38,741 nucleotides of DNA from an uncultured Candidatus Saccharibacteria bacterium (GTDB lineage: Bacteria > Patescibacteriota > Saccharimonadia > Saccharimonadales > Saccharimonadaceae). The stretch's first letter is position 1. Each line of letters starts with the position of its first letter. The position numbers and the translations under genes are program-made. The notes under the pieces were generated by a model. That model did no database searches and was not told the origin of the DNA. It saw only the letters and a list, made by a program, of their open reading frames with translations. This document shows positions 1 to 38,741 of this stretch, piece by piece. Where the stretch lies: the NCBI GenBank assembly GCA_947304395.1, contig CAMZBA010000002.1, forward strand, positions 112,593 through 151,333. The letters are read 5' to 3'.

Positions 1-819
1 ATCGACTCTGCTATTCTTGCAAAATTTCTCCCCAAAGGCACCATCGCCTATACTTTTAAATGCGTAGTGCCCGGCGTCGAGGTTATAGATGAAACTCCTG
101 GTGCCGCCATGCATGCTAAAACTTGTGGCTTAGATCATCGCATTGTCGAAATCTACTGGGAAGACTTTGAAAAATTAACTCCAGATCTCCTCAAGCATAA
201 AGGTATGCCTTTTCATTCTATCGAAGTCCAAATGTATAAAGCTGGCCTGCAAGCCAAGAAAGACGGCGTCGATGTTTTAATCTACGGCGAAAGCGCCGAT
301 CTAAAATACGGCGGCCTTAGTATGCTACTTTCCCGAGATTGGACCGTTGGAGATTTTATCGACCGCTACGCCTACGTCAAACCATACGCCGCCCTCAAAG
401 AAAGCCAGCTCATCCTCGACCCGGTACACGAATGCACCCACGATGGTATGGTTGATGTGCATCAATTCGATAACGGCCCCTTCATCAAAGAAGCAATTAA
501 TTCCTATTACAACGCTTGCGAAACAGCTGGCGTCGAGCATTTCCTACCATATTCATATACCGTACTAGACGAACCGCTCGACCTTGCACGCATTCGCAAA
601 GGCGAAAACAAATACATCATTCGTGAAGTTTTCGCTAAACTCTATCCAGGTTTTGAGGCTCCGCCAAAAACACCAATGCCACGCCCAATGAATGAATGGT
701 TTAAAGATTGGCGGGGTCCAACTCGTCCAGAATTCTGGCCACATTGCGTCGATCCCATGAATGGCGACCAGCGTTGGCTCGTTTGGTGCCTAGAACAATA
801 CTTAAATCTAATCGATTAG
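1..819 (+). CDS. Asparagine-synthase-like ATP-pyrophosphatase, 3' part
   Basis: The reading frame is open from base 1, so the gene starts left of the window. The first visible residues, IDSAILAKF, fit the end of the SGGxDS(A) PP-loop of asparagine synthase-type enzymes, which adenylate a carboxyl group before amide transfer. Further on, GMPFHSIEVQMYKA and DVLIYGESADLKYGG match the region of the family that follows the PP-loop. The GTG at 67 is internal and not the true start. No N-terminal glutaminase domain can be judged because it is outside the window. It lies upstream of glycopolymer genes (LCP, tyrosine kinase, phosphatase), so a role in modifying a surface polymer sugar or peptide is possible, but that is inference. 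It ends in TAG at 817-819. Confidence 0.75.
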   Translation: MDSAILAKFLPKGTIAYTFKCVVPGVEVIDETPGAAMHAKTCGLDHRIVEIYWEDFEKLTPDLLKHKGMPFHSIEVQMYKAGLQAKKDGVDVLIYGESADLKYGGLSMLLSRDWTVGDFIDRYAYVKPYAALKESQLILDPVHECTHDGMVDVHQFDNGPFIKEAINSYYNACETAGVEHFLPYSYTVLDEPLDLARIRKGENKYIIREVFAKLYPGFEAPPKTPMPRPMNEWFKDWRGPTRPEFWPHCVDPMNGDQRWLVWCLEQYLNLID

Positions 820-841
820 CCACAATCTACCCATCCACATC

Positions 842-873
842 AATTTGCCGCAAGAGGCAAATTATGTAATAAT
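842..873 (+). promoter_or_regulatory. Inverted repeat and -10 box before the LCP gene
   Basis: A perfect 8-base inverted repeat AATTTGCC/GGCAAATT with a 6-base spacer lies at 842-863. It is followed directly by TGTAATAAT (865-873), which can act as an extended -10 element 8 bases before the ATG at 881. The repeat sits where the -35 region would be, so it could be an operator; it lacks a T-run and is unlikely to be a terminator for the preceding gene. Confidence 0.4.
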
Positions 874-880
874 AGTATTC

Positions 881-2359
881 ATGACAAAAACAAAGGAAAC
901 AAAAGAGCATGCCCACAAGCATGCTTCCGAAGAGCGCACTCCTCGCGGTGGCTTAAAAGTCATATATTGTATTTTACTTGCCGCCCAAGCTATCACTAAC
1001 GGCCTCCTACTAGTAGCATTAGCAAAGCTAAACCTTCTACAAAGCTGGCAATTCTTCGCCGTACTAATCGTGCTCATCGGCATCTTCTGTTTTAACTTAT
1101 ATAAATTAGTTATCAGCAAGCGCGCAGGGCTTATTATTAAAATTGTTTGCGCCATTGTCGCAATCGCACTAATTGTTGCTGGCTCGTTTGGTTACAAATA
1201 CGCCCGCCAGACCATCAACTTTGTCGAGCAGGTTACGGGAGCGCATTATGAGACTCAAACTTATCAAGTTCGCGTCCTCAAAAATAGCAGTTACAAAGAA
1301 ATTTCACAGCTCTCCCGCCAGCATATTGGCCTACTCGACACTAATCCAAACCTAGACAACACCCAAAAAGCCCTAAAAAACGCCGTCGATTTTAAGGCCA
1401 AAAAGTACTCCGAGATCGGCTCCATGATTGCCGCTATTTACGATTTCGATGTCGCCGCTATCGTCATTAATCAAAGCTACCTCGATTTCCTCGAAGAAGC
1501 CGACAACAAGTTTGTCGACGAAAGCACCTCAATTTACGAATTCGAGGTCCGCATGGACGCGCCAGACAATCGCAAACCCGTAAACGTCACAACCGAGCCA
1601 TTCATCCTCTATATTTCCGGCTCCGATTCGCGCGGCGCCATTACCGAAACCGCACGTAGCGATGTTAATATTCTCGCTGTTGTCAATCCAAAAGACTTCA
1701 AAATCCTCCTTGTATCAATCCCGCGCGACTATTACGTTCAACTTCATGGCACCACCGGTACAAAAGATAAGCTAACCCACGCCGGCATCTATGGTATCGA
1801 TATGAGTAAAACCACCATAGAAGATCTTCTTGATATCAAAATAAACTACACTATCAAAGTTGGTTTTACTACGCTTACGAAAGTCGTCGACGCCGTTGAT
1901 GGTATCGACATCTATTCCGACACCGCCTTCAAGCGCGGCAATTGTACCTTCGTACAAGGCAATCAACACCTCAACTCCGAATGCGCGCTTCTATATGCTC
2001 GCGAGCGTTACTCTTATTCATCCGGTGATCGTCATCGTGGCCAAAATCAACAGCAAATCATCACTGCCTTGATTGCAAAAATCTCCGACCCACATTACCT
2101 CGTTCGCTATTCTAAAATCCTTGAGAGTGCTCAAGATTCATTCGAATCATCGCTCTCTTTTGACGAAATAACTTCTTTTGCGCGCTATCAACTTTCCGAA
2201 CTACGCACCTGGAAAGTCGAAAGTATTTCACTCGATGGTACTGGTGCCATGATGCCAACCTATTCAATGGGCGCCCAGTTGTTGTATGTCATGCAGCCAA
2301 ACGTCAACACCATTACTAATGCTCAAAAGAAAATCAACGATTATCTAACCGCAAAATAA
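881..2359 (+). CDS. LytR-CpsA-Psr (LCP) family membrane protein
   Basis: LCP proteins transfer lipid-linked glycopolymers to the cell wall or surface. After a Lys/His-rich N-terminus, three hydrophobic segments lie within about residues 25-115. The extracellular LCP domain follows and shows FILYISGSDSRG, NILAVVNPKDFKILLVSIPRDYYV, DKLTHAGIYG and ARERYSYSSGDRHRGQNQQ, which contain the conserved Asp and Arg residues that bind the pyrophosphate lipid. The frame is open from a TTG at 845, but ATG 881 is preferred because a -10 box is 8 bases upstream. The protein is then 492 aa. It is followed by a tyrosine kinase and its cognate phosphatase, as in capsule/exopolysaccharide loci of Gram-positive bacteria. 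Confidence 0.88.
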   Translation: MTKTKETKEHAHKHASEERTPRGGLKVIYCILLAAQAITNGLLLVALAKLNLLQSWQFFAVLIVLIGIFCFNLYKLVISKRAGLIIKIVCAIVAIALIVAGSFGYKYARQTINFVEQVTGAHYETQTYQVRVLKNSSYKEISQLSRQHIGLLDTNPNLDNTQKALKNAVDFKAKKYSEIGSMIAAIYDFDVAAIVINQSYLDFLEEADNKFVDESTSIYEFEVRMDAPDNRKPVNVTTEPFILYISGSDSRGAITETARSDVNILAVVNPKDFKILLVSIPRDYYVQLHGTTGTKDKLTHAGIYGIDMSKTTIEDLLDIKINYTIKVGFTTLTKVVDAVDGIDIYSDTAFKRGNCTFVQGNQHLNSECALLYARERYSYSSGDRHRGQNQQQIITALIAKISDPHYLVRYSKILESAQDSFESSLSFDEITSFARYQLSELRTWKVESISLDGTGAMMPTYSMGAQLLYVMQPNVNTITNAQKKINDYLTAK

Positions 2360-2371
2360 TTTGTTACACCT

Positions 2372-2463
2372 TTGTCCAATAATTACAATTATGCTATAAT
2401 ATAGTTAAATAAAAGTAAAAACCGCATTTTTCGCGGCTACATCAAAAAAGGGCATAATACTAC
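2372..2463 (+). promoter_or_regulatory. Promoter and leader of the kinase gene
   Basis: TTGTCC (2372-2377), a 17-base spacer and TATAAT (2395-2400) form a good sigma70-type promoter, giving a leader of about 57 bases. The leader holds a small hairpin CCGC/GCGG (2422-2436). A second box, CATAAT (2453-2458), lies 5 bases before the ATG and could drive a leaderless transcript, so two start sites are possible. Confidence 0.6.
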
Positions 2464-4053
2464 ATGGAAGAAATCGACTTAAAAGATTTCCTCGGATATC
2501 TCAAAAAGTTCATCATACCAACCATTATCGTAACAATTCTCGCCTTAGGCGGAACATATATTTTTGACACTCAACTAAAAACTCCGATGTACAGCACATA
2601 TACAAAGGTGCTCCTCGCGCAAGATAACGACAATTCAAACTCTAGCGCCACTTTAAACGACGTCAACGTCAACCAAAAACTCGCCGCTACGTATAGTGAG
2701 TTTGTCAAGAGTCGCCTCGTCCTCCAACAGGTGATCGATTCTCTTCATCTCGAATATAGCGCCGACGATTTGGCTAAAAATATCACAGTAACCAATATTA
2801 CCGACACGCAGGTACTAAAAATTACCGTATCCGACGTAAGTGCCGAGAACGCCCAACGGATTGCCGACAAAACTACCGAGGTTTTCGCCAAAGAAATCAC
2901 CGAGCTTACCGGCATCGACAACGTACGCCCTTACGAAGTCGCCCAACTGCCCGGCGAGCCTAGCAACAATACTCTAAAACGCGACTTGCTAATTGCCGCC
3001 GTTGTTGCAATTTTTGGCGTAGTAGCCATCGCCTTTATTATCTTCTACTTTGACGACACCGTAAAATACAGTGAAGATTTGGAACGCAAAATCAACCTGC
3101 CAATTGCGGGCAAGATTATTAAATCCGATATTAAGACCAACCAGCGCGGTCGCAGCAGCACCGATGAGCTCATGGTCGAAAAATATCCCAAATCCGCCGT
3201 CAGCGAAAGCATCAAAGCTCTTCGTACTAACCTCCAATTCAGTAGTGTCGATAATGGCTTCAAGACAATCCTCGTCACTAGTTCGCTTGCTGGCGAAGGC
3301 AAGAGCTTCGTTAGCTCCAACTTGGCTATCAGCTTCGCTCAGAACAACAAGAAGGTGTTGATTGTCGACTGCGACTTACGCAAAGGTCGCCTCCACAAGA
3401 TTTTCCAACTGCCAAATACACTCGGCCTCAGCCACTTACTGGCCGACGATATCCTCAAATATACTAAATACATCCAACGCACCCAAATTCCAAATCTCAG
3501 CGTAATGACGCGTGGCGCATATCCGCCAAACCCAAGCGAACTTTTGGACTCAAAAAAGAATTCAGCCCTTATCGCCAAACTGAAAGAACGCTTCGATATC
3601 ATCATTTTCGATGGCGCCCCATGTAATGGCGTTACAGATTCCATTATCATGTCTACGCTCGTCGACGAAGTTCTTATTGTTACCAAGGATGCGCACACAC
3701 CGAGGAATATTCTTCAGAGCACTAAAGAATCCCTCGAAAAGGTCAATGCCCCAATTGCCGGCGTCGTCATGAACGGCGTCACTAAGAAGACTGCTAGCTA
3801 TTACGGATACTATGGCGAGAAAGAATCTCACGAAACAGCCCATATGCAAGCTCCTGTCATACAAGACGAGCCAGAAATCGAACCAGAGCCGAAAATCCCA
3901 ACCGAACCCACCAAAGTGTCCGCTCGGCCAAGAGAAACCACCCATCCAAAAGAGCCAGCTTTGCCAAAAGAAACTATGCGTACGAGGCCCGCACCACGAA
4001 CAAGCCATACGGTGGCAACTACTCCCACGAAGAAATATACTAGAATACAATGA
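2464..4053 (+). CDS. Wzc/CpsCD-type bacterial tyrosine kinase with polysaccharide co-polymerase domain
   Basis: This 529-aa protein joins a Wzz-type chain-length regulator (residues 1-200, two transmembrane segments near 15-35 and 172-195) to a cytoplasmic BY-kinase domain. The kinase motifs are present in order: Walker A SLAGEGKSF (about 274-282), Walker A' VLIVDCDLRKG (about 298-308) and Walker B IIIFDGAPC (about 379-387). A short tyrosine cluster, SYYGYYGEK, occurs near residue 445, followed by a Pro/Glu/Thr-rich tail of about 75 residues that ends in KKYTRIQ. In this family autophosphorylation of the C-terminal tyrosines controls polymer length and export. The stop overlaps the next start as ATGA, so kinase and phosphatase are probably translationally coupled. 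Fusion of the membrane and kinase parts in one chain is the proteobacterial Wzc arrangement, whereas the partner phosphatase is of the Gram-positive CpsB type. Confidence 0.88.
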   Translation: MEEIDLKDFLGYLKKFIIPTIIVTILALGGTYIFDTQLKTPMYSTYTKVLLAQDNDNSNSSATLNDVNVNQKLAATYSEFVKSRLVLQQVIDSLHLEYSADDLAKNITVTNITDTQVLKITVSDVSAENAQRIADKTTEVFAKEITELTGIDNVRPYEVAQLPGEPSNNTLKRDLLIAAVVAIFGVVAIAFIIFYFDDTVKYSEDLERKINLPIAGKIIKSDIKTNQRGRSSTDELMVEKYPKSAVSESIKALRTNLQFSSVDNGFKTILVTSSLAGEGKSFVSSNLAISFAQNNKKVLIVDCDLRKGRLHKIFQLPNTLGLSHLLADDILKYTKYIQRTQIPNLSVMTRGAYPPNPSELLDSKKNSALIAKLKERFDIIIFDGAPCNGVTDSIIMSTLVDEVLIVTKDAHTPRNILQSTKESLEKVNAPIAGVVMNGVTKKTASYYGYYGEKESHETAHMQAPVIQDEPEIEPEPKIPTEPTKVSARPRETTHPKEPALPKETMRTRPAPRTSHTVATTPTKKYTRIQ

Positions 4054-4757
4054 TTGACGTTCACTCTCATATCCTTCCAGGCATCGACGACGGCTCTCGT
4101 AATTTTGACGAATCGCTTGCTATCTTGAGGGGGCTCGCCGAACAGGACGTGACAGACGTAATATTGACGCCCCATTACGTAGCAGACTCCACCTATGTTA
4201 GCCCGCGCAGCGTCAATCTAAAGCTCTATCGCATATTACAAGAAAAGGCCGACGAAGCAGGCCTACGCATTTCCTTGAACCTTGGAAACGAAATCTATAT
4301 CGATCGCAATATTAGTAGACTACTAAAGAATAAGACTATCAGCCCTCTCGACGACAGCAATTACATCTTAGTCGAATTGCCCATGAGCGGCGAGTACGAG
4401 GATTTTGAAGACATTCTTCTTAGCCTCAAGTATGAGGGCTGGAACGTCATCCTAGCTCACCCCGAGCGCTATCATAGTTATCACGAGAACTACAAAAAAA
4501 TCTACGACCTCACGGAGCAGGGGATTCTTCTACAATGCAACCTTGGTAGCATTATTGGTCAATACGGACGACGCTCTAAAAAAATCCTTAAAAAACTCGC
4601 CAAAGACAAACTTATCTTCTGTTTCGGTACCGACACTCACCGCGTGCGCGATTTTTCCGAAATCAGCAAAGCGCGACAAAAACTTCTCAGATATTACACC
4701 GCCGGCGAGCTCAAGGAGTTGCTCGAAACCAACCCACGCATGATTCTAAACGGCTGA
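4050..4757 (+). CDS. CpsB/YwqE-type PHP-domain tyrosine phosphatase
   Basis: The 235-aa protein begins MIDVHSHILPGIDDGS, the metal-binding HxH motif of the PHP fold. Other metal ligands are in LTPHYV, NLGNEIYID, ILAHPERY and FGTDTHRV, so the trinuclear metal site appears intact. Members dephosphorylate the tyrosine-rich tail of the cognate BY-kinase and thereby control capsule or exopolysaccharide assembly. The start codon overlaps the kinase stop by four bases (ATGA) and there is no separate promoter in the coding end, which supports a kinase-phosphatase pair. The length is close to the usual size of about 245-255 aa. Confidence 0.9.
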   Translation: MIDVHSHILPGIDDGSRNFDESLAILRGLAEQDVTDVILTPHYVADSTYVSPRSVNLKLYRILQEKADEAGLRISLNLGNEIYIDRNISRLLKNKTISPLDDSNYILVELPMSGEYEDFEDILLSLKYEGWNVILAHPERYHSYHENYKKIYDLTEQGILLQCNLGSIIGQYGRRSKKILKKLAKDKLIFCFGTDTHRVRDFSEISKARQKLLRYYTAGELKELLETNPRMILNG

Positions 4758-4763
4758 TTCTAC

Positions 4764-4820
4764 ATACGTAACGTATATTAAAGTAAAAAGTTTGCGAAAA
4801 AAACTTCAATAGAGTAAACT
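4764..4820 (+). promoter_or_regulatory. Palindrome and promoter before the P-loop kinase gene
   Basis: TTGCGA (4792-4797), a 17-base spacer and TAAACT (4815-4820) lie 6 bases before the ATG at 4827, the leaderless arrangement seen throughout the window. Just upstream of the -35 box is ATACGT-A-ACGTAT (4764-4776), a 13-base palindrome that could be a regulator site. Confidence 0.5.
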
Positions 4821-4826
4821 TATCTT

Positions 4827-5327
4827 ATGAATGGGAAGTCGAAACCTTACGCTATCTTAGTTTTCGGTGCGCCAATGAGTGGCAAAACTACATTTGCAGA
4901 GCAGTTCAGCGCTCGTTTTAATGCGCCATTCCTCAATCTTTCTGAGCTCCATGACGAATACAAGCTTACCCGCAAGCTCGCAATGGTTCTTATTCAGCAA
5001 TTGACGAAATGCAAACAAACGCTCGTCCTAGAAGGAGGGCTCGATACCGAAAAACAACGAAACGAAATCAAGGACCTACTCGCCAAAGCTGGCTATAGGC
5101 CCATCCTCATCTGGGTGCAAACGGATCTTAATGCAATCAAACATCGCATGCGTCACAAATACAAAAAGCTTGAGGATGCCAAATCCGCTCTTGCTGAACA
5201 ATACAAAAAGATTGAGGCCCCTTCGGAGCTCGAGCGTCCACTCGTCATCTCTGGCAAGCATACTTTCCAGACCCAGTGTAAAAATGTTCTTACCGGCCTA
5301 TCCGACCGCAAACGCAACACAAAATAG
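4827..5327 (+). CDS. Small P-loop NTPase, AAA_33/kinase-like
   Basis: This 166-aa protein has a clear Walker A motif near the N-terminus (VFGAPMSGKTTFAEQF, residues 13-28) and a possible lid region rich in basic residues (IKHRMRHKYKKLEDAKSA). The TLVLEGG strand may carry the Walker B-like acidic residue. It resembles zeta-toxin/AAA_33-type small-molecule kinases, but no substrate-specific motif can be recognised. It is the first gene of a short run with the YgjP-type gene three bases downstream, so the two are probably co-transcribed. Confidence 0.6.
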   Translation: MNGKSKPYAILVFGAPMSGKTTFAEQFSARFNAPFLNLSELHDEYKLTRKLAMVLIQQLTKCKQTLVLEGGLDTEKQRNEIKDLLAKAGYRPILIWVQTDLNAIKHRMRHKYKKLEDAKSALAEQYKKIEAPSELERPLVISGKHTFQTQCKNVLTGLSDRKRNTK

Positions 5328-5330
5328 CCA

Positions 5331-5876
5331 ATGACTTTCAATGATCCTGAATTTGGCGAAGTAATCATTCGCAAAAGCGCTTGGGCGACAAATCCTAAAT
5401 TTTCCGTCTCTACTTCTGGAAAATTGACCATCTCTGGCCCAAAACATACTACCGTTTTTTTGGCGAAACGCTGGTTGAACGCATCGCGTAAACAGATCCG
5501 CGAGAAACTACCCCTAAAAGACCCCGCCACCCAACGCGCGCGTGACGCCCAAAAGAAAATCTTAGCCAAAAAAGCCAAAGATTATCTACCATACCGGCTA
5601 GATTTTTGGGCCGAAAAATACGGCTACCGTTACTCCAGCCTCCGCCTCTCTCACGCCAATACACGTTGGGGTAGTCGCTCCTCTAGTGGCACAATCTCCC
5701 TTAATATCGGGCTAATGAAAGTCCCAGAGCCACTTCGCGACTACGTAATCCTACATGAGCTAGCCCATATTAATCACATGGATCATTCGGCCGAATTTTG
5801 GGCTGAAGTCGAAGAACATGACCCCCATTATAAGCGCCATCGCAAACTTCTGAAGTCCTATTCTCCTGGCGTTTAG
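5331..5876 (+). CDS. YgjP-type zinc metallopeptidase (DUF45/M48-like)
   Basis: The 181-aa protein carries ILHELAHINHMDHSAEFW near residues 138-155, which contains the HExxH zinc motif and the downstream His expected for the SprT-like/YgjP family. Upstream, LRLSHANTRWGSRSSSGTISLN matches the conserved family segment that precedes the active-site helix. The family is soluble and widespread, and its biochemical role is poorly defined. The start is 3 bases after the stop of the previous gene. The length is a little shorter than typical YgjP (about 230 aa), with a shortened N-terminal part. Confidence 0.85.
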   Translation: MTFNDPEFGEVIIRKSAWATNPKFSVSTSGKLTISGPKHTTVFLAKRWLNASRKQIREKLPLKDPATQRARDAQKKILAKKAKDYLPYRLDFWAEKYGYRYSSLRLSHANTRWGSRSSSGTISLNIGLMKVPEPLRDYVILHELAHINHMDHSAEFWAEVEEHDPHYKRHRKLLKSYSPGV

Positions 5877-5878
5877 TG

Positions 5879-5884
5879 TATAAT
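5879..5884 (+). promoter_or_regulatory. -10 box (TATAAT) of the ADP-ribosylglycohydrolase gene
   Basis: A perfect TATAAT overlaps the end region of the upstream gene and lies 7 bases before the ATG at 5892. This spacing argues for that ATG rather than the in-frame ATG at 5886, which is only one base after the box. Confidence 0.6.
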
Positions 5885-5891
5885 AATGCTA

Positions 5892-6995
5892 ATGGATACT
5901 ACTGGCATTAGCACAAAAAATCGCATTCTTGGCTGCATAATGGGCGGCGCCATCGGCGATGCGCTAGGCTATCAATGCGAATTCACGCGCAATATCAAAG
6001 AGCGAGAATATACCACTTTTGCCGACGACTATGGCATTTTTTCTGACGACACCCAAATGATGTTATTTACCGCTAACGCCCTACTATGGCGCAATACGCA
6101 TGGCACCCTCAACGGCGAAGCACCCACTCCGACCGAATGTATCCGCCGCGCATACCACGATTGGTATCGCACCCAAAACGGTTTCGAGACCGACAATCAA
6201 AACATCTCATGGATCGATAAAGTTCCCGCCATGAATCATCGTCGCGCGCCAGGCTTCACCTGCATAGAATCACTCAGCCACGAAGAGCAGGGCACTATCC
6301 AAAAACCGATCAATCAAAGCAAAGGTTGCGGCACCACCATGCGCGTCGCGCCTATTGGCCTGATTGCGCAAAATATTAATGACGCCATTCAGGTCTCGGC
6401 AGAATCCGCCGCCCTCACCCACGGACACCCACTCGCTATCATCTCTGCCGCTTTCCTAGGCGGACTCTACTACGAAATCATGCGCGACACAACCCGCAAC
6501 TTCTCCAACCAACTCCAAGTTGCCTTCGAGTTTACAAACCAATTCACTACAAAGAATTTCCACGTACAGTACCAAAACGACTTCATGAAAATCATGCGCA
6601 AATCATTCGAGCTATCGCGCAATAAATCTCGCGACAGCGAAAATATCCGTGCCATCGGCGAAGGCTGGGTGGCCGAAGAGGCCGCCGCCATAGCAATCTA
6701 TTGTTGCCTTCGTCACCAAGACGACTTCTTTGACGCAGTAGTTTCTGCCGTCAACCACGGTGGCGATAGCGACTCTACTGGCATAATAGCCGGAAACATC
6801 ATGGGCGCACGCTGCGGCATCGGTGCTATTCCTAAATACTACATAGACCATATCGAGCAAAAGAACCTAATTCTAGAGATTGCCAACGATCTCGCCGACG
6901 GCGTACCCTACGACAATACGCACAATCCCGCAAACCCCGCCTGGGACGCTAAATACGTCAATCTTACTCCGCCAAATTTTGGAGAGACCGCCTAA
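5892..6995 (+). CDS. ADP-ribosylglycohydrolase (DraG/ARH family)
   Basis: The 367-aa protein has the ARH family metal and substrate motifs: GGAIGDALGY near residue 17, SDDTQM near 48 and GGDSDSTGIIAGNIMGA near 295. KGCGTTMRVAPIG and THGHPLA are also typical. Family members hydrolyse ADP-ribose from arginine, serine or other targets using two magnesium ions. The complete motif set suggests an active enzyme. ATG 5892 is chosen over 5886 from the promoter spacing. The stop overlaps the start of the next gene by one base (TAATG), so the two proteins are likely made together. No ADP-ribosyltransferase is visible in the window, so the substrate is unknown. Confidence 0.9.
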   Translation: MDTTGISTKNRILGCIMGGAIGDALGYQCEFTRNIKEREYTTFADDYGIFSDDTQMMLFTANALLWRNTHGTLNGEAPTPTECIRRAYHDWYRTQNGFETDNQNISWIDKVPAMNHRRAPGFTCIESLSHEEQGTIQKPINQSKGCGTTMRVAPIGLIAQNINDAIQVSAESAALTHGHPLAIISAAFLGGLYYEIMRDTTRNFSNQLQVAFEFTNQFTTKNFHVQYQNDFMKIMRKSFELSRNKSRDSENIRAIGEGWVAEEAAAIAIYCCLRHQDDFFDAVVSAVNHGGDSDSTGIIAGNIMGARCGIGAIPKYYIDHIEQKNLILEIANDLADGVPYDNTHNPANPAWDAKYVNLTPPNFGETA

Positions 6996-7351
6996 TGCCG
7001 CACTTTATAGATATCTTCGAGCCACACTACAAAAAATTGCTGGCCAGTTGCGAGCGCCAAAAGATTTCCGTCAACCTCGACATTCAAGATCTCACCGTCA
7101 ATATCCGCGACGCGTCACCGGTCGATAACTTCCTTGAATCCGAGATTAGGCGCGCCTTGCGCAACTGCAAAGCTGGCGACAAAATCACGCTAGCCGAAGC
7201 TTCCGACTCGCAAAACATCAAAATCTCCATCAAAAACTCCGGACGCGCCACACTAACGGATTCTGAAAAAGCCGCCCTCCGCGAGCAAGGCTATGAAGTA
7301 CGCGCCCGCTTCGGCTACGATACTGTCGTATCTATTAACATCAGCCGTTAA
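6995..7351 (+). CDS. Small protein resembling a reduced HATPase domain
   Basis: This 118-aa protein has no firm family assignment. The pattern FLESEIRRALRNCKAGDKITL followed by NIKISIKNSG looks like the N-box and first G-box of histidine-kinase ATPase domains, and the last strand, FGYDTVVSINIS, looks like the family's closing strand. The usual Asp of DxGxG is Asn (KNSG) and the ATP lid/G2 box is missing, so ATP binding is doubtful. Its start overlaps the ADP-ribosylglycohydrolase stop by one base, which indicates coupled translation. It could be a degenerate sensor or anti-sigma-like module working with the hydrolase; that is inference from layout only. Confidence 0.5.
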   Translation: MPHFIDIFEPHYKKLLASCERQKISVNLDIQDLTVNIRDASPVDNFLESEIRRALRNCKAGDKITLAEASDSQNIKISIKNSGRATLTDSEKAALREQGYEVRARFGYDTVVSINISR

Positions 7352-7745
7352 TATTGTGAAATACCGGCGCACCATCTATAGCGTTATGTGTTGCCGCCCA
7401 GCTTTCGCCTGTAATTTTTTCCAAACACCCCACGTCATCGATGTAAAAATCTCGCTTTAGTCTTGCGAATATTAAATATTTGTTATAAAACACATCAATT
7501 ATTCTTTCCGCTTTTGGCGTATCTACCGAGAGAGCAATCGCAAACAAAAGCAAAAGACTATAGTGCCTTACGTATATTTTCTTTCCACTGCGCGGATTAT
7601 ACATATTCGAACGCCCATAAGCTCATCTACCAATTTGCGTACGGGCATATTTCTTTACATAATATTGCAACTTCTGCCTCGAAATGCCCAACGCATCGCA
7701 AATACCCCTCCCACTAATATAAATCTCATATAATTGATGCTTCAT
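7341..7745 (-). pseudogene. HTH module copy A, split by an in-frame TGA
   Basis: Minus-strand frame from ATG 7745. The first 40 codons encode a small helix-turn-helix-like peptide (IYISGRGICDALGISRQ, then YYVKKY) that ends at TGA 7623-7625. The same frame continues without another stop through ATG 7604 to 7341, encoding GKKIYVRHYSLLLLF and FYNKYLIFARL. A diverged copy of both halves, also in one frame and also interrupted by TGA, lies at 13689-14024. The halves may be two cistrons, a readthrough gene, or a nonsense-decayed gene. The 3' end overlaps the end of the preceding plus-strand gene by a few bases. No promoter was recognised. Confidence 0.55.
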
Positions 7746-7790
7746 GGTTTAATATTATTCTTCCTTATGCATATCGCCCAAGCATGAGTA

Positions 7791-7990
7791 TTATCTTATT
7801 GGCATACTCATACATAAACGTTTCTCATATAACCATGTCGTTATGTCCAAAGAATTCAGACGCCACATAAGAAGCAATAACAGATAATAAACAAAATCCT
7901 CACAGCGTCCACCCCTGGTAACTCGCCATTTTTTAATGTCCGATTTTTTCGGACATAGCCGCAGAAGTTCAAAAAACAGCACACAAAACA
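7791..7990 (-). pseudogene. Possible third, decayed remnant of the HTH module C-terminal half
   Basis: Between GH97 and module copy A, the minus strand reads DFVYYLLLLLMWR in one frame and, after a +1 shift and a stop, ETFMYEYANKIILML. In order and spacing these resemble the HYSVLFFLM...TFLKLFYEHF section of module copy B. The similarity is weak and by eye. A perfect 7-base inverted repeat, TGTCCGA/TCGGACA with a 5-base T loop (7937-7955), lies inside it and has no T-run after it on either strand. Nothing else is recognisable in 7746-7998. Confidence 0.3.
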
Positions 7991-7998
7991 ACGCAATC

Positions 7999-9966
7999 TT
8001 ATTGCTTCTGTAATTTAATCGCAAAACCGCCGCCTGGCGCAATATACATCTCTAGACGATCGCCATTACGTACAATCTTTTCTTCTATCACATATCCAAG
8101 CTGATGATCGCGATAATGCGCATCGTCAGAATCTCGATAAACAGTTGCAATATAATTAATCCCTGGCTCAAGAAAATCAACATATAACTCTACGCGACGG
8201 CCTTCTTCATTCGTAACGCCACCTATATACCAATCATCGGACTCCCAAGCCTGACGCGCCACAACATAATAATGGCCAATCTCGCCCAATAGCGGCAAGG
8301 TACGCTCCCAACGAAGCGGCACATCACGAATAAACTCAAACAAATCAGGATACTTCATCTCATATATCTGCGGACGATCTGACGCCATCTGCATCGAAGA
8401 ATATATCGTAACATAATAAGCCAACTGACGAGTAATCGTAGAAGCAATACGTTTTGAGAAGTTTCCTACATCCAAAATCCCCGGCGTATAGTCCATGCCG
8501 CCAGCCAATAAACGAGTGAACGGCAAGAAGCAAGCGTGCGAAGGCGATAATGCGCCACCCTCATACTCCTGCCCACGCGCACCTTCACGAGTCATTAAAT
8601 TCGGCCAAGTGCGCTCAATACCAGTGGATTTAATCGGTTCATGCACATCAAGCATGATGTGGTATTTAGCCGCCAGCTCCAAAGCGCGCTGATAGTGCAA
8701 CACGCCAAGCTGCGAATGGTGAAATTCGCGACGACCATTAATCGTCATCTTCGAGCCAGCATAACCCGACTTAATATAACGAATGCCATATTGTTTTAAG
8801 AACTTATAGGAATCCTCAAGTTGCGCCTCGTAGTTGTCAATAAAACCAACCGTTTCATGGTGGCCAACTATTTCTACGCCATTGGCGTGGCCGTAATCCG
8901 ACACTACCTTCAAATCAAAATCTGGCGTAGCTTCCATGAATTTATTGTTCACGCCATTTTCGAGCCAGTCACCCTCCCAGCCATCATTCCAACCCTCGAT
9001 TAGTAGGGCAGAGATACCAAGATCTTTACATGAGTCGATATATTGCATGGCATGCTCGGTAGTCGCGCCATGACGATCGCCTGGCGCCCATGTCCACTCG
9101 CCAACATACATCGCCCACCAGATGCCCAAGAACTTCGTTGGCTCCACCCATGAAAAATCATCCCGCGGTGGGTCGTTCAAGTTCAACATCATGCGAGACG
9201 TAATCAAATCCAAAGCATTATTTCCCACAATCACCATGCGCCACGGAGTAGAAAACGGCAACTCGACATAAGCCCTCATACCATCCGAAAGCGGCGTGAT
9301 ATCCGTCTTCAACGATGCCCCATTCAGCTTTATCGTCATACCTCCGTAGTTATAGAGCGCCGCCTCGTGAATTGCCAAAAAGTGTCCCGAGGTAGATTGA
9401 ATCGTCAAAGGCGTATGCACGGAATCGGTCAACGTATAAACCGGATGCTCTACGTAATCATACTCATAGCGATCTGGCTGATACGCAGGAATGCTCCACG
9501 AGCGCGAATTTGTATCAACAGAAAATTCCGTCAACTCATCGGCTACGGCCATATTTTTCATCTCTGGCTGAGCTGGTATTTCATAGCGAAAAGCAAACCC
9601 ATCATCATAAACACGGAAACGCAAGGTCAAAAGTCGATTTGGCTTTTCGTACTCCTCAAGATAAATCGCCGTTTCGTTATAGTTATTACGGATCACATGC
9701 TGCTCGCCCCATTCCGCCTTCCAAACATCGTCAACCGTGCGCGTATAAGCCCGAATTACGGCAAAATTATCCGTCATCGGAGTCATGTCTTTCAGAATTA
9801 GGCCTAAGCGCGACTTGCGCAGGATAACTTTGTCATTCTTTTTTGCAAAGTAAGAAATTTGCCCATGATCAAGCACAAATACACAATCCAATTGACCATT
9901 TGGAGATTTAATTTCATATATAGCATCAGATTTAGGCTTTTTGAAAAAATCACCAAACAGACTCAT
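7999..9966 (-). CDS. Glycoside hydrolase family 97 (SusB-like alpha-glucosidase)
   Basis: This 655-aa protein has the GH97 layout: N-terminal beta-sandwich (IKSPNGQLDCVFVLDHGQIS, KSRLGL), catalytic barrel, and C-terminal beta domain. The barrel contains LLIEGWNDGWEGDW near residues 322-334, DVHEPIKSTGIERTWPNL near 440 and REGARGQEYEGG near 460. LPFTRLLAGGMDYTPG follows. The HEPIKSTG and REGARGQEYE segments resemble the inverting Bacteroides SusB type, where Glu residues act as base, rather than the retaining Asp-nucleophile type. ATG 9966 is preferred to the upstream TTG. No signal peptide is visible, so unlike periplasmic SusB it is probably cytoplasmic and would act on imported alpha-glucosides. 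GH97 is best known from Bacteroidetes, so horizontal acquisition is possible. Confidence 0.9.
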   Translation of the reverse strand: MSLFGDFFKKPKSDAIYEIKSPNGQLDCVFVLDHGQISYFAKKNDKVILRKSRLGLILKDMTPMTDNFAVIRAYTRTVDDVWKAEWGEQHVIRNNYNETAIYLEEYEKPNRLLTLRFRVYDDGFAFRYEIPAQPEMKNMAVADELTEFSVDTNSRSWSIPAYQPDRYEYDYVEHPVYTLTDSVHTPLTIQSTSGHFLAIHEAALYNYGGMTIKLNGASLKTDITPLSDGMRAYVELPFSTPWRMVIVGNNALDLITSRMMLNLNDPPRDDFSWVEPTKFLGIWWAMYVGEWTWAPGDRHGATTEHAMQYIDSCKDLGISALLIEGWNDGWEGDWLENGVNNKFMEATPDFDLKVVSDYGHANGVEIVGHHETVGFIDNYEAQLEDSYKFLKQYGIRYIKSGYAGSKMTINGRREFHHSQLGVLHYQRALELAAKYHIMLDVHEPIKSTGIERTWPNLMTREGARGQEYEGGALSPSHACFLPFTRLLAGGMDYTPGILDVGNFSKRIASTITRQLAYYVTIYSSMQMASDRPQIYEMKYPDLFEFIRDVPLRWERTLPLLGEIGHYYVVARQAWESDDWYIGGVTNEEGRRVELYVDFLEPGINYIATVYRDSDDAHYRDHQLGYVIEEKIVRNGDRLEMYIAPGGGFAIKLQKQ

Positions 9967-9998
9967 AAAGTATCCCACGTTAACATAAGTACATTGTA
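9963..9998 (-). promoter_or_regulatory. Promoter with leaderless 7-codon ORF coupled to GH97
   Basis: On the minus strand TACAAT (9993-9998) lies 6 bases before an ATG at 9986. That ATG opens a seven-residue ORF (MLTWDTL) ending in TGA at 9963-9965, which overlaps the GH97 start as ATGA. The box-to-ATG distance is the same as for other leaderless genes here, so the micro-ORF may be translated and may feed ribosomes onto GH97. Confidence 0.4.
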
Positions 9999-10020
9999 AC
10001 ACAGAAACAAAATGCTCATG

Positions 10021-10026
10021 TATAAT
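10021..10026 (+). promoter_or_regulatory. -10 box (TATAAT) of the EamA gene
   Basis: A perfect TATAAT lies 8 bases before ATG 10035, indicating a leaderless transcript. It is back to back with the minus-strand GH97 promoter, and the two -10 boxes are only 22 bases apart. Confidence 0.6.
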
Positions 10027-10034
10027 TAATCCAT

Positions 10035-10946
10035 ATGTTGTGGCTATTTTTATGCATTGCCGTTGCCCTAATTTGGTCCTTCAGCGCATTTATCGACAAC
10101 TACATTACCGACGTCATCTTTAAGGGTAAAAAGCCGCAATCCATGAAGATCTTTAACGGCATTAGTTACCTATTTTTTGCTCTTATAATACCGTTGGCGT
10201 TCGGCGTTAAGAGTATAGCCATTGAGCACATTATTCTTCTACTCTTGTCCGGCATTGCCAGCTCCGTTGCCTCAATTCCATACTACTTAGCCCTAAGAGA
10301 AGAAGAGTCGACAACCGCCGCAGTCTTTTATCAATTAATTCCCGTTATTTATCTTTTTTCGGATTGGCTAATTTTCGGCGAAGCAATCACGTCATTGCAA
10401 CTCATTGCCTTCATCATTATTCTAACGGCCCCAGCAATTATCATCTTTACTCGAAAACGACCACGTAGCCGTCGCATCGAATTTAATGCCGCGCTTCTTT
10501 TCACTCTCTACGCCTGCATATCTGCGCTTAGCGGCATTCTATCTACTCGTATCGGCGAAAAGTACGATTTTCCGAGCGTCTTCTTTTACTTCCTCGTAGG
10601 ACGAGGCTTATCAGACGTCATTTTATTCGCCACTCATTCCGATTGGCAACAACGCATGAAATTCATCTGGCGGCGCAAAAAATGGCAATTCCTCTTCGCA
10701 GAAGGTACCAACCAAATCATTTGTATTATCGCCGAATTTCTAAGCCGTTATGCCTTAATAATCGGCGTTGCATCCTTAATATCCGTCACCTACAATGTTC
10801 TCGAGCTAATATTTACTTTTGCACTCGGAATCATACTTTCCATCATTTGGCCTAAATTTGGTCGCGAAAAGCTTAATCGACACGTTGTCATCGCGCATTT
10901 TATCGCAACTATTCTCGCTACGATTGGTATAATACTAATAAGATAA
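10035..10946 (+). CDS. EamA/DMT-type membrane transporter
   Basis: The 303-aa protein has about ten hydrophobic segments in two repeats separated by a basic stretch (TRKRPRSRRIEFN, near residues 137-150). Helix 1, the SVASIPYYLALREEESTTAAVFYQLIPV segment and the position of the second repeat fit EamA/drug-metabolite transporters. The substrate cannot be deduced. The start is fixed by a leaderless promoter. The next gene starts 10 bases after the stop with a strong AAAGGAGG ribosome-binding site, so the two form an operon. Confidence 0.75.
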   Translation: MLWLFLCIAVALIWSFSAFIDNYITDVIFKGKKPQSMKIFNGISYLFFALIIPLAFGVKSIAIEHIILLLLSGIASSVASIPYYLALREEESTTAAVFYQLIPVIYLFSDWLIFGEAITSLQLIAFIIILTAPAIIIFTRKRPRSRRIEFNAALLFTLYACISALSGILSTRIGEKYDFPSVFFYFLVGRGLSDVILFATHSDWQQRMKFIWRRKKWQFLFAEGTNQIICIIAEFLSRYALIIGVASLISVTYNVLELIFTFALGIILSIIWPKFGREKLNRHVVIAHFIATILATIGIILIR

Positions 10947-10955
10947 AGGAGGCAC

Positions 10956-11483
10956 ATGGAAATACCAACAGGAATAATCGGATTAGTCATAGGACTATTT
11001 TTACTATTTTTCGGCTATCGCCTGAAGAAAATCGCAATCACAGTCATCTGGTTCTTGATCGGCTTCTGGCTCGTCTCCTTATTTGTCGACAAAATCGTTG
11101 CCGATGAAATGTGGCAATTAATCCTCTGCGGAGTCGGTGGCCTTGTACTGGGCATGTTTGGTATGACTATAGAAAAAATTGCCGTTTTTGCATCAGTAGG
11201 CTTTGCCTTCTTTATGTCTGCTATGAATGCTTTCGGCCCAGCTACCGACTGGACTCTACCGGCCATCTGCGTAGCTATCGGCGTCGTTGCTGGAGTAATT
11301 GCCGTTTGGTTCATTAAACCAATGGTTATCATTGCTACTTCCGTCCAAGGAGCGCAACTCGTCCTCACAAACGCATTATTGCTTCTAAACATTGCTCAAC
11401 CGCAATGGTATCTCATTGCATACGTAGCCATTATTTTAATTGGCGGCATTTTTCAGTGGAATAACTGTAAAAATATCGAATAA
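10956..11483 (+). CDS. TMEM198/DUF4203-like multi-pass membrane protein
   Basis: The 175-aa protein is almost entirely hydrophobic, with about six or seven transmembrane helices and a Gly-rich pattern (LIGFWLVSLF, GVGGLVLGMFGM, IGVVAGVIAVWF) like DUF4203/TMEM198 proteins. The function is unknown. It has an excellent Shine-Dalgarno sequence, in contrast to the leaderless first gene of the operon. The C-terminus is short and cytoplasmic (QWNNCKNIE). Confidence 0.55.
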   Translation: MEIPTGIIGLVIGLFLLFFGYRLKKIAITVIWFLIGFWLVSLFVDKIVADEMWQLILCGVGGLVLGMFGMTIEKIAVFASVGFAFFMSAMNAFGPATDWTLPAICVAIGVVAGVIAVWFIKPMVIIATSVQGAQLVLTNALLLLNIAQPQWYLIAYVAIILIGGIFQWNNCKNIE

Positions 11484-11487
11484 TCGG

Positions 11488-11493
11488 TATAAT
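11488..11493 (+). promoter_or_regulatory. -10 box (TATAAT) of the candidate small RNA
   Basis: A perfect TATAAT lies 5 bases after the stop of the preceding gene and is followed by no plus-strand ORF. It would start a transcript near 11500. The -35 region is not recognisable. Confidence 0.5.
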
Positions 11494-11499
11494 ATAGCA

Positions 11500-11636
11500 C
11501 TCGACTTGGGCGAAGAAAAATCAAGCGTCCACAATCTCTACGACCGATATCGTAGCTACTATCTCAACCAGAGACTGGATTAAGCCAAAAGCCCAAACAT
11601 CACGTCGGCCACAAACGGCCGACGTTTTTATTTTTT
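11500..11636 (+). ncRNA. Candidate intergenic small RNA
   Basis: A stretch of about 130 bases between convergent genes has its own -10 box and ends in a strong terminator. It can fold with a closing stem TTGGGC/GCCCAA (11506-11511 with 11591-11596) and an internal hairpin TACGA/TCGTA (11539-11554). TGGGCG can alternatively pair with CGTCCA (11525-11530), so two exclusive folds are possible. No SRP, 6S, tmRNA or RNase P core motif is present, so its class is unknown. Confidence 0.45.
11602..11636 (+). terminator. Intrinsic terminator of the small RNA/transporter operon
   Basis: A perfect 9-base stem ACGTCGGCC/GGCCGACGT (11602-11610 and 11617-11625) with a 6-base loop is followed by a T-rich tail on the plus strand. 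The minus strand has no T-run after the hairpin, so it works mainly for plus-strand transcripts. Confidence 0.85.
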
Positions 11637-12677
11637 CAATGCTATTTCACGAAATAGCCCAAGCACTAAATCCTTACTTTCTTTATCTAAATCATTTGCC
11701 GAACGAATCATCTTCACAATATTGTGGAACTTCATCATTGACATCGTGTCCAAAACGTCGCACCCCTCTATCACGCCAAATACCGCATCGGTCAGCTTTT
11801 TCCGATCAGCATCATCGTGCTTATCTAGCCATGACCACAAACGACGCTCAATCTCCAAGCTATGTTCAGACCTCTTCGCGCGTTTAAAATGATCGTCAAC
11901 TACTTGCCACGTCGCCGAAGAATGCCCAAGGATGTTTTCTTTATCAGATTGAACAACGCGGTAATTACTATTGCGCATCATCGCACCCACAATGCTACAA
12001 TGCGGGATAATATGCACGTATTTCTTTCTCACCCTCTCATACTCTTTTGATTCAAATTCTTTTCGACGCAAGCCAGGACCATCGTTATTATAGATTCTCA
12101 AGATACGTTGATATTTTAACCGATTCATATACATCGGAGCTACTAGCGCTAAATTACCCCCTTTAGAATGCCCGCCCACAATGACTTTCGGTCCAAAGAA
12201 ACTAACATGCTCATTTAGGTATTCTGTCGCTTTTATATGCGATGGAACAGGGAAGGACCACGCCATTTCAAAATCTTCACGCCAACCACTAATAAGCTGA
12301 TCGGTTCCTTCGAATGCAATATATTCCAAACCCCGCGTTACGCGAAAAGTAATCGCACTAAATTGCATATTGCGACTCGTGTCGTAAATGTAATCAGACA
12401 CTATTAAATTTCGATATCGCTCCTTCTCGACAATCGCATTCATCAACTGATAAGCAACGCCAATTGCAATTCCTAACCGACGCGCGTCTTTATATGAAGT
12501 CCGACGCAGATATTCTCGGCCAATCTCCTCAAGCGTATGGCAATTTTCGTTAATTCTAGTATGCGTAAAATCCAAGTACGCCAACTGTGAAAAAACCAAG
12601 TTATCAACCTCAGTAAAAGCCTTTTCCTCGAAGCGCAAATTACCGTATTTTTCTACATAGTCAAAAATATTCGCCAT
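11628..12677 (-). CDS. DUF2974/Mbeg1-like alpha/beta hydrolase
   Basis: The 349-aa protein resembles the Mbeg1-like lipase-related family. VIVGGHSKGGNLALVAPMY near residue 170 is the nucleophile elbow GxSxG with Ser, and the strand before it (LEYIAFEGTD, about residue 116) contains the typical oxyanion-side FRGTD-like motif. Members are intracellular or surface hydrolases of unknown substrate. ATG 12677 has TAAAAT 8 bases upstream on the minus strand (12686-12691), indicating a leaderless start although rlmH and an unknown gene lie upstream in the same direction. Confidence 0.75.
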   Translation of the reverse strand: MANIFDYVEKYGNLRFEEKAFTEVDNLVFSQLAYLDFTHTRINENCHTLEEIGREYLRRTSYKDARRLGIAIGVAYQLMNAIVEKERYRNLIVSDYIYDTSRNMQFSAITFRVTRGLEYIAFEGTDQLISGWREDFEMAWSFPVPSHIKATEYLNEHVSFFGPKVIVGGHSKGGNLALVAPMYMNRLKYQRILRIYNNDGPGLRRKEFESKEYERVRKKYVHIIPHCSIVGAMMRNSNYRVVQSDKENILGHSSATWQVVDDHFKRAKRSEHSLEIERRLWSWLDKHDDADRKKLTDAVFGVIEGCDVLDTMSMMKFHNIVKMIRSANDLDKESKDLVLGLFREIALKK

Positions 12678-12702
12678 ATTAATATATTTTACAATAATTA
12701 TC

Positions 12703-13122
12703 TCAACTTGTCGCTATTAGCGCCCTCTCATAGATTGCCGACAATACGCCAATTTCTGCCACACTTAGGTAATGTTTTGTTCCGCTTCGCTCGTTGTCGT
12801 CCAGAAAGTCCCAAAAACGCCCAATCTTTTCTCTCGCGTCCACAAAACCACTAAATAGCGCCTCGGCGCACTGCGATTGCCGTCGTGAAAGTGGCCGTAA
12901 TAATTCTAACTTCATTTCATCGTCGAAATCTTTGAATAATTTCTTATAGTTATCGTACGCCTTGAAGCCAATCAAGAAATTTACATCAAAAACAACCCGA
13001 AAATTATCAATCAAAAATTTATTAATGTCAGCAAGCGGAGCCTCCCCCTCCAACAATCGCCACAACGCGTCTTTCTTGCGGTTAATATCCTTATACGAAA
13101 TCAAAACATCATCTTTATTCAT
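12703..13122 (-). CDS. Uncharacterised helical protein next to rlmH
   Basis: This 139-aa soluble protein is not recognised. It is mostly charged helix (KKLFKDFDDEMKLELLRPLSRRQ, FSGFVDAREKIGRFWDFLDD) without cysteines in a metal pattern, signal peptide or membrane segment. Its ATG lies inside the end of rlmH (8-base overlap), so it is probably translated from the rlmH transcript by coupling. A role linked to ribosome maturation cannot be excluded but nothing in the sequence shows it. Confidence 0.6.
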   Translation of the reverse strand: MNKDDVLISYKDINRKKDALWRLLEGEAPLADINKFLIDNFRVVFDVNFLIGFKAYDNYKKLFKDFDDEMKLELLRPLSRRQSQCAEALFSGFVDAREKIGRFWDFLDDNERSGTKHYLSVAEIGVLSAIYERALIATS

Positions 13123-13543
13123 GGTGATACGCGTGCCCTAGATATATTTCTTGCGCCCGATAAATTTGCTCCGTCACGATTAGCCGACAAATCTGGTGCG
13201 GAAAGACTAATTTCGATAGGCTCCAAATCAAGTTTGCCCGAGCCTTCACTTCTGGCGCAAAATGCCCAAATGCGCCACCAATCACAATTATCACATCGCG
13301 TCCATTCTCTAACTGAACCGTCAACGATTGGCTCAATCTCGGCGAACTCATCATCTCGCCATTCTCGTCTAGTAATACAACAAAGTCGTCTTTATTAAAG
13401 CGCGCTACGCGCTCCGTCAGCTTTTCTTCGTCTATAAATTGCCACTCAATTGTCCATGGTTTCCGAAGACGCTTCTCATATTCATCGCAAGCTTCTTTTA
13501 ACCAGCTCGCATGCTTCTTACCGCCCGCAATAATCTTAATCAT
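13115..13543 (-). CDS. rlmH: 23S rRNA (pseudouridine1915-N3)-methyltransferase RlmH
   Basis: The 142-aa product begins MIKIIAGGKKHASWLKEACDEYEKRL and has the SPOUT-family SAM site IIVIGGAFG and the C-terminal WSLSKLVFPHQICRLIVTEQIYRA plus LGHAYHHE, which match RlmH along its whole length. RlmH methylates pseudouridine 1915 in helix 69 of 23S rRNA on assembled ribosomes. The frame is open upstream to 13651, but ATG 13543 matches the family N-terminus and has a leaderless promoter. It overlaps the next gene by 8 bases. Confidence 0.93.
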   Translation of the reverse strand: MIKIIAGGKKHASWLKEACDEYEKRLRKPWTIEWQFIDEEKLTERVARFNKDDFVVLLDENGEMMSSPRLSQSLTVQLENGRDVIIVIGGAFGHFAPEVKARANLIWSLSKLVFPHQICRLIVTEQIYRAQEIYLGHAYHHE

Positions 13544-13550
13544 TGAACCA

Positions 13551-13580
13551 ATTTTACTTGTTTTTTCATTAATTCTGCAA
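13551..13580 (-). promoter_or_regulatory. Promoter of rlmH
   Basis: On the minus strand TTGCAG (13575-13580), an 18-base spacer and TAAAAT (13551-13556) lie 7 bases before the rlmH ATG. This gives a leaderless mRNA. Confidence 0.55.
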
Positions 13581-13600
13581 CCCCACCTGCAATAGTCCGT

Positions 13601-13669
13601 CATGCCGTACTCGCACTTTTTTCTCGCAACCACACCACGCCGTACTCGCACTTTTTCTCACAACCATGC
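13601..13669 (+). repeat. Two tandem 34-35 base direct repeats upstream of rlmH
   Basis: Unit 1 (13601-13635) and unit 2 (13636-13669) share GCCGTACTCGCACTTTTT and CTC-CAACCA, with only a few differences and one T fewer in unit 2. A partial third unit (CATGCCG) begins at 13665. They lie between rlmH and HTH module copy B. Function unknown; they could be binding sites or a small tandem duplication. Confidence 0.7.
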
Positions 13670-13672
13670 CGC

Positions 13673-13695
13673 GTTGTATAAAATATTTTTACAAC
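13673..13695. repeat. AT-rich inverted repeat at the end of HTH module B
   Basis: GTTGTA and TACAAC flank an A/T core that is itself nearly palindromic. It overlaps the TAA of module copy B (13689-13691) and could be a weak terminator or an element boundary. Confidence 0.4.
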
Positions 13696-14024
13696 ATAAA
13701 CAGTAGTTCCGCCTCGTCAATCAGGATATTTTTGTCATACTTTCTTGTACGCATAAAATGCTCGTAAAATAGCTTTAGAAAAGTCTGCGCACGCGGGGAA
13801 TTAGTGCGAAAAGCGATCATCAAAAAGAAAAGCACCGAATAATGATATGCGTACTTTTTTCGCCATCTTTTGCCAATACGTACGTTAGTATATCCTCAAA
13901 CTCGTCGCATCAATGGGGCCCCTAAATACTTCTGACAATAATAATTAAATTGCTGGCGCGAAATGCCCAATGCATCACAAATCGCGCGACCACTAATATA
14001 AATCTCACCATTATGATTAAACAT
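13689..14024 (-). pseudogene. HTH module copy B, split by an in-frame TGA
   Basis: From ATG 14024 the minus strand encodes a 42-residue peptide with IYISGRAICDALGISRQ and YYCQKY, ending at TGA 13896-13898. The same frame then stays open to TAA 13689-13691 and encodes RKKYAYHYSVLFFLMIAF, TFLKLFYEHF and ILIDEAELLF. Both halves match module copy A (7341-7745) in order, frame and spacing, including the TGA. Here the second half has no ATG close to its beginning, so independent translation is less likely than in copy A. It may be a decayed gene, a readthrough gene or two coupled cistrons. Confidence 0.55.
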
Positions 14025-14128
14025 ATCAACACATTAAAACATCGCCAACGGCACTAAAAGCATGAGTCCAAAAATCTTGGACAACTTCGAATGGACAAAT
14101 AAACAAAGCGCAAGCACGCATAGAGCAC

Positions 14129-14157
14129 TTGTAAAATCCGCAAAAAATTGCTATAAT
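14129..14157 (+). promoter_or_regulatory. Promoter of rplJL
   Basis: TTGTAA (14129-14134), a 17-base spacer and perfect TATAAT (14152-14157) precede the L10 leader. The predicted start is near 14164. Confidence 0.75.
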
Positions 14158-14163
14158 ACATCC

Positions 14164-14295
14164 TAGTTACCAAAGACAGCGGCGACCCAGACGGGTTTAA
14201 TCATGCCGCCGAGGAGATTCATTTTCTTGTATTATTGGTGACGAAAACCTTAACATTTTGGCTACCAAATTAATACCAAAAGGAGATTTCTATCT
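14164..14295 (+). ncRNA. L10 (rplJ) mRNA leader
   Basis: The leader of about 130 bases contains GTTACCAAAGACAGCGGCG, a later GCCGCCGAGG and GGTGACGA, the pattern of the ribosomal protein L10 leader family. In that family the L10-(L12) complex binds a kink-turn-bearing structure to repress its own translation. It ends with the ribosome-binding site AAAGGAG 10 bases before ATG 14296. This is one of the few genes here with a real leader. Confidence 0.75.
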
Positions 14296-14820
14296 ATGGC
14301 AATTAGCAAAGATAAGAAACAACAATTGGTTGCCGACTTAAACGAGCTTCTCAGCGACGCTAAGATGACCGTTTTTGCAAAGTACCAAGGCCTTACGGTC
14401 GCGGAAATGCAAGAACTTCGCAAAGCTGCGCGCGAGAATAATGTCAAAATTAAAATCGTCAAGAACCGTCTTGTCCGTGTTGCTATGGGCAATATTGCGG
14501 TTTACAAAGACACCGACACTAGCGCTCTCGAAGGTCAGCTACTTTACGCCGTTTCTAACGACGACGAAGTCGCTCCAGCTCAGGTTCTCGCAAAGTTTGC
14601 GAAGGAACATGACGCCCTCGAGCTAAAAGGCGCATTCAGTGGCGAAGGTGCCGCTCTTGGCGAGACAGAAGTAAAAGCACTTGCCGACCTTCCAAGCAAA
14701 GATCAACTCATTGGCCAAGTTGTGGATATGCTCCTCAGCCCAGTCAACGATGTTACCAATGGTCTTTCCGGCAACTTGCACGCTTTGCTCGACGGCATTG
14801 CCGACAAAGCAACCAATTAA
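14296..14820 (+). CDS. rplJ: 50S ribosomal protein L10
   Basis: The 174-aa protein starts MAISKDKKQQLVADLNELL and has FAKYQGLTVAEMQELRKAARENNVKIKIVKNRL, the RNA-binding N-terminal domain of L10. The C-terminal helix (LPSKDQLIGQVVDMLLSPV...GNLHALLDGIADKA) binds L7/L12 dimers to form the stalk. It is preceded by the L10 leader and followed 50 bases later by rplL. The neighbouring rplK and rplA of the usual cluster are not in this window's upstream region. Confidence 0.97.
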   Translation: MAISKDKKQQLVADLNELLSDAKMTVFAKYQGLTVAEMQELRKAARENNVKIKIVKNRLVRVAMGNIAVYKDTDTSALEGQLLYAVSNDDEVAPAQVLAKFAKEHDALELKGAFSGEGAALGETEVKALADLPSKDQLIGQVVDMLLSPVNDVTNGLSGNLHALLDGIADKATN

Positions 14821-14870
14821 TCACGCTATCGCGTATATTTATCAACCAATAACGAATAAAGGAGTCTAAC

Positions 14871-15251
14871 ATGGCTGCTGATGTTAAAAAACTAGCAGAG
14901 GAATTGGTTAAGCTCACCGTCCTCGAAGTTAACGAGCTAAAAACTATCCTTAAGGATGAATATGGCATTGAGCCTGCTGCTGCCGCTGTTGCTGTAGCCG
15001 CTGGTCCAGCTGATGCTGGTGCCGCTGCCGCTGAAGAGAAGAGCGAATACAACGTCGTTCTTAAAGATGCTGGCGCACAAAAGATTGCAGTTATCAAGGC
15101 TGTCAAGGAAGCTACCGGTCTTGGTCTTGGCGAAGCTAAGGCTATCGTCGATGGCGCTCCAGCTACCGTAAAAGAAAAAGTTGCAAAGGACGAAGCCGAG
15201 GCTATGAAGAAAGCCCTCGAAGACGCCGGCGCAACCGTCGAACTCGCTTAA
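14871..15251 (+). CDS. rplL: 50S ribosomal protein L7/L12
   Basis: The 126-aa protein has the dimerisation helices ([22 protein letters not shown]), an Ala-rich hinge ([10 protein letters not shown]) and the factor-binding C-terminal domain ([35 protein letters not shown]). It forms the multi-copy stalk that recruits translation GTPases. A strong AAAGGAG site lies 8 bases before the ATG. A terminator follows 29 bases after the stop. Confidence 0.98.
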
Positions 15252-15280
15252 GTTCAAACTATTATAGCCAAAATGTTACC

Positions 15281-15312
15281 AAAAGCGACTTTATCAAAGA
15301 GGTCGCTTTTTT
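15281..15312 (+). terminator. Terminator of rplJL
   Basis: AAAAGCGAC and GTCGCTTTT form a stem around a 13-base loop, followed by a T-run. The T-run runs into the TTGGTG that may be the -35 of the next gene. Confidence 0.85.
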
Positions 15313-15338
15313 GGTGTATTCGTATGCTAAACTATAAG
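15311..15338 (+). promoter_or_regulatory. Promoter of the coiled-coil membrane protein gene
   Basis: TTGGTG (15311-15316), a 16-base spacer and TATAAG (15333-15338) lie only 4 bases before ATG 15343, which fits a leaderless start. Confidence 0.5.
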
Positions 15339-15342
15339 CAGT

Positions 15343-16479
15343 ATGACAAAAGGCAGACTGCTCACCACTCCAGAACCGACGGAGACAGAAGAAAAGACCA
15401 CCGCCCAACTCGAGGACGAAAAGCAACCAGCGGCCATGAATGTCTCTTCGAGCATGTACGACTTGGCAGAAACAGATGATCGTCCCGCCATCGAGCAACG
15501 GGTCGCCAAAGGAGTTCTTTTTGGCGATGATAAAAACACCGAGCAGGCCACCGCTAAAGATACGACTGGTCCAAAAAATTTCCAAATCGACGCCGACTTT
15601 GCCACCGAAATGCACGAACGCACAAAGAAAGAGCGCGCCGAACGTAAGGCTAAAGAAAAAGAAGCCGCCGAAGAAGAACAGAAGAAACGCGCCGAACGCA
15701 AAGAAGAAATCGCTAAAAAACTTCAAGAGTCTCAAACTCTCGACGATACAGAACTCCGCGACAGAATCAAAGAAGAAATCGCCGCCGAGAATAATAATCA
15801 GTTGTACCCAGATGCAAAATCTATCACTCAAGAAGTCGAAGACGAACTCTGGCGCAGCCGCGCCGAAAAGGGCGCTCAAATTACCAGTCGGGCAAAAATC
15901 GAGGATGTCGAGGATACGGACCTCAAGCAGACAATCATTTCTTCCTATATAATTCAAGCCGTATCGGCCATTATTATGATATGCGGAATCTTTGCAAGCC
16001 TTGGGAATAGATTGTTGGATTTCATGGTTTTTGGCGTCATTTGTTCGGTCGCAATCGCATATACGGTCTTGGCGTTATATAGAGCAGCCGACAAGACAAA
16101 GCTTCGCCGAGTTCCATCAGATCAAGGTCAACAATTTGTTCTTGCGACATTAATCCCGGGCTTTTTGCTACGACTCATTCTTATTGGCTTATTTTCACAA
16201 ATCCCAATTACGGGCGGTTTCATCGGCCCAATTCTTGGCGCTGCCATAGGCGCGTCCATTCATTATTCATTCATAAATCGTTATAAAATTTACGTTTCGC
16301 TAAAAAGCACCTTAATCAACACGCTGATATATATCGTATTTTTAATAATTACTACCGCTACTGCCACCAACGGCACCCAAATGGCCGCAGTCGCCCTAGT
16401 ATTCGATATACTCTCCGTTCTTGAATTTTTCTTCGGCGACCGTGCAGCTATGCTGTTGGCACTATACACAACCAAATAA
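15343..16479 (+). CDS. Uncharacterised membrane protein with charged coiled-coil N-terminus
   Basis: The 378-aa protein is not recognised. The first 200 residues are acidic/basic and low in hydrophobics, with a likely coiled coil at about 88-155 (ERTKKERAERKAKEKEAAEE and on). From about residue 205 there are five or six transmembrane helices grouped as 205-250, 268-310 and 320-375, joined by short basic loops. The start is placed by a leaderless promoter. No enzyme motif is visible. A membrane scaffold or envelope function is only a guess. Confidence 0.6.
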   Translation: MTKGRLLTTPEPTETEEKTTAQLEDEKQPAAMNVSSSMYDLAETDDRPAIEQRVAKGVLFGDDKNTEQATAKDTTGPKNFQIDADFATEMHERTKKERAERKAKEKEAAEEEQKKRAERKEEIAKKLQESQTLDDTELRDRIKEEIAAENNNQLYPDAKSITQEVEDELWRSRAEKGAQITSRAKIEDVEDTDLKQTIISSYIIQAVSAIIMICGIFASLGNRLLDFMVFGVICSVAIAYTVLALYRAADKTKLRRVPSDQGQQFVLATLIPGFLLRLILIGLFSQIPITGGFIGPILGAAIGASIHYSFINRYKIYVSLKSTLINTLIYIVFLIITTATATNGTQMAAVALVFDILSVLEFFFGDRAAMLLALYTTK

Positions 16480-16533
16480 AAGCATAAACAAAAAGTCAAT
16501 GGTAAAAAATACAACAATTTGACATCCACCTCT

Positions 16534-16594
16534 GTAAATTCTGTGGAAAACCCACGATTTACTACATTGACAAGTGCTAGCTAAAAATATAATA
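16534..16594 (+). promoter_or_regulatory. Hairpin and promoter upstream of the 175-aa gene
   Basis: GTAAA...GTGG and CCAC...TTTAC (16534-16563) form an imperfect hairpin that may end the upstream transcript. It is followed by TTGACA (16568-16573) and TATAAT (16589-16594), 15 bases apart, giving a start near 16602 and a leader of about 20-30 bases. Confidence 0.5.
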
Positions 16595-16622
16595 TATAAC
16601 TAGTAAAACTAACACAGGCAGG

Positions 16623-17150
16623 ATGCGAGGTATGTCTGAAATATCAGAAAAACAAATAAAAAGGTTGCGCAGTCTCCTCACGGAAGCAGAGACTAATTTA
16701 TCCGCAGCAAAAGAATTATTAACGTCGATGCTTGGCGATGGCGATATTATTACAGCGCCAGCTAGCACAGTTATCGACAGTCCAGAGGGCAAGATCGTCG
16801 AGGGCGTTTTTGATGGCCAAATTATGATTGGCCCAGACGGCAAAAACTATCCAGTTCCCGCAAACTATGCCTCGAAGTCTAAGCTCGTTGAGGGAGACAT
16901 CCTCAAGCTCACCATCGGCGAAAGTGGCAAATTCATGTACAAGCAGATTGGCCCCGTCGAGCGCAAGACCGTCATCGGTACGCTTACTAGCCACGATGAT
17001 CAATATTTCGTCGAGGTAAACGGCAAGGAATTCAAAATCCTCTATGCATCCGTCACATATTTCCGCTTAAAAGTTGGCGATCAGGTCACGGTTGTGATCC
17101 CGGCCGACAACGACGACGCCACCTGGGCGGCCGTCGAAGCTAGCCTATAA
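16623..17150 (+). CDS. Conserved uncharacterised protein, helical N-terminus plus beta-rich domains
   Basis: This 175-aa soluble protein starts with a coiled-coil-like helix (SEKQIKRLRSLLTEAETNLSAAKELLTSML), then two beta-rich stretches: GKIVEGVFDGQIMIGPDGKNYPVP...LVEGDILKLTI, and IGTLTSHDDQYFVEVNGKEFKIL...LKVGDQVTVVIP. The repeated pattern of short beta strands ending in GD-x-[LV] suggests OB- or SH3-like barrels, perhaps nucleic-acid binding. I believe similar proteins are widespread in CPR genomes, but this is from memory. ATG 16632 is an alternative start. It has its own promoter and terminator, so it is a monocistronic gene. Confidence 0.65.
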   Translation: MRGMSEISEKQIKRLRSLLTEAETNLSAAKELLTSMLGDGDIITAPASTVIDSPEGKIVEGVFDGQIMIGPDGKNYPVPANYASKSKLVEGDILKLTIGESGKFMYKQIGPVERKTVIGTLTSHDDQYFVEVNGKEFKILYASVTYFRLKVGDQVTVVIPADNDDATWAAVEASL

Positions 17151-17160
17151 TAAATGCTTC

Positions 17161-17190
17161 AAAAAACCTCCCGTAAGAGAGGCTTTTTTA
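17161..17190 (+). terminator. Terminator after the 175-aa gene
   Basis: CCTC and GAGG flanked by A6 and CTTTTTTT form a short hairpin with a T-run on the plus strand; the A-run makes it usable on the minus strand too, where the convergent gene ends. Confidence 0.75.
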
Positions 17191-17751
17191 TTCCTCTACA
17201 TTACAATAGAATACCGATTCGCTGTCCTTATCGGTAACGACAACTACTTTGCTTTTCTCGTTAAAGCTAAAAATATATTCACTCTCATACCCAGCCTCTT
17301 CGGTCGTTTCAACATCGCCAATAAAATCTTTTTCATGGCGTAATGTTAGATGATAATTAACCTCATTTGCGCCGTCCTCGCTATTAGCTCGCGTCAAATC
17401 GGTCTGTCTCCAAGAGCCGGTCGAATATTCATCATCTAGTAATCCCAGACGATAAGTATTATCGTCTTTTATCTGGATCGACAACTCTGGATTATCGGCC
17501 AAGTATTCATACTGGTCGACTGCGCAAAGATAAGTCTTTTTATAATCAACCCCATACACCATACCAGACTGATTACCCCGCAACACCATTAGCATAACGG
17601 CTAAAACTACTAAAAATATAACACTTACCGTAATTACAATAATCAAAGTTTTATTCTTTGCAATCTTCCCGGGTTGTCGATAATTGCCTGGTGCGCCCTG
17701 AGCTGCAACATGGCTTGGCTCTATCATTGAAATTGGTTGATTCGGATTCAT
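17188..17751 (-). CDS. Single-pass surface protein, cytoplasmic Pro/Gln tail
   Basis: The 187-aa protein has a polar N-terminal tail (MNPNQPISMIEPSHVAAQG), a basic stretch, one transmembrane helix at about 33-58 (TLIIVITVSVIFLVVLAVMLMVL) and an extracellular domain of about 125 residues with two Cys (YLCAVDQ and VFYCNVEE), which may form a disulphide. No family is recognised. The architecture is shared with the proteins at 28782, 31203 and 37790. It starts 4 bases after the stop of the upstream membrane gene, so both are one operon. Confidence 0.6.
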   Translation of the reverse strand: MNPNQPISMIEPSHVAAQGAPGNYRQPGKIAKNKTLIIVITVSVIFLVVLAVMLMVLRGNQSGMVYGVDYKKTYLCAVDQYEYLADNPELSIQIKDDNTYRLGLLDDEYSTGSWRQTDLTRANSEDGANEVNYHLTLRHEKDFIGDVETTEEAGYESEYIFSFNEKSKVVVVTDKDSESVFYCNVEE

Positions 17752-17754
17752 AAG

Positions 17755-18075
17755 TTATGCTCCCATCAATTTGACATACGAAGCCGCAATTAAAACATAC
17801 ATAAAGAACAATGCCGCCATCCCCAAAACGAGGACAGATGCCAACACGTAGCTTGGATGCCCCTTATATTTGTAATTGTTCAACAAAGCAAAGAACAACG
17901 CCACCATTGCAGAAGAAACTAGAACCATAATCGACGACGTACTAAGGTCATCCCAATTGCCATTCAGAGTCAAGGCAAGATTAAAAATTACACGCACAAA
18001 AACAACTGTATCTATCACGATAACCAATATATTTAACAGTTTATTTCGTTCTTTTAGTTTTTGCGCCTTAGTCAC
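17755..18075 (-). CDS. Small three-helix membrane protein
   Basis: The 106-aa protein has a basic N-terminus (MTKAQKLKERNK) and three hydrophobic helices at about 14-35, 47-66 and 78-102. It has no recognised family. The start is a GTG with TATAAA 6 bases upstream on the minus strand (18082-18087), so the mRNA is probably leaderless. It lies divergently from the aquaporin gene. Confidence 0.6.
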   Translation of the reverse strand: MTKAQKLKERNKLLNILVIVIDTVVFVRVIFNLALTLNGNWDDLSTSSIMVLVSSAMVALFFALLNNYKYKGHPSYVLASVLVLGMAALFFMYVLIAASYVKLMGA

Positions 18076-18117
18076 TCTTTATTTATAACATACTTATGCT
18101 AATAGTTTAAGTCGTGT

Positions 18118-18147
18118 TACAATTTAGTTAATATTAAACAAAGAGGG
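18118..18147 (+). promoter_or_regulatory. -10 box and ribosome-binding site of the aquaporin gene
   Basis: TACAAT (18118-18123) is followed by a short leader with AGAGGG (18142-18147) 5 bases before ATG 18153. The Shine-Dalgarno spacing selects this ATG over the in-frame GTG at 18147. Confidence 0.5.
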
Positions 18148-18152
18148 TGTAT

Positions 18153-18824
18153 ATGAGTAAAGAACTCAAAAAATATATTGCCGAGTTTATCGGCACGGCT
18201 ATTTTAGTGCTGTTCGGCTGCGGAACTGCCGTCGTTACCAACGGCGAAATTGTTCCAACTGCGTTAGCATTTGGTTTAGCTATCGTTGCGTTAGCATACG
18301 CAATCGGCGACGTGTCTGGATGCCACGTCAACCCAGCCGTATCGCTTGCTATGTTTATTACTAAAAAGCTAAAAGCCAAAGATCTTTGCGGCTACGTTAT
18401 AGCGCAATTTCTCGGCGCAATCTGCGGCTCCTTACTGCTATGGTTAATCATCACGCTTAGTGGCGCAGATATTGCCGAAGTTGGACTTGGTGCTAACTCA
18501 TTTATCTCCACCGAGGCTGGAGGTGCTTGGGGATCTATGCTAATAGAAATAATCTTAACCTTCGTCTTCGTTTATACGATTATTGGAGTTACAAGCGACA
18601 AGAACAAAGCACATATCGCCGGTATCGTTATCGGTCTAGCACTTGCTTTTGTACATATTTTTGGCATTTGCCTAACCGGTACATCCGTTAACCCAGCTCG
18701 TAGCCTTGCGCCTGCACTAATATTGGGCGGCGAAGCCTTGGCTCAAGTTTGGGTGTTTATCATTGCGCCTCCTGTCGGCGCAGCATTAGCCGCGTTTGCT
18801 TATAAAGCACTCAACGAAAAATAG
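18153..18824 (+). CDS. aqpZ: Aquaporin (MIP family, AqpZ-like)
   Basis: The 223-aa protein has six transmembrane helices and two half-helices with the signature motifs HVNPAVS (NPA at 60-62) and SVNPARS (NPAR at 180-183). The selectivity-filter positions read Phe40, His168, Thr177 and Arg183, which is the narrow, water-selective AqpZ pattern rather than the wider glycerol facilitator. It would let water equilibrate rapidly across the membrane. The gene is monocistronic with its own promoter and a strong terminator. Confidence 0.92.
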   Translation: MSKELKKYIAEFIGTAILVLFGCGTAVVTNGEIVPTALAFGLAIVALAYAIGDVSGCHVNPAVSLAMFITKKLKAKDLCGYVIAQFLGAICGSLLLWLIITLSGADIAEVGLGANSFISTEAGGAWGSMLIEIILTFVFVYTIIGVTSDKNKAHIAGIVIGLALAFVHIFGICLTGTSVNPARSLAPALILGGEALAQVWVFIIAPPVGAALAAFAYKALNEK

Positions 18825-18833
18825 CCAATCATC

Positions 18834-18863
18834 ATAGGCGCTCTTCGTGGGCGCCTATTTTTT
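18834..18863 (+). terminator. Terminator of the aquaporin gene
   Basis: An 8-base stem ATAGGCGC/GCGCCTAT with a 9-base loop is followed by a T-run. Confidence 0.9.
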
Positions 18864-18905
18864 GTGCGCACCTCCCACAGGTATACCTTATCTCTAAAAA
18901 TTTGC

Positions 18906-18911
18906 TACAAT
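18906..18911 (+). promoter_or_regulatory. -10 box (TACAAT) of dnaX
   Basis: TACAAT lies 7 bases before the dnaX ATG at 18919, the common leaderless spacing. Confidence 0.55.
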
Positions 18912-18918
18912 ATATCTG

Positions 18919-20397
18919 ATGAAAGCGTTATATCGAAGATATCGTCCCAAAACGCTAAGCGAGGTAGTCGGGCAAGAACAAATTACCACCGTTCTTCAAA
19001 ATTCTCTCAAGAACGGCAAACTTGCGCATGCCTATCTTTTTATTGGCCCACGCGGTACGGGTAAAACATCCGTAGCGCGCATCCTTGCACATGAGATTAA
19101 TAATTTCCCATACGAACTCGAAGATGATTACCTAGACATTATCGAAATCGACGCCGCATCCAACACGGGTGTCGATAATATTCGCGACTTACGCGAAAAG
19201 GCCATCATCGCCCCAACAAAAGGCAAATATAAAGTTTATATTATTGATGAAGTGCATATGCTCTCCAAATCCGCTTTCAACGCTCTTCTCAAAACACTCG
19301 AGGAGCCGCCCGAGCACGTCGTCTTTATTATGGCTACCACTGATGCCTATAAAGTACCTGTCACCATCACCTCGCGCAGCCAAGTTTATACCTTCAAGCT
19401 AGCCAACCCCAGCGTCATGCTTGATCACCTCAAAAGGATTGCCAAGCAAGAAAAAATCAATATCACCGACGAAGCCCTAGAAATCGTCGTCAAACGCGGT
19501 GGCGGCTCCTTTCGCGATTCACTCAGCCTACTCGACCAAATCTCAACTCTTAGCGACGACAAAATTGACGCCGATCTAATTAGCAGAGCACTCGGCCTCC
19601 CTCAAAACGAGGCCATTACTAACATTCTTAACGGCTACGCTGCTGGCGACATCAATCGCATTCGTGCACAGTTACAAGAATTACTCGACTCGGGCATCAA
19701 ACCAGAAATTATTGCCGAAAATCTCATCTCCGATATCCTCAATAATCCGCAACCTATCCACTTGGCTCTGCTAGAAAAATTACTCGATGTCTCCCGCTCG
19801 GCCTACCCAAATGCCAAACTCTTACTAGCATTAATTCCGCAAAGTGCACCCGTAACTGTGCCAGCATATATTGCACCAGCACCCGCCACCACTCCAAAAG
19901 TCAAACCGGCACCACAACCAACCACAAAACCCACTCCAAGCCCAAAAACACCAACCGCGACATCGCCAGAACCCGCTCCAGCCAAAGAACCCACCCAAGC
20001 AGAAACACCCGCACCGGCACCAGAGCCCGCATCGCAAGAACCAGCTCCAGCCGCCGAATCCACGCCAAACACGCAGCCGTCAGCCACGCCGGAACCTAGC
20101 GCCGACAATGCGGAGGTCTGGAATAGCATCCTGCTTCATTGCCAAGAAAATATACCCGGCATCTACCGCTATCTACAAGATTCTGACTACGTGTTCGAAA
20201 ACGACACAATTACTATCTATGCCCGAAAAAAGTTCAACAAAACTCAAATCGCCAAGAAAGTGCCTATGATTGCCGAATTCCTAGGCGGAAAATATACTAT
20301 TGAAGTAACGAACGAAACGCTCAACAAGGATGCCGAGATGGCCGCCATCGCAGAGCTAATGGGCGGGGGAGAGGAGGTGCAAATCGATGCCGAATAA
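18919..20397 (+). CDS. dnaX: DNA polymerase III subunit gamma/tau
   Basis: The 492-aa clamp-loader ATPase has the conserved start ALYRRYRPKTLSEVVGQEQI, Walker A GPRGTGKT (43-50), Walker B with IIDEVHML (108-115) and sensor-1 region FIMATTDAYKVP. The zinc-binding insertion normally found between Walker A and EIDAASNTGVD is missing: only ILAHEINNFPYELEDDYLDI occurs there and has no cysteine. After about residue 310 a Pro/Ala/Thr-rich linker of about 85 residues leads to a C-terminal domain (VWNSILLHCQENIPGIYRYL) like the tau-side domain of other DnaX proteins. dnaB overlaps its end by 11 bases, coupling clamp loader and helicase. Confidence 0.95.
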   Translation: MKALYRRYRPKTLSEVVGQEQITTVLQNSLKNGKLAHAYLFIGPRGTGKTSVARILAHEINNFPYELEDDYLDIIEIDAASNTGVDNIRDLREKAIIAPTKGKYKVYIIDEVHMLSKSAFNALLKTLEEPPEHVVFIMATTDAYKVPVTITSRSQVYTFKLANPSVMLDHLKRIAKQEKINITDEALEIVVKRGGGSFRDSLSLLDQISTLSDDKIDADLISRALGLPQNEAITNILNGYAAGDINRIRAQLQELLDSGIKPEIIAENLISDILNNPQPIHLALLEKLLDVSRSAYPNAKLLLALIPQSAPVTVPAYIAPAPATTPKVKPAPQPTTKPTPSPKTPTATSPEPAPAKEPTQAETPAPAPEPASQEPAPAAESTPNTQPSATPEPSADNAEVWNSILLHCQENIPGIYRYLQDSDYVFENDTITIYARKKFNKTQIAKKVPMIAEFLGGKYTIEVTNETLNKDAEMAAIAELMGGGEEVQIDAE

Positions 20398-21739
20398 TAC
20401 AAAAAACGCCGCTGAACGCATTCCGCCACAAAATCTTGATGCCGAAAAATCTCTCCTTGGCGCAATTCTTATTTCCGAAGAATCATTGCCGGATGTTACG
20501 GAAATTCTCAAACCGAATGATTTTTACGATGAACGTCATCGCCACATCTATAGTGCCATGTGGAATCTATACGAACGCCACAACCCCGTTGATCTTTTGA
20601 CCGTTCGCAACGAGTTGAAGAAGAAAAAACTCACCGAAAAAGCTGGCGGCTCCGCCTACTTATCCGAATTAGCCAACTTCGTACCTACCGCCGCCCACGC
20701 TAAGGCATATGCCGAAATCGTCAGCAAAGCCGCCGTACGCCGTCGCCTCATCGCCGCCGCCGCCAGTATTACCGAAAATGCCTACGATGAAGATTCGGAA
20801 ACGTTGGAACTCCTTGGCGAGGCCGAACGTTCGCTCTATGAAGTGTCTGAGCAAAACGTACATAACGACCTAGTGTCTATCTCTGATTTGCTTTCCGAGA
20901 CCTTCGATTTGCTTGAAAGTCTGCACGAAAACAAAGGCAGTATTGCGGGATACAAGACTGGCTACCCAGATCTCGACCGCGTTACGGCCGGTTTTCATAA
21001 ATCCGACTTAATCATCCTCGCTGCTCGCCCAGCCATGGGCAAGACCGCACTAGCATTAAATTTTGCTAGCAATGTAGCTCGCATCAATAATAAGTCCGTA
21101 CTATTATTCTCGCTCGAGATGGGCAAACAACAGCTAATAAACCGCATGCTTTCCGACGCATCCGGCATCGAATCTTTCAAGCTCGAAACTGGCAACTTTT
21201 CTGGCGATGATTTTTCGCAAATTTCCGAAGCCATGGCCGAACTTTCCGAGTTGCCAATCTTCATCGACGACACTCCAGGTCTTACAGTCATGGAAATGCG
21301 CACTAAAGCCCGTCGCGCCGCACACGAACACGAAATCGGCCTAATTATCGTAGACTATCTCCAGCTTATGTCGGGCTCATCCAAGCGCGCTATGGATAAT
21401 CGCGTACAAGAAATCTCCGAGATTTCTCGCGGCCTAAAATTAATCGCTCGCGAGCTCAATGTTCCAGTTATAGCACTATCGCAGTTGTCTCGTACCGTTG
21501 AATCCCGTAGTCCGCAAATTCCAATGTTATCCGATCTCCGTGAGTCCGGCTCCATCGAGCAGGATGCTGATATTGTCATGTTCTTGTATCGCGAAGACTA
21601 CTACAACCCCGAAACCGAACGTCAGAATATTACCGACCTCATCCTCGCTAAGCATCGCCGAGGTGCCACCGGCACAGTCGAGCTCTACTTTGATAAAGCC
21701 AGGGTTCGCTTTATGTCACTCGACAATAAGCATGAGTAG
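20387..21739 (+). CDS. dnaB: Replicative DNA helicase DnaB
   Basis: The 450-aa protein has the N-terminal primase-interaction domain (PPQNLDAEKSLLGAIL...), a linker helix and the RecA-like C-terminal domain with Walker A ARPAMGKTA (213-221), IIVDYLQLMSG (Walker B) and ALSQLSRTVESR, LSDLRESGSIEQDAD. It is the hexameric helicase that unwinds DNA at the replication fork. The start codon lies inside dnaX. No intein or insertion is present. It ends 42 bases before the next gene, which has its own promoter. Confidence 0.97.
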   Translation: MPNNTKNAAERIPPQNLDAEKSLLGAILISEESLPDVTEILKPNDFYDERHRHIYSAMWNLYERHNPVDLLTVRNELKKKKLTEKAGGSAYLSELANFVPTAAHAKAYAEIVSKAAVRRRLIAAAASITENAYDEDSETLELLGEAERSLYEVSEQNVHNDLVSISDLLSETFDLLESLHENKGSIAGYKTGYPDLDRVTAGFHKSDLIILAARPAMGKTALALNFASNVARINNKSVLLFSLEMGKQQLINRMLSDASGIESFKLETGNFSGDDFSQISEAMAELSELPIFIDDTPGLTVMEMRTKARRAAHEHEIGLIIVDYLQLMSGSSKRAMDNRVQEISEISRGLKLIARELNVPVIALSQLSRTVESRSPQIPMLSDLRESGSIEQDADIVMFLYREDYYNPETERQNITDLILAKHRRGATGTVELYFDKARVRFMSLDNKHE

Positions 21740-21744
21740 TTCAC

Positions 21745-21774
21745 TTGCACTATACAAAGTCAACATGTTAAAAT
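21745..21774 (+). promoter_or_regulatory. Promoter of the GT-C-like gene
   Basis: TTGCAC (21745-21750), an 18-base spacer and TAAAAT (21769-21774) lie 7 bases before the GTG start at 21782. Confidence 0.6.
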
Positions 21775-21781
21775 TAGCACA

Positions 21782-23236
21782 GTGAAAAAATGGATTAAAA
21801 TACCTTTTTTGTATCGTCAGCGCTTCATCTTAGGATACATCTTCCTACTTCTAGTATTTGCTGGATTGCTTAGCTTTTTGCCGAGCATTGCGCCGGGCGG
21901 CATTAGCTCGGAAGAAATGCAATCCGTCGTCACGTCACAAAAAGTCGACCGCAACTTTATCACAAATGGCCAAGTTATAGATTTGCCATACCGCGTCATA
22001 CAAAAAGTCATCATCAACACGTTTGGCTTAACCTTATATTCCATCAAATTACCATCTATTATTATAGCCGTACTTACTGCGCTATTTCTCATCCTTCTCC
22101 TCAACCGCTGGTTTAAATCCGACGTCGCCATCATTGGTTCAATCTTAACTACGCTATCTGTTGCATTTTTGTTCCTCGCCGGCTTCGGCACGCCAAGCAT
22201 CATGTATGTCTTTTGGCTTGCCGTTATTCTATGGCTAGGTTCTAAAATCATTGGCAACGAACATACGCACCCATTATTAGTCATATCGTTCGCCACCTGC
22301 GTAGCACTATCGCTCTATACGCCACACATGATCTATATCGCACTCGGCATCGCCATTGCCGGCATCACTCACAAAGATATGCGCGCATCGCTCAAGCAAA
22401 TTAAAGTTTACCAACTTATCCTAAGTATCAGCATTTTCGCAATCCTTATTGCGCCACTAGTTATCAGCGGCGTCTTCAACTCTTCCGTCCCCGTACGGCT
22501 GATATTTACAGAGAACATAAATACTTACATCGACAATATTTCAAACTCTTTCGCGCCATTCTTCAGCTTTATTAGCGCTTACGATAGCGTGTATCTCGCT
22601 CCGTTATTCGGTCTCGCCACGGTCTCCCTAATTATTATCGGCGCCTTAGCCTCAATGGGGAAGCTGTTTACCACGCGCAACACTATTGTTAGCCTCCTAA
22701 TCATCTACTCCATCATTGTATCTGGATTTAATCCAAATGCCGCCATATCCATCATTATTCCAATCGCCATCCTAACGACTGCCGGCATCGAGTCAATTAT
22801 TCAAAAATGGCATTCACTTTTCCCAGAGAATCCATACGCCCATATCATTGGCGCACTCCCAATAGTAGTCATTGTACTATTTATTATTTATTCAGACTTG
22901 TCTCATTTCATTTTCGGCTATCATTACACGCCTTCGGTCGCAAACAATTTTAACAATGACATCACCCTTATTAGCGAGAGTCTAAAAAGCGGCACGGTAC
23001 TAATTATGTCCGACACACATAAAGATCATGATTTCTATAAATTACTTGAGGCAAAAAACAACCTAACCATTATGTCTCAGGTACCCGAGCGTAACGACCT
23101 ACCAATCGCCTCACTTGGCGAACCGCTAAAAGACGAAAAACTCGAGTTAAAACAGATTATTACATCGCCAAAGAGGCTAAATTCTGCTAGACTATACATA
23201 TACGAAAAAATTACTACTGAAAAACAAGGGAGTTAG
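21782..23236 (+). CDS. Multi-pass membrane protein, GT-C/PMT-like glycosyltransferase candidate
   Basis: The 484-aa protein has about ten to twelve transmembrane helices followed by a soluble C-terminal part of about 105 residues. After the first helix an extracytoplasmic loop holds GGISSEEMQSVV, in the place where GT-C enzymes carry catalytic acidic residues, and a long loop (VDRNFITNGQVIDLPYRVIQ) follows. The overall shape fits PMT_2/ArnT-like lipid-linked sugar transferases, but no diagnostic motif is conserved, so the call is tentative. The start is GTG with a leaderless promoter. ybaB and recR follow with 3- and 2-base gaps, so they may share this transcript. Confidence 0.55.
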   Translation: MKKWIKIPFLYRQRFILGYIFLLLVFAGLLSFLPSIAPGGISSEEMQSVVTSQKVDRNFITNGQVIDLPYRVIQKVIINTFGLTLYSIKLPSIIIAVLTALFLILLLNRWFKSDVAIIGSILTTLSVAFLFLAGFGTPSIMYVFWLAVILWLGSKIIGNEHTHPLLVISFATCVALSLYTPHMIYIALGIAIAGITHKDMRASLKQIKVYQLILSISIFAILIAPLVISGVFNSSVPVRLIFTENINTYIDNISNSFAPFFSFISAYDSVYLAPLFGLATVSLIIIGALASMGKLFTTRNTIVSLLIIYSIIVSGFNPNAAISIIIPIAILTTAGIESIIQKWHSLFPENPYAHIIGALPIVVIVLFIIYSDLSHFIFGYHYTPSVANNFNNDITLISESLKSGTVLIMSDTHKDHDFYKLLEAKNNLTIMSQVPERNDLPIASLGEPLKDEKLELKQIITSPKRLNSARLYIYEKITTEKQGS

Positions 23237-23239
23237 ATT

Positions 23240-23536
23240 ATGGGTGCCACTATGGACCAAATGAAAATGATTAACCAATTGCGCAAAACGCAAAAAGAAC
23301 TCAAGAATGAGATTGTTGAAGTTGAAGCTGGCGACGGCGCCGTAGTTATTCAAATTACCGGTGAGCTAAAAATCAAAAAAGTTGAGCTTGACCCAGAGAA
23401 AATTGACCTCGACGACATCCATGAGCTTGAGCGCTGGATTGAAAATGCCATGCGCGACGGCTACGCTAAAGCACAAGAAATCGCAACTGACAAGATGAAG
23501 CCACTTATGGGCGCACTTGGCAACTTTGGCATGTAA
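23240..23536 (+). CDS. ybaB: YbaB/EbfC nucleoid-associated protein
   Basis: The 98-aa protein reads MDQMKMINQLRKTQKELKNE, then a GDGAVVIQITGELKIKKVELDP sheet and a C-terminal helix with YAKAQEIATDKM. This matches the YbaB dimer that binds DNA non-specifically. ybaB next to recR (2-base gap) is the standard bacterial arrangement. A ribosome-binding site AGGGAG lies 8 bases before the ATG. Confidence 0.93.
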   Translation: MGATMDQMKMINQLRKTQKELKNEIVEVEAGDGAVVIQITGELKIKKVELDPEKIDLDDIHELERWIENAMRDGYAKAQEIATDKMKPLMGALGNFGM

Positions 23537-23538
23537 TT

Positions 23539-24144
23539 ATGCTTCCTAGCGCACTGAATGATTTAATTGACGCCCTCGGGCGCCTACCTGGCGTTGGCTC
23601 GCGCACGGCCGAACGTTATGCTTACTTTTTATTAAAAGCGGATAGCAACATTTCGGATAAAATCGCCAACGCGCTAGAAAACCTGCATTCCGGAGTCAAA
23701 AACTGCCCGATTACTTTTGCCATCATGGACGCTAGCGAACAAGTCTCACCGCTCTATGACGATCCCGCTCGCGATAAAAGCACCGTATTAGTCGTTGAGG
23801 AGCCACTCGATATTTACGCAATCGAGCACACTAAAGCCTTTACTGGCACCTACCACGTACTAGGCGGAGCCATATCACCAATGGACGGAATCACGGCCGA
23901 TAAGCTCCATATCAAAGAACTAATTGAACGCATCGATAATGACTCCGTCAACGAAGTTATTATCGCCACTAACCCATCAGTAGAAGGCGAATCTACCGCC
24001 GTTTTACTCGAAAAACTCCTCCACGAAAAATATCCAGAGCTAAAAATCACCCGTTTGGCTCGTGGTCTACCGCTTGGCGTCTCACTCGAATACGCCGACC
24101 AAATCACCCTTACTTCAGCACTGAACAACAGAACCAATCTATAA
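23539..24144 (+). CDS. recR: Recombination mediator protein RecR
   Basis: The 201-aa protein has the N-terminal helix-hairpin-helix LIDALGRLPGVGSRTAERYAYFLL and a Toprim domain (TVLVVEEPLDIYAIEHT, GTYHVLGGAISPMDGI, IIATNPSVEGESTAVLLEKLL). RecR works with RecO/RecF to load RecA on gaps. The Cys4 zinc finger that normally joins the two parts is absent: the segment NCPITFAIMDASEQVSPLYD keeps one Cys only. The fold and length are otherwise normal, so this looks like family-level zinc loss rather than decay. Confidence 0.94.
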   Translation: MLPSALNDLIDALGRLPGVGSRTAERYAYFLLKADSNISDKIANALENLHSGVKNCPITFAIMDASEQVSPLYDDPARDKSTVLVVEEPLDIYAIEHTKAFTGTYHVLGGAISPMDGITADKLHIKELIERIDNDSVNEVIIATNPSVEGESTAVLLEKLLHEKYPELKITRLARGLPLGVSLEYADQITLTSALNNRTNL

Positions 24145-24164
24145 CTTCACTGCAAAGACTAAAC

Positions 24165-24236
24165 TTGACTATTTTTGGCACATATGATATAATAGAACTA
24201 TATTCTGTACTTTATAAATCATTTCAAAAAAGGAGG
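24165..24236 (+). promoter_or_regulatory. Promoter and Shine-Dalgarno of the small membrane protein gene
   Basis: TTGACT (24165-24170), a 17-base spacer and TATAAT (24188-24193) form a strong promoter. The leader of about 50 bases ends with perfect AGGAGG (24231-24236). Confidence 0.75.
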
Positions 24237-24250
24237 TGGCAACGTCTCGC

Positions 24251-24682
24251 ATGGTTAACAAATGCAAAGACATAGCTAACAAGTGGAGGGAACTACCATA
24301 CTATGTGCAATATTTTGGAGCACTATTCATCATGGTGGCCCCCACGCTTCTCACTATCGCGCTCCAAGCTTCTCGGGGGAATGCTTCGAGCATCCTCAAC
24401 TTCGTTATCTGCCTCGGATCATGCCTCCTGTCAAGGGCGACACTCCCCAAAACCAGCGACGAATTGGAGGCGAATCTGCGCTACCGATCGTGGTACTTCC
24501 TCTTCGGGGAGCATGCAATAATCCTCATTACATTATTCGCATGCAACTGGGACCTCAATGAAGTTCTTGGTCTCGTGGAGAAGGCGCGAGAGGTGAAATT
24601 GCTTTTCGTACTGACGGCGCTACTGCCAATCCTGGCGATAATCTGTTTCTTTATGGCAGAAGCCGTAAAACGCGCAAAATGA
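24251..24682 (+). CDS. Uncharacterised small membrane protein
   Basis: The 143-aa protein has four hydrophobic segments at about 20-38, 43-62, 83-101 and 115-137, joined by short polar loops, and a basic C-terminus. No family is recognised. The ATG at 24251 is 14 bases from the AGGAGG, rather far; the in-frame GTG at 24236 touches the AGGAGG and is unlikely. Codon choice looks more GC-rich (GAG, CTC, ATC) than in most neighbours, which may point to a separate origin. It ends at a bidirectional terminator shared with glyA. Confidence 0.6.
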   Translation: MVNKCKDIANKWRELPYYVQYFGALFIMVAPTLLTIALQASRGNASSILNFVICLGSCLLSRATLPKTSDELEANLRYRSWYFLFGEHAIILITLFACNWDLNEVLGLVEKAREVKLLFVLTALLPILAIICFFMAEAVKRAK

Positions 24683-24689
24683 TAACTAA

Positions 24690-24724
24690 AAAACCGGACG
24701 CCTTCGCGCGTCCGATCTTTTTTA
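24690..24724. terminator. Bidirectional terminator between the small membrane gene and glyA
   Basis: CGGACGC and GCGTCCG form a stem flanked by A-rich and T-rich tracts on both sides, so it can end both convergent transcripts. It touches the glyA stop. Confidence 0.85.
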
Positions 24725-26083
24725 CATTCCTGGAACAGGGAAGATCTCAGCAATTTGCCGTACTTCTTCATGAATCGCGGCTAACTCACTCGCGAATGCC
24801 GCCTCCGGCTGTTTACCGCCACTTATTTCAACACTAATTTCTGCCAAACGGCGCATCCAACCGCCAATTTTTATCATCTCGGCACGATTCATGCCACGTG
24901 TCGTAATTGCGGCCGTACCAAGGCGAATCCCAGACGGCTTGAATGGCGGCAGGGTATCGTTCGGGATCGCATTTGCATTTAATGTCAAACCAACCTTATC
25001 CATCATAATTTCCATAATTTTGCCATCGATACCGAATGACGCCATCATATCAATCAGAATCAAATGGTTTTCAGTCGTACCGCCAACAATCTTAAATCCA
25101 TGCGTCGTTAGCGTATCCGCCAAAACCTTCGCGTTGCTTACGACGTCGCGAGCATAATTTTGGAAGGAAACTTGTTCTGCCTCATAAAAAGCAACCGCCT
25201 TAGCTGCAATTATATGCATTAGCGGACCACCTTGCGTACCAGGGAAGACGGAGCGGTCAATCAATGTTGGAATATTATCCAAAGTGCGCTCAGGTTTCTT
25301 TAATGGATTACTCACCATACCGCGACTCAAGATTAAGCCACCGCGCGGGCCACGCAATGTCTTATGCGTAGTAGTTGTCATAACATGAAAACCATAATCG
25401 AGCGGATTCGGATGTGCACCACCAGCAATCAAGCCCGCCACGTGAGCCATATCGGCCATCAATAAACAATTAGGAATGTTTTTGCCAATCTCTACAATTC
25501 GTTCAAAATCTGGAATCTTCGAAAACGCCGAATAGCCAACCAAAATAATTTTCGGCTGATATTGGGCGGCGAGCTGTTTCAATTCTTCATAATTTATATC
25601 GCCAGTTTCCGGATCAGTCCCATAGGCCACAAAATTATAAATTTTTGCACTTTGTGTTACCGGTGAGCCGTGCGTAAGATGACCACCATGACCCAAATTC
25701 ATACCGAGAACCGTATCGCCAGGATCTAGCCACGCATTATAGACAGCATTATTTGCCTGAGCGCCAGAATGCGGCTGCACATTTGCATGATCGGCATGGA
25801 ATAATCTGCGCGCCCGCGCAATCGCTAATCGCTCAACCTTGTCGGTGTTTTCCTGACCGCCATAATAGCGATAATTCGTCGGTTCATTAGCTAACACATC
25901 GTCATCTGATCCGTCCAAATCGCTAAAACCCGGATAGCCTTCAGAATATTTATTCGTAAAAACCGACCCCATCGCTTCTAGCACCTCGCGTGAAACATAG
26001 TTCTCGCTCGGAATTAACTCCAGGCCTTCGCGCTGGCGCTGCTTCTCCGCTTCAATTAAATCAAATATCTTATTATCTTTCAC
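24722..26083 (-). CDS. glyA: Serine hydroxymethyltransferase
   Basis: The 453-aa PLP enzyme interconverts serine and glycine with tetrahydrofolate. It shows ELIPSENYVSREVLEAMGSVFTNKY, NVQPHSGAQAN, DMAHVAGLIAGG and the PLP-lysine motif TTTTHKTLRGPRGG (Lys near 241). Between EGYPG and RYYGG, normally contiguous, there is an insertion of about 19 acidic residues (FSDLDGSDDDVLANEPTNY). The start is placed at GTG 26083 because AAAGGAG lies 8 bases upstream; the TTG at 26101 would include that site in the coding region. Confidence 0.96.
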   Translation of the reverse strand: MKDNKIFDLIEAEKQRQREGLELIPSENYVSREVLEAMGSVFTNKYSEGYPGFSDLDGSDDDVLANEPTNYRYYGGQENTDKVERLAIARARRLFHADHANVQPHSGAQANNAVYNAWLDPGDTVLGMNLGHGGHLTHGSPVTQSAKIYNFVAYGTDPETGDINYEELKQLAAQYQPKIILVGYSAFSKIPDFERIVEIGKNIPNCLLMADMAHVAGLIAGGAHPNPLDYGFHVMTTTTHKTLRGPRGGLILSRGMVSNPLKKPERTLDNIPTLIDRSVFPGTQGGPLMHIIAAKAVAFYEAEQVSFQNYARDVVSNAKVLADTLTTHGFKIVGGTTENHLILIDMMASFGIDGKIMEIMMDKVGLTLNANAIPNDTLPPFKPSGIRLGTAAITTRGMNRAEMIKIGGWMRRLAEISVEISGGKQPEAAFASELAAIHEEVRQIAEIFPVPGM

Positions 26084-26170
26084 CGAAAAAACTCCTTTCA
26101 ATTACTCCTACACCGTTGCAAAGATTTCCTACCTATATATTAGCATTTTTATTGAACGCCATGCTATTGT

Positions 26171-26199
26171 TTGCAAAACACTAATTTTTATGTTAAAAT
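26171..26199 (+). promoter_or_regulatory. Promoter of the Gly-rich peptide gene
   Basis: TTGCAA (26171-26176), a 17-base spacer and TAAAAT (26194-26199) precede a short leader with an AAAGGGGGTG ribosome-binding site before ATG 26231. Confidence 0.7.
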
Positions 26200-26230
26200 A
26201 TAGCCATATTTCGAAAGGGGGTGTCTCATT

Positions 26231-26482
26231 ATGGCAGAAATTGTACTTACTACCAATACGGTTTTCTTCGGTCCGTTTGGCGGACGGGGCGGCCCGATGG
26301 GTCCTGGTGGTCCGATGGGACCCGGAGGTCCTATGCGCGGCGGCTTCTTCGGCCCTATGCGTAGTGGCTTCTTCTTTTCTCCGCATCCGCGTGGCGGTGC
26401 TGGCGGAAACCAGGAAGATCCCGATGATAAAAAGGGATTTCTCGACCGTCTCGGCGAAATCCTGTACAAACTCTTCGGCTAA
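26231..26482 (+). CDS. Gly/Pro/Met-rich small protein with amphipathic C-terminal helix
   Basis: The 83-aa protein starts with a short hydrophobic stretch, continues with GGRGGPMGPGGPMGPGGPM, a low-complexity run of GPGGPM repeats with Phe/Arg interspersed, then an acidic linker (NQEDPDDKK) and a C-terminal amphipathic helix (GFLDRLGEILYKLFG). It matches no family I know. A good promoter, a strong ribosome-binding site and a perfect terminator show it is a real, probably well-expressed monocistronic gene. It could be a membrane-peripheral or phase-forming peptide, or a bacteriocin-like product; no immunity or export gene is adjacent. Confidence 0.7.
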   Translation: MAEIVLTTNTVFFGPFGGRGGPMGPGGPMGPGGPMRGGFFGPMRSGFFFSPHPRGGAGGNQEDPDDKKGFLDRLGEILYKLFG

Positions 26483-26488
26483 ACACTC

Positions 26489-26517
26489 GCGCCCGACATT
26501 TCGTCGGGCGCTTTTTC
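26489..26517 (+). terminator. Terminator of the Gly-rich peptide gene
   Basis: A perfect 9-base stem GCGCCCGAC/GTCGGGCGC with a 5-base loop is followed by TTTTT. Confidence 0.92.
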
Positions 26518-26533
26518 GACAACTACAGGCACT

Positions 26534-26566
26534 AAAAAAGTTGAGGTATAAACCTCAACTTTTTTA
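26534..26566. terminator. Bidirectional terminator at the island boundary
   Basis: AAAAAAGTTGAGG and CCTCAACTTTTTT form a long stem with a TATAAA loop and T-runs on both strands. It touches the stop codon of the SGNH-like gene on the minus strand. Confidence 0.88.
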
Positions 26567-27565
26567 TTCATATTCTATATAGTTTTTTGGACAATTCTTA
26601 AGAAATTTTATAATTTGTTGATAATCTTGAATTTTTCTTAATTTAGTTTCATTAAATGCTCTTTTCAAAAAATCTTTTTCGTTAGAATAAGGTAATCCTC
26701 TATAAATATAGTTTTCAAAAACAACATATCTACTACGTGATTCTTTCATTTTTTCTGATGATACACTACCAGCGTAGTCCGCTATCATGTTTGTGCCAAA
26801 CATTGCTTTATATAATGCCATAGCTTCGATGTATGAACCAAGTTGTGTAGGATGCTTTTCATCGACGAACAATTCTTGTTTAGTTAATGTTCCGCCAATT
26901 CTATCCATCTCTTCGCTAACACTTTTAACAGCGTTACCAGAAAATGCTATTGTACATTTTTTATATCCAGCTTCAATTATTGCTTCTTTTGTCATTTCAA
27001 AATAACTATTTGTCATTTCTATATTTTCTAAATCTGAATAGTTCCATGTTGCGTTAAGGATAATTTTGGTTCCAGTTTTAGTTATCATATCGTATGAACG
27101 TAGTTTTTTAACAACTCTTAGCGCATCTACACTCAAATTTCCATAAACGCGTTTGTTAGGATAATTCTTTTCTGGATCTGGATCAAGCTTTGAATCATAA
27201 ACTGTACCATATGGAGCTAATTGCACATCAGTTTGTTCATTTAAAATTAGATAATCTATTTTTTCATTTTTAAATAGTTTTTTAAGTTGCTCTGGGTGCT
27301 CTTTTATATAATGATAATGAAAGTTTAAACTCGCACTTCCTTTTACTAATACTTTATAATTAGCTGTTTTACCTGATTTATAAAGCATATTATTAAGTAT
27401 TGCTGGCATATTATTAAAATATGTTTTGCTATTTCCAATAAACAAAATATTTATTGTTTTTTCTTTTCCTGCTGCTGCTTTTGCCTCTTCAGACATAGCA
27501 GGGCATAAAGTAACTAGCATACTAAGCAAAATTAATAATGATATTATTCTTTTTATTATTTTCAC
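26564..27565 (-). CDS. Secreted SGNH-hydrolase-like protein in an AT-rich island
   Basis: The 333-aa protein has a signal peptide (KIIKRIISLLILLSMLVTLC, cleavage perhaps near AEEA/KAAA) and SGNH/GDSL-type motifs: INILFIGNSKTYFNNMP (block I, GNS with Ser) and LFVDEKHPTQLGSYIEA (block V, Asp-x-x-His). This suggests an extracellular esterase or acetyl-hydrolase. The start is GTG with AGGGAGA 8 bases upstream and a TATAAT further up, a conventional leader unlike the local leaderless style. Codons are very AT-rich and arginine is mostly AGA, unlike the neighbours, so it is probably acquired, likely from a low-GC Firmicute. Confidence 0.75.
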   Translation of the reverse strand: MKIIKRIISLLILLSMLVTLCPAMSEEAKAAAGKEKTINILFIGNSKTYFNNMPAILNNMLYKSGKTANYKVLVKGSASLNFHYHYIKEHPEQLKKLFKNEKIDYLILNEQTDVQLAPYGTVYDSKLDPDPEKNYPNKRVYGNLSVDALRVVKKLRSYDMITKTGTKIILNATWNYSDLENIEMTNSYFEMTKEAIIEAGYKKCTIAFSGNAVKSVSEEMDRIGGTLTKQELFVDEKHPTQLGSYIEAMALYKAMFGTNMIADYAGSVSSEKMKESRSRYVVFENYIYRGLPYSNEKDFLKRAFNETKLRKIQDYQQIIKFLKNCPKNYIEYE

Positions 27566-27624
27566 ATTATTTCTCCCTATGAACTTGTATTATATTATAG
27601 CACATTTCATGAATCTTGCAAGTG

Positions 27625-27702
27625 CAATACTTCGCAACGCAAAAGAGACATCGTCTTGTTCTGTCCTGTTAAAATTAGAGTTGCGAAATGAGAGAAGTAT
27701 TG
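27625..27702. repeat. Interrupted inverted repeat between divergent island genes
   Basis: CAATACTTCGCAAC (27625-27638) and its complement, GTTGCGAA plus GTATTG (27680-27702), form an inverted repeat. The right arm is interrupted by 9 bases, ATGAGAGAA. The 41-base spacer has no ORF. It could be an operator for the two divergent genes, an RNA hairpin, or an element end. Confidence 0.5.
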
Positions 27703-27755
27703 ATATATAGATAAAAACTGGCATTTTAATAATTATTAAGGGCGGACTTATAGAA

Positions 27756-28157
27756 ATGAAAGAAATAGATAAAATAGCATTTATATATTTAAAAGATGGG
27801 AAAATATTAAGCACATTATCTAAAGGAAAAGATACTTATTATATCCCTGGAGGAAAAAGAGAAAATAATGAAACCGATGAAGAAACATTAATTAGAGAAT
27901 GTAAAGAGGAATTATCAATTGAAATAAAAGAAAGTACTATAGCATATTATGGAACATTTAAAGCACAGGCCCATGGAAAGGCTGAAGGGATAATCGTGAA
28001 AATGACATGCTACACAGCAGAATTCGATGGCGAATTACATGCCGACTCAGAGATTCAAGAAATACGATGGTTAGACTATAGCAATCTAAATGTAAAAATA
28101 TCCCCAGTTGATGAGTTGATATTTAAAGATTTATACGATAAGAATTTAATAAAATAA
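27756..28157 (+). CDS. NUDIX hydrolase in an AT-rich island
   Basis: The 133-aa protein has a NUDIX box starting at GGKRENNETDEETLIRECKEELSI (residues about 31-54), fitting GX5EX7REUXEEXGU except that the final Gly is Ser. Members hydrolyse nucleoside diphosphates linked to another moiety. Start ATG 27756 has AAGGGCGG about 13 bases upstream. Like the divergent SGNH-like gene it uses mostly AT-ending codons and AGA, so both belong to the same foreign segment. The catalytic acidic residues (REC-KEE) are intact. Confidence 0.85.
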   Translation: MKEIDKIAFIYLKDGKILSTLSKGKDTYYIPGGKRENNETDEETLIRECKEELSIEIKESTIAYYGTFKAQAHGKAEGIIVKMTCYTAEFDGELHADSEIQEIRWLDYSNLNVKISPVDELIFKDLYDKNLIK

Positions 28158-28244
28158 AATCATTCACATGTGTTTTAGATACAAATAACTACTAAAGCTG
28201 AGCGTAATTCGTTACTAAAAGAGAAAATAAGCCAAACTTGAATC

Positions 28245-28504
28245 GGGTCCGCTCTCGTGGCGGACCCAAGGGGGCTAATTAAACACGAAGGACTTGCGAG
28301 AGAGCCAAACCATCATCGTTGCGCGACGCAGACGACAACAGCCCTGAGAAGTTCACTCGATATCCAGACGAAGCTGACAATATCGCCGTACTTATGGAAA
28401 TACAATTCCTACGCTACGAACTACGCTCCTTCTGCTGTTTAATTAGCTTTTTTGGTTACTTCACGAAGCCGTATCGGCTCTCCTAGCACGATTGCTTCAA
28501 TGAT
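28245..28504. ncRNA. Structured non-coding region next to tRNA-Phe
   Basis: The region 28158-28601 has no credible gene but shows dense pairing. Seen are: an 8-base hairpin GGGTCCGC/GCGGACCC (28245-28267); an 11-base perfect pair GCTAATTAAAC/GTTTAATTAGC (28274-28284 with 28437-28447) followed by six Ts; GAGAGCC/GGCTCTC (28300-28306 with 28476-28482); and CGATAT/ATATCG (28358-28363 with 28380-28385). The T-run favours a plus-strand RNA; the consensus promoter at 28511-28539 favours a minus-strand RNA of about 260 bases. I could not fit it to tmRNA, RNase P, SRP or 6S RNA. Short ORFs on both strands look spurious. Confidence 0.5.
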
Positions 28505-28510
28505 AATATC

Positions 28511-28539
28511 ATTATAGCACAAAATTGCATAAATGTCAA
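28511..28539 (-). promoter_or_regulatory. Consensus promoter facing the structured region
   Basis: On the minus strand TTGACA (28534-28539), 17 bases and TATAAT (28511-28516) form an exact sigma70 consensus. No gene follows on that strand; transcription would start near 28504 and run into the structured region. Confidence 0.8.
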
Positions 28540-28554
28540 TACGAACGAGACCAC

Positions 28555-28580
28555 CAAAAAACTGGCATCTCGCCAGTCTT
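28555..28580 (-). terminator. Terminator of tRNA-Phe
   Basis: ACTGGC/GCCAGT with a 5-base loop is followed by six Ts on the minus strand. The plus strand also has TCTTTTG after the stem, so it may act both ways. Confidence 0.8.
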
Positions 28581-28601
28581 TTGATTAAAAAATAATTTCT
28601 T

Positions 28602-28677
28602 TGGTGGCTCCGGTCGGACTTGAACCAACGACACAAGGCTCTTCAGGCCTCTGCTCTACCAACTGAGCTACAGAGCC
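28602..28677 (-). tRNA. tRNA-Phe (GAA)
   Basis: The minus strand folds into a complete cloverleaf of 76 bases: acceptor GGCTCTG/CGGAGCC, D-arm GCTC-AGTTGGTA-GAGC, anticodon stem GAGGC/GCCTT with loop CTGAAGA (anticodon GAA, phenylalanine), and T-arm GTTGG-TTCAAGT-CCGAC. The 3' end is A plus an encoded CCA. No intron is present. Confidence 0.97.
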
Positions 28678-28688
28678 ACAATGAAGCT

Positions 28689-28694
28689 AGTATA
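28689..28694 (-). promoter_or_regulatory. -10 box (TATACT) of tRNA-Phe
   Basis: TATACT lies 11 bases upstream of the mature tRNA 5' end on the minus strand. The -35 region is T-rich and not clear. Confidence 0.5.
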
Positions 28695-28747
28695 GCACAC
28701 CTTATTCGAAAAAGCGACAAAAAAGACCGCACTGTTTATTATATTTC

Positions 28748-28775
28748 TTGCCTGAAAAATTGGTAATGCTACAAT
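28748..28775 (+). promoter_or_regulatory. Promoter of the 357-aa surface protein gene
   Basis: TTGCCT (28748-28753), a 16-base spacer and TACAAT (28770-28775) lie 6 bases before ATG 28782, another leaderless start. Confidence 0.6.
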
Positions 28776-28781
28776 AAGTAC

Positions 28782-29855
28782 ATGAATCCAGAACAGAATA
28801 TGCCACCATCAATGGTGGAAAATAATATAAACACCCCCAAAAAGAAAACCCCCATTGTCATAGCCATCGTGCTAATTGCACTTACCATCATTACGGCCAT
28901 CATAGTTGCGCTCATTTTCATTAATCGCCCCAACGAGCCAACCGAAGAGCCTATTAGCGATGACCCCATAATAGTCGCTCCCGACGACACCCTCAAATAT
29001 AAAGATGAATCTCGCCTAAAACAAGCCAGTTACACAATCGATGACATAAACAAAGGCTTTAGTTACGCAAGCATATCGTTCACGGGAACGAAAGATATTA
29101 CAATTAGACAAGTCATTAATCAAAATCGATATAGCCTCGGCGGCGAATTTGGCCTTTACGTCTACTTCAACCATAATGGGAATAAAATTCCAGTACACAT
29201 CGAATTCGTAAATTCTCAAGGCGCACACGAGACCGTTGAGAGCATCAATCAAGCATGCAAAGAAGACCAATCCTGCAGTAGCGACTACCTAGAAGGCGCA
29301 AAAACTCTACTAGTCGCAAAAGACATTGAATGGGTTTTTTATAGCAGCACAAAGAGCGGACAGTTCTTCTCATATAGCATTGGCTATGGCCCAAAAGGCA
29401 TCGATAAGCACGACAACGAAACCGCACGTAGCATATTAGCAAAAGTCGCGATGACCATTAGCGACGATAATGGCAGCCCGTATATCGAAGACATGGCTAC
29501 TCGCTTGAAATACCCTGGCGGGAAACATGTCAAGGATTATGCCCTTATCGACGAAGTTGGCGAAGATTATGTCAGGCTCAACTATCACGGAGATGCTACC
29601 AGAAAAGACGTCCACATATCCATCATCCAAACACCCATCAATGGCGTCTCCACAACAAGCGTGTCCGCAAATCCAAAAGTCGAATCATTTAAATATGAAG
29701 ATGACGACTTCCGCTACAGTAGCGCAGAGAATCAGACGTACTTCCGTATATATGATGGCGACAATAGTCTAGACGTCTGCGCATACACCACTAACGACGG
29801 AGGCGATGCAATTAATAATTACGACGACTTACGGAAATACCTTGACGCAATTTAA
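28782..29855 (+). CDS. Single-pass surface protein
   Basis: The 357-aa protein has a cytoplasmic tail of about 24 residues (MNPEQNMPPSMVENN...KKKTP), one transmembrane helix at about 25-48 and an extracellular acidic domain of about 300 residues, in which a Pro/Glu/Asp-rich stalk (RPNEPTEEPISDDP) comes first. The domain has three cysteines (CKEDQSC and VCAYTT). No family is recognised. The tail-helix-domain architecture is the same as in the proteins at 17188, 31203 and 37790, so these may form one surface-protein class in this organism. Confidence 0.6.
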   Translation: MNPEQNMPPSMVENNINTPKKKTPIVIAIVLIALTIITAIIVALIFINRPNEPTEEPISDDPIIVAPDDTLKYKDESRLKQASYTIDDINKGFSYASISFTGTKDITIRQVINQNRYSLGGEFGLYVYFNHNGNKIPVHIEFVNSQGAHETVESINQACKEDQSCSSDYLEGAKTLLVAKDIEWVFYSSTKSGQFFSYSIGYGPKGIDKHDNETARSILAKVAMTISDDNGSPYIEDMATRLKYPGGKHVKDYALIDEVGEDYVRLNYHGDATRKDVHISIIQTPINGVSTTSVSANPKVESFKYEDDDFRYSSAENQTYFRIYDGDNSLDVCAYTTNDGGDAINNYDDLRKYLDAI

Positions 29856-29889
29856 TGAGTACCAAGATTGCTAACAGATAGCTATATGG

Positions 29890-29895
29890 TAAAAT
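29890..29895 (+). promoter_or_regulatory. -10 box (TAAAAT) of hisS
   Basis: TAAAAT lies 6 bases before the hisS ATG at 29902, with no Shine-Dalgarno sequence between them. Confidence 0.5.
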
Positions 29896-29901
29896 ATAGC
29901 T

Positions 29902-31197
29902 ATGAAGAAATTTAATACGTCGCCACTTTCTGGCATGCAAGAACTACTACCAACCGAGCAGGCAGTTTTTGACCAGCTCAAACAAAGCATCAGCGACGTA
30001 TATCATCATTACGGTTTCTTGAGTATCGAAACACCAATCATTGAACGCACCGACATCTTACTCGCTAAAGCTGGTGGAGACACCGAAAAGCAGATTTACA
30101 TGGTTAGCAAGACTGCCGAGTCGGCCGATTCCGCCGATCAAGCCCTTCGTTTTGACCATACCGTACCGCTCGCACGTTATGTTGTCGAACACAATAATGA
30201 TTTAGCTTTCCCATTCCAGGTTACTCAAATTAATCGTAATTTCCGCGGCGAACGCGCACAGCGTGGTCGCTTTCGCGAATTTTACCAATGCGATGCCGAT
30301 ATTATTGGTCGCGAAAAACTACCGATCGCCTACGACGCCAAAGTCATCGCCTGTATTTATGACGCTCTCAAAACTTTCAAGCTGCCCAAAATGCTCATCC
30401 GCATCAGTAACCGTAAAGTCTTAGCCGGCTTCCTGAAGTCACTAAACTTGTCCGAAAAGACTAGCGAGATTTCCAACATTATCGATCACGCCGAAAAAGT
30501 CTCTGTAGAAAAAAGCACTGCAGCCCTTCGCGAGCTTGGCCTCAGCAATGACCAAGTCGACAAAGTTACCGCATTTATGTTCACGCGTGGAAACTACGAA
30601 GAAATCGAAGCTAAGCTCAAAGAAATCATGGGCGATACCGAATCGGTCGCCGACGGCCTCTCCGAGCTCAAAATCGTCTTTGATATTCTCGCTAAAAAGG
30701 GCACAGGTAACTGTATTATCGATTTCATGATTATTCGCGGCCTCGATTATTACACTGGCACCGTGTTCGAAATTATGCTCGAAGATTATCGCGAAATCGG
30801 TAGCATTTCCGGCGGTGGACGCTACGAAAATCTTGCCAGCAACTTCACCGACCAAAAGTTTCCGGGTGTCGGCGGCTCAATTGGACTCACGCGCCTATTC
30901 TTCGTATTGCGCGAATATAATCTCATTAATATCGAGGTTAAGCAACCCGTCGACTACGTCATTTTGCCAATTAGCAAAAACGAATACGAAGCCAGTTTTG
31001 AGCTTGCAGACAAACTCCGAGAACAGTGTAAAACCGTAGATGTAGACTTATCCGACCGCAAGCTTGGCGACAAGTTCAATCGCGCCAGCAAAATATCCAA
31101 TTTCGCCATCGTTGTCGGCAACGACGAAGTACTCAGCGGCAATTATCAAGCCAAGAATCTCAAAACTGGCGAACAAACACCGCTTATGCTACCATAA
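29902..31197 (+). CDS. hisS: Histidyl-tRNA synthetase
   Basis: The 431-aa class II synthetase shows motif 2 with QINRNFRGERAQRGRFREFYQ, the histidine-binding signature RGLDYYTGTVFEI, SGGGRYENL and motif 3 VGGSIGLTRLFFVLREY. The C-terminal anticodon-binding domain runs from about residue 345 (VDYVILPISKNEY) to the end, with RKLGDKFNRASKISNFAIVVGNDEVL. A fragment resembling the last 40 residues of this domain occurs again at 33687-33836. The start is leaderless. Confidence 0.96.
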   Translation: MKKFNTSPLSGMQELLPTEQAVFDQLKQSISDVYHHYGFLSIETPIIERTDILLAKAGGDTEKQIYMVSKTAESADSADQALRFDHTVPLARYVVEHNNDLAFPFQVTQINRNFRGERAQRGRFREFYQCDADIIGREKLPIAYDAKVIACIYDALKTFKLPKMLIRISNRKVLAGFLKSLNLSEKTSEISNIIDHAEKVSVEKSTAALRELGLSNDQVDKVTAFMFTRGNYEEIEAKLKEIMGDTESVADGLSELKIVFDILAKKGTGNCIIDFMIIRGLDYYTGTVFEIMLEDYREIGSISGGGRYENLASNFTDQKFPGVGGSIGLTRLFFVLREYNLINIEVKQPVDYVILPISKNEYEASFELADKLREQCKTVDVDLSDRKLGDKFNRASKISNFAIVVGNDEVLSGNYQAKNLKTGEQTPLMLP

Positions 31198-31202
31198 TAG
31201 CT

Positions 31203-33632
31203 ATGGATAATACCCCTAGCCCCCAAAATACGAATCAACCAACACAAGAAACAAACACCTTCAACAAACCAATCTCAACACCTAGTTCTGCACCAACCAC
31301 ACCCACAGCGACTACGGCTAAAAAGTCCCACAAGGGCATCATCGCCGCCATCATCATTATCATTATTCTCATTGCTGGCATCGTAGCGCTAATCTTTTTG
31401 CTACCAAAACTGTTCAATCAGAACGAACAGATTGACGATAATATTAGCGTCGCTGAGCCCGCCAAAGAAACCCTAGACGTTTACGACAATCTAGCTATCG
31501 ACTACAAAAGCGGGAGCATTGATATTGCAGAATATTTCAAGCAACTTGTTTATCTCGAAACCGACAGCAGCAAAGCAGACAAAGGCTACCAAACCGAATA
31601 CGACCATCCCGGCATCAGTCATCGCGACGAAATTCTGCGCATCATCGAAGAAAACTCTAGCGAACTGGATGAAGACCTCGTCAAACAATACATCCTTACG
31701 TTAACTCAAAAAAGTTTCGCCTACGGCGCCGAAAGCGAGACAACATCAAGCGCCAACGACGTCATACTTGCCGACAGCGAAGAGGAAGAACGCTCATACA
31801 AAATGCATTATTTTGACCGCGCGAGACTATCCAAAAATAAGCATTTCATCATTTGGTATACCGAAAAAGGCGAAGATAAGGCCACCCAGTCCCAAATCGA
31901 CACCATCGACGATACGCTCGAAAACACCGTTAGTGCATACAGTAATACTTTTAGCGAAAAATACCGTTTCGACCCCGAAATAACTACCGCAAGCCCACTA
32001 CTAGCAAACAGTGCAAACAAAATCCTTCGCGCAAACGGCATTCCTGAAAATACCTGGAAAAACACTATGAATGTTTATGTATATGACACAAAAAGCGAAT
32101 CCGTGCTAGGATACTGGCTGGTCGGCAAAGCTAACACGGACAATATTATCTCACGTTTCATCGTCGATGCTGTAATGAAAGAAGATTTTCTCACTCGACC
32201 GTATGTAGTTCTAAACAGACGGCTCCTAAATAATACGGTCGACTTCAAACAGGTCGTAAGTCATGAGCTATTCCATCACTACCAATATAGCTATTGTATG
32301 ACTAAAACAAATGATGCTTGCCCAGACGGCCAGGACTTTTCGTATTCAGAAATGTCCGCCAATTACGCCAGCGCCACAATTCATGGCTACTCCGAAGATT
32401 CATTCCTATCAAACTGGAGCAATAAACATCGTGAAGGAATTCATAGTGGCCTCCTAAATATAACTAGTGGCGGCGCAACCGGGTACGGTAGTTTTCCGTA
32501 TCTGGCAGCCTATACAAAATATGGCTCAAACCAAACCATCATGGCCGCTCATTCGCGCTCGAATCCACTCGCATACCTCGAAGAAAAGGCTGGCGCATCC
32601 AATATGCAAAAAATCGCCGCCACAAGCGCATACTACACAATCTCAAATAGTTACGACGGTGTAAATGCTAGCAGCGACGAATCAGTTCAGCCGGTTATTA
32701 ACGAATTTGAACTTGAAGGCGAGACTGCAATTTCGCTCGAACCTGGCGCCATCAGCTTCTATAAACTCGACCAAAACGCCACCGTCAAACTAAACAGCAC
32801 CAAGGCAGTCTACGTTCTTATCGGCCAAAAGGGAAATAGTTACCAAAAAATTAACGAATATTACGACTCCAGCCAAAGCGTCCAAACTGAAGAATGTGCC
32901 AAAAACCACGACACATGCTATCTAGCCGTCGCGAACCCATCCCTCACTAGCGCAACAACCATTGAAGCCGACTACGACAACCTTGACAATAACGGCAAGA
33001 TTTTCCGTACGCGCTACCAAAACTACAAGACCAAAATTGTTCTCAATTTGAGCATGAACGGAATTGACGCTAGTACTACCGCCGAAGGCGTTGTTGACGA
33101 GCTGCATCAGCGCCAACACCTCAATCAAAAAGTAAACGCCGGCATTGGCGGCGTCTCTATGGATTGCGAACTCTACACCGACTTTTATCACGGCGTCTCA
33201 TACATGTCACGACCAAAACTCGGATTCGAAGGCATAGCCGGCCTCGATATTCCATCCAACATGATGCCCGAGTGGACAAAGAGCGAAGACATAAGCGCGC
33301 AAACTAACCTCGGCATTCTTGCGCAAAAGCTCGAAAAAGGCGACAATGTCGAGAAAATCGACGATACTCACTATAAGCTCAAAATTAGCGCCGCCGACCT
33401 GAAAAGCTATATATCCATGAATGGCGACAACACAAGCAAAATCTCCCTCCCCAAAGATGGCATACCGGCCGAAATTAGCGTCGAAAACGGCTATATTACC
33501 AACGTCAAATATGATTTCAGCGGTATTGCTGGCATTGATAAATTCACGGCCAACGTATCCTTCTCCGACTACAACAAAAACGAATCCGTGTATATTCCGC
33601 TCAGCGTCGTTCGCAACGCGAAAACGGAATAA
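31203..33632 (+). CDS. Large membrane-anchored protein with HExxH metalloprotease motif
   Basis: The 809-aa protein has a Pro/Thr/Gln-rich cytoplasmic tail (1-43), one Ile-rich transmembrane helix (about 45-67) and a large extracellular region. At 351-360 VVSHELFHHY holds the zinc motif HExxH (354-358), and SEMSANYAS 25 residues later supplies a Glu that could be the third ligand, as in gluzincins. Cys pairs occur around CMTKTNDAC and CAKNHDTC. The C-terminal 200 residues are beta-rich. It may be a surface protease acting on the host cell or on own surface proteins; that is inference. It starts 5 bases after hisS; CATAAT overlaps the hisS stop and may give it a separate promoter. Confidence 0.7.
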   Translation: MDNTPSPQNTNQPTQETNTFNKPISTPSSAPTTPTATTAKKSHKGIIAAIIIIIILIAGIVALIFLLPKLFNQNEQIDDNISVAEPAKETLDVYDNLAIDYKSGSIDIAEYFKQLVYLETDSSKADKGYQTEYDHPGISHRDEILRIIEENSSELDEDLVKQYILTLTQKSFAYGAESETTSSANDVILADSEEEERSYKMHYFDRARLSKNKHFIIWYTEKGEDKATQSQIDTIDDTLENTVSAYSNTFSEKYRFDPEITTASPLLANSANKILRANGIPENTWKNTMNVYVYDTKSESVLGYWLVGKANTDNIISRFIVDAVMKEDFLTRPYVVLNRRLLNNTVDFKQVVSHELFHHYQYSYCMTKTNDACPDGQDFSYSEMSANYASATIHGYSEDSFLSNWSNKHREGIHSGLLNITSGGATGYGSFPYLAAYTKYGSNQTIMAAHSRSNPLAYLEEKAGASNMQKIAATSAYYTISNSYDGVNASSDESVQPVINEFELEGETAISLEPGAISFYKLDQNATVKLNSTKAVYVLIGQKGNSYQKINEYYDSSQSVQTEECAKNHDTCYLAVANPSLTSATTIEADYDNLDNNGKIFRTRYQNYKTKIVLNLSMNGIDASTTAEGVVDELHQRQHLNQKVNAGIGGVSMDCELYTDFYHGVSYMSRPKLGFEGIAGLDIPSNMMPEWTKSEDISAQTNLGILAQKLEKGDNVEKIDDTHYKLKISAADLKSYISMNGDNTSKISLPKDGIPAEISVENGYITNVKYDFSGIAGIDKFTANVSFSDYNKNESVYIPLSVVRNAKTE

Positions 33633-33686
33633 ATACGCATTCTCCCCATTGATATTAAACTAATTATCAAAAGGAGGAATTGTGGC

Positions 33687-33836
33687 AGAACTATCGCCGA
33701 GTTAGGCTATGGCAGCAAAAACAATATCGACAAAACGCAAATCGCCAAGTATGCCACCGCAATCGGTAACGGCGAGGTCCTCGACCAAAAATTCACCACT
33801 AAGAACCTTCAGACCGGCGAGATTATCGAGCTATAA
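33687..33836 (+). pseudogene. Chimeric gene remnant: Tmk-like segment joined to HisRS C-terminus
   Basis: The frame ending at TAA 33834-33836 reads RTIAELGYGSKNNIDK and then AKYATAIGNGEVL, TKNLQTGEIIEL. The first 16 residues match Tmk of this window (RTIAELNYGSKNDIDK) at 14 positions; the rest resembles the HisRS C-terminus (AIVVGNDEVL, AKNLKTGEQ). Matching codons mostly differ at synonymous positions, so this is not a recent copy. An AAAAGGAGG with GTG 33682 lies upstream, but that start is in another frame and stops after seven codons (MAELSPS), which points to a frameshifted, deleted gene. The frame is in phase with, but after the stop of, the metalloprotease-like gene. Confidence 0.6.
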
Positions 33837-33860
33837 AATGCCGCCCCAAACAGGGGCGGC
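33833..33860 (-). terminator. Terminator of the 149-aa gene
   Basis: A perfect 8-base stem GCCGCCCC/GGGGCGGC with a 5-base loop is followed on the minus strand by ATTTTAT. It overlaps the end of the chimeric remnant on the other strand. Confidence 0.75.
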
Positions 33861-33871
33861 CCATACCGGCT

Positions 33872-34321
33872 TCATGATTGCTCGGAACGCTGACTAACCA
33901 CATATTGCTGCGCTTCCTGAAGCGGCATCTGGTACCATTCCATATAGTAGTTAACGCGCTCTCTTTCAGGACCAGACAGAATCACTCCACATCTCGTCTG
34001 CTTTATCCGTTCCGCATACTGACGATAGTCAAAATCTATCGCCATTTTCAACAGATCGGGATTGATTTCGTCCGCACCAAAGGCCTTCCAAGCCTCCTCT
34101 CCGATAAATGCCCGAAAAGCGCCAACTTTATCAATCGCGCCCGACGTATCCAAAGGTGGCGGCTGAAGCGCGTCCAGTTCCTCCTTTGTTATCGCATGGG
34201 AATCGTCCCCAAAAAGATCAACTCTCCGCTCGATTACTTCCGCGCGGGCATCATCTTCCGGCATCCCGTGCCCCGTCAAAAAGCTAATCATGCGATTTTC
34301 GTACTCGCTAAACTCTACCAT
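33872..34321 (-). CDS. Uncharacterised acidic soluble protein
   Basis: The 149-aa protein is not recognised. It is acidic and helical, without signal peptide or membrane helix, and has a Pro-rich middle (LDALQPPPLDTSG). The start has a strong AAAGGGGGTG ribosome-binding site. It lies 46 bases downstream of the PP2C gene in the same direction, so the two are probably co-transcribed and the protein could be a partner or target of the phosphatase; that is only context. Confidence 0.6.
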   Translation of the reverse strand: MVEFSEYENRMISFLTGHGMPEDDARAEVIERRVDLFGDDSHAITKEELDALQPPPLDTSGAIDKVGAFRAFIGEEAWKAFGADEINPDLLKMAIDFDYRQYAERIKQTRCGVILSGPERERVNYYMEWYQMPLQEAQQYVVSQRSEQS

Positions 34322-34367
34322 AAGAACACCCCCTTTCTAAAGAACACTTTTTTCAGTTAAAAATATT

Positions 34368-35837
34368 TTAGCGCGAAAAATCACCAAAGACAATTGCCGT
34401 GCGGTCATCGTTCTTGCGCGCACTCGCAATTAAATTTTTTGAGGCTTCTAGCGCATCAGTAGAACGACTCATAATAAAGCCGAGTTCGCGATCGCTCATT
34501 ATGTCACTGCCATAATCACCCGTAATGCCGTCCGAGCAAAGCACAACCCGATCACCTTGACGCAGTTCGACTTCGCCATACTGCTCCGTGCGACTACCAC
34601 CTTGCGCAAGATTTTCTCTTCTTGCCCCAATCGCATTCCAAATAACGCTGCCTTCACCCTCATCGTGCGTAATTTGTCGTACATTATTATTTTTATCAAC
34701 TATATAAATTCGCGAATCGCCAACCGATGCATATGCTAATTTCGTCCGCCCTTCATGTTGTACAACTTTAACTAATACCGCCGTCGAGACGCCAGCATTT
34801 TCATCGTTCAAAACACGCTCGTCGGCCACATTTAATACATATGCCAAGTTTGCTCCAGATTCCAGAATATAGTTATCGCTAAACTCACGCACGACGTTTT
34901 CAACTAACCGCGACGCCGCACGCCCGCCCCGCATACCGCCGGCTCCATCGAACACGCCGTACATTTGTTGGTCTGGACGAACAAAGTAGCTATCCTCACA
35001 TCGCTCGTCCGCCCACAAACCTCTACTGATATTTTCTTTCGTAACTTGCCCCTCATACGCCTGCTTGCGCGACGTCTGCCAATAACCGACCCCTCCCGGC
35101 TGCCACTCCGCACTTCGCTCTCCTTCAAAGCTTCGATAGGAATCAGAACGCTGAGGCACACCTCCGCCATTTCGACGAATTGCCGCCTCTTCCTCTAAGG
35201 ATTTGATGTTTTGCCAATATTCATCGCGTTTGCCATATACTTTTTGGTAGAAATCTCGCATCGCCCGTTCATATTCCTGTCGTTTCTGCAGACCGCTCCC
35301 ACCCTCTATGCTATCCAAAAACGTTTTTGCCTTATTATCAAAATCCATCGGCGTTGGATAACTACGCAAGAAGCTCGACAAATCACTTTCGGCTACATTT
35401 TGCCAATTATCAAATCCCACTTGCGTCATTTCCGCCAATATACGTTTTTCGTGCTTCGAGTTTAATCCCAGATACACATTTCTCAAACCATTCTCAAGAT
35501 CGGAAGGGCGCGCAATTCTCTCGAGCAAGTTTCTCTTATCGGTGTCCGTAATTAAACCGCTAGCCAACTCGTCTAATACTCTGTTGCGCTCTTCCTCGCT
35601 TACGGCCACGTCCGGCATTCTTAAATATGCATCGCTAACGTCGTCACCGCCATAACGATTGCCTAAAACGGCAATTATTTTACGTTGCTGGCGTGCATTA
35701 TTATATTTTTCGGCCGTTGCTAAGCTATCGCCGCCCACAACCGCAGAATTGGGCGGCACATTCATATTTTCCCAGCCATTCAAATTGGCATTGTTGCCGC
35801 CTTCGCTTCGTTGTCCTCGTCTTTCGGATAACCCCAT
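34368..35837 (-). CDS. PP2C-family Ser/Thr protein phosphatase with long N-terminal region
   Basis: The 489-aa protein carries a PP2C domain in its last 230 residues: ERCEDSYFV (metal-binding Asp), GVFDGAGG, AYASVGDSRIYI, VLCSDGITG and NDDRTAIVF. All metal-binding aspartates are present, so it should be active; the usual DGMGG/DGHGG motif is DGAGG. The first 250 residues are charged, helical and unrecognised, with several YERAMRDFY/EEERNRVL-type helices. No kinase of the PknB type is visible in the window. ATG 35837 has TAATAT 6 bases upstream on the minus strand. Confidence 0.85.
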   Translation of the reverse strand: MGLSERRGQRSEGGNNANLNGWENMNVPPNSAVVGGDSLATAEKYNNARQQRKIIAVLGNRYGGDDVSDAYLRMPDVAVSEEERNRVLDELASGLITDTDKRNLLERIARPSDLENGLRNVYLGLNSKHEKRILAEMTQVGFDNWQNVAESDLSSFLRSYPTPMDFDNKAKTFLDSIEGGSGLQKRQEYERAMRDFYQKVYGKRDEYWQNIKSLEEEAAIRRNGGGVPQRSDSYRSFEGERSAEWQPGGVGYWQTSRKQAYEGQVTKENISRGLWADERCEDSYFVRPDQQMYGVFDGAGGMRGGRAASRLVENVVREFSDNYILESGANLAYVLNVADERVLNDENAGVSTAVLVKVVQHEGRTKLAYASVGDSRIYIVDKNNNVRQITHDEGEGSVIWNAIGARRENLAQGGSRTEQYGEVELRQGDRVVLCSDGITGDYGSDIMSDRELGFIMSRSTDALEASKNLIASARKNDDRTAIVFGDFSR

Positions 35838-35843
35838 GCTTAA

Positions 35844-35849
35844 ATATTA
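35844..35849 (-). promoter_or_regulatory. -10 box (TAATAT) of the PP2C gene
   Basis: TAATAT lies 6 bases before the minus-strand ATG at 35837; the leaderless spacing recurs here. The divergent tdk start is only 68 bases away. Confidence 0.45.
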
Positions 35850-35905
35850 GCATAATTCTCATCATGTTATTTTTTAGTGTTAAACTATTAATACTAAGGA
35901 GAGGT

Positions 35906-36490
35906 ATGGCACAACTATATTTCAGGTATGGGGCAATGGGGTGCGGCAAAACTATGCAACTATTACAGGTTGCGTTTAATTACGAAGAACGCGGACAGAA
36001 AGTCTGCGTTATTAAACCTGCAACCGACACAAAAAATGGCACAAAACTACTCACTCGCATCGGCCCAGAAAGAGAAACCGATTTCTGCTTCGATCGGCGC
36101 ACGAACCTTTTTAGTCGTATTGCTAAAAAATATGCAGGCGTAGATTGCATACTGGTCGACGAAGCGCAATTCTTAACACCAAAGCAAGCCGATCAACTCA
36201 TGGAAGTTGTCGTAAAACTAAACATTCCCGTCATTTGTTTTGGTCTTCGCCTCAACTTCCGCCTCAAAGATAGCGGCTTCGAGGGTTCAACACGACTTTT
36301 GCAAATTGCACATAAAATTGAAGAAATTAAAACAATTTGCGATTGCGGTCGCAAAGCTACGCTAAATACGCGCTGGCTAAACGGCAAATTAGTCACTGAT
36401 GGACCAGATATTCTAATCGACGACGGCACGAATGAGATAAAATACCGCGCCATCTGCGCGCACTGTTATTATAAATACAAGGAGATGTAA
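35906..36490 (+). CDS. tdk: Thymidine kinase (type II)
   Basis: The 194-aa protein starts MAQLYFRYGAMGCGKTMQLL (P-loop) and has CILVDEAQFLTPKQ and PVICFGLRLNFR, the family's Asp/Glu and lasso segments. The zinc site is kept: ICDCG and ICAHCYYK give four cysteines, with the CxC spacing of the E. coli type. It phosphorylates thymidine for dTMP salvage. The frame is open upstream to 35693, but AAGGAGAGG just before ATG 35906 fixes the start. tmk follows 3 bases after the stop, so the two enzymes make dTDP in one operon, consistent with dependence on scavenged nucleosides. Confidence 0.93.
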   Translation: MAQLYFRYGAMGCGKTMQLLQVAFNYEERGQKVCVIKPATDTKNGTKLLTRIGPERETDFCFDRRTNLFSRIAKKYAGVDCILVDEAQFLTPKQADQLMEVVVKLNIPVICFGLRLNFRLKDSGFEGSTRLLQIAHKIEEIKTICDCGRKATLNTRWLNGKLVTDGPDILIDDGTNEIKYRAICAHCYYKYKEM

Positions 36491-36493
36491 TAA

Positions 36494-37108
36494 ATGTTTA
36501 TTGTCATCGAAGGACAGGATGCTACCGGCAAAGATGCCCAGGCGACAAGATTTGCCGACTATTTTCGCGCACAAGGCAAGAATGTTGTCCATTACGCCGA
36601 ATCTGGGACCGCGTCCAAGAACGACTTTGTCCGTACAATTGCCGAATTGAATTACGGTAGCAAAAACGACATCGATAAGCGCACGCGCGCTTTGCTGTAC
36701 CTTATAAATCGTTACGAACAATTCAAAAAATACGCCGAACCAGCCCTCGCAAATAATGACGTCGTTATTATTACGCGTTATTGGTTCTCTACTTACATTT
36801 ACGAAGGATACGGTATGGGCGTAAGCCGTACACTGATTAAACGCCTGCATCGATTAATTATGCCTGAATATTATTTTCAGCCCGACAAAATTGTCATTCT
36901 CACCCAATCGGACGAAAGCCGCCAAAAGCGCATGGTATTACAAGGAAAACGCACACAAGAATTCTTCAAGTCGCAAGACGATATTTTTGGCAAGAAAATT
37001 AATAACGCCTATCTCAAAGTAGCCAAGGAATTCAACGTGCCAGTCCTAGACGCCTCAGGTGCACCAGACGAAGTATTCACAAATCTCAAAAAATTATGGA
37101 GTATTTAA
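36494..37108 (+). CDS. tmk: Thymidylate kinase-like protein
   Basis: The 204-aa protein begins MFIVIEGQDATGKDAQATR, a P-loop like dTMP kinase (usually GxxGxGKTTQ) but with Lys-Asp-Ala instead of Lys-Thr-Thr. The DR[YF] motif is ITRYWFST, so the usual Asp is Thr. The LID region (QKRMVLQGKRTQEFF) and the overall length fit dTMP kinase. It lies between tdk and ung, which supports a role in dTTP supply. The altered active-site residues may mean changed substrate use. An AAGGAGATG ribosome-binding site sits in the end of tdk. Confidence 0.85.
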   Translation: MFIVIEGQDATGKDAQATRFADYFRAQGKNVVHYAESGTASKNDFVRTIAELNYGSKNDIDKRTRALLYLINRYEQFKKYAEPALANNDVVIITRYWFSTYIYEGYGMGVSRTLIKRLHRLIMPEYYFQPDKIVILTQSDESRQKRMVLQGKRTQEFFKSQDDIFGKKINNAYLKVAKEFNVPVLDASGAPDEVFTNLKKLWSI

Positions 37109-37109
37109 T

Positions 37110-37757
37110 ATGCACGAGTCCTGGAAGCCAATCCTACAATCAGAATTCAACCAACCATATTTCAAAGAGCTCTCTACTTTTCTTCATAACGCCTACACCG
37201 CAAAAACCATCTACCCACCCAAGCAACAAGTCTTTTCCGCTTTCGCGAGCGACCTAAACGACATAAAAGTAGTTATTATTGGACAAGACCCCTACCACGG
37301 ACCGCGCCAAGCAAACGGTCTCGCTTTTTCGGTTCAGGACGGAATCCAATTCCCACCGTCACTGCGTAACATCTTCAAGGAAGTTCACGACGACATCGGC
37401 GCCCCGATTCCAAACTCTGGCGACCTCACGCGTTGGGCTAAACAAGGCGTAATGTTACTAAACAACACTCTAACCGTCGAAGCGCACATGGCCGGTAGCC
37501 ATCGCGGCAAAGGTTGGGAGATTTTTACGGAACACATCATTAAGTACCTAAACGAGAACCGTCCACATCTAGTATTTATTTTGTGGGGCAGGGATGCGCG
37601 CAGCAAAAAGCCACTCATTGATCAATCGAAGCATTTCATTATCGAATCGGCTCACCCATCACCACTTTCTGCTCATAATGGCTTCTTTGGCTCGAAACCT
37701 TTTAGCCGCTGCAATGCACAGTTGGACAAATGGGGCCTTCAAGCTATAAAATGGTAA
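37110..37757 (+). CDS. ung: Uracil-DNA glycosylase (family 1)
   Basis: The 215-aa protein has the water-activating motif VVIIGQDPYHGP (GQDPYHG at 58-64) and the uracil/DNA-binding motif ESAHPSPLSAHNGFFG, with ALLNNTLTVE-like GVMLLNNTLTVE and HLVFILWGRDA between them. It removes uracil from DNA. ATG 37110 starts one base after the tmk stop; the upstream in-frame ATG 37059 is inside tmk and would add residues not in the family. The tdk-tmk-ung order joins dTTP supply with removal of misincorporated dUMP. Confidence 0.96.
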   Translation: MHESWKPILQSEFNQPYFKELSTFLHNAYTAKTIYPPKQQVFSAFASDLNDIKVVIIGQDPYHGPRQANGLAFSVQDGIQFPPSLRNIFKEVHDDIGAPIPNSGDLTRWAKQGVMLLNNTLTVEAHMAGSHRGKGWEIFTEHIIKYLNENRPHLVFILWGRDARSKKPLIDQSKHFIIESAHPSPLSAHNGFFGSKPFSRCNAQLDKWGLQAIKW

Positions 37758-37789
37758 TGAATAAATCATATTAACAATCAAGGAAGCCA

Positions 37790-38629
37790 ATGGACAATCA
37801 ATCAGCTGATCAAAATATACCAACACAAGACGCCCCACAAGCCGCCGAGGCGCCAAACGCAAACCCTGCGCCACAACCGACAAACACCGAAACACCAAGT
37901 ACGCCACCCAAAGCAACAGGCGGAAAGAAAATCGCAATTATCGCATCGATAGCTACAATCGTGGTAGCGCTAATAATCGGTGTCGTCTTTTTGCTAATCT
38001 CTTTGAATAAAGATTCGGATAGTAAGAAAACTAATGCCAATAAGAACAGTAGCCAAGAAGAAAAACCAGACGACAACAGTCAAAACAAGAAAAAGACTGC
38101 GGTTCAAACTAGCTGGGAAAAACTAGAGTTTTCAATTGACGGAGTCAAGAAGCAGTTACCTATAACAGAAGAGGACCTGATGGAGGGGCTCGATGGATGG
38201 GGACTAGTAAAAGATAGAGAGACCTCCGGCGGATTCACTATCTACAACATACGATACGAGAAAAAAGATAGAGAAATCCATACAAAAAGGTTTGAACTAT
38301 GGCTAAACGACAGCACTAAGCAATTTTTCTATCTGACCCACGAATTCAACGGACCAAACGATAATAGTATGTTTGAAGTTAATGGCATCGACGAAACATC
38401 TCTAGAAAAAGACGTGCACGACAAACTCGGCAAACCAACTTCAGGAGTTGGAAAATATGCAGATAATCCAAATGCGAATAAATGGATTTACCGGTACATG
38501 GTCAACGGTAAAATAGACGAGGAAGATGGTCTATTCTTTGTTCGAGGCAAGAATAGCAACAACGGGTATGTAGATACAATCATATTATCGTATACTAAAG
38601 GTTATCCGGACGAGGAAAATAATAAATAA
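37790..38629 (+). CDS. Single-pass surface protein with low-complexity tail
   Basis: The 279-aa protein has a Pro/Ala/Gln/Thr-rich cytoplasmic tail (1-44), one transmembrane helix (about 47-70, IAIIASIATIVVALIIGVVFLL), an Asp/Lys/Asn-rich stalk and an extracellular domain of about 180 residues with YNIRYEKKDREIHTKRFELW and HDKLGKPTSGVGKY. No family is recognised. It has a clear AAGGAAG ribosome-binding site and follows ung by 32 bases, so it may be read from the same transcript. The architecture matches the other single-pass proteins in the window. Confidence 0.6.
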   Translation: MDNQSADQNIPTQDAPQAAEAPNANPAPQPTNTETPSTPPKATGGKKIAIIASIATIVVALIIGVVFLLISLNKDSDSKKTNANKNSSQEEKPDDNSQNKKKTAVQTSWEKLEFSIDGVKKQLPITEEDLMEGLDGWGLVKDRETSGGFTIYNIRYEKKDREIHTKRFELWLNDSTKQFFYLTHEFNGPNDNSMFEVNGIDETSLEKDVHDKLGKPTSGVGKYADNPNANKWIYRYMVNGKIDEEDGLFFVRGKNSNNGYVDTIILSYTKGYPDEENNK

Positions 38630-38648
38630 TAATATTTGCAAAATACTA

Positions 38649-38677
38649 TTGACTTTTTAGCAAACCTGTGCTATACT
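38649..38677 (+). promoter_or_regulatory. Strong promoter at the right edge
   Basis: TTGACT (38649-38654), 17 bases and TATACT (38672-38677) predict a start near 38684. The gene it serves lies beyond the window or is the hairpin RNA below. Confidence 0.75.
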
Positions 38678-38683
38678 ACTATC

Positions 38684-38741
38684 ATAAGGTTAACCAATAC
38701 GCAGATGCATCGCTACCAAGCGATGCATTTCCGTTTTTAGA
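38684..38741 (+). ncRNA. Hairpin leader or small RNA at the right edge (partial)
   Basis: After the predicted start comes GGTTAACC, then a perfect 10-base stem ATGCATCGCT/AGCGATGCAT (38705-38714 and 38719-38728) with a 4-base loop, then TTCCGTTTTTA. This looks like an attenuator or short terminated RNA, but the window ends there. Confidence 0.4.

Follow-up and report, generated by a model that had tools for sequence, protein, structure and literature searches.

In-frame UGA codons, probably read as tryptophan, in two short RhuM-like genes and in the transformation genes of a Saccharibacteria genus

Bacterial genetic codes are usually taken to be all-or-nothing properties of a genome. Programmed stop-codon readthrough is known mainly from viruses and eukaryotes, and in Streptomyces the rare TTA codons, which depend on the regulated tRNA bldA, limit the translation of a developmental gene set. 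In phages, stop-codon recoding affects a chosen functional class, the late genes, and has been proposed to delay their expression (PMC10746230). Among patescibacteria, the family JAKLIH01 (class Minisyncoccia) has fully reassigned UGA to tryptophan, and tRNA-Trp with four-pair anticodon stems read UGA elsewhere; that study mentions neither competence nor Saccharibacteria (PMC13092985). A search of the openly licensed literature returned no report of UGA readthrough, in-frame stops, or a dual-meaning UGA in Saccharibacteria. The window analyzed here, a stretch of 38,741 nucleotides, contains two short genes (copies A and B) that are each crossed by an in-frame TGA (Table 1). With a probability of roughly three in four, A and B are functional single genes in which the UGA is decoded, tryptophan being the likeliest residue, and they would belong to a small gene set in which UGA encodes tryptophan alongside UGG, with RF2 terminating at UGA elsewhere. 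This set appears to be centred on natural transformation and would include all four transformation genes examined.

Table 1. Positions in the window of copies A and B and of their internal TGA codons.
Feature	Position	Strand	Basis
Copy A, short RhuM-like winged-helix gene	7341..7745	−	Translation, TGA-bearing orthologues, dN/dS
Internal TGA, codon 41 of copy A (next base G)	7623..7625	−	Kept in four species
Copy B, short RhuM-like winged-helix gene	13689..14024	−	Translation, orthologues, AlphaFold2 model
Internal TGA, codon 43 of copy B (next base G)	13896..13898	−	Kept in four species

The initial annotation had described two minus-strand ORFs, each made of two halves in one frame that are separated by one TGA. 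The translations agree with this description and place the TGAs at codons 41 and 43; there is no second stop in either copy, and translation through the internal UGA would give products of 134 (A) and 111 (B) residues. The two copies are approximately 36% identical and are the sole family members found in the genome that holds the window (1.02 Mb, 96% complete). Their family profile matches the N-terminal part of proteins of approximately 330–370 amino acids in a neighbouring genus with E-values down to 1e-10, and the two long relatives examined are RhuM-Fic proteins (PF13310 Virulence_RhuM plus PF02661 Fic). Judging from this profile homology to confirmed RhuM proteins, A and B are short relatives of the N-terminal winged-helix part of RhuM-Fic proteins. 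In contrast to the latter, however, they end after the winged-helix part, show no Fic domain in their translations or in Pfam, score under the Pfam gathering cut-off for PF13310, and contain the in-frame UGA. Related short members free of TGA match PF13310 weakly. Matches of approximately 420–480 amino acids in the first genome search were UvrC-like proteins unrelated to A and B. Viral contigs contained no relative of copy B, and PHROGs gave weak antirepressor-like matches only. The AlphaFold2 model of copy B, with tryptophan placed at the UGA, is confident (mean pLDDT 82.7) and predicts one winged-helix domain; residue 43, encoded by the UGA, falls where the first wing strand begins. According to this model, termination at the UGA would cost the wing and the subsequent helices. 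A Foldseek search of the PDB returned no significant match, the top one being DdrC of Deinococcus (E 0.39, TM 0.49).

Both genes and their TGAs are kept at 89–98% identity in three other genomes of the same genus (G005, G031, and G036), which agrees with the earlier view that independent nonsense mutations are unlikely. Between these four sibling species A and B show no frameshift and no other stop; their non-coding flanks have acquired several indels. The initial annotation had expected selection to act on both halves of a functional split or readthrough gene, and dN/dS was indeed low on both sides of the TGA in both copies among the four species. For copy A, with a dS of approximately 0.3 over the whole gene, dN/dS was 0–0.18 upstream and 0.07–0.20 downstream of the TGA, and synonymous changes were sparser across the first 60 codons than in the remainder. 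In copy B, changes of every type are few (dS about 0.07–0.14). Thus, a conserved in-frame stop is combined with purifying selection on either side, as in programmed readthrough. No stable RNA fold and no significant z-score were found around the two TGAs. A palindrome array adjoins the RhuM-like genes of two other congeneric genomes (G015 and G025); nothing resembling it is present among the repeats that flank A and B.

A census of the family in 45 genomes of the genus yielded 24 members at E ≤ 1.5e-5. In-frame TGA occurs in 13 of these and TAA or TAG in none, and the TGA-bearing members make up five or six separate lineages. In A, B, the G025 gene, and one gene each of G015 and G022 the TGA lies in the loop before the wing, the second G015 gene has it inside the HTH, and the second G022 gene after the wing. 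The common feature is therefore the TGA itself and not a fixed position. The claim that A and B carry their TGA at nearly the same place is borne out insofar as the family alignment puts both in the same loop; since they are two columns apart in it, strict positional homology is not certain. In G015 and G025, a TGA-bearing RhuM-like gene adjoins prfB, which encodes RF2.

Similar interruptions were found outside this family. A scan of the genome for in-frame stops within conserved proteins identified dprA, comEC (two TGAs), comM, and a UvrD-type helicase (two TGAs), and also genes for a sortase, a pilin-like protein, and a cutinase-like protein, each with an in-frame TGA. Two earlier scans, one of codon usage and one of synonymous versus non-synonymous change, returned mostly operon junctions and antisense shadows and were replaced. 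An unbiased comparison with half of the G005 genome, which retained conserved stops flanked on either side by little non-synonymous change, provided that no other gene intervened, gave nine TGA sites within single proteins: one each in dprA, comM, A, B, and the pilin-like, sortase, and cutinase-like genes, and two in comEC. Those TAA and TAG windows retained by the same comparison were, as read by eye, gene junctions, tails past gene ends, and antisense shadows, and inspection revealed no TAA or TAG inside a protein. The remaining core transformation gene, comFC, was examined in this genome only and also has an in-frame TGA, located between two CxxC motifs; the part of ComFC tested matches the ComF family of NCBIfam under the cut-off. 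Hence, an in-frame TGA is present in each of the four examined genes for transformation (comEC, dprA, comFC, and comM), compared to approximately 1 gene in 100 overall. Across the genus, TGA interrupts dprA in 21 of the 41 genomes having a match, comEC in 22 of 45 genomes, and comM in 15 of 36 above-cut-off matches, counts that are not independent across species, and a single gene carries up to five UGAs. The genomes are draft MAGs, several independent ones of which agree on the TGA. Three public MAGs (UBA3225, RUI495, and Tb.RUG.403), whose names point to the rumen, have a near-identical dprA with the same TGA. TGA is the sole type of in-frame stop in A, B, dprA, and comM. A lone TAA or TAG occurs in comEC of seven genomes; in the two inspected (G037 and G039) it falls into the final alignment columns and probably represents the true gene end. 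Outside the genus, the dprA matches listed for the order contained no TGA and one TAA. Between siblings, dN/dS of dprA, comM, and comEC ranged from 0.04 to 0.31.

The alignments of the transformation proteins indicate which amino acid may be inserted. Column 42 of DprA is tryptophan in 15, TGA in 11, and tyrosine in 4 genomes. The respective numbers are 24 tryptophan, 4 TGA, and 2 phenylalanine in ComEC column 354, and 17 tryptophan and 2 TGA in ComEC column 322. ComM has a sole tryptophan column, 164, which is occupied by tryptophan (13), TGA (12), valine (3), or phenylalanine (2). Exchange of TGA and TGG is seen even between the four sibling species. As far as sequence comparison can tell, TGA and TGG are interchangeable at conserved tryptophan positions of dprA, comEC, and comM across the genus. 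The UGAs of A and B lie outside conserved tryptophan columns, at variable positions like some other TGAs, and in a fifth species, G004, different residues occupy these sites. Tryptophan is the residue most likely inserted in A and B. No tRNA-Sec was found, and selenocysteine does not fit relatives that have tryptophan at the TGA sites.

Elsewhere in this genome, UGA behaves as a stop. TGA terminates 117 ORFs of at least 150 amino acids; in 65 of these the stop codon shares bases with an ATG, for example in ATGA. Reading on in frame past a terminal TGA gives a stretch no longer than that past TAA or TAG. This bears out the earlier statement that TGA is a normal stop here. The dismissal of a genome-wide code change in the initial annotation stands as well, given that TGA is a working stop, RF2 is present, and no in-frame stop occurs in leucyl-tRNA synthetase (leuS) and its relatives among the matches listed from 45 genomes. 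prfB, which like leuS served as a negative control, was free of in-frame stops in ten genomes. The base following the TGA also differs between the two roles: C follows 38 of 79 sense TGAs in dprA, comEC, and comM but 21 of 137 terminal TGAs (p = 5e-7) and 711 of 2914 TGG codons (p = 8e-6 versus sense TGA), both p-values being too small because the sequences are related. In E. coli, UGA leaks most when C comes next, and the enrichment of C favours near-cognate decoding in competition with RF2. In A and B, however, G follows the UGA, so readthrough may be lower and their behaviour may not match that of the com genes.

Several other explanations deserve attention. The initial annotation had considered a conserved two-cistron unit with a 40-residue DNA-binding peptide. 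The TGA would then terminate a 40-residue HTH product, and re-initiation would yield the remaining half. An ATG six codons downstream of the TGA in copy A and the purifying selection on both halves would suit this arrangement. It fails for copy B, though, because neither ATG, GTG, nor TTG occurs within 20 codons past a TGA that sits at the start of the wing and splits what the model predicts to be a single domain. Moreover, the TGA is within the HTH in one relative and past the wing in another, and family relatives free of TGA are single ORFs, making two cistrons very improbable. A start codon overlapping the TGA itself (ATGA in A, TTGA in B) was rejected since the frame closes within approximately 10 codons. 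Likewise, expansion from an already-split ancestor is not needed, because the TGA sites vary in the family, G004 possesses an uninterrupted syntenic orthologue of copy B without TGA, and unrelated genes are affected. Of the first reading, readthrough and the doubts about a genome-wide code change and about independent nonsense mutations are supported, its two-cistron option is disfavoured, and its split-ancestor option is not required. Even less credible is simple decay, which would regard A, B, and the com genes as pseudogenes and could invoke the open forms in other species and a TAG in comEC of two genomes. It is difficult to reconcile with interruption of A, B, dprA, and comM by TGA alone, with A and B remaining free of frameshifts among four siblings, with the low dN/dS of the com genes, and with the location of TGAs at tryptophan columns.

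Readthrough of UGA, one of the options offered initially, is supported by the conserved TGA, the purifying selection on both sides, and the equivalence of TGA and TGG in the com genes. In the most plausible mechanism, the ordinary tRNA-Trp(CCA) would read UGA as a near-cognate codon against RF2, and full-length protein would result from only some rounds of translation, or whenever the competition between tRNA-Trp and RF2 shifts. A dedicated decoding factor, such as a suppressor tRNA or a modified tRNA-Trp that reads UGA in these genes, would be the simplest way of switching a functional gene set; the genome carries two tRNA-Trp(CCA) genes one base apart, and the assembly is incomplete. This alternative is unlikely, however. 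ARAGORN, with introns allowed or not, predicted no tRNA with a UCA anticodon, the anticodon stem of tRNA-Trp has its normal five pairs, unlike the UGA-reading four-pair stems (PMC13092985), and a tRNA-Trp query of 45 genomes retrieved, apart from places of low identity, only the usual gene, whose sequence most genomes share. The second tRNA-Trp gene was rejected as a suppressor candidate, its sequence being ordinary. If UGA is read as tryptophan well enough in this genus, the UGAs could have no regulatory role at all, the change from TGG to TGA being nearly neutral in genes needed at a very low level. Such tolerated leakiness, to which we would give somewhat less than an even chance, would account for the repeated exchange of TGA and TGG, the TGAs at variable columns, and the affected sortase, pilin-like, and cutinase-like genes. 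It does not readily explain why sense TGAs in dprA and comEC are located earlier in the gene than TGGs and two late tryptophan columns are never TGA, why every examined transformation gene is hit, or why C is preferred after the TGA. The early bias, the involvement of all four transformation genes, and the RhuM-like gene beside prfB in G015 and G025 suggest a regulatory gate: the UGAs in comEC, dprA, comFC, comM, and the winged-helix regulators may form a translational switch, with a change in RF2 or tRNA-Trp turning on DNA uptake. We propose this switch tentatively and would give it clearly less than even odds. A gate of this kind would place the control of competence in these organisms at translation termination. 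Standard gene callers would split dprA, comEC, comFC, and comM, so that these bacteria could be misreported as non-competent.

In this genus, one codon appears to signal termination in the majority of genes but tryptophan in a small, defined group, in a state that is stable genus-wide with the release factor retained. With UGA-to-Trp reassignment (NCBI code 4; JAKLIH01, PMC13092985) this state shares UGA at tryptophan positions. UGA is not tryptophan throughout the genome, however, and neither a UCA anticodon nor a four-pair stem was found; RF2 is kept, UGA is a stop in most genes, housekeeping genes are free of it, and tRNA-Trp is ordinary. Genes with a single in-frame UGA, the leaky next base in the com genes, and the conserved downstream part resemble programmed readthrough, which differs in that a functional set of cellular bacterial genes is affected here, across a whole genus and with up to five UGAs per gene. 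The recoding of phage late genes (PMC10746230) likewise places stop codons within one functional gene class, but phages supply suppressor tRNAs, whereas the search here found no such tRNA, and it is cellular genes that carry the stops. In Streptomyces, too, a rare codon limits a gene set through bldA; there it is a sense codon, whereas here it is a stop codon contested by RF2.

Synonymous change in copy A, the short RhuM-like winged-helix gene at positions 7341-7745 of the window (minus strand), is unevenly spread when sibling species are compared: the initial 60 codons, where the in-frame TGA lies, show far less of it than the remaining codons. The terminal stop of copy A is also TGA (7341-7343), and TAA TAG stand two codons further on. 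This pair may be a back-up stop, should the terminal UGA leak too. In the genome that holds the window (G000), both TGAs of a UvrD/Rep-type helicase gene fall within conserved domains of the protein.

Features outside the window, in G000 and in two other genomes of the genus (G015, G025)
Feature	Location	Context
UvrD/Rep-type helicase gene, two in-frame TGAs	G000:C4:34504-36858	
tRNA-Trp(CCA) gene	G000:C16:1951-2026	
tRNA-Trp(CCA) gene	G000:C21:1811-1886	
RhuM-like gene with in-frame TGA	L148:9347-9733 (G015:C6)	between prfB (RF2) and FtsE-like ATPase gene
RhuM-like gene with in-frame TGA	L149:11492-11881 (G025:C9)	between prfB (RF2) and FtsE-like ATPase gene

The two tRNA-Trp(CCA) genes of G000 differ at a single T-loop base, and each other anticodon found in this genome, Met(CAT) excepted, occurs only once. 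The second gene may stem from contamination, or the genome may really have two copies.

The RhuM-like TGA genes next to prfB have palindromes with the pattern GTAAACT-N-AGTTTAC on either side, and several of these palindromes are spaced by exactly 45 bp.

Among the transformation genes, dprA appears as two partial matches in G004:C1 and G042:C7, and likewise in a dozen genomes of genus g2, and comM does so in G009:C8. In G004, G042, and G009 the two partial matches have an overlap of a few bases and are in different frames, as if a frameshift had occurred within the gene.
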